Below are positions 1 to 64,000 of a stretch of DNA of 64,000 nucleotides, in pieces (position 1 is the stretch's first letter; the number at the start of each line of letters is the position of its first letter). Under the pieces are notes generated by a model that saw nothing but the letters and a program-made list of their open reading frames with translations, did not search any database and was not told where the DNA came from. Source of the stretch: Diacronema lutheri (lineage: Eukaryota; Haptophyta; Pavlovophyceae; Pavlovales; Pavlovaceae); the NCBI GenBank assembly GCA_019448385.1, contig JAGTXO010000043.1:42501-106500 (forward strand), given 5' to 3'. Position numbers and translations under genes: made by a program.

Positions 1-331
1 GCGCCGCGCCTCGCGCGCGGCAGGCAGGCCGCGCTCGACGTGCTCGCGAGGCAGCAGCTCGACGCGTCGCCCCGACGCTGACGGCGCGCGCGAGCTGGGC
101 ATCAGCGGCCGCCCGCCGCACGAGGCGCAGGTGGAGGTGGTGAAGGTGGGCGGCGGCGGCCGGTCGGGCGCGAGCGGCGCGGCCGACGCGGCCGACGGTG
201 AGGGCGCGCGGGCGGCGCGCGGACGCGCGCGCGCGCGCGCGCGCGCGCGCCGGCGGCGGCGCGCGCGCGCCAAACGCGTGCACGTCGGTCACGCTCGCGC
301 GCTCGAGACGGACGACGGGCTGCTCGAGAGC
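1..331. repeat. Large direct repeat, copy A (cut by window edge)
   Basis: This block matches 1130-1486 closely from the first base to about 331, where the two copies diverge abruptly. It contains a long alternating GC tract around 220-270. On the minus strand one frame is open in both copies and ends in a Ser/Pro/Arg-rich segment, but no start, splice pattern or known domain was recognised. I do not call a gene. The copy may continue to the left of the window. Confidence 0.8.
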
Positions 332-1129
332 GCAGAGGCGAGGCGCTGACGGGCGATGCGTGCGCAGGGTGCAGCACGAAGCTCGCCGTCGCCAGCGACG
401 CCGCGCTCGCGCGTCGCCGGCACGCCGCACTGTGAGGCCTCTGAGCGAAGCGAGCGCCGATGCGCGCCGCCCATGCGCGCCGCCCACCTCCTCGCGCGCG
501 CCTCGACGCGCTCTCGCTCGCGCACGAGACGACGGCGGGCGCGCGCTCATGGGCGCCTTCCTAGTGGCGCACCGCCCCTCTCGCACGAGCCGCTCACCCC
601 CCGACTCGGCACGACCTCGGCGGCGGGCGTCCGCGCCGACCAGCTCGCCGCGGCCGTGTCGACCGTCGACGGTGCCAGCCGGGGCGACGAGCTCGGCGGC
701 ATCCGCCCTTGGCGCAGCGCGCGTGGCCCCGGTCATCCCGTCCGTGTAGACGCAGCCCCGGGCCGGGAGGCGAGCGGGACGCCGCGGCGCCGCCCCGAAC
801 GTTGGAAGAGCGCGGGATCGGCGACAACGCACGCCACGCTGGCCGCGCGGATCGACGAGACTGTCGCTCGGCCGCACGCACGCGCGCGCGGGTGGGTGGG
901 CGCACGAGGAGGGCCTCGTGCCGCGCGTGCGCCCCACGGCACGCCCCGGTCGTCGCCGAGGCGCTGCACGAAGCGCAGCGCGTGCGCGTGAGCCCTGAGC
1001 AACGGTGCGCCGCGCCGCGCGCGCAGGCTTGGCTGTGCGCGCGATGGCGGCCGCGCGCGCGTGCACGCCGTCTTGCGCGAGAGCTGCAGCGAGCGGGCGG
1101 GCACGGCTCAGGTTGAGGGTGCGCGCGGC
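332..1129. other. GC-rich spacer between repeat copies, no gene supported
   Basis: The stretch is very GC-rich, so all six frames are open for long distances. The translations are Arg/Ala-rich with no recognisable domain, and I see nothing else in it. Confidence 0.5.
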
Positions 1130-1486
1130 GCGCCGCGCCTCGCGCGCGGCAGGCAGGCCGCGCTCGACGTGCTCGCGAGGCAGCAGCTCGACGCGTCGCC
1201 CCGACGGTGACGGCGCGTGCGCGCTCGGCGCCGTGCGGCGCGCGCGCGAGCTCGGCATCTGCGGCCGCCCGCCGCACGAGGCGCAGGTGGAGGTGGTGGA
1301 TGTGGGCGGCGGCGGCCGGGTCAGGCGCGAGTGGCGCGGCCGACGCGGCCGACGGTGAGGGCGCGCGGGCGGCGCGCGACGCGCGCGCGCGCGCGCGCGC
1401 GCGCGCGCGTGCCGGCGAGCATGCCAAAACGCGTGCGCGTCGGTCACGCTCGCGCGCTCGAGACGGACGACGGGCTGCTCGAGAGC
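1130..1486. repeat. Large direct repeat, copy B
   Basis: Second copy of the block at 1-331, slightly longer because of small insertions near 1225-1250 and a longer GC dinucleotide run near 1380-1410. Identity stops at 1486, directly before the AT-richer promoter-like region of the next gene. That placement suggests the duplication boundary lies at the edge of the gene's 5' region. Confidence 0.8.
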
Positions 1487-1676
1487 TCAGACTTTCATGC
1501 AGTCTAGATCTCAGACTCTCAGTTGGCCATCGATCTTTGAACGCATCGTGCGCTTTCACGTTCCAAGATATCCTCTGATGGCCAACATGAATTGCGAATC
1601 ACACTTATGATAGATTCGTTCATTGTAACCGTGCTTTCCATACGAGTCGTACGTTGGAATCGACTGCGATCAACAA
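1487..1676 (+). promoter_or_regulatory. AT-richer 5' region of the XK-related-like gene
   Basis: Base composition drops sharply here compared with both flanks, as it does upstream of most genes in this window. It contains a short upstream reading frame (ATG at 1578, stop at 1610) that would lie in the leader if transcription starts before it. Promoter function is inferred from position and composition only. Confidence 0.4.
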
Positions 1677-3803
1677 ATGATGGCAGCGATCATTTTTGAG
1701 TGTGGCGCGTGTCAGGTGGAGGACAAGGACGCGGATGAGGACGAGGCGGACTCACCCGCGCAAGAGGCGAGCGTTGCGGTTGATATGCTTGGTGCGTACG
1801 CCGCGCGCTCGCGGCCCACCGCCCTCGTGCACGACGAAGCGGGCGGCGCGTTGCTAGAGTGCTCGATCAACATCTCGCGCTCGACGCTCGTCCGCCAGCG
1901 GCTCATCGATGCGCTCGCTTCGCCCGAGCACGCTCTCACGGGGCTTCGCTTCACCGTATTTGTTGGCGCACCAGGCGCCGTTGACCCCGCGGCCGTCGGC
2001 TGCGCGCATCTCTCGCTGGCCAAGCTTGCAACGGCGCGATCCGATTGCTCCGACGACGGCGCGCCGCGAGAGCTCGGCGCGGCGCCGACGGCGTGGGAGC
2101 TGCCGGTGCTCGCGGCGCCGGGCTCAAACTCTGCCGCGGTGCGCGAAATTGGACGGCTGACAATCACCGTCGACGGCCACGCCGAGCTACACGAGATAAT
2201 TGCGCTCCTCCGTGCGCACGGCGGTAACGCGTACCGCGCCGAGGCCGCCGAGGCGAGGCTGGCGAGGAGCGCTCCGCGCGCCGGTGGCAGCGAGGCGCGC
2301 GTGATCCACGTGGAAGTTTCCGAGCTCGTCCTCGCCGGCGGCAGCTGGTACGACGCACACGCCGCGCTGCCGCCGCCGCCGAGCGCGCGCAACTGCTGGG
2401 GCGCGTGCCGTGTGCCAGTGGCCGACGGCGGCACCGGCGCGCGGCACGCGGGCTGCCCAGTCCGGCGGCTCAACGCGTGCACGATCCTGCTCGTGTCGGC
2501 GGTGGATATGTGGACGGACATTGCGCTCTGCTGTGTTTGGCTCGCGCGCGGCCGCGTGCTGTGGGCCGCGCTGCTGCTGCTGTGCGTGACGCTTGCTGTC
2601 TGTGTCACGCTCGTCGTGACGCTCCACCCGATCGACGAGCGCGGCAGCTACGCGATCCCGCCCGCGGCGCGCACGGCGACGATGCTGTGCCTCGGCCCGC
2701 CGTTTGCGGCGGCGCGCGCCGCCGTGTGCGCGCGCGGCGCGCGCGGCGCGCACGGCGCGCACGACCTCGCGCAGGACATGCACCTGACGGAGGCCCTCGT
2801 CGAGGCGTGCCCGTCCACGCTGCTGCAGGCATTTGCGCTGCTGCACGGCGGCGAAGGCGGCGGAGGCGCACGCGCGCTGCTGCTCGCGTCGCTCGGCGCG
2901 TCGGTGCTCAGCGTCACGCACGCCGTCGGCTCCGACTTTGAGCTCGACAGCGCGGCCGCCGTGCCGCTCGGCCTCCTGGCCGCCGAGCACGCCCGCGCGT
3001 TCGGCAGGCTCTCGGCCGCCGTCCTGCCCACCGCGCTCTGCGCCAATGCATTCGGCATGCTCGCACTCGCGCCGGTGGCGGTAGCGCTGCTCGGTCTCGT
3101 CGCCATCTCGCGCGCGCACGCGTGGCTCGACCACGGCGCGCTCGAGCGGGGCGAGGCGCGCGAGGCGCACGCGCAGCGTTGGCTCGGCGCGCGCACCGCG
3201 TCGGAGCTCTGGCTGACGGGTGTCGAGGGCTCAGCCGCGGCGCTCGCGCTCGGCTATCCATCTGAGTGGCTTGCAAAGCAGCCGCTCAGCTGGGCTCGCA
3301 GGCTTGGCGGCCTGGCGGCTATCTGCCTCGGCGTGCAGCTCCTTGCGGTCGCCCACGTCGACGGTCGCATTGCCAGCGCGCTCCGCCCGTCGAACAATGG
3401 CGACCGCGGCGCGCGCAAGGCGCGCGCGTCCGTATCGGGCGACCCCGCCGCCGCCGGCGCGCGACGCACCACTCACGACGGTTTGCGCTGCGCCGCGCCG
3501 TCGACGCGCGCGCACGGCACGGCGACCGTGAGGCCGCGCGATGCGGCGGGCGGGGATCGCGAGCGCCGAAGGAGCGCGGGGTCACCGACTGCGCGAGGGC
3601 CTCGGAAGAATGGCGACGACGCGGCAGCAGCAGTCGATCTGGAGCGCGGCCTCCACGGCGCGCGACGTGGGAGCAGCGAGCTTCAGCTTGCGTGTGGCGA
3701 GGGAGCCGCGTCGGACGGGCCGCGAAATGCGCGCGTGAACGGTGCAAGGCTGCCGTTCGCGCGCGCAGCGACAGACGGCCCTGCTTGGGTCGAGCAGCGC
3801 TGA
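1677..3803 (+). CDS. XK-related (XKR)-like multipass membrane protein
   Basis: 708 residues, single exon, starting at a double ATG. Residues about 48-175 resemble a C2-type beta-sandwich (alternating hydrophobic strands, VFVGAPG, RLTITVDG). Residues about 265-560 form a multipass membrane region. The stretch LTEALVEACPSTLLQAFALL followed by a hydrophobic helix with ASVLSVTH matches the signature of the XK/XKR family, where it normally reads like E-A-x-P-Q-L-x-L-Q. Animal XKR proteins include phospholipid scramblases; transferring that activity here is inference. The last 150 residues are Arg/Ala-rich and probably cytosolic. The C2-like N-terminus fused to an XK-like core is unusual against animal XKRs. 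Convergent with the LRR gene downstream. Confidence 0.6.
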   Translation: MMAAIIFECGACQVEDKDADEDEADSPAQEASVAVDMLGAYAARSRPTALVHDEAGGALLECSINISRSTLVRQRLIDALASPEHALTGLRFTVFVGAPGAVDPAAVGCAHLSLAKLATARSDCSDDGAPRELGAAPTAWELPVLAAPGSNSAAVREIGRLTITVDGHAELHEIIALLRAHGGNAYRAEAAEARLARSAPRAGGSEARVIHVEVSELVLAGGSWYDAHAALPPPPSARNCWGACRVPVADGGTGARHAGCPVRRLNACTILLVSAVDMWTDIALCCVWLARGRVLWAALLLLCVTLAVCVTLVVTLHPIDERGSYAIPPAARTATMLCLGPPFAAARAAVCARGARGAHGAHDLAQDMHLTEALVEACPSTLLQAFALLHGGEGGGGARALLLASLGASVLSVTHAVGSDFELDSAAAVPLGLLAAEHARAFGRLSAAVLPTALCANAFGMLALAPVAVALLGLVAISRAHAWLDHGALERGEAREAHAQRWLGARTASELWLTGVEGSAAALALGYPSEWLAKQPLSWARRLGGLAAICLGVQLLAVAHVDGRIASALRPSNNGDRGARKARASVSGDPAAAGARRTTHDGLRCAAPSTRAHGTATVRPRDAAGGDRERRRSAGSPTARGPRKNGDDAAAAVDLERGLHGARRGSSELQLACGEGAASDGPRNARVNGARLPFARAATDGPAWVEQR

Positions 3804-4115
3804 GGCATTGGTGTTGGAGATGGCATGGCACTGGCGCGCATCTCAAAAGCAAGGCCTGTTGTGGATCTCGGGGTGTCGGAGTGCCCTGCTCCCCCCGCCC
3901 CCTCCCCCTCCCCATGCCTGGCACGAAGGGCGCTACCGACGCCAGAAAGGACGGCACATTGTGGCAGTGAAACGGATGGCACTGTAGTCAGCGGAGTCAG
4001 CGGCGGGAAACACGCGCGACATGGGCGCGAGAGCGGCGCGTCGGCCATTTGTCGTTCGAGCGAGTGCGGCTGGTGCGCGCGCGGCGCGAGCTCGCGCCGT
4101 GCGACCGCTGCGCGC
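3804..4115. other. Intergenic region between convergent genes
   Basis: About 310 bp between two stop codons. It holds a short C-rich pyrimidine tract near 3891-3912 and no recognised gene, RNA or hairpin of note. Confidence 0.5.
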
Positions 4116-6314
4116 TCAGCGCCTGGCAGCGAGCGCCTGCTCACGCAGCGCCATTCCCTCAGCAAAGGAGGTGATGATCGGTTCGGAGATCTGGTTGTCC
4201 GCTAGTTCGATCGCCGTGAGCGTCGTGTTCAAACCGAGCGAGCGCGCGATTGCGACGGCGCCCTGGTCGGCGATCAGGTTGTCGTCAAGCTCGAGGGCGG
4301 TGAGGCTTGCGTTCACCGCGAGCATCTCGCCGAGCGACGTCGCGCCACGGTCGCAAATCTGGTTGCTCGCGAGGGCGAGGACCTCGAGGACGCGGTTGAC
4401 TGTGAGCGCGTGCGCAAGAGCTGACGCGCCAGAATCGCCAATCGCATTCTCGTAGAGCGAGAGGGACTTGAGGCTGCTGTTGGTGCGTAGCACATCGGCC
4501 ACGTGGGCCGCACCGTACGGCCCCACACGGTTCGAGTCGAGGCACAACGCCGAGAGCGCGGGCATTGTCGCAAGTGCCGCGCCGAGCGACGCCATGCTGA
4601 TGTCCCCAATCAAGTTGCCTCGCAGGCTCAGTGTGGTGAGTATGCTGTTGTGTGCGAGCGCGCCGGCAAGCAGCGCGACCTGCTCGGCGCCTAGGCTTGC
4701 GTTGCTGGCGTAGCGAGCGGCATCGCGCGGCAGCAGCGGTGGCCGAGGGTGTGCGCAGCCGCGCGCGCGGGTTGGCGCGTGCGCAGGGGTCGGCGCGCGC
4801 CCCGCGCGGCTCGCGCGCGCGGCTGCGCACGTGAGGTCGAGCGTGTGGAGCTCCATGCTCTTCTGCAGGAGCGCGCAGATGTGCGGCACAAGCTGCTCGC
4901 AGTCGAGGCGCTCGATCACCAGTTCGGCGAGGTGCGGCTGCAGCGCGCGCGCGAGCAGCGCGGAGCGTCCGACGGGCACCATTGCCGAGCATGCGAGCGA
5001 GAGGGAGGTGAGACGCGCGCATCGCATCAATTCGATCAAGCCGCATATGGTCTGCTCGGCGGCGGCGCCGGGCTCGGCCATCAGTTTGGGCAGCATCGTC
5101 AGCCCAAGCCGTGCGCGAAGCACATCCGCGAAGGCCGGCTCGTCGAGCGGCGCGCCGGCGATCGCGTCGTCTCGCCCCGCCTCCTCGCGCTCGCTGTCAA
5201 CGCGCGCCGTGCGCGACGACGGCCAACCAGGCGCGAGCTCGACCGCGAGCGCGCGGTGGGCGAGCGCAAGGGGGAAGCGTGCCTCGCGCGCCATCTTACG
5301 GTCGTACGCGCTCTCCACGTCGTCCTTCACGTCGACGTGCGCGAGTCCGTCGACGAGGCCGATGGCGGTGGCCCCGTCCCCTTCCTCGTCGGTGTGCGCG
5401 GTCGTGCCGAGCGCCGTGTACACGTCGACGCGGAACTCGGGCGAGCACTCGACGATCGCGGCACACGTCTCGAACACGCGCGCCTCGGACGAGAGCACGC
5501 TCGCCTCCGCTTCGAGCACGAGCACTGCGCCGTGGCAGACGCGGAGCGCGGCGTGCACGTCGGAATCGCCCACAAAGCCGCCGCCGATGCGACTCGCGCC
5601 GCTCAGCGGCGGCTGGTCGGCGTCGTCGCTCGGCAGCTTGAGAGCATAGGCGGCGAGCCAGTAGGGCGTCTCGTCGACATCCAAGCCGTGGTCGCGCGCG
5701 TGCTGCTCGAGACAGCGCAGCAGCTGCGCGACGGGCTGCGCCAACGCATGGCACACGAGCCACTCGGGCCGCTGCGCGCTCGACGACATCGCCTCGACGA
5801 ACGACCTCGCGCCGCGCGCGGTGAGCGGCGTGGCGAGGTAGCGAAGAAGGTTGTGCGTGGTGATTGCCTCGCGCGTGAGCGCGACGTTCTGAGCGCCGTG
5901 CGCCGCCCACCCCGGCTCGTTCCACTTCTCGAGCTCACCCAGGCGCGCGCCTGTGTCGAGCAGCCGGCGGAGCTGCGCAACGGTAATGCCGCGCATGGAC
6001 GGGTCGGAGATTGCAAAGCCGGGCGGCGCGCGGCACAGCGCATCGTGCAGCTCCACGGCCTCCGCCCGCGCGAGCCAGTCCATCAAGTCGTTGTGCATTT
6101 CGACGAGCTCGTCGAACGTGAGCCCGTGGGCGGGCGGCGGCCGCTGCTGGAGGTAGGCGCGCACGCGCGGCGCAATGGCGCGGCCAGATGTAAGGTGCGC
6201 AAGCGCGGCACCCACGCGTTCGCACGGAAGTCGCGCATCCCCCGGCGCGTCCACGAAGAGCTCGGACGCGAGCTCTTCGAGGTCGAGCGCGCGGCCGAAG
6301 CGGTCCTCTAGCAT
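4116..6314 (-). CDS. Leucine-rich-repeat protein (RNI/NLRC type repeats)
   Basis: Exons 6314-4831 and 4704-4116 join to 690 residues. The intron (donor GTGCGC, acceptor CCAG) restores the LRR sequence LDLTNASLGAEQ. Residues 1-80 look like a degenerate EF-hand/helical domain. Residues about 175-370 resemble the domain of unknown function common in protist LRR proteins, but the usual YWVC and WCLFE core residues are altered. The C-terminal 230 residues are at least six ribonuclease-inhibitor-like LRRs with the pattern LxxLxLxxNxIGDxGAxxLAxAL. I chose the ATG at 6314 because the upstream in-frame extension is AT-rich and leader-like. It is probably a protein-interaction scaffold; function unknown. 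Confidence 0.8.
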   Translation of the reverse strand: MLEDRFGRALDLEELASELFVDAPGDARLPCERVGAALAHLTSGRAIAPRVRAYLQQRPPPAHGLTFDELVEMHNDLMDWLARAEAVELHDALCRAPPGFAISDPSMRGITVAQLRRLLDTGARLGELEKWNEPGWAAHGAQNVALTREAITTHNLLRYLATPLTARGARSFVEAMSSSAQRPEWLVCHALAQPVAQLLRCLEQHARDHGLDVDETPYWLAAYALKLPSDDADQPPLSGASRIGGGFVGDSDVHAALRVCHGAVLVLEAEASVLSSEARVFETCAAIVECSPEFRVDVYTALGTTAHTDEEGDGATAIGLVDGLAHVDVKDDVESAYDRKMAREARFPLALAHRALAVELAPGWPSSRTARVDSEREEAGRDDAIAGAPLDEPAFADVLRARLGLTMLPKLMAEPGAAAEQTICGLIELMRCARLTSLSLACSAMVPVGRSALLARALQPHLAELVIERLDCEQLVPHICALLQKSMELHTLDLTCAAARASRAGRAPTPAHAPTRARGCAHPRPPLLPRDAARYASNASLGAEQVALLAGALAHNSILTTLSLRGNLIGDISMASLGAALATMPALSALCLDSNRVGPYGAAHVADVLRTNSSLKSLSLYENAIGDSGASALAHALTVNRVLEVLALASNQICDRGATSLGEMLAVNASLTALELDDNLIADQGAVAIARSLGLNTTLTAIELADNQISEPIITSFAEGMALREQALAARR

Positions 6315-6440
6315 TGAAAACCGGTTATTTCGTTGCAAGTTTTGGTTGTTAAGTGTGAATAGGGGGCAATACAGAGACAGTCTTCTAAGAGACCCTAAGC
6401 GACGCACAGCAGTCTTCGGGGACAGGAAGATGGACTCTGT
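6315..6440 (-). promoter_or_regulatory. AT-rich upstream region of the LRR gene
   Basis: About 125 bp with markedly lower GC than its flanks, directly upstream of the LRR gene start. Promoter or leader function is inferred from position and composition. Confidence 0.4.
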
Positions 6441-6541
6441 CTGTTTCGCAAGAGAGCGTCAACGGCGCGGCGCGCACGGCGCGCGCGCGCGCCGAAGGTG
6501 CGCAACGCGCGGCGGCGCGCGGCGCAGTGCGCACACGGGCC

Positions 6542-6682
6542 GCGCGCACCGTGCCGCGCGCACCGCGCCGCGCGCACCGCGCCGCGCGCACCGCGCCGCG
6601 CGCACCGCGCCGCGCGCACCGCGCCGCGCGCACCGCGCCGCGCGCACCGCGCCGCGCGCACCGCGCCGCGCGCACCGCGTCG
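6542..6682. repeat. 14-bp GC-rich minisatellite
   Basis: About nine to ten tandem copies of a 14-bp unit (CGCGCACCGCGCCG). One early copy carries a T in place of C. It lies next to the helicase remnant and outside any supported gene. Confidence 0.85.
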
Positions 6683-6959
6683 CCCGATCGTGACCTGCGC
6701 CGCCGAGCTCACACGCGCCCGCGCGCCGCGCGCCGCGCGCCGGCGCCGCGCCTCTCGCAGCGTGATGCCGCTCGGCTCCATCTTTGGCCGCGCGGCGGCC
6801 AGCCTGTTTACGCGTGCGCCACTGGTGTTTGCGTGCGCCACTGGTGTCCGCGGCGTCCGCGGCGCGCCGAGCGTTGCGCCCAACATTTTGTCCGCCCCTC
6901 ACGCCGCGCCCAGCGCCGCGCCAGTGCGCACACCAAGCAAAAAATGCCGCTCTCCGCGC

Positions 6960-7326
6960 GCGCGTCTCCCCGCCGACGTTTTCCACGACGTTGCGCGTGA
7001 CGCCGTCCGGGTTGAGCGCAAACCGGATGCGCGACGTGTGGCCCACGCGCATGGCGGCGACGTACACCTTGCCGTGCGTGAAGCACGGATCGGTGAGCCA
7101 CACACACGCCCGCGCACTCGAGCGTCTGCCCTTGCGCCTTGTTGATCGTCATCGCAAACGCAGGCCGGACGGGGAACTGGCGACGCGTCCCGATGAAGAC
7201 GAACGTGTTGTCATCCGGCGAGACGTGATCCACGCGCGGGATGCGCACCGTGCAATCTTCGCCCCCGCCGCGCCGCAGCACCGCGGGGAGAAGCGCTCCG
7301 AAATTGAGAATCCCGCCAACCGACAC
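6960..7326 (-). pseudogene. Helitron/PIF1-type helicase remnant, frameshifted
   Basis: The minus strand encodes the end of a PIF1-family helicase as found in Helitron transposons. First comes a segment with FPVRPAFAMTINKAQGQTLE (helicase motif VI region). Then, after a one-base frame change inside a GTGTGTGTG run near 7105, comes FTHGKVYVAAMRVG and TRNVVENV, which match the Helitron FxHGQLYVALSRV and TRNVV blocks. No upstream helicase motifs or start codon are present, so this is a truncated, decayed element. No Helitron terminal hairpin was identified. The Helitron assignment rests on motif resemblance. Confidence 0.75.
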
Positions 7327-7531
7327 GTTCCCGCCAATTTTGGGGACGGCGCCTGCTGCCGGCGCGGCGTCGCTTTGCCTTCAAACCGGCGATGCCGCGC
7401 CCTCTTTTGATCGCTCCGTTCGTTGCCTCACGGCCCTGTAAACGCGCCTCGCTGACTCGCCCCAAAGCGGAGCGCCTGCAGCCTTGCAGCTGTGCAGGCG
7501 CGCGCCGCGCCTACAGGCACCAGGGTGCGCC

Positions 7532-8530
7532 TCAAGTGGAAAACTTGAGGTCGCCGCCGTGCAGCTTTGCGTGCAGCTCCTTGTCGAGCAGCTGCTTGCG
7601 CCGACCGTTGTACGCATCGGCACCGTCGCCCGCGAGCAGCCCGTCGCCACCGATCAGATGCTCGTCCACCTCGACGCGGTCGAGCGCCGTGTCAGTGAGG
7701 AGCGCGGCGGGGAGCGGCGCAAGCGCGCGGTTGCCGCGAAGCTTGAGCAGCCGTAGCCGCTCGCAGCCGCTGAGAGAGGCAGGCAGCAGCGCCAGCTCGT
7801 TGTCGCTCAGGTCCACCTCAACCAGCTGCGCCAGCCGACCGAAGTCGTCGGGCAGCGCGGCGAGCTTGTTGCGCGAGGCGGTGAGCAGTACGAGCGCGCA
7901 GAGGTCGCCGATCGCGGCGGGCAGCTCGACGAGCGCGTTGTCGTCCACGTGTAGCTTCTTCAGCCGGCGGCAGCCGACGATCGGCGCGGGCAGCGTGGCG
8001 AGGGAATTGTGCCGAACGTCGAGCAGCTCGAGGCGCGAGAGCGTGCCGATGACGGGATCGAGCTCGGACATGCGGTTGTGCGAGAGGACGAGCGACGTGA
8101 GCGTGCCACTCAGCGCGCCGATCGCCGGCCCGAGCTTTTTGATCTGGTTGTGAGCGAGGTCGAGCGTCCGGAGCTTTGACATCTTGAGCGCGGCGTCGGG
8201 CACCTGCGGTATGGCGCGCGTTTACTCGCGTGCGTGGGCGCTTAGATGAGCGCAGGAAGAGCAATGGGGGAGGCGAGGGGGAGGGGTGCGCGATCGCGCC
8301 GGGGTGGGGCAAAGGCGCACGGCATACTGGAGGCGCGGCCGAGCGAGCACGCGCGCGATCTCCGCAAGCCGCGGGCGGCGTGCGCGGCGCGCGCTTTTAT
8401 GCGCAGCGCGCCGCAGCGTGCGCGCGGCAGGTGCGCTCGCCTTTGTGAGCGGCGGCATCTGCTTTTGCAGCACGAGCACGCCCGTCTTGTCAGCTCTCTC
8501 CAAACGGGTGGCCGTGTTGGAGTTGCCCAT
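7532..8530 (-). CDS. LRRC57: LRRC57-like N-myristoylated leucine-rich-repeat protein
   Basis: Exons 8530-8441 and 8203-7532 give 253 residues, close to human LRRC57 (239). Exon 1 encodes MGNSNTATRLERADKTGVL, matching the LRRC57 start and carrying an N-myristoylation signature (Gly2, small residue at 6). Exon 2 holds about seven LRRs of the LxxLxLxxNxLxxLP type and ends with the family's conserved tail region. The intron is GC-AG: donor AAG|GCGAGC, acceptor CGCAG|GTGCCC, 237 bp, phase 0. It is expected at membranes through its lipid anchor; the molecular role of the family is poorly known. Head-to-head with the giant gene at 8645. Confidence 0.9.
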
Positions 8531-8644
8531 GCTGCCGGCCGCGCTTTATTTAGAACTGCCACAATACCCTCATAGGGATATCCCACAAGCAAGTCCAGCC
8601 CGCGAGGAAGGCCTTCAAACGGTTCATACCGAGCTGCAGCGCCG
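8531..8644. promoter_or_regulatory. Divergent promoter region, 114 bp
   Basis: Lies between the start codons of the LRRC57-like gene (minus) and the giant low-complexity gene (plus). It is locally AT-richer, with a CCCTCATAGGG inverted repeat near 8567. Shared promoter function is inferred. Confidence 0.5.
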
Positions 8645-11600
8645 ATGGCGCGCGAGTCGGCGCTCGCGCAGCTCGACGAGTACCTCGCGTCGGCCGCGGG
8701 CTTTGTTGCGCAGCGGCCGGCTCCCACTGCCAGTGCGCGTGCGACCGCACGCCCGCCCGCGGCGCATCCGCAGAGGACCGTCGCGCGCGGCGTCGACAGG
8801 GCGCGCGAGGCATATCCGGCGGCGACGGCCCGGCGGTGCGCGTGCGCGTGCGCGTGGGCGAGCGCGAGCGCGAGCGCGAGCCGGGAGCCTAGCGCCGGGC
8901 TATTTGGCTCTGCCATGCGCGGCACGCAGCGCGAGAGCTGTAGGACCGAGCAGCACGCGCATGCGCGCACGGCCACGGTGTGGGGCATGGCGCCACCCGA
9001 GGGCGCGGTCACAAGCTGCGCGCTCGCGCGCACGCCATCGTGTGCTGATTCACCCGGCGCCAAGCTCGATCTGCTCATCGATCGCAAGCTGCGCCGCCTC
9101 TCCGGTCAGCGACAGCCGCCGTCGCCGGCCAGCGCTGCGTCGAGCGCGCGCGAGTTTGGCGAGCGCGCACTCGCGGACGCCGCGCTGCAGCTTCTTCCTC
9201 CGCCTCGCGAGGACGCGCACGGCGAGAGGCCGCCGACGCCAGACAGGCTACCAGCCCGCTACACGGCTGCGATCCGCCCCTCTGCTTCCGAGGCGCCGGC
9301 ACACTCCGGTGCGCACCCTCGCGCGGCAGCGCCCCATGCGCTCGGCTGTGTGGGCGCGCGCGCCGCACATCCCGTCGCGCTGCACGCGCCGCCGGGCCCG
9401 CGTGCGGCAGTCGACGGCGTGCACGCGCACCGCATTCCTCTGCGAGCGTCACCGCCGTCGCCAGAGCCGCAAGCCAGCATGGCGCCGCTCGGCGGTGCGT
9501 ACGCGCATGGCGGCCGGTGTGGGCCATCGTGCGGTGCGGGCGGGGGCGAGCATGGCGGCGCGGCTGCGCCTTGGCGCGGCGATGGCGGCGGAGCGCCCCA
9601 GTCCGGCGTCGAGCGGGCGCCGTTGGCCGATGCCTTAGCGCACCGTGCTTCCGAGCGTGCGCGGGAAGAGCCGCGCACCCCGCACGGCGCGCCTTCGGCC
9701 CCGCGCGGCACTGAGCCGCCGTCGCCGAGCGCCCTGCCGCGGCCGCGCAGCCTGTCGCGCGGCCGCGCGCGCGCGCGCGTTTCTGACGCAGCCGCGAGCG
9801 GCGTTGGGAGCGGGAGCGAGCAGGCCGACGCCGCGCCCTTCAGCTTGCACGCCGCTGCCGCATTGCCCGTGTCGTGCTGTGCGCAGCCCACCGGCGGCAT
9901 CGCCACGCGCTGGGCGTGCGCTCCGCCGCCGAGCGGCGCGGCCGACGCTTCGCGCCCCGCCGCGCCAGCCGCCGCGCGCGCACCTGCCGGCGTATGGGTG
10001 CCGCGCGTGGCGTGCGCGTGGTTGGATGCGCCGCGCGTGTGCTGGCCCGCGCCCGCGGCGGGTTGCGCGCTCGCCGGCGCCGCGCACACGAGCGGTGCTG
10101 CCGCGACCGACATGCTGACCACCGTGCTGACCATTGCAAGTCTCGGCGCTACCGTCCGCGAATCGACCGACCGCGGGCCGAGCCACGCGCCAGCCGCCGC
10201 GCCTCACGCGTGCTCGGCCGCGTGCGCGAGCTGTTTCGTCAACCGCGACCATCCTCGCGCGCCACAGCCGCTTCGGACGCACGCCGGCGCGCACTTAGCG
10301 ACTGCGAGTGGTGTTGAGGCGATCGACGCGCCGGCGCCGTGCATTGCGCCCGCTGCGTGTGCGCCACACGCGCAGTGCGGACGCGCCGCGCACGCTGTGG
10401 CGCACAAGGAGACGGCGCCATTCCCGCACCCTGTGGCGCACACGGAGACGGCGCCATTCCCGCACCCTGCGGCGCACACAGAGACGGCGCCATTCCCGCA
10501 CCCTGTGGCGCACACGGAGACGGCGCCATTCCCGCACCCTGCGGCGCACACGGAGACGGCGCCATTCCCGCACCCTGTGGCGCACACGGAGACGGCGCCA
10601 TTCCCGCACCCTGTGGCGCACAAGGAGACGGCGCCATTCCCGCACGTTGCGGCGCACAAGGAGACGGCGCCATTCCCGCACGTTGCGGCGCACACAGAGA
10701 CGGCGCCATTCCCGCACGTTGCGGCGCACACGGAGACGGCGCCATTCCCGCGCGAGATGGCGACGAGCCGAGCGCTCGCCGGGCCGTGCGCTGGCTGGAC
10801 GAGCGTGGTCGCACCCGCGGGCGCGGCCTTGCGCGCTGCGCTCGCGAGCACCGCGGCGTGTGCGCATTTTGTCGAGCCGCGCGAGCCTGCCGTGGGTACA
10901 GATGCGCGCGCCGACGCGCCATGCGGTGAGGGCGAGGGCGCGTGCGGCTTGCGCGAGGCGCTCAGCCAAGCGGCGGGTGTTGGTTTGGCGCGCGATTTGC
11001 TTAGCGCTGCTGCGTTCGCGCCCGCGCACATGCGACTGGCGCTTGAGTTTGGGCGCGACGAGCATGGGTCGGAGGCGCCTCAGCAAGTGGCGCAGCACCC
11101 CTCGCCACAGCCGGCGCAGCAAGTGGCGCAGCACCCCTCGCCACAGCCGGCGCAGCAAGTGGCGCAGCACCCCTCGCCACAGTCGGCGCAGCAAGTGGCG
11201 CAGCACCCCTCGCCACAGCCGGCGCAGCAAGTGGCGCAGCACCCCTCGCCACAGCCGGCGCAGCAAGTGGCGCACGCCGCGGCGCGGAGAGCGGCGCGGC
11301 GCGCAAGCTCGCCAGCGAGCGCGGCGGCGGAGGCGGCAGCGGCGCGCTCTGCCCCGGCCGTACAGCCGGCTGACGGCGTGTACTGGCCGTGGCCGTGGCG
11401 CGCGCACGTCCAGCCTGCCGAGGCCTTTTCGCCGCCATGTGCGACATATTTATCCTCGCACGCGCCGCCGCCGCTGCCGCCGCCGCCGCTGCCGCCGCCG
11501 CCGCCGCCGTCGTGCGTCGCCCACCCTCTTGCCGGCGCGCAATGCGCGGCCCCAGAGTGCGCTGCGCACGGCGCTCCAGCGCACGCGTGCGGCCGCGACG

Positions 11601-13822
11601 GCGCCGACAGTGGCGTGAGCAGTGCGCGCTGGGGCATGGGCGCGGGGCTGCCAGCGCCACCTCTGCAGTGCGGAGGGGCGGACGCGCGCTCGGACACACG
11701 GCTTGCGCCGGAGGGCGGGAGGCCAGGGGGGGCGCGCACGCGCGCGGACGCGTCCCCCGGCGCGTCGGCGAGTCGCAGGATGGCGCGCGTGATGGGGGCA
11801 AGCGAGGCGCGCACGCAGCGCGAGGCATTCTCGCGGCTGCTTTTTGGCGACGCGGGAGGCGATGTCGATGTCGCGTCGCGCCTAGCGCGCGCGAGCTTCG
11901 ACCCGTGGCCGCGTGCCGGCAGCTGGACGGCGCAGCCGTCGCGCCGCCGGCGGCGGAGGCGGCGCGGCTTTGTGACCGCGCTCCGGGGGCGCGACTTTCC
12001 GTCAAGCCTCTCGCCGTGGGACGAGGGGGAGGGCGAGGGCGAGGGCGCGGCCGCGCTGGACTTCTGCGAGGCGTCGGCTTGCGAGGCGAGCGCGCGAGAG
12101 CGCGCGACCACGTGCGACGGTTCGTCGGTCGACACGCTCGGCGGGCCGAGCCCTGCGCGGGCACTCGGCGGAGGGGCGTGCGAGGCCGCGGCGTTCGTGG
12201 CTTCCGCGCCGCGCACGCCCGACGGCACAGCGTGCGGTGCGGACGCCGTGCTCACCGCCGCCGCCGCCGAGCAGCCGCCACGCGAAGACGCGCCGCGCGG
12301 GGCAGTCTTGCAGTCGGCCATCGACTGGCTGCTCGCCACACGCGCGCCCGGCCAGACGCGCGGTCCGGTGTTGCGCCCCGAACGCGCGTGGCGGTCGCTC
12401 GGCCGCGCGCTCTGTGCGCAGGCGGCCATCGACTGGCTGCTTGCCACGCCGCGGCTCGTCACGTGCCCAGCGCGGCTTCGCGGCGCGCGCGCGTGCTGGC
12501 GTCGGCTGGCCGCGTGCGCGCGCTCGCGCGCGCGCGCGAGCGCGCCGCCTGCGCGCGCACCCGACGCAGCGCCGCCGCCGACGCCGACGCGCCGCGCGCT
12601 CGCACGCGCGCGGCTCCACGCTCTGACCGTTGGTGTACGGCTGCTGCACGCTGCGCGCAAGCACAGCAGAGCCGATGCTGTCCGTCTGGCCGGCGCCGTC
12701 GGCGCGCTGCGCTGGGCCCGCCTCTGTGCGCGTACGCATCGGCACTGCGCGCTGGCCGACGCTGGCGTGGCGCGCGCGCGTGGCGCGCGCGACCGCGCCG
12801 CGCAGCCGATGCGCGCACCGCTTGAGCACGTGCGCCTCGTGGCCGGCGAGTGGCTCACCGGCGGCAAAGCTGCCGACGCCAGCCAAACGGACGAATGTCC
12901 GGCGGGACTGCCGGGCGCGCCCACGCCCGCGCCCGCGCCCGAGTCCCTCCTTGCTCGCGCAGGCGCGCGTGAAGGCTCCGAGGGGGCGGACGCGCGTTGC
13001 GACGTGCGAATTCTCACGGCGCGCGCTGGGCAAGCGGCGATTGGCGAGGGACGCGAATGCGTGGCGCGTGCAAGCGGGCAGGAGCGCGTTCGTGCGCGCA
13101 GGGCGCCCCTCGCGTTGCTCTCGAGCGGCGCTCAGCGCGTGCTCGTTGCTGCGGCGCCCGATGACAGCTCGAGCGATGCCGTGCGCTCCGGAGGGGAGGC
13201 GTGCCACGGGATCAGCGCGTGCGACGCGCCGCGTGAGGCTTTGCGCGAGGACAGCGAGGACGCAATGCCGTTGGGCAGCGTGCGTGGGCGCGAGCCGAGC
13301 GCGCGCGTCGCGAGCGAGGCCGAGCCGCCACCTTCCTCCCTCTCGTCGCGCCTCGCGAGCGAGGCTGCGCTCAGCGCCGGGGCCGCAGGCCGCAGCGCCG
13401 CCGAGGCCGCGCTGCGCCCACCAGCGCGCACCGCGCCGGTCGGCTCGGGCGCGCGCGAGCTCGCGCGGCGCGCACGCGCCCAGCTGTGCGCGATCGCGAC
13501 CGAGCATCGCATCCTCTCGCGCGGCGCTTCGGACAATGGGTGCGCGCCGGGCGCGAGCGCGGCTGCGCGGCGGCGCGCGCGGCTCGAGCGCGAGGCGCTC
13601 GGCTGCGCGCGCTCGCCGCCCTCGAGCGCGCGGCGCGAGGAGGAGACTCGAGGTGAGGCCTCTCAAGCCGCCGAGCCCAGAGAAGCGGATGGCGCAGTGG
13701 GTCAACGCGCGGCGCGCAGCTCCGGCGGCATCGACGAGCTGCGCGCGCAGCTCAACCTGCTGAAGCGCTGCATCGCCGAGCCGCCGGCCTCGGCGCGCGC
13801 AGCGGCCGCCGTCTCACGCTGA
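8645..13822 (+). CDS. Giant low-complexity repeat protein, function unknown
   Basis: 1725 residues in one uninterrupted frame from an ATG, rich in Ala, Arg, Pro and Ser. Recognisable parts: a short amphipathic start (residues 3-20), two independent 12-residue tandem repeats near residues 585-702 (core AHTETAPFPHP) and 813-876 (core QHPSPQPAQQVA), a proline run near 940-955, a duplicated AIDWLLAT motif near 1220 and 1260 flanking Arg-rich helices, and a C-terminal helix (IDELRAQLNLLKRC). No enzymatic domain was recognised. Because the whole region is GC-rich, frame openness alone is weak evidence. The coding-phase 36-bp repeats and the shared start region support it. Introns may be hidden inside. 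Confidence 0.6.
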   Translation: MARESALAQLDEYLASAAGFVAQRPAPTASARATARPPAAHPQRTVARGVDRAREAYPAATARRCACACAWASASASASREPSAGLFGSAMRGTQRESCRTEQHAHARTATVWGMAPPEGAVTSCALARTPSCADSPGAKLDLLIDRKLRRLSGQRQPPSPASAASSAREFGERALADAALQLLPPPREDAHGERPPTPDRLPARYTAAIRPSASEAPAHSGAHPRAAAPHALGCVGARAAHPVALHAPPGPRAAVDGVHAHRIPLRASPPSPEPQASMAPLGGAYAHGGRCGPSCGAGGGEHGGAAAPWRGDGGGAPQSGVERAPLADALAHRASERAREEPRTPHGAPSAPRGTEPPSPSALPRPRSLSRGRARARVSDAAASGVGSGSEQADAAPFSLHAAAALPVSCCAQPTGGIATRWACAPPPSGAADASRPAAPAAARAPAGVWVPRVACAWLDAPRVCWPAPAAGCALAGAAHTSGAAATDMLTTVLTIASLGATVRESTDRGPSHAPAAAPHACSAACASCFVNRDHPRAPQPLRTHAGAHLATASGVEAIDAPAPCIAPAACAPHAQCGRAAHAVAHKETAPFPHPVAHTETAPFPHPAAHTETAPFPHPVAHTETAPFPHPAAHTETAPFPHPVAHTETAPFPHPVAHKETAPFPHVAAHKETAPFPHVAAHTETAPFPHVAAHTETAPFPREMATSRALAGPCAGWTSVVAPAGAALRAALASTAACAHFVEPREPAVGTDARADAPCGEGEGACGLREALSQAAGVGLARDLLSAAAFAPAHMRLALEFGRDEHGSEAPQQVAQHPSPQPAQQVAQHPSPQPAQQVAQHPSPQSAQQVAQHPSPQPAQQVAQHPSPQPAQQVAHAAARRAARRASSPASAAAEAAAARSAPAVQPADGVYWPWPWRAHVQPAEAFSPPCATYLSSHAPPPLPPPPLPPPPPPSCVAHPLAGAQCAAPECAAHGAPAHACGRDGADSGVSSARWGMGAGLPAPPLQCGGADARSDTRLAPEGGRPGGARTRADASPGASASRRMARVMGASEARTQREAFSRLLFGDAGGDVDVASRLARASFDPWPRAGSWTAQPSRRRRRRRRGFVTALRGRDFPSSLSPWDEGEGEGEGAAALDFCEASACEASARERATTCDGSSVDTLGGPSPARALGGGACEAAAFVASAPRTPDGTACGADAVLTAAAAEQPPREDAPRGAVLQSAIDWLLATRAPGQTRGPVLRPERAWRSLGRALCAQAAIDWLLATPRLVTCPARLRGARACWRRLAACARSRARASAPPARAPDAAPPPTPTRRALARARLHALTVGVRLLHAARKHSRADAVRLAGAVGALRWARLCARTHRHCALADAGVARARGARDRAAQPMRAPLEHVRLVAGEWLTGGKAADASQTDECPAGLPGAPTPAPAPESLLARAGAREGSEGADARCDVRILTARAGQAAIGEGRECVARASGQERVRARRAPLALLSSGAQRVLVAAAPDDSSSDAVRSGGEACHGISACDAPREALREDSEDAMPLGSVRGREPSARVASEAEPPPSSLSSRLASEAALSAGAAGRSAAEAALRPPARTAPVGSGARELARRARAQLCAIATEHRILSRGASDNGCAPGASAAARRRARLEREALGCARSPPSSARREEETRGEASQAAEPREADGAVGQRAARSSGGIDELRAQLNLLKRCIAEPPASARAAAAVSR
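10397..10752 (+). repeat. 36-bp coding minisatellite 1 (10 copies)
   Basis: Ten copies of a 36-bp unit encode a 12-residue repeat ending in ETAPFPHP or ETAPFPHV. Variants alternate VAHT/AAHT in the first half. A block of three consecutive PHV units sits at the end, showing local conversion or slippage in whole codon-phase units. Confidence 0.9.
11081..11272 (+). repeat. 36-bp coding minisatellite 2 (5 copies plus part)
   Basis: Five full copies and one partial copy of a 36-bp unit encode QQVAQHPSPQPA. One copy has Ser instead of Pro. The unit shares length but not sequence with the minisatellite 330 bp upstream in the same gene. Confidence 0.9.
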
Positions 13823-13935
13823 CACTGAGTGCGGAGGCTCTGTGACGGTGACAGTTCGCTGAGTGCCCGATCCGTCCGCGCTCCTTTTTGAACACAAATG
13901 CCTTTTCGCACTCTCGGACGGCCTTGGCAACCAAC

Positions 13936-14952
13936 ATGGTGCTCGACGAGCAGCACTCGAGAATCATTGAAAGACAGCAGCTGTTTTTCATGGCCAGCGC
14001 GCCCGCGTGGAGCGCGAGCCGCTCCGCCGCCTCGCACATCGAGCTCCAGCCCAAGGCGCGCATGACGCTGGCCGTCGTCGACTCGGGCACGCTTGCGTTT
14101 GCGGACGTCTCGAGCAGCGGCGGCCGCGCGGCGCAGCAGCTGCGCGCTCACGGCTCGGGTCTGCTCACGCTGCTGATCCTCGACGCGGAGGCGTCAGACG
14201 GCTTTGCGCCCCTCCTCCGCGTCAGTGGGCGCGGCTTTGCGATCGCGTCGGCCGAGATCGAGCCGACGATCCTCGCGGCCATCCCTTCGGACGAGACCAA
14301 CTCGGACACATCGTCTCGGTGGGTCTTCGTGCTGCACGTCGAGCACGCGCAGTTTGAGTGCGACGGCCTCGCGCTCGTCAGCCCACGCTCGCGCCCGCGC
14401 GCCTCGCCCGAGCTGCGCGAGGGCTACCCTTCGGATCCGTACCGCACGTTCTCGACCGCAACCGACTTTGACTTCTCCGCCGCCGAGGCGCAGTACGAGG
14501 CGCTCCACTCGCCGCGCCCAACGCGGGCGCGCCTTGGCTCGATCCCCGAGCATGACGTGCCGCCCACGCCCACGTCGGACGCTCCCCACACTGCGCGCGC
14601 GCAGCACGCGGGCGCGCGCTCTGCGGCGGGCGCGAGCATTCCGCCCGTCGGCAAGGGCGGCACGCGTGACGCGTCGCGCGCGCGCACGCGCAGTGTTCCC
14701 GCGGCCACGGGCTGGCTCGTGCGACGCGAGGCGCGCGGCAGGCGCGACCGGCGCGCGCACGCCGGCCGCTCATGGCGGTCACTGCAGGTCTGGCTCTCGG
14801 CGCCGGACCGGTGGCGCTCGTGGAGCGCATCGTGGCGGCTGCCGCTCGCGAGTGCGCTCCTCGGCATCGGCGCGGTCACGCTCGCGTTCGAGTCGGCCGC
14901 GCTCGGGCACGTGCTGCTCAGGGTCGCCAGCAGGGGCGCGCGCAGGACATGA
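13936..14952 (+). CDS. PNPOx-like split-barrel flavoprotein domain with C-terminal membrane helix
   Basis: 338 residues. Residues 1-165 match the putative pyridoxamine 5'-phosphate oxidase-like family: RIIERQQLFFMASAP, HIELQPKA, GTLAFADVSSSGG and RAHGSGLLTLLILD align with the family's RQHxFFVATAP, VNLSPKG and RITLMF blocks. The fold usually binds FMN, but the substrate for this subfamily is not known. The rest is a Pro/Ser/Arg-rich linker and one hydrophobic helix near residues 310-335, suggesting membrane anchoring, which is uncommon for the family. I prefer the ATG at 13936 for its A at -3 and G at +4. An in-frame ATG at 13888 would add 16 residues. Its stop lies 13 bp from the stop of the convergent esterase gene. 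Confidence 0.75.
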   Translation: MVLDEQHSRIIERQQLFFMASAPAWSASRSAASHIELQPKARMTLAVVDSGTLAFADVSSSGGRAAQQLRAHGSGLLTLLILDAEASDGFAPLLRVSGRGFAIASAEIEPTILAAIPSDETNSDTSSRWVFVLHVEHAQFECDGLALVSPRSRPRASPELREGYPSDPYRTFSTATDFDFSAAEAQYEALHSPRPTRARLGSIPEHDVPPTPTSDAPHTARAQHAGARSAAGASIPPVGKGGTRDASRARTRSVPAATGWLVRREARGRRDRRAHAGRSWRSLQVWLSAPDRWRSWSASWRLPLASALLGIGAVTLAFESAALGHVLLRVASRGARRT

Positions 14953-14965
14953 CGTCGCACGGCCG

Positions 14966-15805
14966 CTAGATGGCGCGCACGTCGTTCCAACGCGGCAGGT
15001 GCCACGGCATGCCGCCCGGCGAGCGGTCTGGCAACTGCGTGCAGATGAGTTCGGAGAGGCCCTCAAAAAGGAGCTTGTTCCCGCCACCCGACAGGTGCAG
15101 CCCGTCGGCGAGAAGGCGGTGCTGCCAGTCGGGCGTGGCAAGGGAACGTGCGTGCAGATCGAAAAGCGCCACATTGTGCCGCGCGGCGACCGCCATCGCC
15201 GCCTCGCAGTAAGGGCGCAGGCGCGCGTTGCATCGGCCATCGCCGTCGCCCTTGCCCGCACTTTCGCGGACGGCGCAAAACTTGGCCTCGTCCACAGCCG
15301 GCGGTGTGATGACGACGACGCGCGCAGCGGGGAGGGTCGCGCACAGCATTGCCACGATCGCGCTGAGGTTCGCCTCATACTCGTCGACGGGCACGTGCTG
15401 CGCCGCGCCCGGTCGTGTCGCATCGTTTGACCCCACGAGGATCGTGACGAGGCCGACGCGCTCGAGCGGCTGGCCGAGCTGGCCGACGACGCTCGGCACG
15501 ACGCGCGACAAGAGGCGAGAGGTGTACCCACTGAAGCCACGGTTCACCACGTCGGCACGCCGCTCGCGCGCGTACGCAGCGGCGAGCGCGGCGCCCCAGC
15601 CGTGCGACTCAAACGACAGCTGCGTGATCGAGTCGCCAAGCAGGAGCACTATGGGGCGCGCGTGCAGAGAGTAGGGCTCGCCCGACGCGCAGCCAACACC
15701 GTCGACAAAGCCCGGGTGCGCGCGCCGCCGCGCGCGGATGCGCACGGCCACGAGGATTGCCGCGCCGACGCAGACGATGGCGACGCCGGCGCCGCGAGGC
15801 TCCAT
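14966..15805 (-). CDS. IAH1: SGNH/GDSL esterase, isoamyl acetate-hydrolysing esterase type
   Basis: 279 residues. After an N-terminal signal anchor (residues about 7-24, then RIRARRR), the SGNH blocks appear in order: LLLGDSITQLSF with the nucleophile Ser (block I), NRGFSGYTSR (block II), LVGSNDATRPG (block III, Asn) and DGLHLSGGG (block V, Asp and His). QHVPVDEYEANL and VITPPAVDE match the IAH1 subfamily specifically. The family hydrolyses short acyl esters such as isoamyl acetate in yeast. The signal anchor suggests an endomembrane or secreted form. I start at the ATG at 15805; the longer frame upstream has no ATG. Its start codon is 33 bp from that of the divergent coiled-coil gene. Confidence 0.9.
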   Translation of the reverse strand: MEPRGAGVAIVCVGAAILVAVRIRARRRAHPGFVDGVGCASGEPYSLHARPIVLLLGDSITQLSFESHGWGAALAAAYARERRADVVNRGFSGYTSRLLSRVVPSVVGQLGQPLERVGLVTILVGSNDATRPGAAQHVPVDEYEANLSAIVAMLCATLPAARVVVITPPAVDEAKFCAVRESAGKGDGDGRCNARLRPYCEAAMAVAARHNVALFDLHARSLATPDWQHRLLADGLHLSGGGNKLLFEGLSELICTQLPDRSPGGMPWHLPRWNDVRAI

Positions 15806-15838
15806 TGTTGGCAGGAGCGAGCACGATCTCGTTACACC
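15806..15838. promoter_or_regulatory. 33-bp divergent start-to-start interval
   Basis: Only 33 bp separate the ATG of the esterase (minus) from the ATG of the coiled-coil gene (plus). No TATA element is visible. Either the leaders overlap inside the opposite gene, or a very small bidirectional promoter drives both. Confidence 0.5.
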
Positions 15839-18280
15839 ATGGCTGATGTCGCGCACGAGCTGCACAAGCCGTTTGGCCTCGACACGCTCGGCGGCTTCTC
15901 GCAGATCCTCGTGCACGCACTCTCAGCGGTGGAGCGCTCCATGCACGAGCGCGTCACCGCGGCCGCGGCTGACGCAGCCGCCGCCGTCCGCGCCGAGTTG
16001 GACAGCCAGTACGTCAGCCGCGCGGAGCACACACGCGCGCTCGACACGCTCGCGGCCACCGTCGCAGCCGACAAATCGGCGGCGCTCGCGCGGAACCGCG
16101 AGGTCCACGGGATTGCGCGCGCGCACGACGACGCGCTCTCCACGCTCGCGCGCGACGTGCGCGCGCTCACCGCGCGGCTCGATGCGGAGATGGACAGCCG
16201 ACGCTCGCACGCGCGCGAGATTGAGCAACGCGCCGGCCGCTCGCTCGAGCGCGCGCGGCGCCTCGCCGGTGGTGCTGGTGCGCTCGGCGCGCTGCATGAG
16301 CGCGCCGCGACCGCGCCTGACCTGCTCGTGGCCGACGCGCGCGACGCGAGCGCCTCGTCGCACCAGCCGCCGCGTCGCGCGGCCATCGACGACGCTGACG
16401 TGCGTGAGCCGCCCGTAGGCGTCGCGTGCGCGTCGTCACCGGACTCGTCGTCCGGCGTTGGCGCCGCCGCGCCGCCCTCCGCATCGCCACCTCGCTCGCG
16501 CGCACCCAGCTCGTCCGCGCCGCCGCCGTCCGGCGCGGGCGCCGAGCCTCCCGAGGCGCGTCCCCTCGCGCTGCTGGAGGAGGCCGTTTCGCAGATCATC
16601 TCAGCGTGTGGCGCGCTCGCTTTTGCACACGGCGCGGAGGGCGCGGAGAGCGCTGCTGGCGCAACTGGCGTCCTAGCGCAGCAGGGGCAGCAGCAGCGCG
16701 CGGGCTGCGAGGCCGCGCGCTGCGTGAGCGCAGTTGCACGCTGCGATCCCGTCGTCGCACGTTGCGCGTCTGCGGCAGCGGGGACGGCTGGCGGCGGCGG
16801 CGAGGCGCACGCCTCCAGCCCGCTCGCGCCGGTTGCATCCATCGCGCCCGAGCCGATTACGACCGCGCCCATCTCGCCCGCGCCCATCGCGCCCGCCAGC
16901 GCCGAGCTGCGCAGCGCGCGCGCCGAGCTTGCCGTCCAGCGCGCGCTCATCGCACAGCTGCGCGCGCGCGTGGACGAGCACAGCTCCGACTTGGCGATCG
17001 TCCTCGCGGCCGAGCGCGCGCGCGAGGCCGCAGCCGGGGCTCACCGCGCGGAGGTCGAGACGCGCGCGGACGCGGCCATCGTGTGCGCCGAGAGTGCGGC
17101 CAGCGCCGCGAGCGCTGCAGCGGACGCGGCGGCCGCCGCCAGGGCGGAGCTGGCCGCGCTCTCGGCGCGTGCGGACGCGCTCGACGCGGACGCGCGCGCG
17201 CGTGCGCACGCGATGAACGAGGCGGTGCGCGAGCTGCGCGCGCGGCTGGGCGGGAAGGCCGAGCGCTTTGACCTCCTCGCGCTCGCCGCGCGCGTCGGCG
17301 CGTCGGCCGGCGGCACGCCCGGCGCGGGCGACGAGCTCGCGAAGCTGCGCGCCCGGATGCACGCGGCGGAGCAAGCGCTCGGCGCGCGCGCGCATGCGGA
17401 CGCGCTCCGCCGCCTTGAGGCGGCGGTCGCCAAGCTCGCGCTCGGCGCGGGCGCGCGCTCGGCGGGCTCGGTGGGCAAGTCGCAGGCCCTCGCGCTCTGC
17501 CTCGCGTGCGACCAGCCCATCGTCCAAACGCCGCTTGGGGAGAGGCTCCCGCGCGCGGTCGTGCCTCGTCCGACGTCCGCGGCGCGCGCGCCGGCCGACG
17601 GCGTGCACGCGCGCACCGGTTCGGCGGCGCTTGGCGTGCGCGGCGCGTCCGCGGGCGCGCTCGCCGCGGAGGGCGACGAGGCGATGCGCGCCGCCGCGCG
17701 CGCCACCGCGCCCGTTGGCCTCGAGGTGGGCTCGGCGGGGCGGCCAATGCCGAGCCGTGTCCGCTCCGCGCACGACTACTACGGCTCGAGCCACGTGCGG
17801 CACAAGCTCCTGCCTGTCGGCCCGGCGAGCCCACGCGCGCTCAATGTGGCGGCAGCGGCGGCGACGGCGGCGGAGGCGGAGACGGCTGCGCACGCCGCCC
17901 TTGTCGTCGCGGTGACGCCCGTGCGCGCCATCGAGCGCAGCGCGTCGACGCCGCCGACCGCGGCGGACGGCGGCGCGCCGCCCGCGGCGTGCGTTCGGCC
18001 CGCGACGGCGCCGGGCGGCGGGCCGGGCGAGCCGCCACGCATGCGCCGCGTACGCGTGGCAGATGGGTTCGACTCGGCGCGCGCGCGCGGCGCGACTCAC
18101 GAGCGCGCGCGCGAGTTGGACGCACAGTCGACCGGGGCGGGTGGCGCCTCGAACGACGGGCTCGAGACGAGCAATGCGCCGTGGTCGGGTGGCGCGAGCG
18201 CGGATGAGCAGGGCGACGAGGCCGACCTTGCGCTCAGCGTGCCGGGCTACACACGCTACAGTGATGCCCATACCGGGTGA
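15839..18280 (+). CDS. Long coiled-coil protein, function unknown
   Basis: 813 residues in one exon. Residues 1-150 and about 350-560 form Ala/Arg/Glu-rich heptad-like helices (for example LIAQLRARVDEHSSDLAIVL, ADAIVCAESAASAAS), typical of coiled coils. The intervening and C-terminal parts are Pro/Ser/Ala-rich and probably disordered. A conserved-looking DYYGSSHVRHKLLPVG segment lies near residue 650. No catalytic domain was seen. It might be a cytoskeletal or basal-body scaffold, but this is only a guess from composition. Convergent with the CDK gene. Confidence 0.7.
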   Translation: MADVAHELHKPFGLDTLGGFSQILVHALSAVERSMHERVTAAAADAAAAVRAELDSQYVSRAEHTRALDTLAATVAADKSAALARNREVHGIARAHDDALSTLARDVRALTARLDAEMDSRRSHAREIEQRAGRSLERARRLAGGAGALGALHERAATAPDLLVADARDASASSHQPPRRAAIDDADVREPPVGVACASSPDSSSGVGAAAPPSASPPRSRAPSSSAPPPSGAGAEPPEARPLALLEEAVSQIISACGALAFAHGAEGAESAAGATGVLAQQGQQQRAGCEAARCVSAVARCDPVVARCASAAAGTAGGGGEAHASSPLAPVASIAPEPITTAPISPAPIAPASAELRSARAELAVQRALIAQLRARVDEHSSDLAIVLAAERAREAAAGAHRAEVETRADAAIVCAESAASAASAAADAAAAARAELAALSARADALDADARARAHAMNEAVRELRARLGGKAERFDLLALAARVGASAGGTPGAGDELAKLRARMHAAEQALGARAHADALRRLEAAVAKLALGAGARSAGSVGKSQALALCLACDQPIVQTPLGERLPRAVVPRPTSAARAPADGVHARTGSAALGVRGASAGALAAEGDEAMRAAARATAPVGLEVGSAGRPMPSRVRSAHDYYGSSHVRHKLLPVGPASPRALNVAAAAATAAEAETAAHAALVVAVTPVRAIERSASTPPTAADGGAPPAACVRPATAPGGGPGEPPRMRRVRVADGFDSARARGATHERARELDAQSTGAGGASNDGLETSNAPWSGGASADEQGDEADLALSVPGYTRYSDAHTG

Positions 18281-18630
18281 CATGAGGATTTTTCTTGGGC
18301 GAGCAGCCGCCCCTCCGCGCCAAGCGGAGGGGGGAGGGGGCTTGTGCACCAGCCCAAATTTGCATGCGTGCGGGCAGGGAGAGTGGCCGCACAGATGGGA
18401 GGGGCGGCAAACCTCGGCGCCGCTTGAAGCGGCCGCGCGCCCGTGCTGCCTGCGCCAAGCAGGGCAGCTGCGCGGGCACAATGCTTAAGCACGCGATGTG
18501 GGGCGCCAGGGCGGGCATCGCGCTCGCGCCCGCCGCGCGTCGCCTTTGTGCCGCGCGCGGCGAGGTGGCCACGCGGCGCGCGCGCGCTTGCTTCCCGCCC
18601 AACGCTTGTCGCTCAGCGCGCGCCGGCGTG
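18281..18630. other. Convergent intergenic region with GC-rich hairpin
   Basis: Between the stops of the coiled-coil and CDK genes. Near 18309-18332 a 9-bp perfect stem (CCCCTCCGC / GCGGAGGGG, loop about 5 nt) is followed by a G-rich run. It could mark a 3' end for either strand. No gene was recognised in the remainder. Confidence 0.45.
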
Positions 18631-20652
18631 TCAGGCGCACTCCACGGCTGCGCCCGTAACGACGTCGTCCGCCGAGCGGTCCGGGCTCAGTTCCACGTGC
18701 TGCGCGTGCTGCGGCGGCACGGACGCGGCTGCGCGCCTCCCGTGCCGCTCACACGCGCGCTCCGGCGCGGGAGGCGGCACGCCATCGTACGCACAGCCTC
18801 GGCTCCTGAGCAGCATTTCGTCGCCATCGTTGCGCGCGGTGCGCAGTGCACGCAGCGCGTCGTCCTCCGCAGCGTAGAGCGAGAGCGCGCTCGTGTCCGC
18901 ATCTGCGCTCGCGCCGGCGGGCAGCTGCGCGGCGGCGACCGAGGAACTCGCGTCAGTGTCCGCTCCGGCCGACGCACAGACGTGCACCGCACAGTCGGGT
19001 GCGCACGCGCTGCCTGCCACGTCCTTGAGGAAAGGGTGCGAGAGCGCCTCGCGCGCGCTCAGCCGTGCAGCCGGGTCGTAATCGAGCAAGCGCTGCGCGC
19101 GTTCGTGCGCGGAAACAGACGCAGGAGCGCAAAGCGGCGCGTGCACTGTGAGCGGTGCGCTGGACCTCGCGGCGTGCCCACGCCGGCGCGCGCTGCGCGT
19201 GGCTCGCGGCTCGTCGGGGCTTTGCGCGCGGCACGCACCTCAATCAGGTCGAGTGCTTCGGCGGGCGCGTCCGGCAGCAGCTCGGCAAGCGGCCTCGCGC
19301 GCCACTGCGGGAAGGCTCGCTGGAAGCAGGGGAGAGAGGCGAGCCCCGCGCCATGACTGCCATTGGGCGTGCCGCGCGCGATGAAGATTGAAAAGAGCTG
19401 GTCCACTTCCGATTGGCCCGGGAAAAGGGGCGCGCCGCGCAACATCTCGGCGAGGATGCAACCGACAGACCACAGCTGCGCGGCCATCGCCCAGAAAGAT
19501 GGAGCGCGCAGCGCGAGGAGGGGACGGCAGCCCGTAAGGCGGCAGGGCATGCGCGAGGAGGGGACGGCAGCCCGTAAGGCGGCAGGGCATGCGCGAGGAG
19601 GGGACGGCAGCCCGTAAGGCGGCAGGGCATGCGCGAGGAGACGGGACGGCAGCATGCGCGCATGCCGGCCGCGAGCGGGCGGCGCGCGAGCGGGCGGCGC
19701 GCGACCGCGCGACGCGCACATCTATTGCGGGCGTGCAGCGTGTTGCGCCGAGCAGCAGCTCGGGCGCGCGGTACCAGAGCGTCACGACCTCGCGCGTGTG
19801 CGTGCGGTCGGGCAGGCGGAAGGCGCAGCTGAGGCCAAAATCTGCGAGCAGCAGCCGACCAATCCGTAACTCGACGAGAAGGTTCTCCGGCTTGAGGTCG
19901 CGGTGCGACACGCGGCAGCCGTGGCAGTAAGAGAGGCCGGAGAGGAGCTGCGACGCGTACCACTGGGCGAGGGGAAAAGGAGAAGGGCGCGCGTGCGGGA
20001 GGCTGGCGGAACGTCACGACGCGGCCGCAAGGCTGGGCGCCACCCGCGGGATGGACAGCCTACCCCGCCAACTAGGTAGCGGCGCGGCGCGGCGCACCTT
20101 GATCGTCGGCAGCGACAAGCCGCGCACCTGCGACTCCATGCACCGCTTGAGGTCCGAGTCGACGAAGTGGAAGACGAGGTCAAGGTGGTACGGCGCGTGC
20201 ACCACGTCGAGCAGCCTGCGATGAAGCGCACCGCGCGCGGGGCACGTGGCGTACGCGGGGTGGGCGTGGGGGACGCGAGGATGACGGCGCGGCGCGGCGA
20301 TCGGGCCACCCAACGCGCCTGCCCGGCAGGCGCCGCGGCGTAGTGCGGCGCGGCAGCGCACTGGATGACGTTCTCGTGGCGCAGCTCCTTCAGGAGCGCG
20401 ATCTCGCGGATGGCCGTGGGTGGGATGCCGTCCTCATCAAGGGCGAGCTCGATCCTCTTGAGCGCGACCGTCCGGTTGCTATCGCTCACGTCCATCGCCT
20501 TGAACACCACGCCGTACGCGCCTGCGGCGCACGCACGCCAAAGGTTGTGCGCGCGGTCAGCGCGCGGCGCGCGCGACGCCCGCGCGCCGCGTGCGACCGG
20601 CCACACCTTGGGCAATCTGCCCGATGACGTGGTAGCGGGGGATCTCGACCAT
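18631..20652 (-). CDS. Cyclin-dependent kinase (CDK1/2/5-like, PPTAIRE helix)
   Basis: Six exons (20652-20607, 20521-20362, 20215-20098, 19962-19720, 19475-19239, 19092-18631) give 421 residues. The kinase domain carries the Gly loop IGQIAQGAYGVV, VALKRIE, the cyclin-binding helix [13 protein letters not shown] (PSTAIRE-like), [16 protein letters not shown] in place of DFG-LA, the activation segment [14 protein letters not shown], and the CDK-typical [11 protein letters not shown] and [19 protein letters not shown]. It phosphorylates Ser/Thr before Pro when bound to a cyclin, by family knowledge. All five introns sit between conserved blocks; donors are GTGTGG, GTGCGC (three) and GTGCGT. A 150-residue Ala/Ser-rich tail follows the catalytic domain, longer than in animal CDK1. 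PPTAIRE differs from canonical PSTAIRE, so the cyclin partner is uncertain. Confidence 0.9.
19511..19640 (-). repeat. 40-bp minisatellite inside a CDK intron
   Basis: Three perfect 40-bp units (19511, 19551, 19591) and a partial fourth lie within the intron 19476-19719. The intron separates the activation-segment exon from the WSVGC exon. Confidence 0.9.
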
Positions 20653-20707
20653 GGCCAAGGCGGCGACCAGAGGCACCTTGGGCGATCTGCCCGATGACGT
20701 AGTAGCG
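20604..20707 (-). repeat. Duplicated first-exon segment of the CDK gene
   Basis: A 34-bp segment encoding YHVIGQIAQ and the exon-1 splice donor (20604-20637) is repeated 70 bp upstream (20674-20707) with two differences. The upstream copy keeps a usable GT donor after CAAG but has no in-frame ATG before it. It probably lies in the leader. Confidence 0.8.
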
Positions 20708-20998
20708 CGCGTCCCGCCTGCCCGTCCGTCTCCCGCCTGCCGACGCTCCGCGTTCTCGCCACACCTAGGTTGTAAATTATTCTTATTGACTTCGGAATTT
20801 TCTCCCTTTTGATTGAGAGACGCCATTGGTTGACGCTGGCTCGCGCCTCGCAGTCGGTGACGACCGACGAGTAGCGTGACAATCCTTGAAGGACGTCTCC
20901 TGGCGCTGTGCAAGTACTTTTGTTTTGCGGGGGTGTTCTGCTGCGTATACACGGCGAGCGTTTTTTTTCCCACCCGCGCCGCGGCGCGCCCGCCCGCG
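20708..20998 (-). promoter_or_regulatory. AT-rich upstream region of the CDK gene
   Basis: 290 bp between the CDK leader and the stop of the next upstream gene. The part near 20770-20960 is the most AT-rich stretch here and includes TTGTAAATTATTCTTATTG. It is the likely CDK promoter overlapping the 3' region of the GRAM-VASt gene. Confidence 0.5.
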
Positions 20999-22833
20999 TC
21001 ACGCGGACGGCGCGGCGCCGCCCGCCGGCCACGCGACGACGCGCGTCTTGCTCCCCTCCTTGTCGACGCCGTCACCGCTCACGCGCCAGCCCCATTTGTC
21101 GCCGTGCGCCTCGGCCGCGCCGCGGATGACAAAGTCGGGCGCCTTCGAGCCGCCGAGCACGCCGCCCAGCCAGCCGCCGCCAAGCGCGCCCACCTTGACG
21201 GCGACGCCCTGCTGCAGCGCGAGCTCGGCGGCCGCGAGCCGCCGGCGGAGCATCTCGACCTCCGACTCGCCGTCGCGCGCGCGCGGCGCGGGCGGCGGGG
21301 CGTGGCCTGGCGGCGCCGGCGCCGAGCGCGTACGCGCCACACCCGGCGCCGCGGCGCATCCGCCCTTGCCCGCGCTGCCGCCCTCGGCCTGGCGCACGAA
21401 TTCGACGATCTTGGTGGCGAGCACGGCGTAGTCCTTCATCGCGGTCGAGATCGTCTCCGACTCCATCTTGCCCGACCAGAGCAGCCGCTTGTAGAAGATG
21501 CACTCGATGGAGCACGTCACCTGGCACAGCGGCGAGTCGATCCCCGCCTCGCCTGCGGCCAACGCGCGCAGGTGCACCGGCGCGGCGCGTGAGCGGCCGG
21601 GAGTGGCGCGGGAGTGGCGGCGCGGGAGGTGCGCGCACGCGCGCGCGCGCACGTACCGGCGGGGCGGACGCTCCACTTCTTCCGGATTGCCCACGAGTCG
21701 CCGAAGGGCACGTCCTTGATCGTCGAGAGCGTCTGGTAGACGAGGACGCCCGATGCCAGCCAACCGACGCGCTGAAACCAAAAGCCGCGGCCCTGCCGGA
21801 TAGGCGAGAGCGGGTTGTCGATCTTTTGGACGAAGCTCACCTCGCGCGAGCGGCCGCCCGCCGTCGTCGACGCCGCCGGCGACGCCTGCTTGACGTGCGG
21901 CTCGTCCGCCGACGCGCTTGGCCGCCATTTGCCCACCGTCACGTTGCTCGCCTCCTGCGTAGCACGCGGCGGTCGGCGAGCGCGGCGGTCGGCGGGGCGC
22001 GCGCGGTGCGCGCGCTACGGCGCGCAGCAGCGCACCTGGTTGGCGAGGTGCACGCTCTCGGTGAAGGGCGACGAGTCTGCGAGGAGGAGGGAATAGAGCG
22101 CCTTGACGGTGGTCGGCACTTCGAACGTCTTGATGATGTGCTTGTACGGCTGATCGTCGAGGCCCTGCACGCCGTTCTGCAGGTCGGAGAGGATCTCGTA
22201 GTCCGCCGCCTCCGCCAACTCCACCTCCGCGACCGACTGCACGCCGCCGCCGCCCGACGACGAGTCGTTGTCGTTGCCAAAGTCGGTCGCCGACTCGGCC
22301 GCCGACACCATCCGCAGGATGCCGTTGGCCTGCTCCATGGCGGCGCCCGGCTTGAAGAGGATCTTGAACGGGAACTTCTTCGCCTTCTTACCCCGCCCCG
22401 TCCGCGCCAGGTGCGCGCGGAAGGTGCGCTGGATGACGGCGGCGGCGTCGTAGAGCGCCCACTGGCCGGCGATAATCGTGCACGCGTGGTCGCGCATAGT
22501 GAACGGGAAGAAGGAGGTGAAGAGGTAGCGCTTGTGGCGGGCGACGATGCGGATCGCGGGGTTCACCATCGCGTGCCGCGTCTTGCCCATGTGCACCAGG
22601 TCGCCGAGATGCAGCACGACGTCCTTAGTCGCGCCGGTGATCGTCTTGGCGCGCCAGCACACGTAGTTCTGCGACACGTAGAGGCGGCCGTGGTAGAGGA
22701 GCTGGCCGCCGCGCCGGCGCTTCTTGGCGCACATGAACTCGGTGATGACGCGCTCATGCGGCAGGTTGAATAGCGCCTCCATCGGGTTGCGCGACGTCGG
22801 CTCGGCGGGCGCGCCGGCGCGCCAGAACGTCAT
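20999..22833 (-). CDS. GRAM and VASt domain protein (Lam/GRAMD1-type sterol transfer family)
   Basis: Exons 22833-22036, 21954-21657 and 21552-20999 give 549 residues. Residues about 17-115 are a GRAM domain (LYVSQNYVCWRAKT, LVHMGKTRHAMVNPAIRI). An IQ-like motif follows (AAAVIQRTFRAHLART). Residues about 235-420 are a VASt/START-like domain (FEVPTTVKALYSLL, FVQKIDNPLSPIRQGRGFW, DSPLCQVTCSIECIFYKRLL). This architecture is that of the Lam/Aster proteins, which move sterol between ER and plasma membrane. No C-terminal membrane helix is evident, unlike GRAMD1/Lam, so a soluble form or a missed exon is possible. A coiled coil near residue 480 precedes the tail. Head-to-head with the TRIC-like channel gene. 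Confidence 0.88.
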
Positions 22834-22921
22834 GAGTTTGGGTGAAATGCGGCGGCGAGTTTGGGCGCCAAATTTGGCGTAACGGCATTTACTAATCAAG
22901 CGGCACGTGCCGCATTTCATC
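22834..22921. promoter_or_regulatory. Divergent promoter region, 88 bp
   Basis: Between the GRAM-VASt gene and the TRIC-like gene. The interval is AT-richer, with TTTGGCGCCAAATTTGGCG-type palindromic content near 22857-22880 (resembling E2F TTTGGCGC sites). Factor assignment is only by resemblance. Confidence 0.45.
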
Positions 22922-23734
22922 ATGAATGCCACGCGGTTCGCCGGCGATGTGCTGGGCGTGCTGCGCGCGCACGTGGAACGGCCGGTACCGCTGGTGATCA
23001 CCGCGGCGCGCACGTCGTACCCGTGGCCCCTCCATCTGGGCAACTCGCTCTGGTCGATCGTCGCGTACCGCACGGTGCGCGACGCGATGCCCGCCGACCG
23101 GCGGCCGGGCACGATCGCGTCGATCGCCGTCGCCTTCACGACGTATGCGATGGCGGGAGGCTTCGCCGCGTGTTACTTGATGCTCGGGCGGCCACCCGCG
23201 GTGCTGCAGAGCGGCACCATCCTCCCCGTCTACATCGCGCTCTGGGCGATGGTGTACGCGTGCCCGTTCGACCTCGCGTTCCGCGCGCTCTCGCAGCCGG
23301 CCGTGCTCTTCGTGCTGGGCAACCTGTCGGAGATGGACGGGTACACGACGGCGCTCAACTACATGGAGGAGGCGTTCCCTCTCTCAAGCAATAGCCCCGT
23401 TTTTCCCGTCCTCTGCGGACTCTCCGTCATGCTCGCGGGCGCACTCACGCGCCACTTTGCGGCGCACGGCCTCGACCGCGGCCTCGCGCGCCTCGACGGC
23501 GCGTTCCGCGCGGACGCGCTCTTCTACGCGCTGCTCTTCGGCGCCTACTTTTACGGCGCACTCCTCCCGTGCGCGGGCGACCTCGCGTGCGCCAAGCGCA
23601 CCGGCTTTTACGAGGCGCTCCCGCTCTTTGGCGTCGCGCGCAATCTCGCGGCCGAGGCGCTTAATGCGCTCGCGCCCGTTGCGGCGTCCGCGCCGCTGGT
23701 TGCGGTGGGCGCGGCCAAAGCCAAGGCAGACTGA
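22922..23734 (+). CDS. TRIC-type (TMEM38-like) intracellular monovalent cation channel
   Basis: 270 residues, single exon. The block SIAVAFTTYAMAGGFAACYLMLGRPP...WAMVYACPFDLAFRA corresponds to the TMEM38 signature (glycine-rich helix with G-x-x-L-A-D, then FFCPFDLFYK). About seven hydrophobic segments are present, as in the family, ending with an Ala/Lys-rich cytosolic tail. TRIC channels pass K+ across ER/SR membranes to balance calcium release. The Asp of LADxLLG is replaced, so gating may differ. I start at the ATG at 22922 (A at -3). Its convergent neighbour, 49 bp away, is calreticulin, another ER-calcium protein. Confidence 0.75.
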   Translation: MNATRFAGDVLGVLRAHVERPVPLVITAARTSYPWPLHLGNSLWSIVAYRTVRDAMPADRRPGTIASIAVAFTTYAMAGGFAACYLMLGRPPAVLQSGTILPVYIALWAMVYACPFDLAFRALSQPAVLFVLGNLSEMDGYTTALNYMEEAFPLSSNSPVFPVLCGLSVMLAGALTRHFAAHGLDRGLARLDGAFRADALFYALLFGAYFYGALLPCAGDLACAKRTGFYEALPLFGVARNLAAEALNALAPVAASAPLVAVGAAKAKAD

Positions 23735-23783
23735 GCGCCATCGGCCGCGCAAATGTAATAGTGCCGCCATCAGGGCGCGCGTC

Positions 23784-25445
23784 TCAAAGCTCGTCCTTCT
23801 TGGCATCTGTTTCGCCCCCTTCGCCTCCCTCCCCGTCGCCCTCACCGCCCTCGCCGCTGTCGTCACCGCCAAACGCGTCCTCGTCCTCGTCGTCGTCGCC
23901 GCCGGCGTAGTCCTCGCCCACCGCGTCCTCAGGCTTGTGCTCCTTGTCCCACGCCTCCTTGGCCTCCTTCTCCTTGGCGACGAACGGCTTCCACGTTTGC
24001 TCAGCGAGCTGGAACGCCTCGTCGAGCGAGTCGGTCACGATCAGGTTGTCGAAGATGGTGCCGTTGTTGACGATCCACAGCTCGTACCCGACGTATGCAA
24101 TGTCGTCGTACGCGCCGAGCTTCGCGTTCGGGTCGTACTTTGCGTTCGCGATCTTGCGCGGCGCCCACTCGCCCTTGTATGCCGGGTTGGGGATGCGCTT
24201 GGCGGTCCACGCGCCCTTGTACTCGGGGTTGGGCATGCGCGGCGCCTCCCACTCGCCGTCGTCCTCGTCGTCCCAGTCGTCGGGCTTCTTCGCATCCTTG
24301 TCCGCAATCTCCTTCGGGATGTCGTCGTACCCGTCGGGCTTCTTGTCATCCGGGTCGTCCATCGTCGGCTCGTCGACCCAATCGTCCGGCTTGGTGTCGT
24401 CCGGGTCGACAATCTCGGGCTGCGGGAAAGGCCAGTTGTCGAGCAGCGTGCCGTTCGCGCGAGACTGCAGGTCAAAGTAGACCTCGAACGTGTCGTCCGG
24501 CCGCAGGTGCAGCGTGTACACGTGCGTGAGCTGATCCTTGTCGCCGTACTCGAGCGAGATCTTGTCCGTCTTGAGCAGGTTCTCGCCGTCGCGCCCAAAG
24601 ATGACGTGGATGAGCGACGTGTCGTACCCGCACATGTCCGGCCCGAACTGCGCGCGCGGCGGCGCGGCGCGGCGCGGCGCGGCGCGGCGGTGCGCGCGCG
24701 ACACGACCGCGGTCGGTCGCGCCCGGCGTGCGAGACGGGGGACGGCAGTGCAATGCCGCGCACCATAATGCTGTACTCGCTCGAGCCGTCAAACTTGGCG
24801 GGGTCCGTCGAGCTGGGGAGAAGCTTGACGTAGCCGCCGCCGCAGAAGGAGTACATGTGCTCCTCGTGCTTGACCGAGAACTGCACGACCAAATCCTTGT
24901 CCCTGCTGCTCGCCTTCTTCTCGAGCGGCGCGGTCGCTGCGTAGAACCTCATGTCGTGCGGGCAGCTCATCCCCTTCTGCACGTCCGCGTCGCCAGACCA
25001 CTGGCGGCAGACGAGCGGTGGCAGACGGGTGCGCACACGCCAGCGCGCGCGTGCTCAGCCTGACCGCGCGCGTGACCGCCTGCTGCCCCCCCCCCCCCCC
25101 CCCCCGCGCCCCCTCCCCCGCACGCCCGCCCGACTGTGCCGACGCATCGCGCGCGCTCAGCGAGGCCATTGTTGAGGCCTCTGGCGGGGCGGGCGCACCT
25201 TGCCCGCGGTGTTGCCAAAGACGCCCATCTCGTCCTTCGCCTTAGACTGCGTCCACTTGGACAGGTCATCAAACTTGTCCACAAAATAGACCTACCGCAG
25301 AGCACGTCGCGCGCGCCGTGCGCGCCGCCCGAGCGCGATTCAAGCTCGCTTCGCGGGCGGTCCGGCGCGCGCCGTGCGGCTCGAGAGGCGCGTCGCTCAC
25401 CTCGCCGAGCGCCAGCGGGAGCACCGCCGCGAGGAGGAGCGCCAT
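23784..25445 (-). CDS. CRT: Calreticulin, ER lectin chaperone
   Basis: Four exons (25445-25401, 25291-25199, 25000-24764, 24647-23784) give 412 residues, the usual size. A signal peptide (MALLLAAVLPLALG) fills exon 1. The N domain shows VYFVDKFDDLSKW, VVQFSVKHEEHMYSFCGGGY and HVIFGRDGENLL. The P domain has three copies each of the DPDxxKPDDWDD and GEWxAPRIPNPxYKG repeats. The C domain is Asp/Glu-rich and ends in KDEL for ER retention. The protein binds glycoprotein folding intermediates and stores calcium. Introns are GTGAGC and GTGCGC (two) type; the second holds a run of 20 C on the plus strand. The starts of calreticulin and IF-3 are 85 bp apart. Confidence 0.97.
25086..25105. repeat. Homopolymer run of 20 C in a calreticulin intron
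   Basis: Plus-strand C20 (G20 in the sense of the calreticulin transcript) within the intron 25001-25198. The exact length may be affected by sequencing. Confidence 0.8.
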
Positions 25446-25530
25446 CTGTGCGCGCGAAGACGAGCGGGCGTCCGACAGCGCTCCAGACGCTCCGCGATTT
25501 CGGCCCAAACACTGGCGAACACTCCGCACG
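25446..25530. promoter_or_regulatory. Divergent promoter region, 85 bp
   Basis: Between the ATG codons of calreticulin (minus) and organellar IF-3 (plus). No classical TATA motif is visible. Shared promoter function is inferred from the head-to-head arrangement. Confidence 0.45.
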
Positions 25531-26328
25531 ATGGCGCGAACCGCCCTGGTGGCGGGCGGACGCCTCTGTGGCCGTTGGGCTTCCCTCCGCTCGGCGCCGA
25601 CGGCGCCGGCTGTCTGTGCCGCGCGCGCGCTTTCGACCGCCCGCCTCCCGCCTCGCTCCGCCGACGGGCTCAACGACGGCGTCCTCCGGCACGAGCTCGT
25701 CCGGCTGATTGGGCTCGACGGCAAGAACCGCGGCGTCGTCGCGGCGCGCGAAGCGCTGGAGGCGGCGCGCGGCGAGAACGCTGACCTGCTGGAGGCAAAG
25801 GCAGACGCGCAGCCGCCCGTTTGGCGGATCACTCCGCGCACGCCGCGGCAAGCCCGTCCCACGCCGACCCTCGCCCCGGGCGCTAAGGGCGCGCGCGGCG
25901 GCGGCGGCGGCGGCGCGAGCGGCGGCGGTGACAAGGGCGAGGCGAGCAAGGCGGCGGCGGGCTCGAAGGAGCTGCGCCTCACCCTCGGCGTGCAGGAGCA
26001 CGATCTGCTCACAAAAGTCCGGCAACTCGGCACCTTCCTCGAGAAGCAGCAGCGCGTGCGCCTCACGTTCCGCCCCGCGATGCGCGCCAAGGAGCAGGGC
26101 GACGCGAATGCGCTGCTTGCGCGCATCGGCGCCGAGCTGCAGCACGTTGGATACACGCGTAAGGTCACGCGCAAGGATGCGAGCGGCAAGCCCCTCGAGG
26201 TCGACTTTGTGCCGGCGCTCGCACCGGCCGCGCGCGCGCCGGACGGCGGCGGCGACGGGGCGGACGCGGCACGCGCCGCGCCTGCGACGGCGCCAGCCGC
26301 GCAGGGCAGCAAACGGTCGGGGGCGTGA
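25531..26328 (+). CDS. Organellar translation initiation factor IF-3
   Basis: 265 residues, single exon. The first 45 residues are Arg/Ala-rich without acids (MARTALVAGGRLCGRWASL), a mitochondrial-type presequence. Residues about 48-105 are the IF3 N domain (LVRLIGLDGKNRGVVAAREAL, QPPVWRI). A Gly/Ala-rich linker follows. Residues about 148-220 are the C domain (LRLTLGVQEHDLLTKVRQLGTFLEKQQRVRLTF). IF-3 keeps ribosomal subunits apart and checks the start codon. The tail after residue 230 is Ala/Gly-rich. Plastid rather than mitochondrial targeting cannot be excluded. The stop codon sits in the loop of a 16-bp inverted repeat. Confidence 0.88.
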   Translation: MARTALVAGGRLCGRWASLRSAPTAPAVCAARALSTARLPPRSADGLNDGVLRHELVRLIGLDGKNRGVVAAREALEAARGENADLLEAKADAQPPVWRITPRTPRQARPTPTLAPGAKGARGGGGGGASGGGDKGEASKAAAGSKELRLTLGVQEHDLLTKVRQLGTFLEKQQRVRLTFRPAMRAKEQGDANALLARIGAELQHVGYTRKVTRKDASGKPLEVDFVPALAPAARAPDGGGDGADAARAAPATAPAAQGSKRSGA

Positions 26329-26348
26329 TTCAACCGTTTGCTGCCCTG
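26302..26348 (+). terminator. 16-bp inverted repeat around the IF-3 stop codon
   Basis: Perfect arms 26302-26317 and 26333-26348 (CAGGGCAGCAAACGGT and its complement) with a 15-nt loop that contains the TGA at 26326-26328. It could act as a 3'-end or stability signal. Function is not demonstrated by the sequence. Confidence 0.5.
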
Positions 26349-26445
26349 GGGTTCAGCCGTGTTCTCCGAACTTCTCCCCAGTCGAGCACCACGTCGTTCG
26401 AAATTCGAAAGTGATCCAGCAGAGGGAAAGAAGAGAACACATCTC

Positions 26446-28509
26446 ATGCGCTTCCTGGGACGGAGACCGGAGAGTACGGGCGGAGGGCCGGCATTGGCGC
26501 AGGCTGTCGCGGCCGCGCCCGCCAACGATGGCGACTTGGCTGTTGCCGACGGCCGCCTGTTGATGGCGCGCGACCTCGATTCGGGCGCGCTCATCCCAAT
26601 CGAGTCGGCGGCGTCCGCCGTGGTCGAGCGGCGGCTCGGCGCACGCGCCGCCAAGGGCTTCGCCTCGCCGCCGTCGGCGGTGGCGAAGCGCCTCTCTTCC
26701 GCAAAGGAGCAGCTGCTCCTTCCGGCTTCCCTCGTGCCGCATATTACGCGCCTTGCCTTCTCCAACGACGCGCCGGTCGTCGGCGCGGCGGTGCAGCTCG
26801 TGCCGACCTTCTCGATCGGCGGCTGCTCGCACGCGACGCGCTGGCGGCGGCTGCGCGCCACGCGCGACGAGCCGTTGGACGCGGACGCCGAGCTGGACGA
26901 GCAGAGCGTCGTTGGCGCCGGTGATAGCTACGTGGCCACGCCCGACGACCTCGGCCACGTGCTCGTCGCCGAGTGCGTCCCGACGGGCCCGACCGGCGTG
27001 CGCGGCCTCGCGGGCACGGCGACGACGGGCGTGGTCACGCTCGCGCACGGGGTGCGCGTGCAGCTGGCCGGCTCGATCGAGCGCGGTCACGCGCACTTCG
27101 ACCTCGAGCTCGCGCACGACGACGATGGCGCGCCGCTCGGCGCGGCCGCAGCGAGCCGCAGCGACCAGCCGGCGGGTGGCTCGCGACGCGTGCGCCTCGC
27201 GCTGAGCGCGGACGGCGTGCAGCTGCGCACGCACGGCAGGATGCGCGGGGCCAGGCGAGCGCTCGACACGGCGCGCGACAGGCGCGTGCTCGCCGCCGTC
27301 GGGCTGAGCGCGCACGTGCGCGCGCGCCTGCTCACCACCGACCTGTGCAGGCTGCAGCTGTGCGTCGCGGCGCGCGCGCGCCCGTTCGAGCTGGTCGCGC
27401 AGAGCGCGCACGAGCGCACGATGGCGGTCCTGACGATTCGCGCGTTCGCGTGCCTGGGCAACACGCGCACACTCATCGGCGCCGAGTTGTGGCCCGCTGC
27501 GCCGGACGGCGGCGGCGACGGGGTCGAATTTGGCGGTGGGGGCGGCGGAGGTCTGGGCGCGTCCGCCATCGTGCGCGCGCCGGCAGTCGGTGGGCACCTC
27601 GCGCTCTTGGGCCAGCCTCTCGTCGGATCGACGCTGCGCGTGCAGCTGCCGGCGAACGTGCGCGAGGCGGACGACGAGGCGGGCGCGGGCGAGCGACTCG
27701 TGTCGATCTGCTGGCGGCGCTCACGCGCGGGCGCGCCGGCGACGCGCGCGCGGCACCGCGCGCAGCCGATCGACGGCGCGTGCGGCCCGGCGTACGTGCT
27801 GTCAGCCGACGACGTCGGCTGCTTTGTGGTGGCCGAGGCGGTGGCCGCGCACACGGGTGGATGGGCAAGTGTGCGCGCGTGTGCGGCGACGGCCGAGGCC
27901 GTGTCCCTGCCCGCCGAGCTCGAGGAGCGCATCTGGAGCGCGCGCGAGGCGGGCGAGGCTCGCTTCGACGCCGTCGACGTCGCTGCGCTCGGCGACGCGC
28001 ACGGCTGCGGTGCGGGCGGAGGCGCGGGCGGCGCGGCCGAGGCGGCGGGCGGCGGATGTGCCAAACTGAGACACGCGCCCGCCCGCCCCTCCGTGCACGC
28101 GCACATCGCGCGCTGCGTCGCGGCGTCGCGCATCGGCCACGGCGCGCCGCCGAGCGCCGAGCGAACTCTGCTTGTGAGCGCTCAAAAGGTGAAAATGCGC
28201 TTTGGCCGGAGGACGCTCGCCAAGGAGCCTCTCAACGAGGCGACGGACGCGCGCATCGTGCTCGGCGGCGGCGGCGACGGCGGCACCGGCATCGCGGCCG
28301 AGTCGGCGCAGCCGTACGCCGCGCCCGCGGCCGTGTGCGTGCGGATGAGCGCGTCGGTCGCGTTTGATCTTCTCATGCCGAGCGCGGCCGAGCGCGACGC
28401 GGCGGTGCTCGTGCTGCGCATGTTTGCGCACGAGCGGTGCGAGCAGCTGGGCGTTGCCTGGTGGGGCGCGCCCGCCCAGTCGGAGGACGACGACGAGGAC
28501 GACGACTGA
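26446..28509 (+). CDS. AIR9-like protein with two A9 repeats
   Basis: 687 residues, single exon, starting at the first ATG after an AT-rich leader (26350-26445). Residues about 103-200 and 380-490 match the A9 repeat of AIR9 proteins: PVVGAAVQLVPTFSIGG...WRRLR...YVATPDDLGHVLVAECVPTG and a second with LVGSTLRVQLP...ICWRRS...YVLSADDVGCFVVAEAV. Each A9 repeat is followed by a similar PH-like module, ending AHERTMAVLTIRAF in the first and AAERDAAVLVLRMF in the second, so the unit has been duplicated. Plant AIR9 binds microtubules through a basic N-terminus and LRRs, which this protein lacks. Cytoskeletal association is therefore only a possibility. It ends in a short acidic tail. Confidence 0.7.
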   Translation: MRFLGRRPESTGGGPALAQAVAAAPANDGDLAVADGRLLMARDLDSGALIPIESAASAVVERRLGARAAKGFASPPSAVAKRLSSAKEQLLLPASLVPHITRLAFSNDAPVVGAAVQLVPTFSIGGCSHATRWRRLRATRDEPLDADAELDEQSVVGAGDSYVATPDDLGHVLVAECVPTGPTGVRGLAGTATTGVVTLAHGVRVQLAGSIERGHAHFDLELAHDDDGAPLGAAAASRSDQPAGGSRRVRLALSADGVQLRTHGRMRGARRALDTARDRRVLAAVGLSAHVRARLLTTDLCRLQLCVAARARPFELVAQSAHERTMAVLTIRAFACLGNTRTLIGAELWPAAPDGGGDGVEFGGGGGGGLGASAIVRAPAVGGHLALLGQPLVGSTLRVQLPANVREADDEAGAGERLVSICWRRSRAGAPATRARHRAQPIDGACGPAYVLSADDVGCFVVAEAVAAHTGGWASVRACAATAEAVSLPAELEERIWSAREAGEARFDAVDVAALGDAHGCGAGGGAGGAAEAAGGGCAKLRHAPARPSVHAHIARCVAASRIGHGAPPSAERTLLVSAQKVKMRFGRRTLAKEPLNEATDARIVLGGGGDGGTGIAAESAQPYAAPAAVCVRMSASVAFDLLMPSAAERDAAVLVLRMFAHERCEQLGVAWWGAPAQSEDDDEDDD

Positions 28510-28634
28510 CTCTGGGGGACTCAGAGGACGCAGCTTATTACCCATACGGGTAGGCGAAAAAGACATACTAATTCTGTTACTGGGCGCACCTCGGCGTGCT
28601 CTCCAGCAGGGGCGCCGGGGCGGCGCGCGGGGCA

Positions 28635-30086
28635 ATGCAGCAGTTCGGCCTGAGCAAGGTGAAGAATCGCACGCTGCCGTACATCTCGCAGGAACGCGAG
28701 AGGCAGTGGGTCGCGCACTGCAAGGACATGCACAAGCGCAATCTCAAGCGCGTCAAGCCAGCGATCGACAACAAGTGGGGCGGTAAGAAGAACGGCGTGA
28801 CGGACCCAAAGATGCCGACGTACACGCACCTTTCGAGCAACGCGGCGCGCGTGCGCCGTGATGACGGTGCGAACCTTGCCTGCGCCGTGCTGCGCCGACC
28901 ACTCTGCAACCCTGGGGTTCCGCGCTGCACCCCGGCTGCGGGGCGCGGGCGGGGGGACGCCACGTGAGCGGGCGCGCGTCGTGCATACCGCGCGGCCGGG
29001 CGCTGAGGTGCGGCAGCGCGTCCCGCATCGCTCGCCGGCACGCAGAGCGCTGGCGCGAGGTTGAGAAGGAGAACCAGCACCTCCTCTCCAAGATGGCGCG
29101 CATCATGCGCACCGTCCCGTTCGACGAATCGCGCGAGTTCTTGCCGGGCATTCGGCTCAACCCGGGCAACGAGCCGCGCATGGACACGCAGATCGCAAAC
29201 GTGACATACTCGCGCGGCGCGGCGTCGTACACGGTGAAGCGCAACCAGGCGATTGTGAGCAGGCTCCAACGCGACCAGCACCTCAAGAAGATCTCCGAGC
29301 AGAACCTGGTGCGCAAAGCGCCGCCGTGCCGCACGCGCCGGGCGCTCGCGCGCCGCCGTCCGGCGCGCGCGCGCTGCTCGCGCGCGCGCACGCGCGCCGA
29401 GCGGAGGCGCAGCCGACGGCATGCGCGCCGACGGCGTGCGCTTCGCGTGTGCCCGTCGCCGTGCGCCGCTCTTCCCGCGCCGCCCGACACCGCCGCTGCT
29501 GCCTGGCGGCTGACCCCGCCTGCGCGCATGCGTGTGCCCGATCCCGTGCCCCTGCCCTGCTTAGGCGCTCGCCCGGCGGCTGCAGGCGACGGAGCCCGCG
29601 TACCCGGTGGACAAGTTCGAGGAGGAGCGGCGCGAGACCGAGCAGCTGCTCCGCTCCATCTGCCACTATCCGTACAAGTCGGGCAGCTGGTCGAAGGAGG
29701 GGAGGCTCAAGGCGAGGCTGCTCGAGCACAAGGGCGCGCACGACGGCAGCGCGGGCAGCGAGCCGGACGGCACGCCCGCGGCCGCGCGCTCGCGCGGCGG
29801 CAGGCTCGTGCAGACCGCGCCCGCGTCGCTGCAGATGCACCCCGACGAGGCCGGGCTGCTCACGTTTGAAATCGTCGCGTCCACGTATGAGCTGCCTGCG
29901 GGCGAGTACGAGATTCCGCTCTCGGGCAGCCTGCCCCTCACTGTCGATGCGGGCGGCAAGTCGATCCTCTCGCTCTCGACGGCGCCCGCCGCGAGCATCG
30001 CGGGCCCGGGCGGGGTCACGATCAAGCCGCCCGGGAAAGGCGTGGCGGGAAGCAGGGGCCGGCCTCCGCACGCTGGCCGCCGCTGA
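28635..30086 (+). CDS. CFAP97 / hemingway-family protein (cilium- and flagellum-associated)
   Basis: Exons 28635-28866, 29046-29308 and 29565-30086 give 338 residues. The CFAP97 domain spans residues about 15-150: HCKDMHKRNLKRVKPAIDN, TYTHLSSNAARVRRDDERWR, VEKENQHLLSKMARIMRT, then KRNQAIVSRLQRDQHLKKIS and LARRLQATEPAYPV after the second intron. Splicing at GTGCGA/GCAG and GTGCGC/TTAG restores these blocks exactly. Members are needed for axoneme assembly or motility in animals, so this gene suggests the organism makes flagella. The C-terminal 130 residues form a predicted beta-rich region (LLTFEIVASTYELPAGEYEI) not typical of the short CFAP97D proteins. Convergent with SIN3; stops are 65 bp apart. 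Confidence 0.85.
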
Positions 30087-30151
30087 CTCGTGAGGACGTG
30101 CGGGCGGCCAGGCATCGTCAGATTGGCCCTGTCGTCCGTTGAGCTCGCGAC

Positions 30152-32122
30152 TCACATCAGCACTTCACACGCCCGTCGACGAGATTTGCGCGCGCGGCCT
30201 CGGCCCGCGGCCTGGTCGCGCGCGCGCCGCGCCGCGCCGAGCGTCGCGCAGCCGGAGGCGCGGTTCGACCGCCCATCCGCCTCTGTCCGTTTTTCACGCG
30301 CCTCTGCTCTCAGACCGCCTGCTCCGCGCGCGCGGCGAGCGCGCGGGGCGAGGGGCGCGAGCGTGGACGCGCGAGTGAGCCGTGTCCGGACGTGTCCGGG
30401 CCCCGCCCCGCGCGTGGACACGGGACATGGCGGTGCACGCACCTTGCTCGCCGCTCTGTACGCGCCACTCAGCGAGATGGCCGGCCGCTGCACAAAGGGG
30501 CCCGCGCGCTCGACAAGCGGCGCCGCGCCGCGCGCCGCGCCCGCGCCTGCTGCGCCCGCCCTGCCGGCGGAGGCGGCAGCGACGCGCAGCCGCTTCGCCG
30601 CGGGCATGCGCGCGGCCTCGGGCCCCCTGAGCGCTCGCCGCCCGTTGCCGGCGGCGGTGGTGGCGGTGGCGATGGCGGCCGTGCGCTTGGGCGCGCGGCG
30701 TGCGAGCAGCGTGTCCTCCCCGCCCGCCATGAAGCGAATCACGCCTCGCACCAGGTCAAAGCGCGCCTCGATGCCGTGCGTGCTGAGCGCGAGCAGCGCC
30801 TCCGCGCCAGCGCCACCCGCCGCGCCATCCGCGGCCGCCGCCGCACGGCGCGTGGCGGCGGCGCGCGGCGCGGCGGAACGTTGCAAGAAGACGGGCGCGG
30901 GCGCGCGCGTGCCGTCTGCGCGCGGCGCTTGGGCCACCAGCCGATTGACGCCAAGCGGCGGCGGCGGCGTGGCGGTGAATTCGCAAACGCGAGCTGCCCA
31001 GCTCGCGACGGCCGTTTCATCGTCAGCCTCGGCAGCTTCGTCCTCCATCTTGGCGCCGAGGGCGCTCGCCGTCTCGCCGTCGGTGTCGTCGGCGGGCGGC
31101 GGGCGCAGCGTCATGCGCAGCGTGCCGCCCGTGCCCTCGTACCTGCGGAGATTCGTCACACAAGGAAGAAGAGGGGGGAAAGGAGGAGGGGAAGGGGCGG
31201 GAAAGGAAGAAGAGGGGGAAAAGGAGGAGGGGAAGGGGCGGGAAAGGAAGAAGAGGGGGGAAAGGAGGAGGGGAAGGGGCGGGAAAGGAAGAAGAGGGGG
31301 AAAAGGAGGAGGGGAAGGGGCGGGAAAGGAAGAAGAGGGGGAAAAGGAGGAGGGGAAGGGGCGGGAAAGGAAGAAGAGGGGGAAAAGGAGGAGGGGAATG
31401 GGCGGGAAAGGAAGAAGAGGGGGAAAAGGAGGAGGGGAAGGGGCGGGAAAGGAAGAAGAGGGGAAAAGGAGGAGGGGAAGGGGCGGGAAAGGGGCAGGCG
31501 CGTCAGCGCGTGGGACGCGCGCGGTGGCACATGGCGGGGGCGGTGGCGAGGTGACGCGACGGCGCGAGGCGCGCACGCTTGCTCGATGACGAAACAGTCA
31601 TCCTCGTCGAGCAGCGCGCGTGCATTCGCCTCGTAGCACAGCTCGTTGCAGCTGCCGCTCCGCACGCGGCTGGCAAAGGAAGGAAGGAAGGAAGGAAGGG
31701 TGGGCGGGTGGGTACGGGAGGGAAGGGGGAAGGGGAAGGGAGAAGAGGGAAGAGGGAAGAGAAGAGGGAAGAGGGAAAAGGGAAAAGGGGGGGGGGGTAG
31801 GGCGCGCGATGAGGCGGCGCCGCACGCGGCGCCACACGCGGCGCGAGCAGGCGCGCAGGCGCGCGGCGCTCAGGCAGAGGGCGAGCAGCAGCTGGCCTGC
31901 CCCGCGCAGAGCAGCGCGCCGTGCGGTCGTGCGGCGCGCGGCCGCATGCCAGCGGGCGACGGCGCGGGGCGCGGCGCGGCGCACGTCCGCTCGTAGGCAA
32001 AGAGCGACACGAGAGGGTCGACGTCGGTCGAGTCGGCATCGAGGAGGGCGTGAAGCTGTTTGCCCATCTGCACGAGCAGCTTGTGCAGTGTAAAGAGAAT
32101 GTATGACGAGGTGCCTACACAG

Positions 32123-32153
<31 letters not shown>

Positions 32154-34924
32154 TGGGTCAAGTTCGAGGCAGGCAACGCAGAGGGGCAGGCGAAACGCAG
32201 CTGCGGGGAGAGGCAAGACCCGCGACGGAGCCGGGGGGAAGGCAACGCAGAGGGGAAGGCAACGCAGAGGGGAAGGCAACGCAGAGGGGAAGGCAAGACC
32301 CGCGACGGAGCCGGGCGAGGAGCGCGCGCCGCCCATCGCCCGCGCCGTGCACGCAGCCCCCCCCCCCCCCCCCCCCTCCCCCCCGCCCCCCCCCCCCCCC
32401 CCCTTCCCCCGCAACTGCCGCGCGCACCCAGCTCGCGTCGGAGTGTGTCCTCGTAGATGGCAGGGTCGAGCCGCCCCTCGACCGCGAGCTGCAGCGCGTG
32501 CAAGAAGATGCCGAAGGCGCCCGGCGCGAGCGCCGCGGCCGCGACGGGGTCCACCTCCGTCACGGCCGCCTTCTCCTTGTCGCCGTTCGCAGCTGCGCCC
32601 GCCGTCGCCGGCTCAGCGCTCGTCGGCGTGGGCGCGCGCGCCGCGGCGGCGGCGGGCGCGGCGGGCGCGGCGGCGGCGACGGCGGCGGCGGCGGCGTCGC
32701 CGGCTGCTGCGGCGGCGGCTGCGCTGCCGCCGGCCTTGCGCTTGCGCGCCTCCTTGGCCGCATCGGCAAGGTCTGCCATTTGGCGCGCAAAGGCGACCCG
32801 CTCGGAGAGCAGGTGGTAGAGGCGTGCGAAGATGTAGTGACGTGAGCTGCCGAGGAAGAGAACGGATGACGCCTGCGCGAGAGAGGGGAGAAGTTGGGAG
32901 GGAAGGGGGAGATTGCGGTGCGCCACGCGGCTCAAAGCTGCGGCGCGCAGAGCCGCGCAGCGCATGGCGCAGTGGTGCAGTGCGGGGTGGAATGCACCGT
33001 GGGGCTGTGCGGTGTACGGTGCGATGCATGGCGCAGTGGTGCAGTGCGGGGTGGAATGCACCGTGGGGCTGTGCGGTGTACGGTGCGATGCATGGCGCAG
33101 TGGTGCAGTGCGGGGTGGAATGCACCGTGGGGCTGTGCGGTGTACGGTGCGGTGCATGGCGCAGTGGTGCAGTGCGGGGTGGAATGCACCGTGGGGCTGT
33201 GCGGTGTACGGTGCGATGCATGGCGCAGTGGTGCAGTGCGGGGTGGAATGCACCGTGGGGCTGTGCGGTGTACGGTGCGATGCATGGCGCAGTGGTGCAG
33301 TGCGGGGTGGAATGCACCGTGGGGCTGTGCGGTGTACGGTGCGATGCATGGCGCAGTGGTGCAGTGCGGGGTGGAATGCACCGTGGGGCTGTGCGGTGTA
33401 CGGTGCGATGCATGGCGCAGTGGTGCAGTGCGGGGTGGAATGCACCGTGGGGCTGTGCGGTGTACGGTGCGATGCATGGCGCAGTGGTGCAGTGCGGGGT
33501 GGAATGCACCGTGGGGCTGTGCGGTGTACGGTGCGGTGCATGGCGCAGTGGTGCAGTGCGGGGTGGAATGCACCGTGGGGCTGTGCGGTGTACGGTGCGA
33601 TGCATGGCGCAGTGGTGCAGTGCGGGGTGGAATGCACCGTGGGGCTGTGCGGTGTACGGTGCGATGCATGGCGCAGTGGTGCAGTGCGGGGTGGAATGCA
33701 CCGTGGGGCTGTGCGGTGTACGGTGCGATGCATGGCGCAGTGGTGCAGTGCGGGGTGGAATGCACCGTGGGGCTGTGCGGTGTACGGTGCGATGCATGGC
33801 GCAGTGGTGCAGTGCGGGGTGGAATGCACCGTGGGGCTGTGCGGTGTACGGTGCGATGCATGGCGCAGTGGTGCAGTGCGGGGTGGAATGCACCGTGGGG
33901 CTGTGCGGTGTACGGTGCGGTGCATGGCGCAGTGGTGCAGTGCGGGGTGGAATGCACCGTGGGGCTGTGCGGTGTACGGTGCGATGCATGGCGCAGTGGT
34001 GCAGTGCGGGGTGGAATGCACCGTGGGGCTGTGCGGTGTACGGTGCGATGCATGGCGCAGTGGTGCAGTGCGGGGTGGAATGCACCGTGGGGCTGTGCGG
34101 TGTACGGTGCGATGCATGGCGCAGTGGTGCAGTGCGGGGTGGAATGCACCGTGGGGCTGTGCGGTGTACGGTGCGATGCATGGCGCAGTGGTGCAGTGCG
34201 GGGTGGAATGCACCGTGGGGCTGTGCGGTGTACGGTGCGATGCATGGCGCCATGCGCTTGCCTTGGGGGCACTCATCGACGGCAGGTTGAAACTGTCGAC
34301 CAGCATGGCGCCCTCGCCCTTGCCGCCCCCGGGCAGCGGCAGCGAGACGTACTGCGGCTTGAGCGTCTGCAGCGGCTTGGTGCGCGGCGCGCTGTCGACC
34401 GCCATGCCGCCCGCCATGCCGGCCGCCATGCCGCCCGAGCGGCCCGCCGCGTCGCCCGCGCCGTCGACGGGCGCGCCGCCGGGGAGGAGGGGCGCGGGCT
34501 CGCCTTTGTCGAAGGTGAGAGCGCCGCCGCCCTGCGTGAAGAGCGGGCGTACGAGCTTGTCCCACAGCAGCGCGAGCCGCTCCTCGAGCTCGTTGGCCTG
34601 CGCGGCAGGGAATTATATATTGGGTAAGGGGGGGAGGGGGGTGGGGGGGGGGGGGCAGGGGATCATATATTGGGTAAGGGGGGGAGGGGGGTGGGGGGAA
34701 GCAGCCGCGGCAGCGCTGACGGGCATCGAGAACTGCGCCTTGCACGCGCAGAGCGCGAGGCGCAAGCACTGCGTGTGCAGCCGTTGCGTGCGCTGAACGT
34801 GCGAGTCGAGGAGGATGGTGCCGTCACGCGCGTTCCCTATCGTCGCGGCCATCAGCACGACGGATGCCAGGTCGGTGCCGTCGCCTGGCGCAGCGTGGCG
34901 TGACATGGATGGGCGGGAAGGGAA

Positions 34925-34962
<38 letters not shown>

Positions 34963-35527
34963 CGTCAAGGCAGGCCGCGCGCGCCTCGCTGGCTGCGGGA
35001 GCTTCGCACGCGACCCGCAGCCGGGGGGGGGGGGGGGGGGGGGGGTTGGGGGCGGGGGGGCGTCGGGTGGGCGGGTGAATGCAAAGAGGCGGGGAGCGGC
35101 CACGGCGATGGCGCGCACCCTTGCCCGCCTTAATCACCGCCTCGGCCGCCTCGCGCGCGGCGGCCTCCGCCTCCGTGCTCATCTCGCGCGCCATGGCCGC
35201 CCCGCCCTGCCCGTCGCCGTCGCCTGCGCCGCGCAACTCCATCGTGAGCTGCTTGCCGGAGAGGTGGCGCTTGTCCGCGTGCTTGAAGAAGAAGGAGCGG
35301 TGGTCGAGCGCGCGCGCCTGGTTCTTGTCGTAGATCTCGACCCATGTGCGCGCAAGGCCAGGCATCACGTCGTCCCACTCGCGCACCTGCACACACGGGT
35401 TTTGGGTGGGGGTTTTGGAAGGGGGGGGGGGGGGGAAGTTGGGTTGGGATTGGGCGGGTGGCGGGTGGGCGGGAAAAGGCGCGAGTGGCCGCGCGGCGTG
35501 GCGGCGGCGTGGCGGCGGCGTGCAACA

Positions 35528-35559
<32 letters not shown>

Positions 35560-38545
35560 CGTTTGCGCCGCGCGCGCCTTTGCCTCGAGCCTGCGCAGAA
35601 GCAGCGGCGCGGCGACGGCGGGCAGCTTGGCAAGCAGCTCGTGCAGCTCCTTGGTCTGAGGCCCATACAGCTTGCGCACCGCGCGCATGAAGAGACACGG
35701 CATCGGAGGCAAGCGAAAGGCGCGACGCTCCGCCTCCGTCGCCGCCGCGCCGAGCTGCGCGCAGTGCGGCTGCAGCCACGCGACGGCGCGCCGCGCGAGG
35801 TGCAGCGTTGTGTCCAGCTCGTGCCGCTCGTCCTGCGTGCATCGAGGGGAGGGGGGGGGGGGGGGGGGCGGCAGTCCGGATGGGGAAGGGGGGGGGGCAG
35901 TCCGGATGGGGGGGCAGGGGGGTCAGGTGGAGGGGCCGCGGTACGATGCACTCACGCGGCGCGCTGCCAGCCGCGAGGGGAGAAGAGGGGCGACACGACG
36001 GCTTTTGCGCGGCATCGGGCGCGGCATCGGCGCACCTCCGCACGAAAGATCGCCTCCTCATGCTGATTGCGCCGCATCGCCTTGAACGGGTTGTCCTCCG
36101 CGCCCGTAGGCGTCGAGACGAAGCTATCGTTGAGCACGGACGCCTCGAGGGGCGAGCGGTACGTAAAGGTGACGCCGCCCGGCCGCCAGTCGGGCGGGCA
36201 CTTGAGGTAGGACGCGCCGTACTGCACCCACTTGGAGGTGTCGCCTCGGAATGCAGCGCGCTCCTGCGTGAAGGCGTTGCGCGCGGCGGCGGACGGCGGC
36301 TCCTGCACGCTGCGGCTGCGCCCAAGGAGGACGCACATCTTTGCGTGCAGGTCTGCACCGGGCGTGCCAAAAAGGTTGATTGTGAGCTCGATCAGCTCGT
36401 CGGCATCGAGCACGTGCAAAATGTACAGCTCGAGGCATTTTGCGAGCTCCTGATAGCTTTGCGCGCGCAGCCGGCCCTTGCACTGCGTGAAGAGCTCGGC
36501 GCCGCCCGCGAGCGGCCGGTGCGCGCGCTCGCCCGGCCGCAGCCCGAGGATCCCGCCCACGCCCATGCCCCATGGGTCGCTCGCACCGCCCGCGCCGCCC
36601 GCGCCGCCGCGCCGCGCGCCGGCGCCCGCGCCGAGCTTGCGCTTGTGCGAGGGGGGCGCGCCTCCGGACGCGAGCACGTTCGTGCCGAGGGGTCCAAGCG
36701 CTGAGCAGCCACACGGACCGCCCGCGCAGCCAGCCGGACCGCCCGCCAACATGGAGCCGTACGGGCCGCCGCCCATAGCGCCGCGCACGGCGCCGCGGTG
36801 CGCGCCCGCCGGACCGCCGCCGTACCCGCCCGCGCCCACCATCCCCGGACCAATGCGGCCGTAACCGTCCTTCGCCCCGCCAAACTGGCCGCAGCCCGCG
36901 CAGCCCGCGCCCACGCAGCCCGCGCCCGGCTGCAGCTTGACGTGGTGCTGCGGCGGAGGCGAGCCGTCGGGCAGGAACTGCGCAAACTCGGAGAGCAGGT
37001 CGGCGTGGTGGCGAAAGAGGATCGACACTTGCTCGTACACGTCCTTGATCGCGCTGGACACACGCCGCACGCACGGCAGGCGTGCGCGGCGCGGGCGCGC
37101 GCAGCTTGAGCGGCGCGCGCGCACCGACGCCGCCGCCGCAGAGCGCGGGCGAGCGCTGTGCAACGACGCGCCTCGTCGCACAGCGGCCGCGCGTCACGCG
37201 ACCGCGCCCGCCGCGTGACGCGCCAGTCCCGCCGCCCGCCGCCCGCCGCCCGCCGCCTGTGCCCTGTGCGCGCGCGCGCGCGCACGCCGCGCACCGCTGC
37301 TCCTTCTGGTAGGTGTGCAAGATGTCGAGGAACTGCTTGTACGTCTCGGGCTGCTTGGAGAAGCGTAGCTTGATCTTGGTCACGTAGTTGATCGCCTGGT
37401 CGAACTCGATCTGCTTCTTGGCCGGCGCGCCGAATGCGTTGGCGCCGGCGGCGCCGCACGGGCCGCCGCCGCAGCCGCCGCCGCCACCCGGCCCGCCGCG
37501 CGCCATCGCACCACCCATTGTGCCGCACCCACCCATCGCGCCGCCGCCGCCGCCGCCGCCGTACGCGCCGCCGCCGCCGCCCGCGTGCGCCATCCCACCG
37601 CCGCCGCACTCGAGCATCCCGCCCGCGCCGCCCGTGCCGCCCGCGCCCGCCCACTGGGCGGGCCCGCCAGCAGCCGCGTAGTGCAGCGGCACGCCCCCGC
37701 TCCCTTGGCCTGCGACGTACGCGTGCGGCGGTCCGGCGGGCTGTCCGGGCGCGCTGGGCTGCGGCGTGTGCTGCACGTACATCTCGTTGTTGACAAAGTC
37801 GATGTTGTACCCCGGCGGGAGGAAGGTGTTGAAGCCAAGGATGAGTTCGCGCGAGCCGTGGAAGAGGTGCGAGACGCGCTCGATCACGCCCGGCGTATCA
37901 ATCGTGTGCGCCTTGAACTCCTTCATGATGTCGAGGAACTGGTTGTACACGTGCGGCTGCGACTCAAACTTGGTCTTGACCAGGTCGAGGTAGAGCAGCG
38001 CGTCCTCCACGCGCAGCTGCTTGCCGCCCGGCGGCGCGCCGCCGCCGGCGGGCGCGGGCGGCGCCGCGGGCGGCGGCGGCGGCGGCGGCAGCTGCCCTCC
38101 GCACGCGCCGGGCGCGAGCGCGCCGGCTGGCGGCGGCGCGCCGCCGCACGCGCCGCCGCTACAGCCCGCGCCACCCGCGCCGCCACCCGCGCCGCAGCCC
38201 GCGCCCACTGCGCCGTCCGCGCGGCCGCCCGCGCACGGAGGCGGCGGCTGCTGCGGCGCATAGGGCGTGGACGGGGGCAGTCGGCCGTCGGGTGCACCGC
38301 CGTGCGGTCCGGGCGCGCCGTCGGCGGGCGTCGGATGGTACGGCACGGGCGCGACCATGCGCGCCGAGCTGCCGCCCGCCGGGAGCACGCCGTGCACCTC
38401 GCCCGTGTGTTTGAGCTCGTCGTGCACGTATTCGCCGCCGGATGCGCCGCGCGCCCCGGCCAGCACGCCGCCGTCGCCGGTCGGCGGCGGCGCCATCACG
38501 ACATCCGTGTCGCACGCCGTCGGCATCACGCTCGCCGCGCCGAGC

Positions 38546-38585
<40 letters not shown>

Positions 38586-38949
38586 ACGCCGGCGCATACT
38601 CCACGCGCGCAGGCGGCGCGCAAGCGCCGGCGGCCGGCGCGAGCGCGCTGTCGCGCGCGCCAAAGGCCGCGGGTGCGGGCGGCGCGCCGGCGCCGAACTC
38701 TCTCTTTACAATGCCCGCGCTTGCCTCGCCGCCGCCCGCCGCGCCGCCACGCGCGACCTCGTCGGGCGCGCCGCGCCAGCACGGCACCCCGCCAGTTGAT
38801 GCCGCCTCGCGCGTCTCGCCTGCGGGCTGGTGATGCGGTCCGACGGCGGCTGGCGTGGCGGTGTGCGCGTCGCCATGCCCGTACGGCTCGGCCAGCTCGC
38901 CCTTCACGCCGCGCGGCTCGGGAGCGCTCGCCGGGGCTCCCTCAAGCAT
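30152..38949 (-). CDS. SIN3: SIN3 transcriptional co-repressor scaffold
   Basis: Ten exons: 38949-37295, 37053-36036, 35832-35578, 35386-35119, 34884-34721, 34597-34262, 32872-32428, 32114-31985, 31669-31577, 31142-30152; 1784 residues. PAH1 (about 308-375: VEDALLYLDLVKTKFESQP), PAH2 (about 512-582, split by intron 1: FLDILHTYQKEQRAIKDVYE) and a PAH3-like helix set (about 735-785) precede the HDAC-interaction domain (YGASYLKCPPDW, NQHEEAIFRAEDERHELD, KLYGPQ). WVEIYDKNQARALDHRSFFFK, LEERLALLWDKLVRPLF and the Sin3 C-terminal domain (YHLLSERVAFARQM, YEDTLRRELGTSSYILFTLHKLL) follow. Sin3 bridges DNA-binding factors and HDACs in the nucleus. Introns 3 and 6 are GC-AG; most others have GTGCGC donors. 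The introns hold large pyrimidine-rich or 64-bp repeats. Intron 6 could be retained without a frame change. Confidence 0.95.
31161..31497 (-). repeat. About 41-bp purine/pyrimidine minisatellite, SIN3 intron 9
   Basis: Eight imperfect copies of a 40-42 bp unit fill the intron 31143-31576. The plus strand is pure G/A with one C per unit, so the SIN3 transcript reads CCTTTCCCGCCCC-type pyrimidine repeats leading to the 3' splice site. Confidence 0.9.
32122..32403 (-). repeat. Opposed G and C tracts and 16-bp repeats, SIN3 intron 7
   Basis: In the sense of SIN3, intron 7 (32115-32427) begins with a G tract of roughly 45 nt (32357-32403, few interruptions). It ends with 26 consecutive C (32122-32147) immediately before TGTGTAG. 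Between them are four copies of a GGCAACGCAGAGGGGAA-type unit near 32170-32300. The tracts are complementary. Confidence 0.9.
32964..34250 (-). repeat. 64-bp satellite, 20 copies, SIN3 intron 6
   Basis: Exactly 20 full units of 64 bp run from 32964 to 34243, followed by the first bases of another. Units are nearly identical. Position 61 is A in most but G in units 3, 9 and 15, that is every 384 bp. No stop codon occurs in the SIN3 reading frame or in several other frames. The array fills nearly all of the 1389-bp intron 32873-34261. Confidence 0.95.
34611..34700 (-). repeat. Tandem C-rich duplication, SIN3 intron 5
   Basis: Two copies about 50 bp apart of a unit containing TATATTGGGTAAGG and a G tract (C tract in the transcript) make up most of intron 5 (34598-34720). 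Confidence 0.85.
34925..35046 (-). repeat. Long G homopolymers (C in transcript), SIN3 intron 4
   Basis: Runs of about 38 G (from 34925) and about 22 G (35024-35046) on the plus strand lie inside intron 4 (34885-35118). They give long C tracts upstream of the 3' splice site in the transcript. Confidence 0.85.
35418..35555 (-). repeat. G run and GT microsatellite, SIN3 intron 3
   Basis: A run of about 17 G (35418-35434) and a GT dinucleotide run (about 35528-35552) lie in intron 3 (35387-35577). A further G-rich block at 35848-35900 occupies intron 2. Confidence 0.85.
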
Positions 38950-39073
38950 CTGCTGCACGCTGCTCGGTTGTCTCGCTCCCTCGGTCGCGGCTGATCAAGT
39001 CTCCAGCTGCAAGATGTCTGTCTCACAACCTTTTGAGAGCGGTCCTCGAGTTTTCGAGTTTCGTCGCGTGGCA
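38950..39073. promoter_or_regulatory. Divergent promoter region of SIN3 and IPK
   Basis: 124 bp between the ATG codons, locally AT-richer near 39020-39062 with two TCGAGTTT-type repeats. Shared promoter function is inferred. Confidence 0.5.
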
Positions 39074-40084
39074 ATGGCCATCCGTGTCGCCGTGCTGCTC
39101 GCGTTCGGGAGCACGTCCGACTCGGCGCCGCTGCCGCGGCTCGATTGCATCGTCAAGCTGGGCGGTTCGGCGCTGACACTCAAGGCGCAGTTCGAAACGC
39201 TCAACGAGGCCGTCCTCGCGCGCACCGCCGCGCACATTGCCGACCTCGCGCGCGCGCCGCACGCGCCGCCGGCGCTGCTCATCGTGCACGGCGCCGGCTC
39301 GTTCGGGCACCAGCACGCCAGGGAATACGGCGTTGGGCACGGTAGCGCCGCCCACCCGCACGCCGCGCTCGGCGCCGCGCGCACGCGCTCGGCCGTTACG
39401 CGGCTGAACACGATCGTCGTGCGCGCGCTCGTCGACGCGGGCGTGCCCGCCGTCGGCATCTCGCCCTTCCCGTCGTGGCGCACGCGCGGCGGCGAGCTGA
39501 GCGCCGACGCGCTCGATTGCGTGCAACGCGCGCTCGCCGCCGGCCTCGTTCCCGTCCTCCACGGCGACGTGGTCCTTGACGAGCGCCAGGGCTGGGCGAT
39601 CCTCTCGGGCGACGAGCTCATGGTTCAGGCGGGGCGGCTGCGGCCGCAGCGCGCTGTCTTCTTGATGGACGTGCCCGGCGTGTTCGACCGCCCACCGTCC
39701 GAGCCGGACGCCATGCTGCTCGAGCGCATCGACGTCGCCGCCGATGGGCGCGCACACTTGCCGCGCACGAGCGCTGCCTCGCACGACGTGACCGGCGGCG
39801 TCGAGGCCAAGCTCGGCGCCGCGCTCCGGCTCGCGCGGGCGGGCGTGCCGACTTACCTCGTGCGCGCGGGCTCGCTTGCCGAGGTGCAGGTTCTCTCGGG
39901 CGGCGTCCCTGCGGAGGGCACGCTCGTGCAGTGCGCCTCGGCCACAGGGCCGCCGTCCGGGGCACCCGGCGGACGAGAGGCCGCGAGCGCCGCCGCCACC
40001 GCCGCGCCGGCCGTGGCGGTGGGCGCGCTGATTGGAAACGACGGCGAGACGAGCCACGACGGCTGCAGCGGCTGTGTCAGATGA
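39074..40084 (+). CDS. IPK: Isopentenyl phosphate kinase (amino-acid-kinase fold)
   Basis: 336 residues, single exon. The kinase core shows CIVKLGGSALTLK (phosphate loop), IVHGAGSFGHQHA with the substrate-binding His, PVLHGDVVLDERQGWAILSGDE, FLMDVPGVF and DVTGGVEAKL, all in IPK order. The enzyme phosphorylates isopentenyl phosphate to isopentenyl diphosphate with ATP, feeding isoprenoid synthesis. The first 20 residues (MAIRVAVLLAFGSTSDSA) are hydrophobic and could be a signal peptide, suggesting an organelle or ER location. An in-frame ATG at 39014 would add 20 residues. I prefer 39074 for its G at -3 and +4. About 60 residues of Ala/Gly-rich tail follow the conserved core. Confidence 0.88.
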   Translation: MAIRVAVLLAFGSTSDSAPLPRLDCIVKLGGSALTLKAQFETLNEAVLARTAAHIADLARAPHAPPALLIVHGAGSFGHQHAREYGVGHGSAAHPHAALGAARTRSAVTRLNTIVVRALVDAGVPAVGISPFPSWRTRGGELSADALDCVQRALAAGLVPVLHGDVVLDERQGWAILSGDELMVQAGRLRPQRAVFLMDVPGVFDRPPSEPDAMLLERIDVAADGRAHLPRTSAASHDVTGGVEAKLGAALRLARAGVPTYLVRAGSLAEVQVLSGGVPAEGTLVQCASATGPPSGAPGGREAASAAATAAPAVAVGALIGNDGETSHDGCSGCVR

Positions 40085-40111
40085 CAGCCACCCTACAGCG
40101 CGCGGCCCGTC

Positions 40112-40939
40112 TCACAACCGGCTGTGCGGCTCCGCTGCGCCTTCAGCGTGCCACGCGGCCGCGTCGAGGTCGAGGCGGAGGCAGTCGAGGTGCTGACAGA
40201 GGAGCGCGTGGTTCACGGCCAGCGTGCGCAGCCTGAACGTGCGGTCGTCCGCGCGGCAGCGCGCCCACGCGTCCGCGCGGTGCAACTCGTCGAACGCCGC
40301 GCACACGAGCAGCGTGGGCTTGCGCCGCGCCGCGGCCGTGTCGAACCAGTCCCGCGCGTTGCCGTACCGCGGAGTGTCGCTGATCAGGTGCGCGTGGGCG
40401 ACGAGCCGGCCGAGCGGCGTGCCACGCGCGCGCGGCGCGGCGCCGACGGCGGCGGTCGCGCGCACCAGCGCGCGCGCCGCCACACGGCCGGCGTGCGAGA
40501 GCCGGTGCCACGGCTCGTCGAAGCCCGCGGGCGCGACGAGCACGAGCCGGTCGACGTCCGCGTCAAATGCGCTTGTGTAGAGCATCGCGAGCGCGCCGCC
40601 GAGCGAGCAGCCGGCGAGCGTGAGGCGGCCGTCGGCGTGGTCCGCGCCGGTCCAGCCGACATGCTCGAGCGACGCGCGGAGCTGCGCCAAGAGCGCCGAC
40701 GCGCTCAGCGCCGACGCGCTCGCGGGCGAGCCGGAGCGGCCGTGGTGTAGCCAGTCGAGCAGCAGCACCGAGTGCCCGTACCTCCGCCTGAGCCGGTGCG
40801 CGGTCATGAGCCAGCTCGAGCTGTCCTGCAGCCAGCCGTGCAGCAGCACGACGCGCCGGCGGTCGCGCACCCAGCTGGGTGCGCGGGGAACGTCCTCCGC
40901 ACGCAGCAGGAGGGAGAACGAGTTCGAATGAGCCGCCAT
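40112..40939 (-). CDS. Alpha/beta hydrolase
   Basis: 275 residues, single exon. VVLLHGWLQDSSSWL gives the oxyanion-hole HG motif and LAGCSLGGALAML the nucleophile elbow (GCSLGG, Ser). FDELHRADAW and VNHALLCQH provide the likely Asp and His. A cap region of about 70 Ala/Arg-rich residues lies between strands 6 and 7. The general class hydrolyses esters or related bonds; the substrate cannot be told. No signal peptide is seen. Its ATG overlaps the start region of the divergent coiled-coil/CH gene: the two coding regions share 40928-40939. Its stop is 27 bp from the IPK stop. Confidence 0.85.
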   Translation of the reverse strand: MAAHSNSFSLLLRAEDVPRAPSWVRDRRRVVLLHGWLQDSSSWLMTAHRLRRRYGHSVLLLDWLHHGRSGSPASASALSASALLAQLRASLEHVGWTGADHADGRLTLAGCSLGGALAMLYTSAFDADVDRLVLVAPAGFDEPWHRLSHAGRVAARALVRATAAVGAAPRARGTPLGRLVAHAHLISDTPRYGNARDWFDTAAARRKPTLLVCAAFDELHRADAWARCRADDRTFRLRTLAVNHALLCQHLDCLRLDLDAAAWHAEGAAEPHSRL

Positions 40940-42625
40940 GGGCCGGGATGGGACGTGCACGCCGGGCTGGAGCGGTTGGCCGCGAGCCTCGCGGAGAGCT
41001 CCGAGCTGGCGAGCAACCTGGCGATAGCCACGGCCGCCGCGCACGTGCTCACGCGGCACGACTCGGACGAGGTCCGCCAGCTCCGCGCGCAGCTCGAGAC
41101 GGCGACGCGCGCGCAGCGAGCCGCCGAGATCGCCTCGTCGCGCCTGCGCGCGACGGAGCGCGAGTTGTTAACCGCACGCGCGCAGCGTGACGAGCTGGTC
41201 GCGCAGCTCGAGGCGGCGCGTGGCGAGGCGGCCGAGGCCGCGCGTGCGCACAAGGCCGAGCGCCTCGAAGGCCGCGCAGCGCGCGAGGCGGAGCGAGGCC
41301 GCTTTGCCGAGGAGCGCGCGGCGCTCTCGCGTGAGGCACAGCGGCTGCGCGACGAGCGCGACGCGCTACGCGACGCGCTGCACGTGGCGGACGCACGTGC
41401 CGCGCTTCTGATGCGTCGGCTCACCTCGCACGCCGAGCGCCAGCAGGCCGCCGCTGCGGCGCACGCCGCCAGCCCTGAGCGGCGCGAGGGCGACGCAGTG
41501 CCGCGCTCGCCGCGCTCGCCGCGCTCTCCGCTCCGTGCGCTCTTGCCCGCGCGGCGTGAGAACGTGCCGCACTGCGTCGCCAAAAGCGGCGCGGCTGCTG
41601 CGCTCTCACCGCACGCCAAGGGCGGCGCGGCTGCTGCGCCGGGCGCGCCGCCCGCCGCTCGGCCGACGCCCGGCCGGCCGAGCCGGACGGCGGCGTGCGC
41701 GAGCCGCGCGTGGACGGAGCGGCGCGCGTTCAGCGACCCGTCGATCGCGCCGCCGTCGCCCTCCAATGCGCGCGTGCGCGAGCCCCGCTCCTCCACGCCG
41801 AGCGTGAGCGCGCGTTCGCCGCCGCCGTCGCGTTCGCCGCCGCACGCGCACGGCGAGCGGCACGCGCCGCGCACACGCGCACCGCACGGCGCGCACGACG
41901 CGGCGTGCGCGGGTGCACGCGCACCCAATGCGCACCCACCGTGCGGCGCGCCGAGCGCGCGAGCCATGGAGGTGGGGCGCCGCACGGTGGGCGCGCGCCA
42001 AGTCCACCCGCCGGGCGCGTGCGCGCGCCCACGCTCGGCTGGCGAGGGTGCGGCGGCGGCACCGCACGCGCCCGCGCTCGCGGCCATGCCTCGCGCGCTC
42101 GCGGACGATCTTGCGCTTTCGCCGCGTGCATTGCGCATCGCACGCACCGACAGCGCGCGCGAGTCCGCCGGCGCCGCACGGCCGGCGCTCGAGGCGCGCG
42201 TCGTCGCGTGGCTGCAGATGCACACCGGTGCCGACGTCGCGGCGCGCGCGCAAGAGGTCGGCGACGCGCTCGCGGAGGGCGAGGTGCTGTGTTCGCTCGT
42301 GAACGCGCTCGCCGGTAGGCGCGTGTGCGTGCCGCTGCCACCGCCTGGCGGCGGCGCCGACTGCTCGGTCACGGACAGCGTGCGGCGGCTTCACAACGCG
42401 TCTTCGTTCCTCGAGGGCTGCCGGCTCGTGCTCGGCGTGGACGAGCGCGAGCTCTGCTCGGCCGAGCAGGTCGCGAACGGCGATGACCCGCTGCCGCTGC
42501 TCAGCCTCCTCGCCACCCTCATGGAGAAGTTCCCGCGCGCGCGCCGGCGTGTGCGACCGCACGCCGGCGAGGTCGACGACGACCGCGCCCACCCTGTCTT
42601 CCAACGGCTTGCAAACGTGGCGTAG
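40928..42625 (+). CDS. Coiled-coil protein with C-terminal calponin-homology-like domain
   Basis: 565 residues. Residues about 25-180 are a continuous coiled coil (QLETATRAQRAAEIASSRLR, AQRDELVAQLEAARGEA). A Pro/Ser/Ala-rich segment spans 180-400. Residues about 425-545 resemble a CH domain: VVAWLQMHTG, ALAEGEVLCSLVNALAG, NASSFLEGCRLVLGV, PLPLLSLLATLMEKF. CH domains bind actin or microtubules, so a cytoskeletal role is plausible. No other in-frame ATG exists near the start, so the 12-bp overlap with the opposite hydrolase gene seems real unless an upstream exon exists. Confidence 0.75.
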   Translation: MSRHGPGWDVHAGLERLAASLAESSELASNLAIATAAAHVLTRHDSDEVRQLRAQLETATRAQRAAEIASSRLRATERELLTARAQRDELVAQLEAARGEAAEAARAHKAERLEGRAAREAERGRFAEERAALSREAQRLRDERDALRDALHVADARAALLMRRLTSHAERQQAAAAAHAASPERREGDAVPRSPRSPRSPLRALLPARRENVPHCVAKSGAAAALSPHAKGGAAAAPGAPPAARPTPGRPSRTAACASRAWTERRAFSDPSIAPPSPSNARVREPRSSTPSVSARSPPPSRSPPHAHGERHAPRTRAPHGAHDAACAGARAPNAHPPCGAPSARAMEVGRRTVGARQVHPPGACARPRSAGEGAAAAPHAPALAAMPRALADDLALSPRALRIARTDSARESAGAARPALEARVVAWLQMHTGADVAARAQEVGDALAEGEVLCSLVNALAGRRVCVPLPPPGGGADCSVTDSVRRLHNASSFLEGCRLVLGVDERELCSAEQVANGDDPLPLLSLLATLMEKFPRARRRVRPHAGEVDDDRAHPVFQRLANVA

Positions 42626-42695
42626 GCAAAACGAAACATTCACGTCATCACGTGCCCAATTCCGCTCGTCGGCTGAGCCCACCAGCTCGCCAGCC

Positions 42696-43295
42696 TCACA
42701 GCCTTGGCTTTGCTTCGGCAGCACCGTTGGGCCTCTGGGGCGTCTGCATCGTTGTCGCGTGGTCGTCGCTCCGGCTTCCGGCCGCCAAATCAGCGGCCGC
42801 GCGCGCGCGCTGCTCTTGCTCCTGACGCAGGTGGCCGAGCTCAGCGGCAGTCACGTAGGCGAGGCCCTCACGAATGATCACGACGAAGAGCAGCTTGCCA
42901 AGCGTTTCGAACGCGAGCCTCTCGACCGGGTGCCCCATGGTGTCCAGGATGTCGGCCACGACGAGCAGCTGCAACGCGCAGCACACGAGCGCGCCGAGCG
43001 AGATGCGCACGGTGATCAAGCTGAGCTCGCCGCCGTGCAGCCGGCTATCCAGCGGGAAGAAGAGCCGGCCGCGCACGCCGATCAGCGTGCACAGCAGCAG
43101 CATGACCAAGTTGAGCACAGCGAGCGCGACGGCGGCAATGAGGAGCGCGGCGCCCGTGGCGTTGGTGGCAAAGACGCCCAGCTCGATGGCCTCGTGCCAC
43201 TGCCCGCGCCCGGAGACGTCATGCTCGACGCGCTCGAAAGCTCTTGCAGGCGAGGCTGCCGGGCGCGCGGTCGGCCGGAAGGTCCACGATCTCAT
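42696..43295 (-). CDS. DUF1622-family membrane protein
   Basis: 199 residues. Three hydrophobic segments: ATGAALLIAAVALAVLNLVM, ITVRISLGALVCCALQLLVV and LGKLLFVVIIREGLAYVTAAEL. The stretch LQLLVVADILDTMGHP followed by the I-I-R helix matches DUF1622 proteins, small inner-membrane proteins of unknown function widespread in bacteria and algae. The first 40 residues are Arg/Pro-rich and could be a transit peptide. The start at the ATG 43295 is the first in frame; an upstream short exon is possible. The tail after residue 165 is charged. Head-to-head with the J-domain gene. Confidence 0.75.
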   Translation of the reverse strand: MRSWTFRPTARPAASPARAFERVEHDVSGRGQWHEAIELGVFATNATGAALLIAAVALAVLNLVMLLLCTLIGVRGRLFFPLDSRLHGGELSLITVRISLGALVCCALQLLVVADILDTMGHPVERLAFETLGKLLFVVIIREGLAYVTAAELGHLRQEQEQRARAAADLAAGSRSDDHATTMQTPQRPNGAAEAKPRL

Positions 43296-43454
43296 CGGGG
43301 GTCGACTCGTCGCGCGAATCGCACGTCGTCCATGTTGCAATACGATGGTCCGAATTTCCGACTTCTTTTATCGGAGATTTCCGATATTTTGGGACCAAAA
43401 TCGGAACTTTTTTCAGACCGAGACCCGAGGAGGGGGAGCGGAGGAGTCCGTGTG
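43296..43454. promoter_or_regulatory. Divergent promoter with five TCCGA-type sites
   Basis: 159 bp between the DUF1622 gene and the J-domain gene. The AT-rich core 43349-43405 contains TCCGA or its complement TCGGA at 43349, 43357, 43371, 43380 and 43401. The clustering suggests a binding-site array, though no factor is known to me for it here. Confidence 0.5.
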
Positions 43455-46400
43455 ATGTTGCGCCTGGAGTACAACGGCGCGCCCGCGGCGGCCGATGACG
43501 AGGGGCCGGGCTTCGGCCTGGGCGACCTGTTTGCGCTCAAGCGTCCAAAGAACGTGGTGAGCGGCACAGTCCACCTCGTGCGCAACGTGCTCACGGGCGT
43601 CGCAGTCGGCGTGACGAGCCTCGTCGTCGCACCTGCGCTCGGCGCGCGGGAGGACGGCGCGCGCGGCTTCGCGTCGGGACTCGCCAAGGGTGTGGCGATG
43701 TGCGTGATCATGCCCGTCGCTGGCGCGCTCACCGGTGTCGGCCAGTTCTGCCGAGGCATTGGCAACACGCCGACGGCGGTCTCGGCCAAGTCGCGCGGCA
43801 TGCAGTGGGACCGAGAGACAGCGCGCTGGTGCGCGCCCTCGGCCGCCTTCGCCACCGCGGCCATCTCGCCCGCGCGACGCGAGCTCGCGCGCTCTTTCGT
43901 GCACAGCGCGCCTCGTCCACGCGCCGCGCCCGCCCCACCCATCGCGTACCGCAGGGTCTACTACAACCTGAAGGAGGAGGCGGACAAGGTGCTGTCCGTC
44001 GACGAGCAGTCGCTCCTCGGCAAGAGCGCCGGCCCGCGTGGCGCAGGCCGCCGCGCCGGCGCTGGCGACAAGGTGGTTGCCGACACAACGTTCTACGACA
44101 CGCTTGGTGCGCGCGCCCCACGCCCGCCCGCACGCCCGACCACGGCTGCGGCGCTGCGCGACGCCCGAGCGGCGCCGCGCGGCGTGCGCGCGGCCGCGCA
44201 TGCTGGTGAAGATCTGCATCCTGCAATGCGGAGCACTCGCGGTGAGGAGACACGCACACAATGACTATTGGCATCTGAAGCATGCGCGCCACACAACGCT
44301 TGAGGCGCCGCCCATCGGCGTGACCGGCGGCGCGAGCTCACGCGCGCCCACGGTGTGCCGCCTTTCCGTGCCACGCGACGCCTTTCCGTGCCGCGGTGTG
44401 CCGCCTTTCCGTGCCACGCGACGCCTTTCCGTGCCGCGGTGTGCCGCCTTTCCGTGCCACGCGACGCCTTTCCGTGCCGCGGTGTGCCGCCTTTCCGTGC
44501 CACGCAGGCGTCGCACCGACCGCGAACGCGACCGAGATTAAGAAGGCCTACTTCCAGCAGGCGCGCCGGCTGCACCCGGACAAGAATCCGAACAATCCGG
44601 AGGCCAAGGAGCGCTTCCAGCTCCTCGGCGAGGCGTACCAGGCGCGCGCGCCGGCGCTCGACGCGCACGCTGGCGTGTGCGGCTCGCCCTTGCGCGCAGT
44701 GCGCTGACGCGCGTCCGGGACGCCGCCGCCGCGCCATGCCGCGCCGGCTTTGCGCAGGTGCTCTCGTCGGAGGATTTGCGCGCAAAGTACGACGCGCGCG
44801 GCAAGGCCGCGCTGAGCGACACCAACTTGCTCGACTCTGCAACCTTCTTTGCGATGATCTTTGGCTCGGAGGCATTCGAGCAGTTTGTGGGCGAGCTGCA
44901 GCTTGCGACCCTCATGCAGCAGGAAGGAGAGGACGTGACGCCCGCCTTCCTCGAGCACAAGCAGCTCAAGCGCGAGATCTCGTGCGCGCTCGCGCTCGTC
45001 GCGATGCTCGAGCCGTACGTTGCGCGCCGCGAGGACGAGTTCAAGGCGGCGGCGCATGCCAAGGCCGCCGAGCTCAGCGTGAGCGCGTTTGGCCAGGCGC
45101 TGCTCCTCGTCATCTCGGGCGTGTACGCCGCAAAGGCGGAGCAGTACCTTGGCTTCCAGGTGCGTGCGCCGCCGTGCACCGCCCGGGGCGGAGCACGTGC
45201 TGACGCTGACGCGCGCACCCCGCCGCTGCGCGCCGCCACCTCGGCGCCGCCGCCGTGCGCGCAGAGCATGCGCGACCTTGGCGCGCGCGGCCACGTGGCC
45301 GCGTGGAACCAGAAGCTGCACATTGGCCACACGCGCGTGCGCGCGGCGCGCTCAATGCTGCGTGCCTTCCTCGCGAGCCGGCAGGCGCAGCGCGATGATC
45401 CGGACACGCTCGATCCGGCCAATGCGGGCACGGCGCACGTCCTGCGCAGCAGCCCGCCGCGCGCGCCCAAGGGCAAGGGCAAGGCGGGCCTCGCAGCGTG
45501 CGCGCCCGGCTCGGCGCGCGCCGCCGACGCGCCCGCCGCCGACTCGACCCCGGCGCCCGCGCCGCCGGCGCCGGGCGATGCGAATGCGGGCGCCGGCGCG
45601 CGTGCGGGGGCCGGCCCCGCTCCGCCGAGCGCGCAGCCCGGCGTGCAGCCACGCGTGCCGCCACAGCCGGCGCCGTCGCAGCAGTCGCAGCGGCCGCAGC
45701 CAACGTCGCGCGGCAAGGCGGCCGCGGCGGCCGCGCCGCACGCCGGTGGCTCGGCCGCGGCCGCCGGCGCCGGTGCGGCAGGCGGCTCGAACGGCGCGCC
45801 TGGCGGCGCGGCGGGCGCGAGCGGCGCGGCGGAAGGCGAAGCGAGCGCGGACGCGTCTGCCGCCGCCGCTGCCGCCGCCGCCGCCGCAGGGAGCGCTGGC
45901 AAGCGGAGCGGTACGGCCTCCTCCGCCGCCGCCGCCGCCGCCGCCGAGCGCGAGACCGTCGACGCACTCGAGCGGCAGCTCTTTCAAACGCTCGCCGCGC
46001 GCGCGCCCGAGTGCGTCTCGGACGGGCGGCTGATCGTCGAGTCGGTCGACTACGCGGCGCGGACGATCAAGCTGCGCGGGCGAGCAGCGCCGCTGCCGCT
46101 CGACGCGCAGCTTGCGTCCGAGTTCTCGCAGCTTGAGCGCGCCAAGGAGGCGCGCGGCGCGCGCTCGATGGGTGACATGCTCGAGGCTCTGTGGGACGTG
46201 TCTGTGCTCGACGTCGAGAAGACGTTGCGACACATCTGCACGAAGATCCTCACGGACAATGGCACGCCCAAGCCCGAGCGCAAGCGGCGCGCCGAGGCGC
46301 TGCAGGTGCTCGCCGATGCCTTCGAGAAGGCTGTGCCCGCCGAGGTGAAGGCCGCGGGCATGCGCGCGGCAATGAATGAGATGATGCGAGGCGGCGTGCC

Positions 46401-46692
46401 CGGCGGCGCGGGCGGCGCGGGTGGCGGCGGGGCGGACGACTCGGACGATGAGGCCGAGTGGGCGGCAGGCGTCGGCGCCGGCGCGGCCGGCCCCAGTTCG
46501 ACGCCGGCGGGCGACGGCGCCGGCCCGTCCTCGGCCGGCGTGCAGAGGCCGACAGTGCGCGCATGGAACGCAGAGGACGCGTGCGCGCTCTCGGCAAAGG
46601 AGCTCAAGGCGGAGCTGCGCGCGCGCGGCGTGCCGCACGAGCATTTGCTTGAAAAGACCGAGCTCGTCGACGCGCTCGTGGCCGCGCGTTGA
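43455..46692 (+). CDS. J-domain co-chaperone with N-terminal VPS13-like segment and DnaJ-X domain
   Basis: Exons 43455-44106, 44508-44641, 44758-45159 and 45265-46692 give 871 residues. Residues about 25-130 are a Gly/Ala-rich segment ([38 protein letters not shown]) of the type found near VPS13 C-termini and in fused algal J proteins. Residues about 212-285 are a J domain with the HPD motif (RRLHPDKNP), which stimulates Hsp70 ATPase. The DnaJ-X region follows ([31 protein letters not shown]) and resumes after a 150-residue Ala/Pro linker ([20 protein letters not shown]). A SAP/ARMET-like helix pair ends it ([15 protein letters not shown]). Intron 2 is GC-AG. Intron 3 is 105 nt, stop-free and in frame. 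DnaJ-X proteins in yeast act at peroxisomes and ER. Confidence 0.88.
44354..44507 (+). repeat. 43-bp minisatellite forming the 3' splice site of J-protein intron 1
   Basis: Three full 43-bp units start at 44354, 44397 and 44440, with a partial fourth from 44483. Each unit carries two CCTTTCCGTGCC pyrimidine stretches. In the fourth copy the unit's CACGCGACG becomes CACGCAGGCG, creating the AG at 44506-44507 used as acceptor. Confidence 0.85.
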
Positions 46693-46842
46693 TGACTCAT
46701 GTTGACAACGGGTAGAGCGGGTTGGCCAAGGCGGCCAAGGCTCGTCCCCGACACTGGGCGCGCCAGCGCGCCTCCCCCTTCATTATTTACTTGTTCCCTT
46801 CCAGAACCTACTTTGCACGTCTTGATCAACGTCCGCCCCCAA

Positions 46843-47262
46843 ATGACGATGCTCGCGACGCTCACGCTCTCGGCGTTCGCGGCGATGCCTGCGCCGCGCT
46901 CGGCGCTCGTGCGCCTGTCGAGCGCGCCGCGCGCCATGCCTGGCGCGCCGCGCGCGCTCTCGATCATGTCGGTCGACGCGATCAACACGCTCGTCAAGCA
47001 GAACGACGTCGTCGTCTTCTCGAAGAGCTTCTGCCCGTTCTGCGCCAAGACGAAGAACCTTTTCAAGGAGATGAATGTCAACGCGAAGGTGCTCGAGCTT
47101 GACCTCATGACGGACGGTGACATTTACCAGAGCGAGCTGCTCAAGATGACGGGCCAAAAAACCGTGCCCAACGTCTTTGTGAAGGGCGCGCACATCGGCG
47201 GCAACGACGACACGCAGAAGGCGCGCGCGTCGGGCAAGCTCGCCGAGCTGCTGGGCAAGTGA
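46843..47262 (+). CDS. Glutaredoxin (CPFC dithiol type), probably organelle-targeted
   Basis: 139 residues. The mature domain from about residue 42 is a complete class I glutaredoxin: VVVFSKSFCPFCAKTKNLF (CPFC active site), KTVPNVFVKGAHIGGNDD (cis-Pro TVP and glutathione-binding GG-D motif). It reduces disulfides and glutathione mixed disulfides using GSH. The first 41 residues look bipartite: a hydrophobic start (MLATLTLSAFAAMPA) with an S-A-F site, then a basic Ser/Arg-rich stretch. That is the pattern of plastid-directed proteins in algae with complex red plastids. Targeting is inference; mitochondrial import is possible. Upstream 46785-46800 has an AT-rich CATTATTTACTTG element. Confidence 0.92.
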   Translation: MTMLATLTLSAFAAMPAPRSALVRLSSAPRAMPGAPRALSIMSVDAINTLVKQNDVVVFSKSFCPFCAKTKNLFKEMNVNAKVLELDLMTDGDIYQSELLKMTGQKTVPNVFVKGAHIGGNDDTQKARASGKLAELLGK

Positions 47263-47491
47263 TGGGCGGCTAGGAGGGGTGACGAGACGGTGTTCGGGAC
47301 TGCTGAAGCTCGGCGGCGCCATTGTTGACACACGTGTGCCAAGACTCGCCAACCGGGCTACGTAATATCACCTGCAATCAGCAGGACAGGTGCACAACTC
47401 GCCGCAGGCCATGCACGTGTGGTGCGCTGGCAGGGTCGAATGCAGCCCGTGCCGAGGGAGCGTGCCCGACCGCGCTCACGCGCCCATGGCT

Positions 47492-49369
47492 CTATGTGCT
47501 CTCGCCGTAGCCCGCCTGGGACGTCCGCTGCGCGACCAGCACGTCCTCGTTGCTGCTGCCGTTCGAGGGGCGCGCGCCCTTGCCGCGGAAGAGCACGTCC
47601 GCCGGGCTCTGCACGGTCGTCGCCGCCATCGCCGAGCCCGCCGCGCGCAGCAGCGCGGCGAGGCCGGCGCACGCAAGCGAGATCTTCCCGGCTACGTTCT
47701 GCAGCAGCGTGCGCACCACGACGAGTGCGAGCGCGGACGCGACGGTGAGGGCGGTGGCGACGAGGACGGCCTGCAGCGCGCGGTCGCGCCGCTTGCGACG
47801 CGCCACCTGCGTGAACGTCACCTCGTCGTTCTGCAGCATCGCAATCGTGTTGGGCGCGAAGACGCGCGGCGCCACTTTTGCGCAGAGCCCGTCGAGGATG
47901 AGCGGCAGCACGAACGAGGCAAAGCCGCGCCAGCCGGGGCGGTCGAGGCCGCGCGAGATGCGGACGAGCGCCGCCGCGTCCGCCGCGCGCCGCGCGCTGA
48001 ACTCGCGCAGCGCAGCGCCCAGCGCGCCGCCGCGCGCGCCGTCCCCGGCGCAGTCGCTGTGCTCGCCGTGCGCGCCACCCGCGGCGTCGCCGTCGGCGGC
48101 CGCGGCGGGCGCGACGGCGTCGAGGGCGTCGCGCAGCACGATGACGTCCTCGAAGGCGGAGTTGGCCCCCAGCCCAAAGTACGGCTTGACCGTGTGGATC
48201 GCGTCGCCGACGAGCGCGGCCGCGTGCGCATGGTGCAGGCGCGGCAGAACGGTTCGGAATGCGGGCAGGGTCGACGGTGGCTTCGCCGCGACAAGCGCCA
48301 CATCGTCGTCGGAGAGGAGCGGCGAGATCTGCGGCAGCGCGGCGTCGAGGAGCGCGCGTAGCTCGACCGCCGACGTGTCCGCCGCGGCGAGCGGGTCGGC
48401 CGCGCGCATGAGCAGCACGCCACAGTATGCGCCGTCTGCGCCGGCGGGGAGGGCGTCAAAGTTGATCCGGCCGTCGGCCGTCCGCGCGGAGTAGTTGACG
48501 TCGCCGCGCCAGCCGGCGGCGAGGGGAAACCGGAGCGGAATCGTCTTGTACACCCGCGCGTTGTCGTCCTCGTACCGCACGATGCGGAAGTCCGCCGACG
48601 CGTCCGCCATCGCTTGCGCGACCGCGCGCGCCGTGCCGTCGGCGCCGACGAGCAGCCGCGCGTGCACGGTCGTGCGCGCATGGGGCGCGCCGTCGGCGGG
48701 CGCGGCGCCGCCGCCGAGCGCAGGCCCCGCCGCCGCGCCTCGCGCGCCACCCACCTCGCGCAACTCGAGCTGCAGCGTCGCGCCGCGCCCGTCGGCCGCC
48801 CAGTCGACGCGCGCGCACTCGCAGCCGTGGTGCAGCGTCACCGCGCCGGCGTAACGCTCGGTCACGTGCGCGTGGAGCGCGCCGACGAGGCGGTCGCGCG
48901 CGATCACCTCCGTCGCAAACTTGCGGTCGACGAAGATCCGCTCCACGCCGTCCGGGTCGCCGCCCGGCGACCAGTCGCGCCGGCCGACGACGCGCGTCGT
49001 GAACCGCGACACGTCGTCCCAGCAGCCGAGCGCGCGGAGTGCTAGTTGGCCGCGGCCGCCAAGGCCGAGCAGGTAGAAACGAGCCGTCTCGGACCACACG
49101 CCCGCGTCGTCCGGAGCGGGCGGCGGCGCCAGCCGGTCGAAGACGTGGATGTCGCGCCAGCCGCGCCGCGCGAGCATGATCGCCGTCGCGAGGCCGGCCG
49201 GGCCGCCGCCGACTATCGCGGTCGCGGCGGCGGGCGGCGGCGATGCAAGCGCGGAGATTGTTACTGCACGGCCGCGCGCGGCGCGGCGCGGGGGCCCCGC
49301 GCCGCGCCGCCCGCCCCCGGCGATCGGGTGCGCGCTCGCGAGCAGTACGAGGCACGCGAGAATCCGCAT
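47492..49369 (-). CDS. FAD-dependent monooxygenase, kynurenine 3-monooxygenase-like
   Basis: 625 residues, single exon. After a signal peptide (MRILACLVLLASAHPIAGG) and a short basic linker comes the dinucleotide-binding AIVGGGPAGLATAIMLARRG (about residues 51-70), then LLVGADGTARAV (DG motif) and ALVGDAIHTVKPYFGLGANSAFEDV (the GD motif with the KPYFGxGxNSAxED form seen in KMO-like enzymes). A hydrophobic helix near 535-560 (AVLVATALTVASALALVVV) suggests membrane attachment, as in KMO. The class hydroxylates aromatic substrates with NADPH and O2. Whether kynurenine is the substrate cannot be decided; other algal FAD monooxygenases share these motifs. Convergent with glutaredoxin, divergent from the STAND gene. 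Confidence 0.78.
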   Translation of the reverse strand: MRILACLVLLASAHPIAGGGRRGAGPPRRAARGRAVTISALASPPPAAATAIVGGGPAGLATAIMLARRGWRDIHVFDRLAPPPAPDDAGVWSETARFYLLGLGGRGQLALRALGCWDDVSRFTTRVVGRRDWSPGGDPDGVERIFVDRKFATEVIARDRLVGALHAHVTERYAGAVTLHHGCECARVDWAADGRGATLQLELREVGGARGAAAGPALGGGAAPADGAPHARTTVHARLLVGADGTARAVAQAMADASADFRIVRYEDDNARVYKTIPLRFPLAAGWRGDVNYSARTADGRINFDALPAGADGAYCGVLLMRAADPLAAADTSAVELRALLDAALPQISPLLSDDDVALVAAKPPSTLPAFRTVLPRLHHAHAAALVGDAIHTVKPYFGLGANSAFEDVIVLRDALDAVAPAAAADGDAAGGAHGEHSDCAGDGARGGALGAALREFSARRAADAAALVRISRGLDRPGWRGFASFVLPLILDGLCAKVAPRVFAPNTIAMLQNDEVTFTQVARRKRRDRALQAVLVATALTVASALALVVVRTLLQNVAGKISLACAGLAALLRAAGSAMAATTVQSPADVLFRGKGARPSNGSSNEDVLVAQRTSQAGYGEST

Positions 49370-49538
49370 CGAGTCTGTACAGCGTGATGGAAAAGGTGCA
49401 CCAGGCCGCGATAAAAAGCAATCAATTTTATTATGAAAGCGGGGTGAAAGGTGAAGCAGGACGTGAAAAAGTGCCGCCCTGTTGGCTCATTCATTTGTCA
49501 CCTTTTTCCGCCGGTGCAATAATTGGCCGGTGGCCGTC
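49370..49538. promoter_or_regulatory. Divergent promoter region, 169 bp
   Basis: AT-rich interval between the monooxygenase and the STAND gene, with AAAAAGCAATCAATTTTATT near 49415-49434 and a CCTTTTTCCG stretch close to the plus-strand start. Confidence 0.5.
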
Positions 49539-52500
49539 ATGGCGGAGGTGGGGCACGTGCTGGACGCCCACGGTTTCACGGAGCTCGCGCGCCGGCTGGA
49601 GGGGGCGAGCGAGCCAGCGAGCCCCACCGAACTGGCGCGCATTGCACAGGCAATCGCCGACGGTGCGGCCGAGGGCGTGCGCTTCGCCAACGCGCTGCAT
49701 CGCGGCTCGCTCATCTCGCCACCCGTCCTCGCGCCGTGCGCGCTCGCCGTCTACGTCTCGTCGACGGTCGCCGACGTCGTGGTGGAACGCGGCGCGATCG
49801 AGGCGCAGCTGCTGCCTCGTTTGCGCGCCCTCGCGCGCGCGCGCGGCATCCGAATCGAGCTTGCGGACGTGCGCTGGCTCGGCTGCGCGCCCGACGAGGC
49901 GTTTGACGACGACCTCTGCCTGCGCACGCTCCGCTCGTGCGCCGCGACGTCGGAAGGCCTGTTCGCCGTGTCGCTTTGGAGCGCCGAGTATGGCGCACGC
50001 GTGCACGCGCGCGCGCTCGACGCGCGCTCGATCGCGCCGCTCCTCCTCCGCTTGTCGCCAGCGGAGCGCCGCCTCTTCGAGTCGGTGTACGAGCTCGACG
50101 CGAACGCCCTTCCGCCAACCCACGCGTACCGCGGCGGGGTCGCGGCCGAGGTGCGCGAGCGCGTGCGCCTGCTACTCGAGGCACGCTCGGAGGACGGCAT
50201 CGACGGCGCGTGGACCCACGCCGACCGGCACCGCGCCCTCGTCCGCTCGATCGCCGAAGCGGAGGCGGACACGGCGGTGCGCGCGGTTCGCCAGACGCTC
50301 CGCGCGGGCGACCTCGTGCGCGTTGCGTGGCTTCGGCACAGACCGGAGGCGGTGCGAGCAGGCGGCGGCGCGTCCGCGGCGACGGCTGTGGCCACGGCCT
50401 CGCTCGTCGGCGGCGACGCGGACGTGCCGCTGCGCACGCCCTCGCCGCCCGCCGACAGCAGCGGCCCGCTCCTGGCGCGCACACGATTGGCGCTGCAGCG
50501 GCGCGCGGCCAGGCCGAGTGTCGCGTCTGTAGCCGGCGGGCCGGAGCAGGGCGCGCTCGCGTGCCTTGGCCGCTGGCCGTCGCTAAGGCCGTCGGTGGCA
50601 ATGGTTGCGCTTTCCACCGCCCTTGCCGAGCCGGTCTGTTGCAACCTGGGAGCATCGCCAGCGGCGGGCGTTGGGGCGCTGGCCGCGCCCCGCCGCTTCC
50701 CGCGCCCGCGCGCGCGGCTCGCGCTGCCCGCCGTCGCCGCCAGCGCGTTCGCCAAGCTGTCGCGCATCGGCTACGGAAGCCCGCGCTCGCCGACACGATC
50801 GTCGCGAATGGCCCGCACCGTTACGGATGGCGTCGCGCAGGCCACCGTCGACTCACAGCCTTCGGCCGTCAACCGCATGCTGCACGGCGCGGTCTCGCCG
50901 CGGATCGCGCCGCTGCTCGCGAGCGGCGGGACGATCGGCCGCGCAGCGTTGGGCACGTTCGCGCTGCCATTCGCCGTGCGCACGTCGTGGAGCTCACGGC
51001 GAACGGCAGGGGATAGCGAGCAGCTCGGCGGCGCAAGCAGCGCCAACCGGCAGCAACGGATTGCGAGCGGCAAGGCCAAGTCCGCGTCCGCCGATTTTGG
51101 CCAAATCCTCGCGGCGCGCGCCGCCGCGCTGCGAGCGGCTGTCGACGCCAACGCGGCTGCCGGGTCGAGCGGGCCGCGCGACGCGGCGAGGCGCAAGCGG
51201 CTAACCGTCGCCGACCTGCAGCGCGACCCGCTCGAGCTCACGCACGAGGCGACCGCCGAGGAGGCGCGCGCCGCATTTGCACGCGCATCGGCGTCGGCGG
51301 ATACGCGCCAGTGGCTGTGGTCGCCGGGCGCGGCGCACGACGAGCCGCCGGGCGAGCGGCGCGAGTCGGCCACGCTGCGCCGCATGTCGCCGTCGCCGCT
51401 GCCGTCGTGCGCGCTTTTGTCCGCGCTTTCGCCAGCGCCCTGGCCATCGACCTCAGCCTCGCCATCAGTGTACGCGCTGCGCTCGCAGCCGCCCGCGCTC
51501 CGCTGCCTTTCGCCACCGCTGCCACCCCCGCCGTGGGCGCAGGCGATGGATTCGTCCGCATGCGCGCACGCGCACAGCGAGGCGCGACCCGTCGTTGAGG
51601 CCGCCGCGGCCGCGAGCTTGTCGCTGCCGCCGCCGCCGCCGCGGCGCGGCGTGGCCGGCAGCAGCGCGCAGCACGGCGTGAGCACGGTGACGGTGACGGA
51701 CGGCACCGCCGCCAACGCGACGAACGTTGCCGACGCGCAGCGCGGCGGCGGCGCCGTCGACGGCGTGTCGGCGCGCGACCGCGCCGCGCCGCGGCTGAGC
51801 GCGTCGAGCGCGGAGCGCGCGCGCGAGAGCCACGGGCGGCAGTCGCCGCAGACTGGCGCATCCGCCGCCGACGGGCGGCAGCTCGTCGAAGCGCAGCGGC
51901 TCGTCGAAGCGCAGCTCGCCGCCCACCTCGGGCTGCCGAGCGCGCAGGCCGCCATGCTGCACGCGCGCTTCACGTCGGAGCGCGGTTTGTTCGCGAGTGC
52001 ACTCGGGGCGCTTGGGCCGGCAGGCTGGGCGTGCGAATACGAGCGGCCATCCGGCGCGCTCGCCGCCGACGGCAGTGGCGGCGGCGGCGGCGGTGGCCGT
52101 GCGCTCGGCGGCGCGCGCCGCGCCGGCGCGCACGCAGCTCGTGGTCCCAACGCGCTGCACGACCTCGAGGCGCTGCTCTGCGCGCAGCTCGACGCCCTCG
52201 ACCTCCGCGCGCGCGCGCGCGCGCGTGCGCTCTCGCGCGCGCTCGGCGTGGGGGCGCACGACGCTGCGGATTGGACCGCGCACGCGGCGCGCGCGCGCTC
52301 GCTCGCTGCGCGCTTTGACGGCCGGCGCGCGGAGGTCGACGCGATCGTGGGCGCGACGACGGGCGTGCTCGCGCTCTGCGCCGCGCCCGGGCACGGCACG
52401 TCTGCGCTGCTCGCGCGCGCGGCGTGCGATCTGTCCGCGCGTGGCGTCGCCGTGCTCTACCGGCGCGTGGGCGGCAGCGCGGGCTGCCGGACAGTGCGGT

Positions 52501-55500
52501 CGGCGGTTGCGTCCGTGTGCGAGCAGTGGCGCGCGATCGCGCGCTCGGCTCGGCCGTACGCCAGCCTGCACGCGGCGACGCAGTCGATGGGCGCGTCCGA
52601 CATGCTCGTTGCCATCGTGCTTGACGGCCTCGACGAGAGCGACGACGACAGGCGGGGTGCGGGGTGGGACTGGCTGTTGCCGCGCGAGGCCGCGTTCGTG
52701 CCGCACAACGTGCGCTTCGTGCTCTCGCTGCTACCGCGTGCGCATGCGCGCGCGAGCGGCGCGTGGACACACCTGCACGCCTCCGGCGCGATCTCGCTCG
52801 ACGTCGGCCGCCTCTCGCCCGCCGACGCGGAGGCGGTTGTCGCCGGCACGCTCGCGCGCGCGGCGCGCAGCGTGACGGCCGAGCAGCGCGCGGTGCTCCG
52901 CGCGGCGCTCGGCCCGATCCCGTCGGCGCTGCACGCGGCGCTCGCTGCGCGCGCCGCGTGCCGCTGGAGCTCGCGCCTGCCGCCCGCCGCGTGCGCCGCG
53001 ACGCTCGGCGCCGACGCGGCGACGTGCATCCACCTCGAGTTTGCGCGCGTCGAGGCGGCGCATGGTGTGCCGCTCGCGCGCGCGGCGTTCGGGCTCATCG
53101 CGGTCTCGCGCCGCGGCCTCTCGCTCGCCGAGCTGCTCGACGTGCTCTCGCTCGACGACGCGCTGCTCGCGCGCCTCTACGCGCGCGCACCGCCGCCGTC
53201 GCCTGACGGCCTTCGCGCCCCGTCGGGCGCCGTGCGCGCGCTGCTCGAGGATGCGAGCTCGCTCCTCGAAGATGAGGAGCCGGCGGTGGTGCGCGAGCTG
53301 TCGGCGCCGGTGCTCGCCCTCGGCGTGTGCGGTGGCGTGCTCCGCTGGGCGAGCCGCTCCGTGCGCGCCGTCGCCGTCGAGCGCTACGCGCACGACGCGA
53401 ACATCGACACGCTCATCGACTTCTGGGCCGGCACGTGGGCGACGCTGGCGGGCGTCGGCGCGCGCGGCGCGGCGCCACAGCCGCAGCCGCAGCCAAAGCC
53501 GCCCGCGCGACTGCGCGCGCGCTCCGCGTCCGGCCGCTGCGGCCTCGGCTGCGGCTGCGGCTGCGGCGGCGGCTGCGGCGGCGGCTGCGGCGGCGCATCG
53601 TCGCCGTCGGCCGGCGGCGCGCGCGCGTTCCGGCGCGCGCGCTCGCACGGCCGCGCGCTCAGGGGTGCGGCCGGCGTCTGGGCGCCGCCCGTCCGCGCCG
53701 CTGGCGGCAGCGCCGACGATGAAGCCGCCGCCGAAGCCGCCGCCGACGGCGGCGCCGACGGCGACCGGCGCGCGGCGCGCGCGCCGGCCGCGACGTGCGA
53801 AGCGGCGGCGATCGACCGCGTCACGCACCCGCCGCACGCGCGCGGCCTCGCGCCGCAGCCCGTGCTGCTGCGCGGCCGACTGGCGCGGCGCGGCGCCGAC
53901 TCGGCCGTCGTGAACGCGCGTAGGCTTGACGAGCTCGCGTTCCTCCTCCTCGCGCATGGCCGGCACGCGTCGGCGGCGTGCGAGTTGTCGCAGTCGCTCG
54001 AGTACGTCGAGGCGAGGCTGCGCGTGGGGCAGGGCGACAGCCTCGTGCGGGAGCTCTCGCGCGCGGCGGTGAGCGCGGCGGAGAGCGCGCCGCGCCTCGC
54101 CGAGCGCTGCCGGCAGATGCTCCGCATTCTGCGCGCGCACGCGCCCGAGCTCGAATCGCGGCCCGAGCAGCTTCTCAGCTGCGCTCTCAGCGCGCCGCCG
54201 CTCTCGCAGTGGGCGAGCGAGGCCGCCGCGCGGCGCGCGCGCGGGCCCAAGCCGAGCGACGCGCCGCTCGGCTGGGCGCGCGCGCGCATCGCGTCGCTTG
54301 CGCTGCCGCGCGCGAGCGCCGACGACGCGCTCGAGATCGTGCTGTGCGGGCACGTTGGCGCTGTCGACGCCGTGTGCGCGAGCGCGGACGGGCAGCGTGC
54401 CTTCTCGGCCGGCGAGGACAGGACTGTGCGCGTGTGGTCGCTCGCGAGCGGCGAGTGCGAGCGCGTGCTGCGCGGGCACGAGCGCGATGTCACGTCAGTT
54501 TCGGCAGACGGCGCGGGCGACGTGGTCGCGTCCGGCTCGTACGACCGGACTGTCCGGCTGTGGCGCGTGCGCTCGGCGTCGCAATTGCTCGAGCCCTTCG
54601 TGCACCCACGCACCGTGCGAGCGGTCACGCTCTCCGTCGACTGCACCCTCCTCGCGAGCGGCTGTGACGATGGCGCCGTGCGCACGTGGGCGCTGCCCGA
54701 CGGCGTGCAGGCGCGCGTCATCGCCGCGCACGACTCGTGGGTGCGCGCGCTCGCGCTCTCCGCCGATCGCCGCCTGCTCGTGAGCGGCGGGAACGACGGG
54801 CTCGTCGGCGTGTGGCGTGTGGCCGACGGCAGCCGCGTGCACGCGCTCAACGGCCACTCGCGCGAGGTGCGCTCTGTGGCCCTCTCGCTCAGCGGCCGCC
54901 ACATCGTCTCCACGTCCGGCGGGCGCACGACGCGCGTGTGGGCGGTCGACACGGGCGCGTGCACGCTTGTCGAGACGGGCGGGCTCCGCCCGACGTGCGC
55001 TGCGTTTGTCAGCGCGCGCGCCGCCGCTGGCGGCGGCGGCGGCGGCGGCGGCAGCAGCGGCGGCGCGGCCGCCGGCACGGCCGGCAGCGTGCTCGACGCG
55101 CGGCGTGGCCGCACGGCCAGCGCGGACGCGGAACTCGACATGTTCATCGCGCTCAGCTGCTCGACAGACCACACGGTGCGCATCGTCGCCGTCGCGTCGG
55201 GCGAGTGGGTGCGCGTCCTCGAGGGCCACACCAAGCCGCCCATCGCGCTCGCGAGCACGGCGGACGGGCGGACGCTCCTCAGCGCCGGCGGCGACGGCAC
55301 CGTGCGCGTGTGGGACGCGACGCACCGTGGCGGCGTGCGCCGCGCGGAAGGTCATACCAACTGGGTGTGGGCGGTAGGCATCTCCGCGGACGGGCGGCGT
55401 GTTGCGAGCGCGGGCGCCGATGGCACCGTGCGCGTGTGGGACGCGCTCAGCGGCGCGTGCGAGCGCACGCTCGCCGGCGCGCATGCCGACGGCGTGCGCG

Positions 55501-56564
55501 CGCTCGCCATCAGCGCCGACGGGCGGCGAATTGCGAGCGGCGGCATGGACGGCTTCGTCAAGCTGTGGAGTGCGCGCACGGGTAAGTGCGAGATGGCGGT
55601 GGGCAGCGGTGCCGCGCAGGTGGCAGTGCGAGCGCAGCCGCCGGCGGCGGGCGCGGCCGTGCCGGTGCCGACGCTCGAGCGCTTCGCCGGCGTGGCCGCC
55701 GCCGCCGGCTGCGGGGAGCCGGCGGCCGTTGGCACCGCCAGCACCGCCGCGCGTGCCGACGCGCCGTCGTCGGCGGCCACGGGCCGCTCGCTCGTGGGGC
55801 AGAGCCTCTCGTCGCTCGCCTTCTCCGCCGACGGCGCGCTCCTCGCGTGCGCGCACGACGACGGCCGGCTGCTGCTCGTCGACGCGGCGAGCGGCGTGCG
55901 CATCGGCGCGCCGTTGCACGCGCAGCATGGGGTCACACCATGCGCATCGCTCTCAAAGGACGGGCGCGTGCTCCTCAGCGGCGGGCACGACCGCGCGATC
56001 TGCGTGTGGGACGCGCGCGCGCGCGTGCTCGTGCGCACGCTCCGCTCGCACACGGACCACGTGCTGTGCGTCGACGCGGGCGTGGACGGCTCGTCGCTCG
56101 TGAGCGGAAGCGCGGACGGCATGCTGCTCCTCTGGCAGGCGGCCCGAGGCGACCAGCCGCGCGCCCTGCGTGGCCACCGCGCCGCCGTGTACGCCGTCGC
56201 GCGCACCGCCGACGGCGTGACGATCGTGAGCGCGTCCGCTGACCTGACCGCGCGCGTGTGGAGCGCGGTGTCAGGCGCGTGCGAGCGCGTGCTCGAGGGC
56301 CACAGTCAGTGGGTCGTCGCCGTCGCGGTCAGCGCGGACGGCTCGACGATCGCGACGGGCTCGATCGACAACACGGTGCGCGTATGGACGTGGGCCGACG
56401 ATGGCGATGCGGACGGGCCGCCGCCGCCGCTCCTGCGCGAGGCCGACCGTTCGTCCGAGCGCGCGCAGCAGCAGCACCAGCCGGCCGATCGCAACCGCCG
56501 CGCGCGCCTCGGCCGCGCCCTCGCGCGTACGCTCGGCGCGCTGAGCGGCGGGCGCGAGCGGTGA
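49539..56564 (+). CDS. STAND NTPase: DUF4062, NACHT and WD40 repeats (NWD1/NPHP3-like)
   Basis: 2341 residues in a single frame. Residues about 63-190 match DUF4062 (LAVYVSSTVADVVVERGAIE, IELADVRWLGC, LFAVSLWSAEYG). A long Ser/Pro-rich linker follows. Residues about 925-1260 are a NACHT-type NTPase: ALCAAPGHGTSALLARAAC sits at the Walker A position but lacks the Lys (Thr instead), while AIVLDGLDESDD is an intact Walker B, and winged-helix-like parts follow. Residues about 1600-2285 contain about 13 WD40 repeats (for example DRTVRVWSLASG, DNTVRVWTW). In other organisms such proteins sense ligands through the WD40 fan and oligomerise via the NTPase. The partner here is unknown. I start at the ATG 49539; a longer frame has only TTG. 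Confidence 0.88.
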   Translation: MAEVGHVLDAHGFTELARRLEGASEPASPTELARIAQAIADGAAEGVRFANALHRGSLISPPVLAPCALAVYVSSTVADVVVERGAIEAQLLPRLRALARARGIRIELADVRWLGCAPDEAFDDDLCLRTLRSCAATSEGLFAVSLWSAEYGARVHARALDARSIAPLLLRLSPAERRLFESVYELDANALPPTHAYRGGVAAEVRERVRLLLEARSEDGIDGAWTHADRHRALVRSIAEAEADTAVRAVRQTLRAGDLVRVAWLRHRPEAVRAGGGASAATAVATASLVGGDADVPLRTPSPPADSSGPLLARTRLALQRRAARPSVASVAGGPEQGALACLGRWPSLRPSVAMVALSTALAEPVCCNLGASPAAGVGALAAPRRFPRPRARLALPAVAASAFAKLSRIGYGSPRSPTRSSRMARTVTDGVAQATVDSQPSAVNRMLHGAVSPRIAPLLASGGTIGRAALGTFALPFAVRTSWSSRRTAGDSEQLGGASSANRQQRIASGKAKSASADFGQILAARAAALRAAVDANAAAGSSGPRDAARRKRLTVADLQRDPLELTHEATAEEARAAFARASASADTRQWLWSPGAAHDEPPGERRESATLRRMSPSPLPSCALLSALSPAPWPSTSASPSVYALRSQPPALRCLSPPLPPPPWAQAMDSSACAHAHSEARPVVEAAAAASLSLPPPPPRRGVAGSSAQHGVSTVTVTDGTAANATNVADAQRGGGAVDGVSARDRAAPRLSASSAERARESHGRQSPQTGASAADGRQLVEAQRLVEAQLAAHLGLPSAQAAMLHARFTSERGLFASALGALGPAGWACEYERPSGALAADGSGGGGGGGRALGGARRAGAHAARGPNALHDLEALLCAQLDALDLRARARARALSRALGVGAHDAADWTAHAARARSLAARFDGRRAEVDAIVGATTGVLALCAAPGHGTSALLARAACDLSARGVAVLYRRVGGSAGCRTVRSAVASVCEQWRAIARSARPYASLHAATQSMGASDMLVAIVLDGLDESDDDRRGAGWDWLLPREAAFVPHNVRFVLSLLPRAHARASGAWTHLHASGAISLDVGRLSPADAEAVVAGTLARAARSVTAEQRAVLRAALGPIPSALHAALAARAACRWSSRLPPAACAATLGADAATCIHLEFARVEAAHGVPLARAAFGLIAVSRRGLSLAELLDVLSLDDALLARLYARAPPPSPDGLRAPSGAVRALLEDASSLLEDEEPAVVRELSAPVLALGVCGGVLRWASRSVRAVAVERYAHDANIDTLIDFWAGTWATLAGVGARGAAPQPQPQPKPPARLRARSASGRCGLGCGCGCGGGCGGGCGGASSPSAGGARAFRRARSHGRALRGAAGVWAPPVRAAGGSADDEAAAEAAADGGADGDRRAARAPAATCEAAAIDRVTHPPHARGLAPQPVLLRGRLARRGADSAVVNARRLDELAFLLLAHGRHASAACELSQSLEYVEARLRVGQGDSLVRELSRAAVSAAESAPRLAERCRQMLRILRAHAPELESRPEQLLSCALSAPPLSQWASEAAARRARGPKPSDAPLGWARARIASLALPRASADDALEIVLCGHVGAVDAVCASADGQRAFSAGEDRTVRVWSLASGECERVLRGHERDVTSVSADGAGDVVASGSYDRTVRLWRVRSASQLLEPFVHPRTVRAVTLSVDCTLLASGCDDGAVRTWALPDGVQARVIAAHDSWVRALALSADRRLLVSGGNDGLVGVWRVADGSRVHALNGHSREVRSVALSLSGRHIVSTSGGRTTRVWAVDTGACTLVETGGLRPTCAAFVSARAAAGGGGGGGGSSGGAAAGTAGSVLDARRGRTASADAELDMFIALSCSTDHTVRIVAVASGEWVRVLEGHTKPPIALASTADGRTLLSAGGDGTVRVWDATHRGGVRRAEGHTNWVWAVGISADGRRVASAGADGTVRVWDALSGACERTLAGAHADGVRALAISADGRRIASGGMDGFVKLWSARTGKCEMAVGSGAAQVAVRAQPPAAGAAVPVPTLERFAGVAAAAGCGEPAAVGTASTAARADAPSSAATGRSLVGQSLSSLAFSADGALLACAHDDGRLLLVDAASGVRIGAPLHAQHGVTPCASLSKDGRVLLSGGHDRAICVWDARARVLVRTLRSHTDHVLCVDAGVDGSSLVSGSADGMLLLWQAARGDQPRALRGHRAAVYAVARTADGVTIVSASADLTARVWSAVSGACERVLEGHSQWVVAVAVSADGSTIATGSIDNTVRVWTWADDGDADGPPPPLLREADRSSERAQQQHQPADRNRRARLGRALARTLGALSGGRER

Positions 56565-56596
56565 GGCCGTGAGGGCAGGCTTGCACGTGCCGGGAA

Positions 56597-56621
56597 GGGG
56601 GGGGGGGGGGGGGGGGGGGGG
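56597..56621. repeat. Homopolymer run of 25 G
   Basis: Lies in the 132-bp gap between the STAND gene stop and the carrier gene start. It separates a 3' region from a following promoter on the same strand. Confidence 0.85.
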
Positions 56622-56696
56622 TACATACTCAGTCAGCGCTTCAGTCAGTCAGAACTCAGAAGGGAACGGAGTGTTGTCTCAGTCAAACGTCGATCC

Positions 56697-57872
56697 ATGG
56701 CGACGTCCTTGGTGGACGCGCCCACCGAGGGGTGGAGTCCACCCACGGCGCGGAGTTCACCCACGGAGACCACCTCCGTCGACGCGCCGCCGACCTCGCG
56801 GTGTCGTTCGTCCACGGAGGCGCCGCCGGCCGCGTCCACGGAGGCGCCGCCGGCCGCCCGCCCGCCGACGACGCTCGCGCCCACGATGGACGCGCGCCCG
56901 AGCGCGCGCCTGCCGACCGCGCTCGCGAGCGCGGGCGCGCTTGCGCTCGCCCTGGCGGTGCGCGCGCTAGGCAGCGGGCTGGTGCGCGCGTCGCTTGCGC
57001 GCGCGTGCCGCGTGGGGCTGTCCAACGGCCTTCACGGCGCGCTCGCAGGCGTCGTGCAAGTCGTGCTCCTGATGTGGCTGCGCACGACGATGAACTTCCA
57101 GTACGCAAAGGGGACGGGGCTGCGCCAGACGGTGCGAATGCTGTGGTATGAAGGCGGGGTGCTCCGCTTCTACCAGGGCTTCTGGTTCGCCATCATCCAG
57201 GCGCCGCTCACACGCTTTGGCGACGTCGCAGCCAACGAGGGCGTGCGCAGCCTCTTCGCCGGCTCGCCGACGCTCGCCGCGCTGCCGACGAGCGCGCGCT
57301 CGCTCGTCGTATCGGCGCTCGCGGTGGGTTTCCGCCTGCTCATCCACCCGCTCGACAGCGTCAAGACGAACATGCAGATCTACGGCCCCGCCGCGCACGC
57401 AGAGCTCGTCGCGCGCGTGAAAGCGCACGGGCCTCGTGTGCTCTTTGACGGTTGCGCGGCGGGCACCGTCTCCAATTTTATTGGGCACGTGCCGTATTGG
57501 ATCACGTACAACGCGATCGCGCCGTACGCGCACGACCGACCGCTGCTCCTCGCCGCGTGCGCCCTCGCCGCGACGTGCGTCTCCGACTGCTTTGCGAACA
57601 CGTTCCGCGTTCTCAAGACGGCGCGGCAGACGATGCGCGGCGCGCGCTCGTACGTCGAGGTGGCACGCGAGATCGTGCGGACGGACGGCGTGCGCGGGCT
57701 CCTCGGTCGCGCGCTGTTCACGCGGATGGTGACCAACTCGGTGCAGGCGGTCGTCTTCACCCTCGTGCTGCGCTGGTTGAGGCCCGCCGCCGGTGGGGGC
57801 GGCGGCGCGGCGGGGGCGGGCAGCGGATCGGGAGCACGGCACGGGCGTTCTGCTCTTCGAGGGCACAACTGA
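56697..57872 (+). CDS. Mitochondrial-carrier-family (SLC25-like) protein, divergent
   Basis: 391 residues. Residues 1-70 are a Thr/Pro/Ser-rich N-terminus with a short internal duplication (EAPPAA). From about 110 the six-helix carrier pattern appears: GLHGALAGVVQVVLLMWLRT, LWYEGGVLRFYQGF, LLIHPLDSVKTNMQIYG (the best PxDxxK signature), LFDGCAAGTVSNFIGHVPY, SDCFANTFRVLKTARQ and TDGVRGLLGRALFTRMVTN. The first and third signatures are degenerate (no PxD), as in atypical carriers. Carriers exchange small metabolites across organelle membranes. The substrate is unknown and a non-mitochondrial membrane is possible. Convergent with the thioesterase gene; stops are 39 bp apart. Confidence 0.8.
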   Translation: MATSLVDAPTEGWSPPTARSSPTETTSVDAPPTSRCRSSTEAPPAASTEAPPAARPPTTLAPTMDARPSARLPTALASAGALALALAVRALGSGLVRASLARACRVGLSNGLHGALAGVVQVVLLMWLRTTMNFQYAKGTGLRQTVRMLWYEGGVLRFYQGFWFAIIQAPLTRFGDVAANEGVRSLFAGSPTLAALPTSARSLVVSALAVGFRLLIHPLDSVKTNMQIYGPAAHAELVARVKAHGPRVLFDGCAAGTVSNFIGHVPYWITYNAIAPYAHDRPLLLAACALAATCVSDCFANTFRVLKTARQTMRGARSYVEVAREIVRTDGVRGLLGRALFTRMVTNSVQAVVFTLVLRWLRPAAGGGGGAAGAGSGSGARHGRSALRGHN

Positions 57873-57911
57873 CCCCACGGCCCGTCTGTACTACTGCGCG
57901 CTCGCGTGGCA

Positions 57912-58674
57912 TCACACGCCGAGCCGGTCGAGGACCCATGCTGTGAGCTCAATCACCTCTGCGTCGGCCATCGTGTGGTCCAGGCCGGCCACGAGGGCAA
58001 AGTCGACCTCCGCGCCAAGCGCGCGCAGCTCCTCCGCCGTCGCCTCGCCCCAGCGCGGCAGGATGAAGCCGTCCGCCGCGCCGTGCCGCATGAACACGGG
58101 CGGTGCGCGCCGCGCGCTCTCGAGCGCAAACGCCGGCGAGGATGCGCACATGAAGCTCGACAGCGCGAAGACGCCCGCGAGGCCGCGGTCGGCCTCGCGC
58201 AGCGCGAGATGCAGGGCCATGCCCCCACCCATGCTGAACCCGCCGACGACGATCCGGTGCGGCGAGATGCCGGCGCGCTGCAGCTCGTCGAGCAGCGCCG
58301 CGAGACGCGCCGCCGATTGATCGAGCGACTCGGTGTGCTCGCGCGCGCGAGGGTCCATGCCGTGGCGGTCAAACCTGGCGCGCGCGCGGGCGCAACGCAG
58401 CGCCGAGCGGGGTTGTGAGCGCGGCCCGGCGCACAAGCTCTCTCGCGCGCGCGGCGCGGCGCGCAAACCAGACGCTGCTCATCTGCCCGGGCGCCAAGAA
58501 GTAGGAGCGCGGCTCCGCGCTCGGCGTGACGAGCTCGACGCCGCGCTCGCGCAGTCTATGCACGAGATGGCCACCGGCCACATGCGCCAGAGCATGCCTG
58601 AGACCTGCCCCCGTGTCGCCCGACCCGTGCAGGAACACGAGCACCGCCCGCACCCCATCGTGTAAGGCCACCAT
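57912..58674 (-). CDS. LYPLAL1: LYPLAL1-like acyl-protein thioesterase / carboxylesterase
   Basis: Exons 58674-58469 and 58374-57912 give 222 residues, near human LYPLAL1 (237). LVFLHGSGDTGAGLRHAL, TPSAEPRSYFLAPG and SSVWFDRHGMDP (rejoined across the GTTTGC/CCAG intron), GGFSMGGGMALHLALR with the nucleophile Ser, GVFALSSFM, MRHGAADGFILP with Asp and GLDHTMADAE with His follow the family order. Family members remove acyl groups from proteins or small esters; LYPLAL1 itself prefers short acyl chains. No signal peptide, so cytosolic. Start codon is 32 bp from the ATG of the divergent queuosine-salvage gene. Confidence 0.92.
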
Positions 58675-58706
58675 CGTCTTTTCCCGGGCAGGATGGCGGC
58701 GCGGTG
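58675..58706. promoter_or_regulatory. 32-bp divergent start-to-start interval
   Basis: Separates the ATG codons of the thioesterase (minus) and the queuosine-salvage gene (plus). It is too short for two separate conventional promoters; contains CTTTTCCCGGGCAGG. Confidence 0.5.
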
Positions 58707-60395
58707 ATGTCGGGTGGACCGAGCGTGGTTGCGCGCGACTTCGACGAGCTTGAGGCGCTGCTCACGCGCGCGGGCCGTGCGCTCAGTCCGGGCGAGGCGG
58801 TGAGCGTGCGCGTGGAGCTGGACGCCGTGGACTGTGCCGGCGCCCACCGGCTCGTCGGTGCCCTCGCCGGGCGGTTGGGCTTGGCGGCTCGTGACGTCAC
58901 ATGCGTCGCGCGCGAGCTGTCGCACGGATTGACCGTGACGGCGACGGTTCGCAGACCCGATGGCGAGACGATCCTTGACGCGGTGCGCCACGGCTGCTGC
59001 GCGCTCGAATCGCCCGCCGTGCACGTGGACGTGCGCGCGTGCGCCGCGTTTGCCTTGGCGCTCGCCGCGCACGCGCGGGCGCCGACCGGCGAGAGCGAGG
59101 CGCCGTACCACGAGGCGCTCTTCCGCGATGTCGCGTTTGCGACGCTCGAGGATGAGATCTCCGCGCTCGTTACGCTCGAGATGCTCAACTTTGGCAGCGG
59201 GTACAAGCGCGACCTCGCGGCGGCCGGGCTCGGCCGGTACAAGTATGGAGGCGCAGGTTCGGCGTTTGTCGTCATGCTCGAGGGCACGGAGGCGGCTGCG
59301 CGCGCGGGGCCTCTCACCACCGAGCGCATGGCAGCGTGGACCGCGTCCGAGACAGCGCGCCACTTCCGCCTGCCCGACCACGCGCACGCTGCCGCCGCTG
59401 TGACGCGCGAGAGCCGCGTCGGCGTGCCGTTCTCGACCGGCTGGCCCGACCACCGCGGCTCGGATGGCGAGGACGCGCCCGGCCTCGCGCAGGCGCTCTC
59501 AGCACTGGTCGAGCTGAACGGACTTGTCACATCGGCGCTCCGCTCGGCAGGCGCCGCGCTCCAATCGCGAGCGCTCCGCTCCGCCGGCGCGCTCGTGCTC
59601 GCGCTGCTTGGCGATGCTGCGCTCGCGCCCGACGGCGCGCCGGCCGGCGCTGCGTCAGCGGCGGCCGCAGCGGCGCGGCACGCGGTGGTCGACGCGCGCG
59701 GCGGCGCATGCGGCGCGGACGGCGGCGTGCGCCGCGCGCCCGCTGCGCCGCTGCACGCCGCGCGGCTCGTGGAGGCGGCGTACCGGACGCTCCCTCCTTT
59801 CGCGGACTTTGCGCCGCGCGGCGGGGACGCGCACGCTTGGCGCGTTGTTGCGGCGCGCGCCGGGAAGGGCACCGGGTCTCGAGCGGATGGCGCGCGCGCC
59901 GCAGCGCCGTGCGCGACGGAGGAGCGCAACCCGCCATGCGCCGCGCTGCCCATTCTGAAGAAGGCACAGCTCCTCGCGTCGAGTCTCCACGCGCGGTTTG
60001 GCGAAGGCGCGCGAGAGCCGAGGCTGCGGCTGCGAGGGCTCGAGTTGCTCACGGTCGCAGCGGATCCCGTCCTGCCCGCAGTGCTCCACGCGGAAGGCTG
60101 CCTCGTCTACGACCCGTGGCTCGTGCGGCACATCCGCGACGGCGCCGAGCTCGCGCCTGGCGACGTGGAGACGGCGATCCGCGCGTCGGCGATCGCCGCG
60201 TGCGAGGCGATCCGCGCGGCGGTGGGCGCGGACGGCGCCGACCATGCCGCCGGCGCGGCGCGCGCGCGCGGAAGTGCGAGCACCGGCGCGCTGAGCGCGT
60301 CAGAGCTTGACGTGCTCCTGTGGGGCGTGCTGGGCAAGTCGGAGCGGCACCGCCACGCGCCACGGCATGTGACGCGCCGGATCTGGTGGCACTGA
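58707..60395 (+). CDS. QNG1: Queuosine-salvage protein (QNG1/DUF2419 family)
   Basis: 562 residues, single exon. FATLEDEISALVTLEMLNFGSGYKR matches the family block with E-x-LNFGSG. ILKKAQLLASSLHARFG, LRGLELLTVAADPVLPAVLH (with the catalytic-site Asp), GCLVYDPWLVRHI and VETAIRASAIAACEAIR match the C-terminal half of QNG1 proteins. QNG1 hydrolyses queuosine 5'-phosphate to free queuine, which is used to modify tRNA wobble G34. An Ala/Arg-rich insertion of about 90 residues (about 300-395) is extra relative to animal homologues (about 340 residues total). No targeting signal is obvious. Its stop is 9 bp from the stop of the convergent peptidase gene. Confidence 0.78.
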   Translation: MSGGPSVVARDFDELEALLTRAGRALSPGEAVSVRVELDAVDCAGAHRLVGALAGRLGLAARDVTCVARELSHGLTVTATVRRPDGETILDAVRHGCCALESPAVHVDVRACAAFALALAAHARAPTGESEAPYHEALFRDVAFATLEDEISALVTLEMLNFGSGYKRDLAAAGLGRYKYGGAGSAFVVMLEGTEAAARAGPLTTERMAAWTASETARHFRLPDHAHAAAAVTRESRVGVPFSTGWPDHRGSDGEDAPGLAQALSALVELNGLVTSALRSAGAALQSRALRSAGALVLALLGDAALAPDGAPAGAASAAAAAARHAVVDARGGACGADGGVRRAPAAPLHAARLVEAAYRTLPPFADFAPRGGDAHAWRVVAARAGKGTGSRADGARAAAPCATEERNPPCAALPILKKAQLLASSLHARFGEGAREPRLRLRGLELLTVAADPVLPAVLHAEGCLVYDPWLVRHIRDGAELAPGDVETAIRASAIAACEAIRAAVGADGADHAAGAARARGSASTGALSASELDVLLWGVLGKSERHRHAPRHVTRRIWWH

Positions 60396-60404
60396 ACTTC
60401 GAAC

Positions 60405-62261
60405 CTACTCCGCATCTTCCCGAAGCCAGCGCATCACCTGACGCCACACGGCCTCTTTGGCCGCAACAACGGATGGCTGCACGATCCCATCCGCAGTGTG
60501 GGTCCACGCGTGATGCGAGGCGCCGCGCGCGAGGTACACGGGCTCGGTCCTGTTCTTGTCGGGCGAGACGAGCACGCTGAGCGAGGACCATGGGTCTGCG
60601 CGCGCGCGTGGCGCGGCGCGGCACGAGGGCGCGCGGGCGTGCGGGTGCGCGCGAGTGCGCGCACTCGTCGTGCGAGTGGGCGAAGCGCCTTCTCGCATCG
60701 CCATCCCTCTCGCCGGCACAGCGTCCCTCTCTCGTCACGCTGTGCCGGGTGCGCGCGAGTGGGCGAAGCGCCCTCTCGCATCGCCCACGCGCCCACGCGC
60801 CCGCGCGCGCGCGCGCGCACCGACATCGCCGTTGGCAAAGAGCACGCGCGTCGCTGCGGGCGAATCGCCGCCGTACCGCGCGTTGCTCCGCGACACGTGC
60901 TCGGCCACTTCGCGCGCGCCGATGCCAAACGCGCGCTCGCACATGCGGAGCGACGATTCGAGCGGCAGGGCGCCGCGTGCGAAGGGGCAGCGCGAGCCGC
61001 GCTCGCACGTCTGGAAGAAGCCGAATTCGGCGCACGTTTGGTAGGGCCACGCGCGCGCGCCGCTCGACGGATCGAGCAGCGTCGCGAGCGTTGCCTGCGG
61101 GTCAAAGTCGGCGGTGGGTACACACGCGCCGCCACGCTGCGCGGCGTTCACGGCGGCGAGGCGCTTGAGCGCGACGCGCGCGTCCGCGCCTTCCTCCGAG
61201 CGGCGCGAGGGCGCGCGATGCGCCGTGTCGCCGCCGTTGCCGCCTCCGCCTCCGCCTCCGCCTCCGCCTTCGCCTCCGCCTCCGCCTCCGCCTCCTCCGC
61301 CTCCGCCGCCCCCGCCTCCTCCGTCGTCGTCATCAAAGAGGAGCAACTCGCAGATGGCGCGGATGTCGCACGCGGGTTCGCGGCAGGCGGGGTCGTTGGA
61401 CTGCGCGGGCACCTGCACGACGCCGCCGCCGGCCCACGCGAGCGCCAGCTCGCGCCTTTCGAGCACGCGCGGCTCGCACAGGCGAAACGCCGCCTCGAGC
61501 TCGCGACGCGCGCTTTCCGAGTCGAGGAGGGCGAGGACGTGGGCGTGCCCCTCGCGCACGGCGGCCTCGCAGCGGGCGGAGCCGCCAACGGCGTGGTTGG
61601 CGAGCGCCGAAGCGACCACGTCGTTGTACTCGGGCATGTCCACGACCGCGCGCCACGGCGCCGACGACGAGACAGCCGCGAAGACGAGGTGGGGCAGCTT
61701 AAGCCGCGCAAAGCCCGCAACCATCCCCGGGTACGAGCCGCCGAACGCGACCCAGCGCGTGCGGCGCGCGTCGAGCGAGTACTGCGCGCTCACGTGCGCA
61801 TGCACGGCCACCAAGTCCTCCACCGCCTGCGCCGACGAGAGGAAGCGCAGCGCGCTCGTCTCAAACGAAGGCAGCGGGCGGACGTCCGCCGCCGGCCCGT
61901 AGAAGCGATGCTCGACAGCGACGAGGAGCGCGCCGGCGGAGGGCGCAAGCTCGACGGCGTCGTTGCAGTGAGGCGAAGCGACGAGCACGCTCGCGTCGAG
62001 GGCCGGGCCATCGCCGCCCACGCACAGGAAGACGGGCCCGCGCCCGCGCGCAAAGAAGGCGGAGCGCACGAACACGCGCTGCGACCACGTCCGTCGCTCG
62101 GCCGCATCGAAGTGATCGAGCTGCTGCCGCACGAGGTGGATCGAGACATCACTCGTGTTTGGCGCAATGTGCGGCGGCTCGCGCACGGCGCGCACGTGCT
62201 CGCGCACGTGCTGTTCCCAAGGCAGGAGCCCTAGGACTGCGATGAGGACGTTGGCCGGCAT
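60405..62261 (-). CDS. Peptidase family S28 (prolyl carboxypeptidase / DPP2-like)
   Basis: Exons 62261-60821 and 60595-60405 give 543 residues. The N-terminus (MPANVLIAVLGLLPW) looks like a signal peptide. QQLDHFDAAERRTWSQR, VFLCVGGDGP, EHRFYGPA and WVAFGGSYPGMVAGFARLK (nucleophile Ser in GGSYPG) are S28 hallmarks. After the intron (GTGCGC/GCAG) the segment FANGDVDPWSSLSVL supplies the Asp and ARGASHHAW the His. S28 enzymes cleave after proline in lysosomes or outside the cell. An inserted Asp/Gly-rich run (residues about 310-342, microsatellite-encoded) lies in the helical cap and is absent from animal relatives. Its start is 30 bp from that of the divergent small gene. Confidence 0.9.
61237..61323 (-). 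repeat. GCCTCC-type microsatellite coding for poly-Gly
   Basis: About 85 bp of GCCTCC hexamer repeats and related CCTCCG units inside exon 1 of the S28 peptidase gene. In its sense strand they code for a glycine run after four Asp. Confidence 0.9.
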
Positions 62262-62291
62262 CGCTCGCGACGCGATGGAAGCTTGAAGAAA
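62262..62291. promoter_or_regulatory. 30-bp divergent start-to-start interval
   Basis: Separates the ATG codons of the S28 peptidase (minus) and the prefoldin-like gene (plus). An out-of-frame ATG at 62275 with a stop after three codons lies inside it. Confidence 0.5.
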
Positions 62292-62745
62292 ATGGCGTCG
62301 GAGGAGGGTTCGAGCCTAGCGATGCTGCGACACGAGCAACGCGAGCTCGCGCGCCGCCGGCAGGAGCTAGCCGTCGCGCAAGCCGAGCTGCAATCCGTGC
62401 GCGAGAACCGGCGCACCTACCTCAAAGCCGGGCAAATCTTCTTCAGATCGAGCCCGCACGCCACGCAGCAGGCCGTCGCTGGTGTGCGCGCGCGGCGAAT
62501 GTGCCGCGCGCTGCGCGGTGGCGTCGTGCGGCGCGCAAACCCATCCGCGATGCGCGCCTCATACTTCCTCACCTGCGCGCGCAGGCCACCTGTCCGCCAT
62601 CGACGCCCGACAGAAGGCTGTCTCGGCCGAGGCGGATCGGGCAGCGCTCGTGCGCGAGCTCGAGCGGCAGGACCTCGACGACGAATCGTCCGGAGGCGAA
62701 GAGGAGGCGGAGGAGAAGGCGGCCAGACGGCCAGCGCGGCGCTAG
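62292..62745 (+). CDS. Small prefoldin-like coiled-coil protein (ASDURF-type)
   Basis: Exons 62292-62481 and 62585-62745 give 116 residues; the intron has a GTGTGC donor and GCAG acceptor. Two helices (LRHEQRELARRRQELAVAQA and IDARQKAVSAEADRAALVRE) flank the segment RENRRTYLKAGQIFFRSSPH. This corresponds to NRKxYxxxxNSNIFFLAD, the hairpin of beta-type prefoldin-like proteins such as ASDURF (from the ASNSD1 upstream ORF), a subunit of the PAQosome chaperone complex in animals. The tail is acidic (DDESSGGEEEAEE). The resemblance is short, so prefoldin family is more secure than the exact orthologue. Confidence 0.65.
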
Positions 62746-62781
62746 CGTCGACGCGTATGCACTGAAGCGCGCAAGACATGC

Positions 62782-63240
62782 TCAGAAATCAAACTCGTCG
62801 TCATCAAAGACGGCCGAAGCGGTCGAGGCGGCCACCGCAGTGGGCGCGGCAGCCGGCTCTGCTCTGGCCGCCGACGGCCGGCGCTGCTGCACGAAGGCAG
62901 CCGCGCTCAGCCCGACGTCGTCCTCGTCCTCGTCCGACAGGTCCCACGCGCGCTGGCCGAGCGCGACGCTCAGCGCTGCGCTGCGGCTGGGAGCATCGAC
63001 GCCATTCGGCCGTCCGTCCGCCTCCATGTTGTCCGTCCGCCGGCCGAGCCAGTCGACAGACTCGGCCTCGCGCGAGCAGCCGGCCTTGCTGGCGTCTTGC
63101 GTCGAGTCCGCGTCGTGCTGCGCCGCACCATCCGCCGCCTGGCCTGCCACGCGTGCGCCGCCGCTCGGCTCGGCTCTGCCGCTGTGCAGCGCGGGCGCGG
63201 TGCTCGCCGCCCACAGAGCCGTGCCTCCCGACTCGGCCAA

Positions 63241-63274
<34 letters not shown>

Positions 63275-63984
63275 AAGGCGGCGACGGCATCGGCGGCGGC
63301 GTTCGGCTCCTCGGCGCCGCTCGACGAGACGCCGTCCACCTCCGGCCGAGGCGCGTCGGTTCGCGCGGCGCGCTGCTGCGGCGACGCGGATCGACTGTGC
63401 GGCTCGTAACCCTCGGCCAGTTTGGGCATGGCCACTGTCTGCGCGTGCGGCGTGGCGCGTGCCGCTGAGCCCAGCTCGACCGGCGCGGCCGTCTCGTCCT
63501 CGTGCGCCGACGGCCAGAGCGCGGAGCTGATCGACGCGTCACTTTGCCCCGAGCAGCGGCGCTCGCTGAGAGGAGTCACGTCGCCTGCCCACCCGCGCGA
63601 CGCATCCGCGCGCGGGCTCGCGCTCGACGGCCGCGAGGTGCCCAGTCGGGCACCGGCGGGACGCGGCGAGCGCGGCGCAGAGCTCCCGGGCGACACGGTC
63701 CCAACCAACGCGTTCTCGGCCGGGCCTGGGCGGCCACGACGGGGCGAGTGGCTCGCGAGGTGCCACGTGGCGGGGATGGGCGGCCCCACGCGCGACTCGC
63801 CGCCCACCGCCTCCGCCTCGCCGAGCTGCAGCCGCCCGCCCGGCGACAGCGCGCCCCGAAGCGCGAGTGGCTCGCCGCCACCGCCGCGCCCGTCCGCGCC
63901 GCCGCGGCCTGCGCTGCCGCCCGCGCGCGCGACGAGGCGCGCAAAGCTGAGCGTGGCCTCCGGCGACGTGACGCTGGAGGGCAT
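62782..63984 (-). CDS. Acidic-tailed low-complexity protein, possibly incomplete at the right edge
   Basis: 400 residues from the ATG at 63984, 16 bp from the window end. The open frame continues to the edge, so the true start may lie outside. The sequence is Ser/Ala/Pro/Arg-rich and probably disordered. It contains a run of ten Asp near residue 242 (GTC microsatellite at 63241-63276), a second acidic patch (AWDLSDEDEDDVGLS) and a striking C-terminus, VFDDDEFDF. Acidic-aromatic tails of this kind occur as short linear binding motifs, for example in vesicle-coat adaptors. That link is only a suggestion. Convergent with the prefoldin-like gene, 36 bp apart. Confidence 0.6.
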
Positions 63985-64000
63985 CGGCGACGCCTCGGGG

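What the first reader, a model, noticed from the sequence alone, without database searches (positions are those of the whole stretch)
32873..34261. Stop-free, in-phase 64-bp satellite forming a retainable SIN3 intron (exitron-like) with a 6-unit higher-order repeat
The block between conserved SIN3 exons 6 and 7 is 1389 bp (463 codons) and has weak GC-AG borders (AAG|GCAAGC ... GCGCAG). It consists almost wholly of 20 copies of a 64-bp unit. The SIN3 frame passes through it without a stop. Retention would insert a His/Thr/Pro/Ala-rich domain of 463 residues with a 64-residue period, because 64 is not a multiple of 3. The A-to-G variant at unit position 61 recurs in units 3, 9 and 15, so the array last expanded in 384-bp blocks. 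A selfish satellite tolerated inside a chromatin-regulator gene, or a switchable protein domain, would both be notable.
Basis: partly seen in the sequence, partly recalled or inferred. Interest (0 to 1): 0.82.

Follow-up and report, generated by a model that had tools for sequence, protein, structure and literature searches.

The report
Ordinary minisatellite inside a SIN3 intron
A 64-base sequence has been copied about 20 times inside what looks like one intron of a SIN3-like gene of a GC-rich alga; it lacks stop codons because of its base composition, not because it looks like protein code, so it is most likely ordinary repeat growth in an intron that is normally removed.

Summary
The sequence facts are mostly right. 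Window 32962-34250 is a 64-bp x 20.1 array filling a 1389-bp, phase-0 GC-AG intron of a minus-strand SIN3 gene, with no stop in the SIN3 frame. Contig count and lengths match Diacronema lutheri NIVA-4/92 (haptophyte, 73% GC).

The unusual reading does not hold up. The unit is stop-free in all six frames, but so are 93% of its dinucleotide shuffles on the sense strand. Counting this one, 10 of 11 tandem arrays in 274 kb have stop-free units and 5 of 9 SIN3 introns are open in frame. Codon usage is intron-like in all three frames (-0.30 to -0.37 bits/codon; all ten exons score positive). The donor has the best U1 match of the nine SIN3 introns. GC donors are the majority in hand-checked Emiliania huxleyi genes. 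The unit was found nowhere else in the genome, so it is not a dispersed satellite. An RPC1-like gene also has a GC-AG intron largely made of a minisatellite.

Best reading: an expanded intronic minisatellite, normally spliced out. The 384-bp step is plausible but rests on one variant in three copies. No RNA data were available, so some retention is not excluded.

The parts
32962..34250 (-). 64-bp minisatellite, 20.1 copies, 3 changes in 20 full units; sense strand C-rich (49% C)
   Evidence: TRF; unit-by-unit comparison; composition
32873..34261 (-). SIN3 intron 6, GC-AG, phase 0, 1389 bp (inferred from sequence, no RNA)
   Evidence: Junctions; intron-like codon usage; splice signals
34256..34261 (-). 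5' splice site GCAAGC (exon ...AAG|)
32873..32902 (-). 3' splice site with pyrimidine tract
32919..32964 (-). hairpin with 15-bp outer stem between array and pyrimidine tract
   Evidence: Fold, z -3.38, 0 of 200 shuffles as stable; not unique, intron 1 end z -2.93 in a rougher test
33152..33152 (.). A>G variant, unit 3; also at 33536 (unit 9) and 33920 (unit 15), spaced 384 bp
34262..34597 (-). SIN3 exon 6 (linker; no Pfam match, coding-like codon usage)
32428..32872 (-). SIN3 exon 7; start of PF16879 Sin3a_C
31143..31576 (-). SIN3 intron 9, holds a 41-bp x 8.1 array (31162-31492)
30152..38949 (-). SIN3-like gene model, 10 exons, 9 introns (manual; start codon and some junctions are choices)
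   Evidence: PAH, Sin3_corepress, Sin3a_C

Best explanation
A single-locus minisatellite has grown by replication slippage or unequal exchange inside intron 6 of a SIN3 co-repressor gene of Diacronema lutheri. It probably began as degenerate short GTGCGGTG-like repeats, then a 64-bp block was amplified, most recently perhaps in 384-bp steps. The spliceosome removes it as a normal GC-AG intron. It is open in all frames because the sense strand is C-rich and poor in T, so stop codons are rare. Shown: array, gene context, splice-site sequences, uniqueness, intron-like coding statistics, and a parallel case in an RPC1-like gene. Inferred: actual splicing and the growth mechanism.
For: Unit stop-free in 92.75% of sense-strand shuffles. 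10 of 11 arrays in 274 kb have units open in all six frames; leaving out this array and the C74 one, which were in the sample by choice, 8 of 9. 5 of 9 SIN3 introns have no in-frame stop and 4 of 9 are multiples of three, this one counted in both. Codon score -0.30, -0.37, -0.34 in the three frames, versus +0.07 to +0.65 for the 10 exons in frame and -0.68 to +0.13 for the other 8 introns over three frames; sense C-skew -0.43, with 6 of the other 8 introns at -0.38 to -0.73 and exons -0.26 to +0.13. Donor has the best U1 match of 9. 20 of 20 genome hits of a 27-base core lie in this array. The two 32-bp halves of the unit agree at 19 of 32 positions, reached by 0 of 2000 shuffles at that lag. 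An RPC1-like GC-AG intron of 434 bp (L014:4913-5346) carries a 295-bp array of 8-bp repeats, with RPC1 homology continuing across it. Intron 9 of the same gene holds a 41-bp array. E. huxleyi: GC donors 56-65% in hand-checked sets (PMC4028052, passages).
Against: No RNA, second strain or deposited gene model was available. Homology does not bracket the array: exon 6 has no Pfam match and the SIN3B structure match (query 8-297 and 618-703 of 739) leaves out the junction. A freshly expanded coding repeat could also lack normal codon usage. Codon score and GC3 do not separate exons from introns perfectly: intron 1 scores +0.13 in one frame, exon 10 only +0.07, and introns 1 and 4 reach GC3 of 0.84 and 0.83. 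In E. huxleyi the share of GC donors is lower in other sets (39% of ESTs; 15% of JGI models).
Confidence: 0.87

Rival explanations
1. Exitron-like switch: the intron is sometimes retained and adds a 463-residue His/Thr/Pro/Ala-rich linker just before the Sin3a_C domain, altering SIN3 function.
For: In-frame, stop-free, length 3n. It lies just before the Sin3a_C domain, in a stretch without Pfam match, so an insert may be tolerated. The three variant copies are all synonymous (CAC for CAT, His) in the SIN3 frame and the 384-bp step is divisible by three. Intron retention is frequent in another haptophyte, E. huxleyi, and its authors suggest that non-canonical splicing may contribute (PMC4028052, passages).
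Against: Openness expected from composition and present in all three antisense frames too. No Pfam match at E <= 1 for the block's SIN3 frame or for the array in the other two sense frames. Intron-like codon usage. Donor not weak. In E. huxleyi virtually all checked retained introns gave premature stops, function unclear. One variant class being synonymous is roughly a 1-in-3 event.
Confidence: 0.05
2. Constitutive coding repeat: there is no intron here; exons 6 and 7 are one exon and SIN3 always carries the 463-residue repeat.
For: One open frame of 1004 codons runs from 34612 through exon 6, the block and exon 7. Homology does not cover exon 6 or the junction.
Against: Good donor, and acceptor with pyrimidine tract. 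All three frames score as intron while exons 6 and 7 on either side score +0.54 and +0.37. Residue composition is foreign to the rest of the protein: 16% His, 6% Cys, no Asp, Glu or Lys.
Confidence: 0.05
3. Selfish or mobile element: a satellite family or an introner that copied itself into this intron.
For: High homogeneity of copies.
Against: 20 of 20 unit-core hits (up to 3 mismatches) are at this locus. A 100-bp piece spanning the intron's 3' end has 1 hit, itself. The only DNA hit elsewhere of a 201-base array piece is an 8-bp array at 73% identity. The DNA search skips simple repeats and very common words, so it is not exhaustive.
Confidence: 0.02

Closest known systems
Intronic minisatellites / VNTRs (e.g. 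TERT intron 6 VNTR6-1, 38-bp unit)
   Same: Tandem array of a unit of tens of bp inside an intron, many copies (PMC11830802, abstract and outline seen).
   Different: No copy-number or splicing data here; host is a haptophyte.
Exitrons (Marquez et al. 2015)
   Same: No stop codons, length 3n, flanked by coding sequence (PMC4484396, passages).
   Different: No evidence of inclusion in mRNA; [quoted passage not shown] neither is shown here.
GC-AG introns of haptophytes
   Same: GC donor with AG acceptor; majority type in hand-checked E. huxleyi junctions (PMC4028052, passages).
   Different: Here 3 GC-AG among 11 manually placed introns of two genes; SIN3 intron 5 has a possible alternative GC donor.
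CeRep25B intronic minisatellite of C. elegans
   Same: Minisatellite lying mostly in introns (PMC4039745, passages).
   Different: CeRep25B occurs in many places in clusters and is enriched near certain alternative exons; this unit is single-locus.

Membership tests
Intronic minisatellite | Head-to-tail copies of a unit of roughly 10-100 bp | tested here: met
   64 bp x 20.1
Intronic minisatellite | Lies wholly within an intron | tested here: met
   By sequence only: splice signals and codon statistics; no RNA
Intronic minisatellite | Copy number varies between individuals (VNTR) | not testable with these tools
   One assembly only; no relatives held
Exitron | Stop-free and continuing the frame of flanking coding sequence | tested here: met
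   but expected from composition
Exitron | Retained in a share of mature mRNA and translated | not testable with these tools
   No RNA or proteome data
Exitron | Coding-like sequence (codon usage) | tested here: not met
   All three frames negative, like most intron frames
Exitron | Weaker splice sites than other introns | tested here: not met
   Best U1 match among the 9 SIN3 introns
Satellite DNA / introner family | Copies at more than one locus | tested here: not met
   Found once in 43.5 Mb; counts in that tool are lower bounds
SIN3 co-repressor | PAH repeats, Sin3_corepress and Sin3a_C domains in order | tested here: met
   PF02671 8.2e-36, PF08295 2.2e-20, PF16879 7.4e-21 on a manually spliced piece of 1059 residues

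The most novel reading that the evidence does not exclude
Array size is filtered by the SIN3 reading frame: because the intron is sometimes retained, only expansions in multiples of three units (such as the 6-unit, 384-bp step) survive, giving SIN3 a tunable, length-variable linker just before its C-terminal domain. A related form: each unit carries one acceptor-like CACAG and one donor-like GGTGCAT (20 of each in the array), so splicing could include variable numbers of units.
Probability: 0.04. Interest if true: 0.6.

Novelty: new member of a known kind. Interest (0 to 1): 0.13.

Why it matters
It shows how easily an intron in a 73% GC genome imitates coding sequence: open stretches of hundreds of codons are common here (the longest per frame in this window run from 727 to 2365 codons), so openness alone should not be read as a protein domain or an exitron. 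The locus might serve as a length marker between strains. If the retained form were real it would be a length-variable linker in a chromatin regulator, but little found here points to that.

Tried and rejected
Deposited protein model: the search for homologous proteins with residues 880-1490 of a 1528-residue version of my SIN3 model scored 7985 candidates, none at E <= 0.001. Neither the D. lutheri protein nor a relative came up, so the annotators' treatment of the intron is unknown.

Mobile intron or satellite family: not supported.

Functional domain in the translated array: no Pfam family at E <= 1 for the 463-residue block in the SIN3 frame or for 433 and 432 residues in the other two sense frames.

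RNA structure: two units fold only slightly better than shuffles (z -1.10, 28 of 200 shuffles as stable); the 5' end z -1.92; the 3' part, with a hairpin almost wholly outside the array, z -3.38. A rougher test on the last 100 nt of the nine introns gave z -3.0 for intron 6 and -2.9 for intron 1, so it is not unique.

Period 8 in the unit: lag 8 itself is not significant (0.28 of shuffles reach it), while lags 5 and 32 are. The short-repeat ancestry is an inference from near-matches to GTGCAGTG or GTGCGGTG, for which I ran no control.

Literature: seven paper searches, most with capped lists; among the titles and abstract beginnings listed I saw none on minisatellites in haptophyte nuclear introns or on this SIN3 gene. 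The genome paper was seen as part 1 of 4 of its text and 12 passages; the words tandem, minisatellite and splice do not occur in its main text.

Full report
Where it is. The window is C39:42501-106500 of an assembly of 43,492,796 bases in 103 contigs. Contig lengths 3,042,068 and 852,258 equal the longest contig (3.042 Mb) and the 852.26-kb value of Diacronema lutheri NIVA-4/92, a haptophyte with 73.25% GC and 43,502,671 bp in 103 contigs (PMC8379373, part 1 of its text). The held assembly is 9,875 bases shorter. The identification is by these numbers; the genome itself is unnamed.

The gene. On the minus strand a manual model of 10 exons and 9 introns gives a protein with PAH repeats, Sin3_corepress and Sin3a_C domains and PDB matches to SIN3B and SIN3 (best 2.1e-38). 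Seven introns are modelled GT-AG; introns 3 (AAG|GCGCGC) and 6 (AAG|GCAAGC) are GC-AG. Intron 5 has a possible alternative GC donor, so the count is 2 or 3 of 9. Junctions were placed by eye from frame and signal.

The array. TRF gives 64 bp x 20.1 at 32962-34250. Of 20 full units, 17 are identical and units 3, 9 and 15 share one A>G change. Equal spacing happens in 90 of 1140 placements of three marked units, and equal spacing in a step that is a multiple of three units in 24 of 1140. A shared change in three copies is best explained by block copying, so a 384-bp step is plausible, but it is one variant only.

Is the open frame meaningful? The unit has no stop codon in any of six frames. In 2000 dinucleotide-preserving shuffles of the unit the sense strand is free of stops in all three frames in 92.75%, the antisense in 21.85%, both in 19.9%. 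Random 64-mers of the rest of the window, made circular, are free in 57-59% per strand, while random 1389-bp pieces are open in a given frame in only 9.2%. Because 64 is 1 mod 3, any frame runs through all three phases of the unit, so once the unit is free the whole array is open in every frame. Among 11 arrays (>=150 bp, period >=14, >=85% match) in 274 kb (window plus 21 stretches at arbitrary places), 10 have units open in all six frames; the exception has a 413-bp unit. Two of the 11, this array and the C74 one, were in the sample by choice; without them it is 8 of 9. Among the nine SIN3 introns, 5 have no in-frame stop, 4 have lengths divisible by three, and 2 (introns 4 and 6) have both. 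For intron 6 the antisense is open in all three frames too, as it is for introns 2, 3 and 7.

Is it coding? With codon frequencies of the SIN3 exons, all ten exons score positive in their own frame when left out of training (+0.07 to +0.65 bits per codon) and negative in the other frames. Intron 6 scores -0.30, -0.37 and -0.34; the other introns range from -0.68 to +0.13, intron 1 being the one with a positive frame. GC3 in the SIN3 frame is 0.69 against 0.79-0.96 in the exons, but introns 1 and 4 also reach 0.84 and 0.83. The flanking exons 6 and 7 score +0.54 and +0.37. The block therefore looks like intron, not like exon. Exon 6 has no Pfam match, Sin3a_C starts after the first 7 residues of exon 7, and the PDB match leaves out the junction, so homology alone does not prove the intron.

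Are the borders weak? A U1-like gene (C75:819592-819749, 50.6 bits, below the 69.5 gathering score) has a 5' end reading CACUUACCUUUC. Against CAGGTAAGT or AAGGTAAGT the intron 6 donor matches at 6 or 7 of 9 positions; the other eight SIN3 introns match at 3 to 5. Of the 27 nt before the terminal CAG, 85% are pyrimidine, third highest of nine. In E. huxleyi GC donors are 56% of 241 hand-mapped junctions, 61% of Cufflinks donors and 65% of inspected read-based ones, but 39% of ESTs and 15% of JGI models, the last of which the authors blame on ab initio prediction (PMC4028052, passages). GC-AG here is ordinary. [quoted passage not shown]

Is it a satellite? The 27-base core with up to 3 mismatches has 20 matches in the genome, all in this array. 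A 100-bp piece spanning the intron's 3' end has one match, itself. So it behaves as a single-locus minisatellite. A 201-base piece of the array has one hit outside the locus, 73% identity to an 8-bp array on C74. That array (295 bp) lies in a 434-bp GC-AG intron of an RPC1-like gene: the exon before matches RPC1 (7a6h_A) up to residue 1283 and the exon after starts at 1286; one further codon and one split codon account for the two residues between. This independent case shows the same anatomy, a GC donor followed within 20 nt by a minisatellite, in an intron whose boundaries homology does fix. SIN3 intron 9 has a 41-bp array as well.

How it probably arose. The two 32-bp halves of the unit agree at 19 of 32 positions (none of 2000 shuffles reached it at that lag; 0.0005 of shuffles reached it at any lag from 2 to 32). 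Eight places in the unit match GTGCAGTG, and eight match GTGCGGTG, at 6 or more of 8 bases, nine places in all (no control run). A short repeat that decayed, and was then amplified as 64-bp and possibly 384-bp blocks, fits; this is inference.

What remains open. RNA and strain data were not available. Two facts would fit frame selection: the variant is synonymous (His) in the SIN3 frame in all three copies, and 384 is divisible by three. Each is about a one-in-three event and they are not independent, since a step divisible by three puts all three copies in one phase. I give retention as a functional switch about 5%.

Noticed in passing
window SIN3 introns 2, 3, 4, 5, 7 (e.g. 34925-34962; 32122-32147): Sense-strand poly-C runs of 13-38 nt, in intron 7 ending 7 nt before the intron end, possibly serving as pyrimidine tract. 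In 210 kb elsewhere there are 41 C/G runs of 15 or more and 4 A/T runs of 10 or more.
   Followed up: partly
L014:4913-5346 (C74): RPC1-like gene with a GC-AG intron two-thirds filled by 8-bp CACTGCAC-like repeats.
   Followed up: yes
window 31162-31492: 41-bp x 8.1 array in SIN3 intron 9.
   Followed up: partly
L045 reverse strand, near 1656 (C75:819592-819749): U1-like snRNA candidate below the Rfam cut-off; its 5' end CACUUACCUUUC would favour AAG|GU donors.
   Followed up: partly
window SIN3 introns: Six of the seven GT donors read GTGCGC, far from GTAAGT.
   Followed up: no
window 32962-34250: Each sense unit carries one CACAG and one GGTGCAT, i.e. acceptor- and donor-like strings 20 times each.
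   Followed up: no
window 10389-10751 and 11081-11274: Two arrays with 36-bp units (a multiple of three), unlike the 41-, 43- and 64-bp arrays; they may be coding repeats.
   Followed up: no
L010, L011 (C75:1081227-1083156) and L013 (C50:241299-241433): Further PAH-domain matches outside this gene, over the Pfam cut-off; perhaps a second SIN3-like gene.
   Followed up: no
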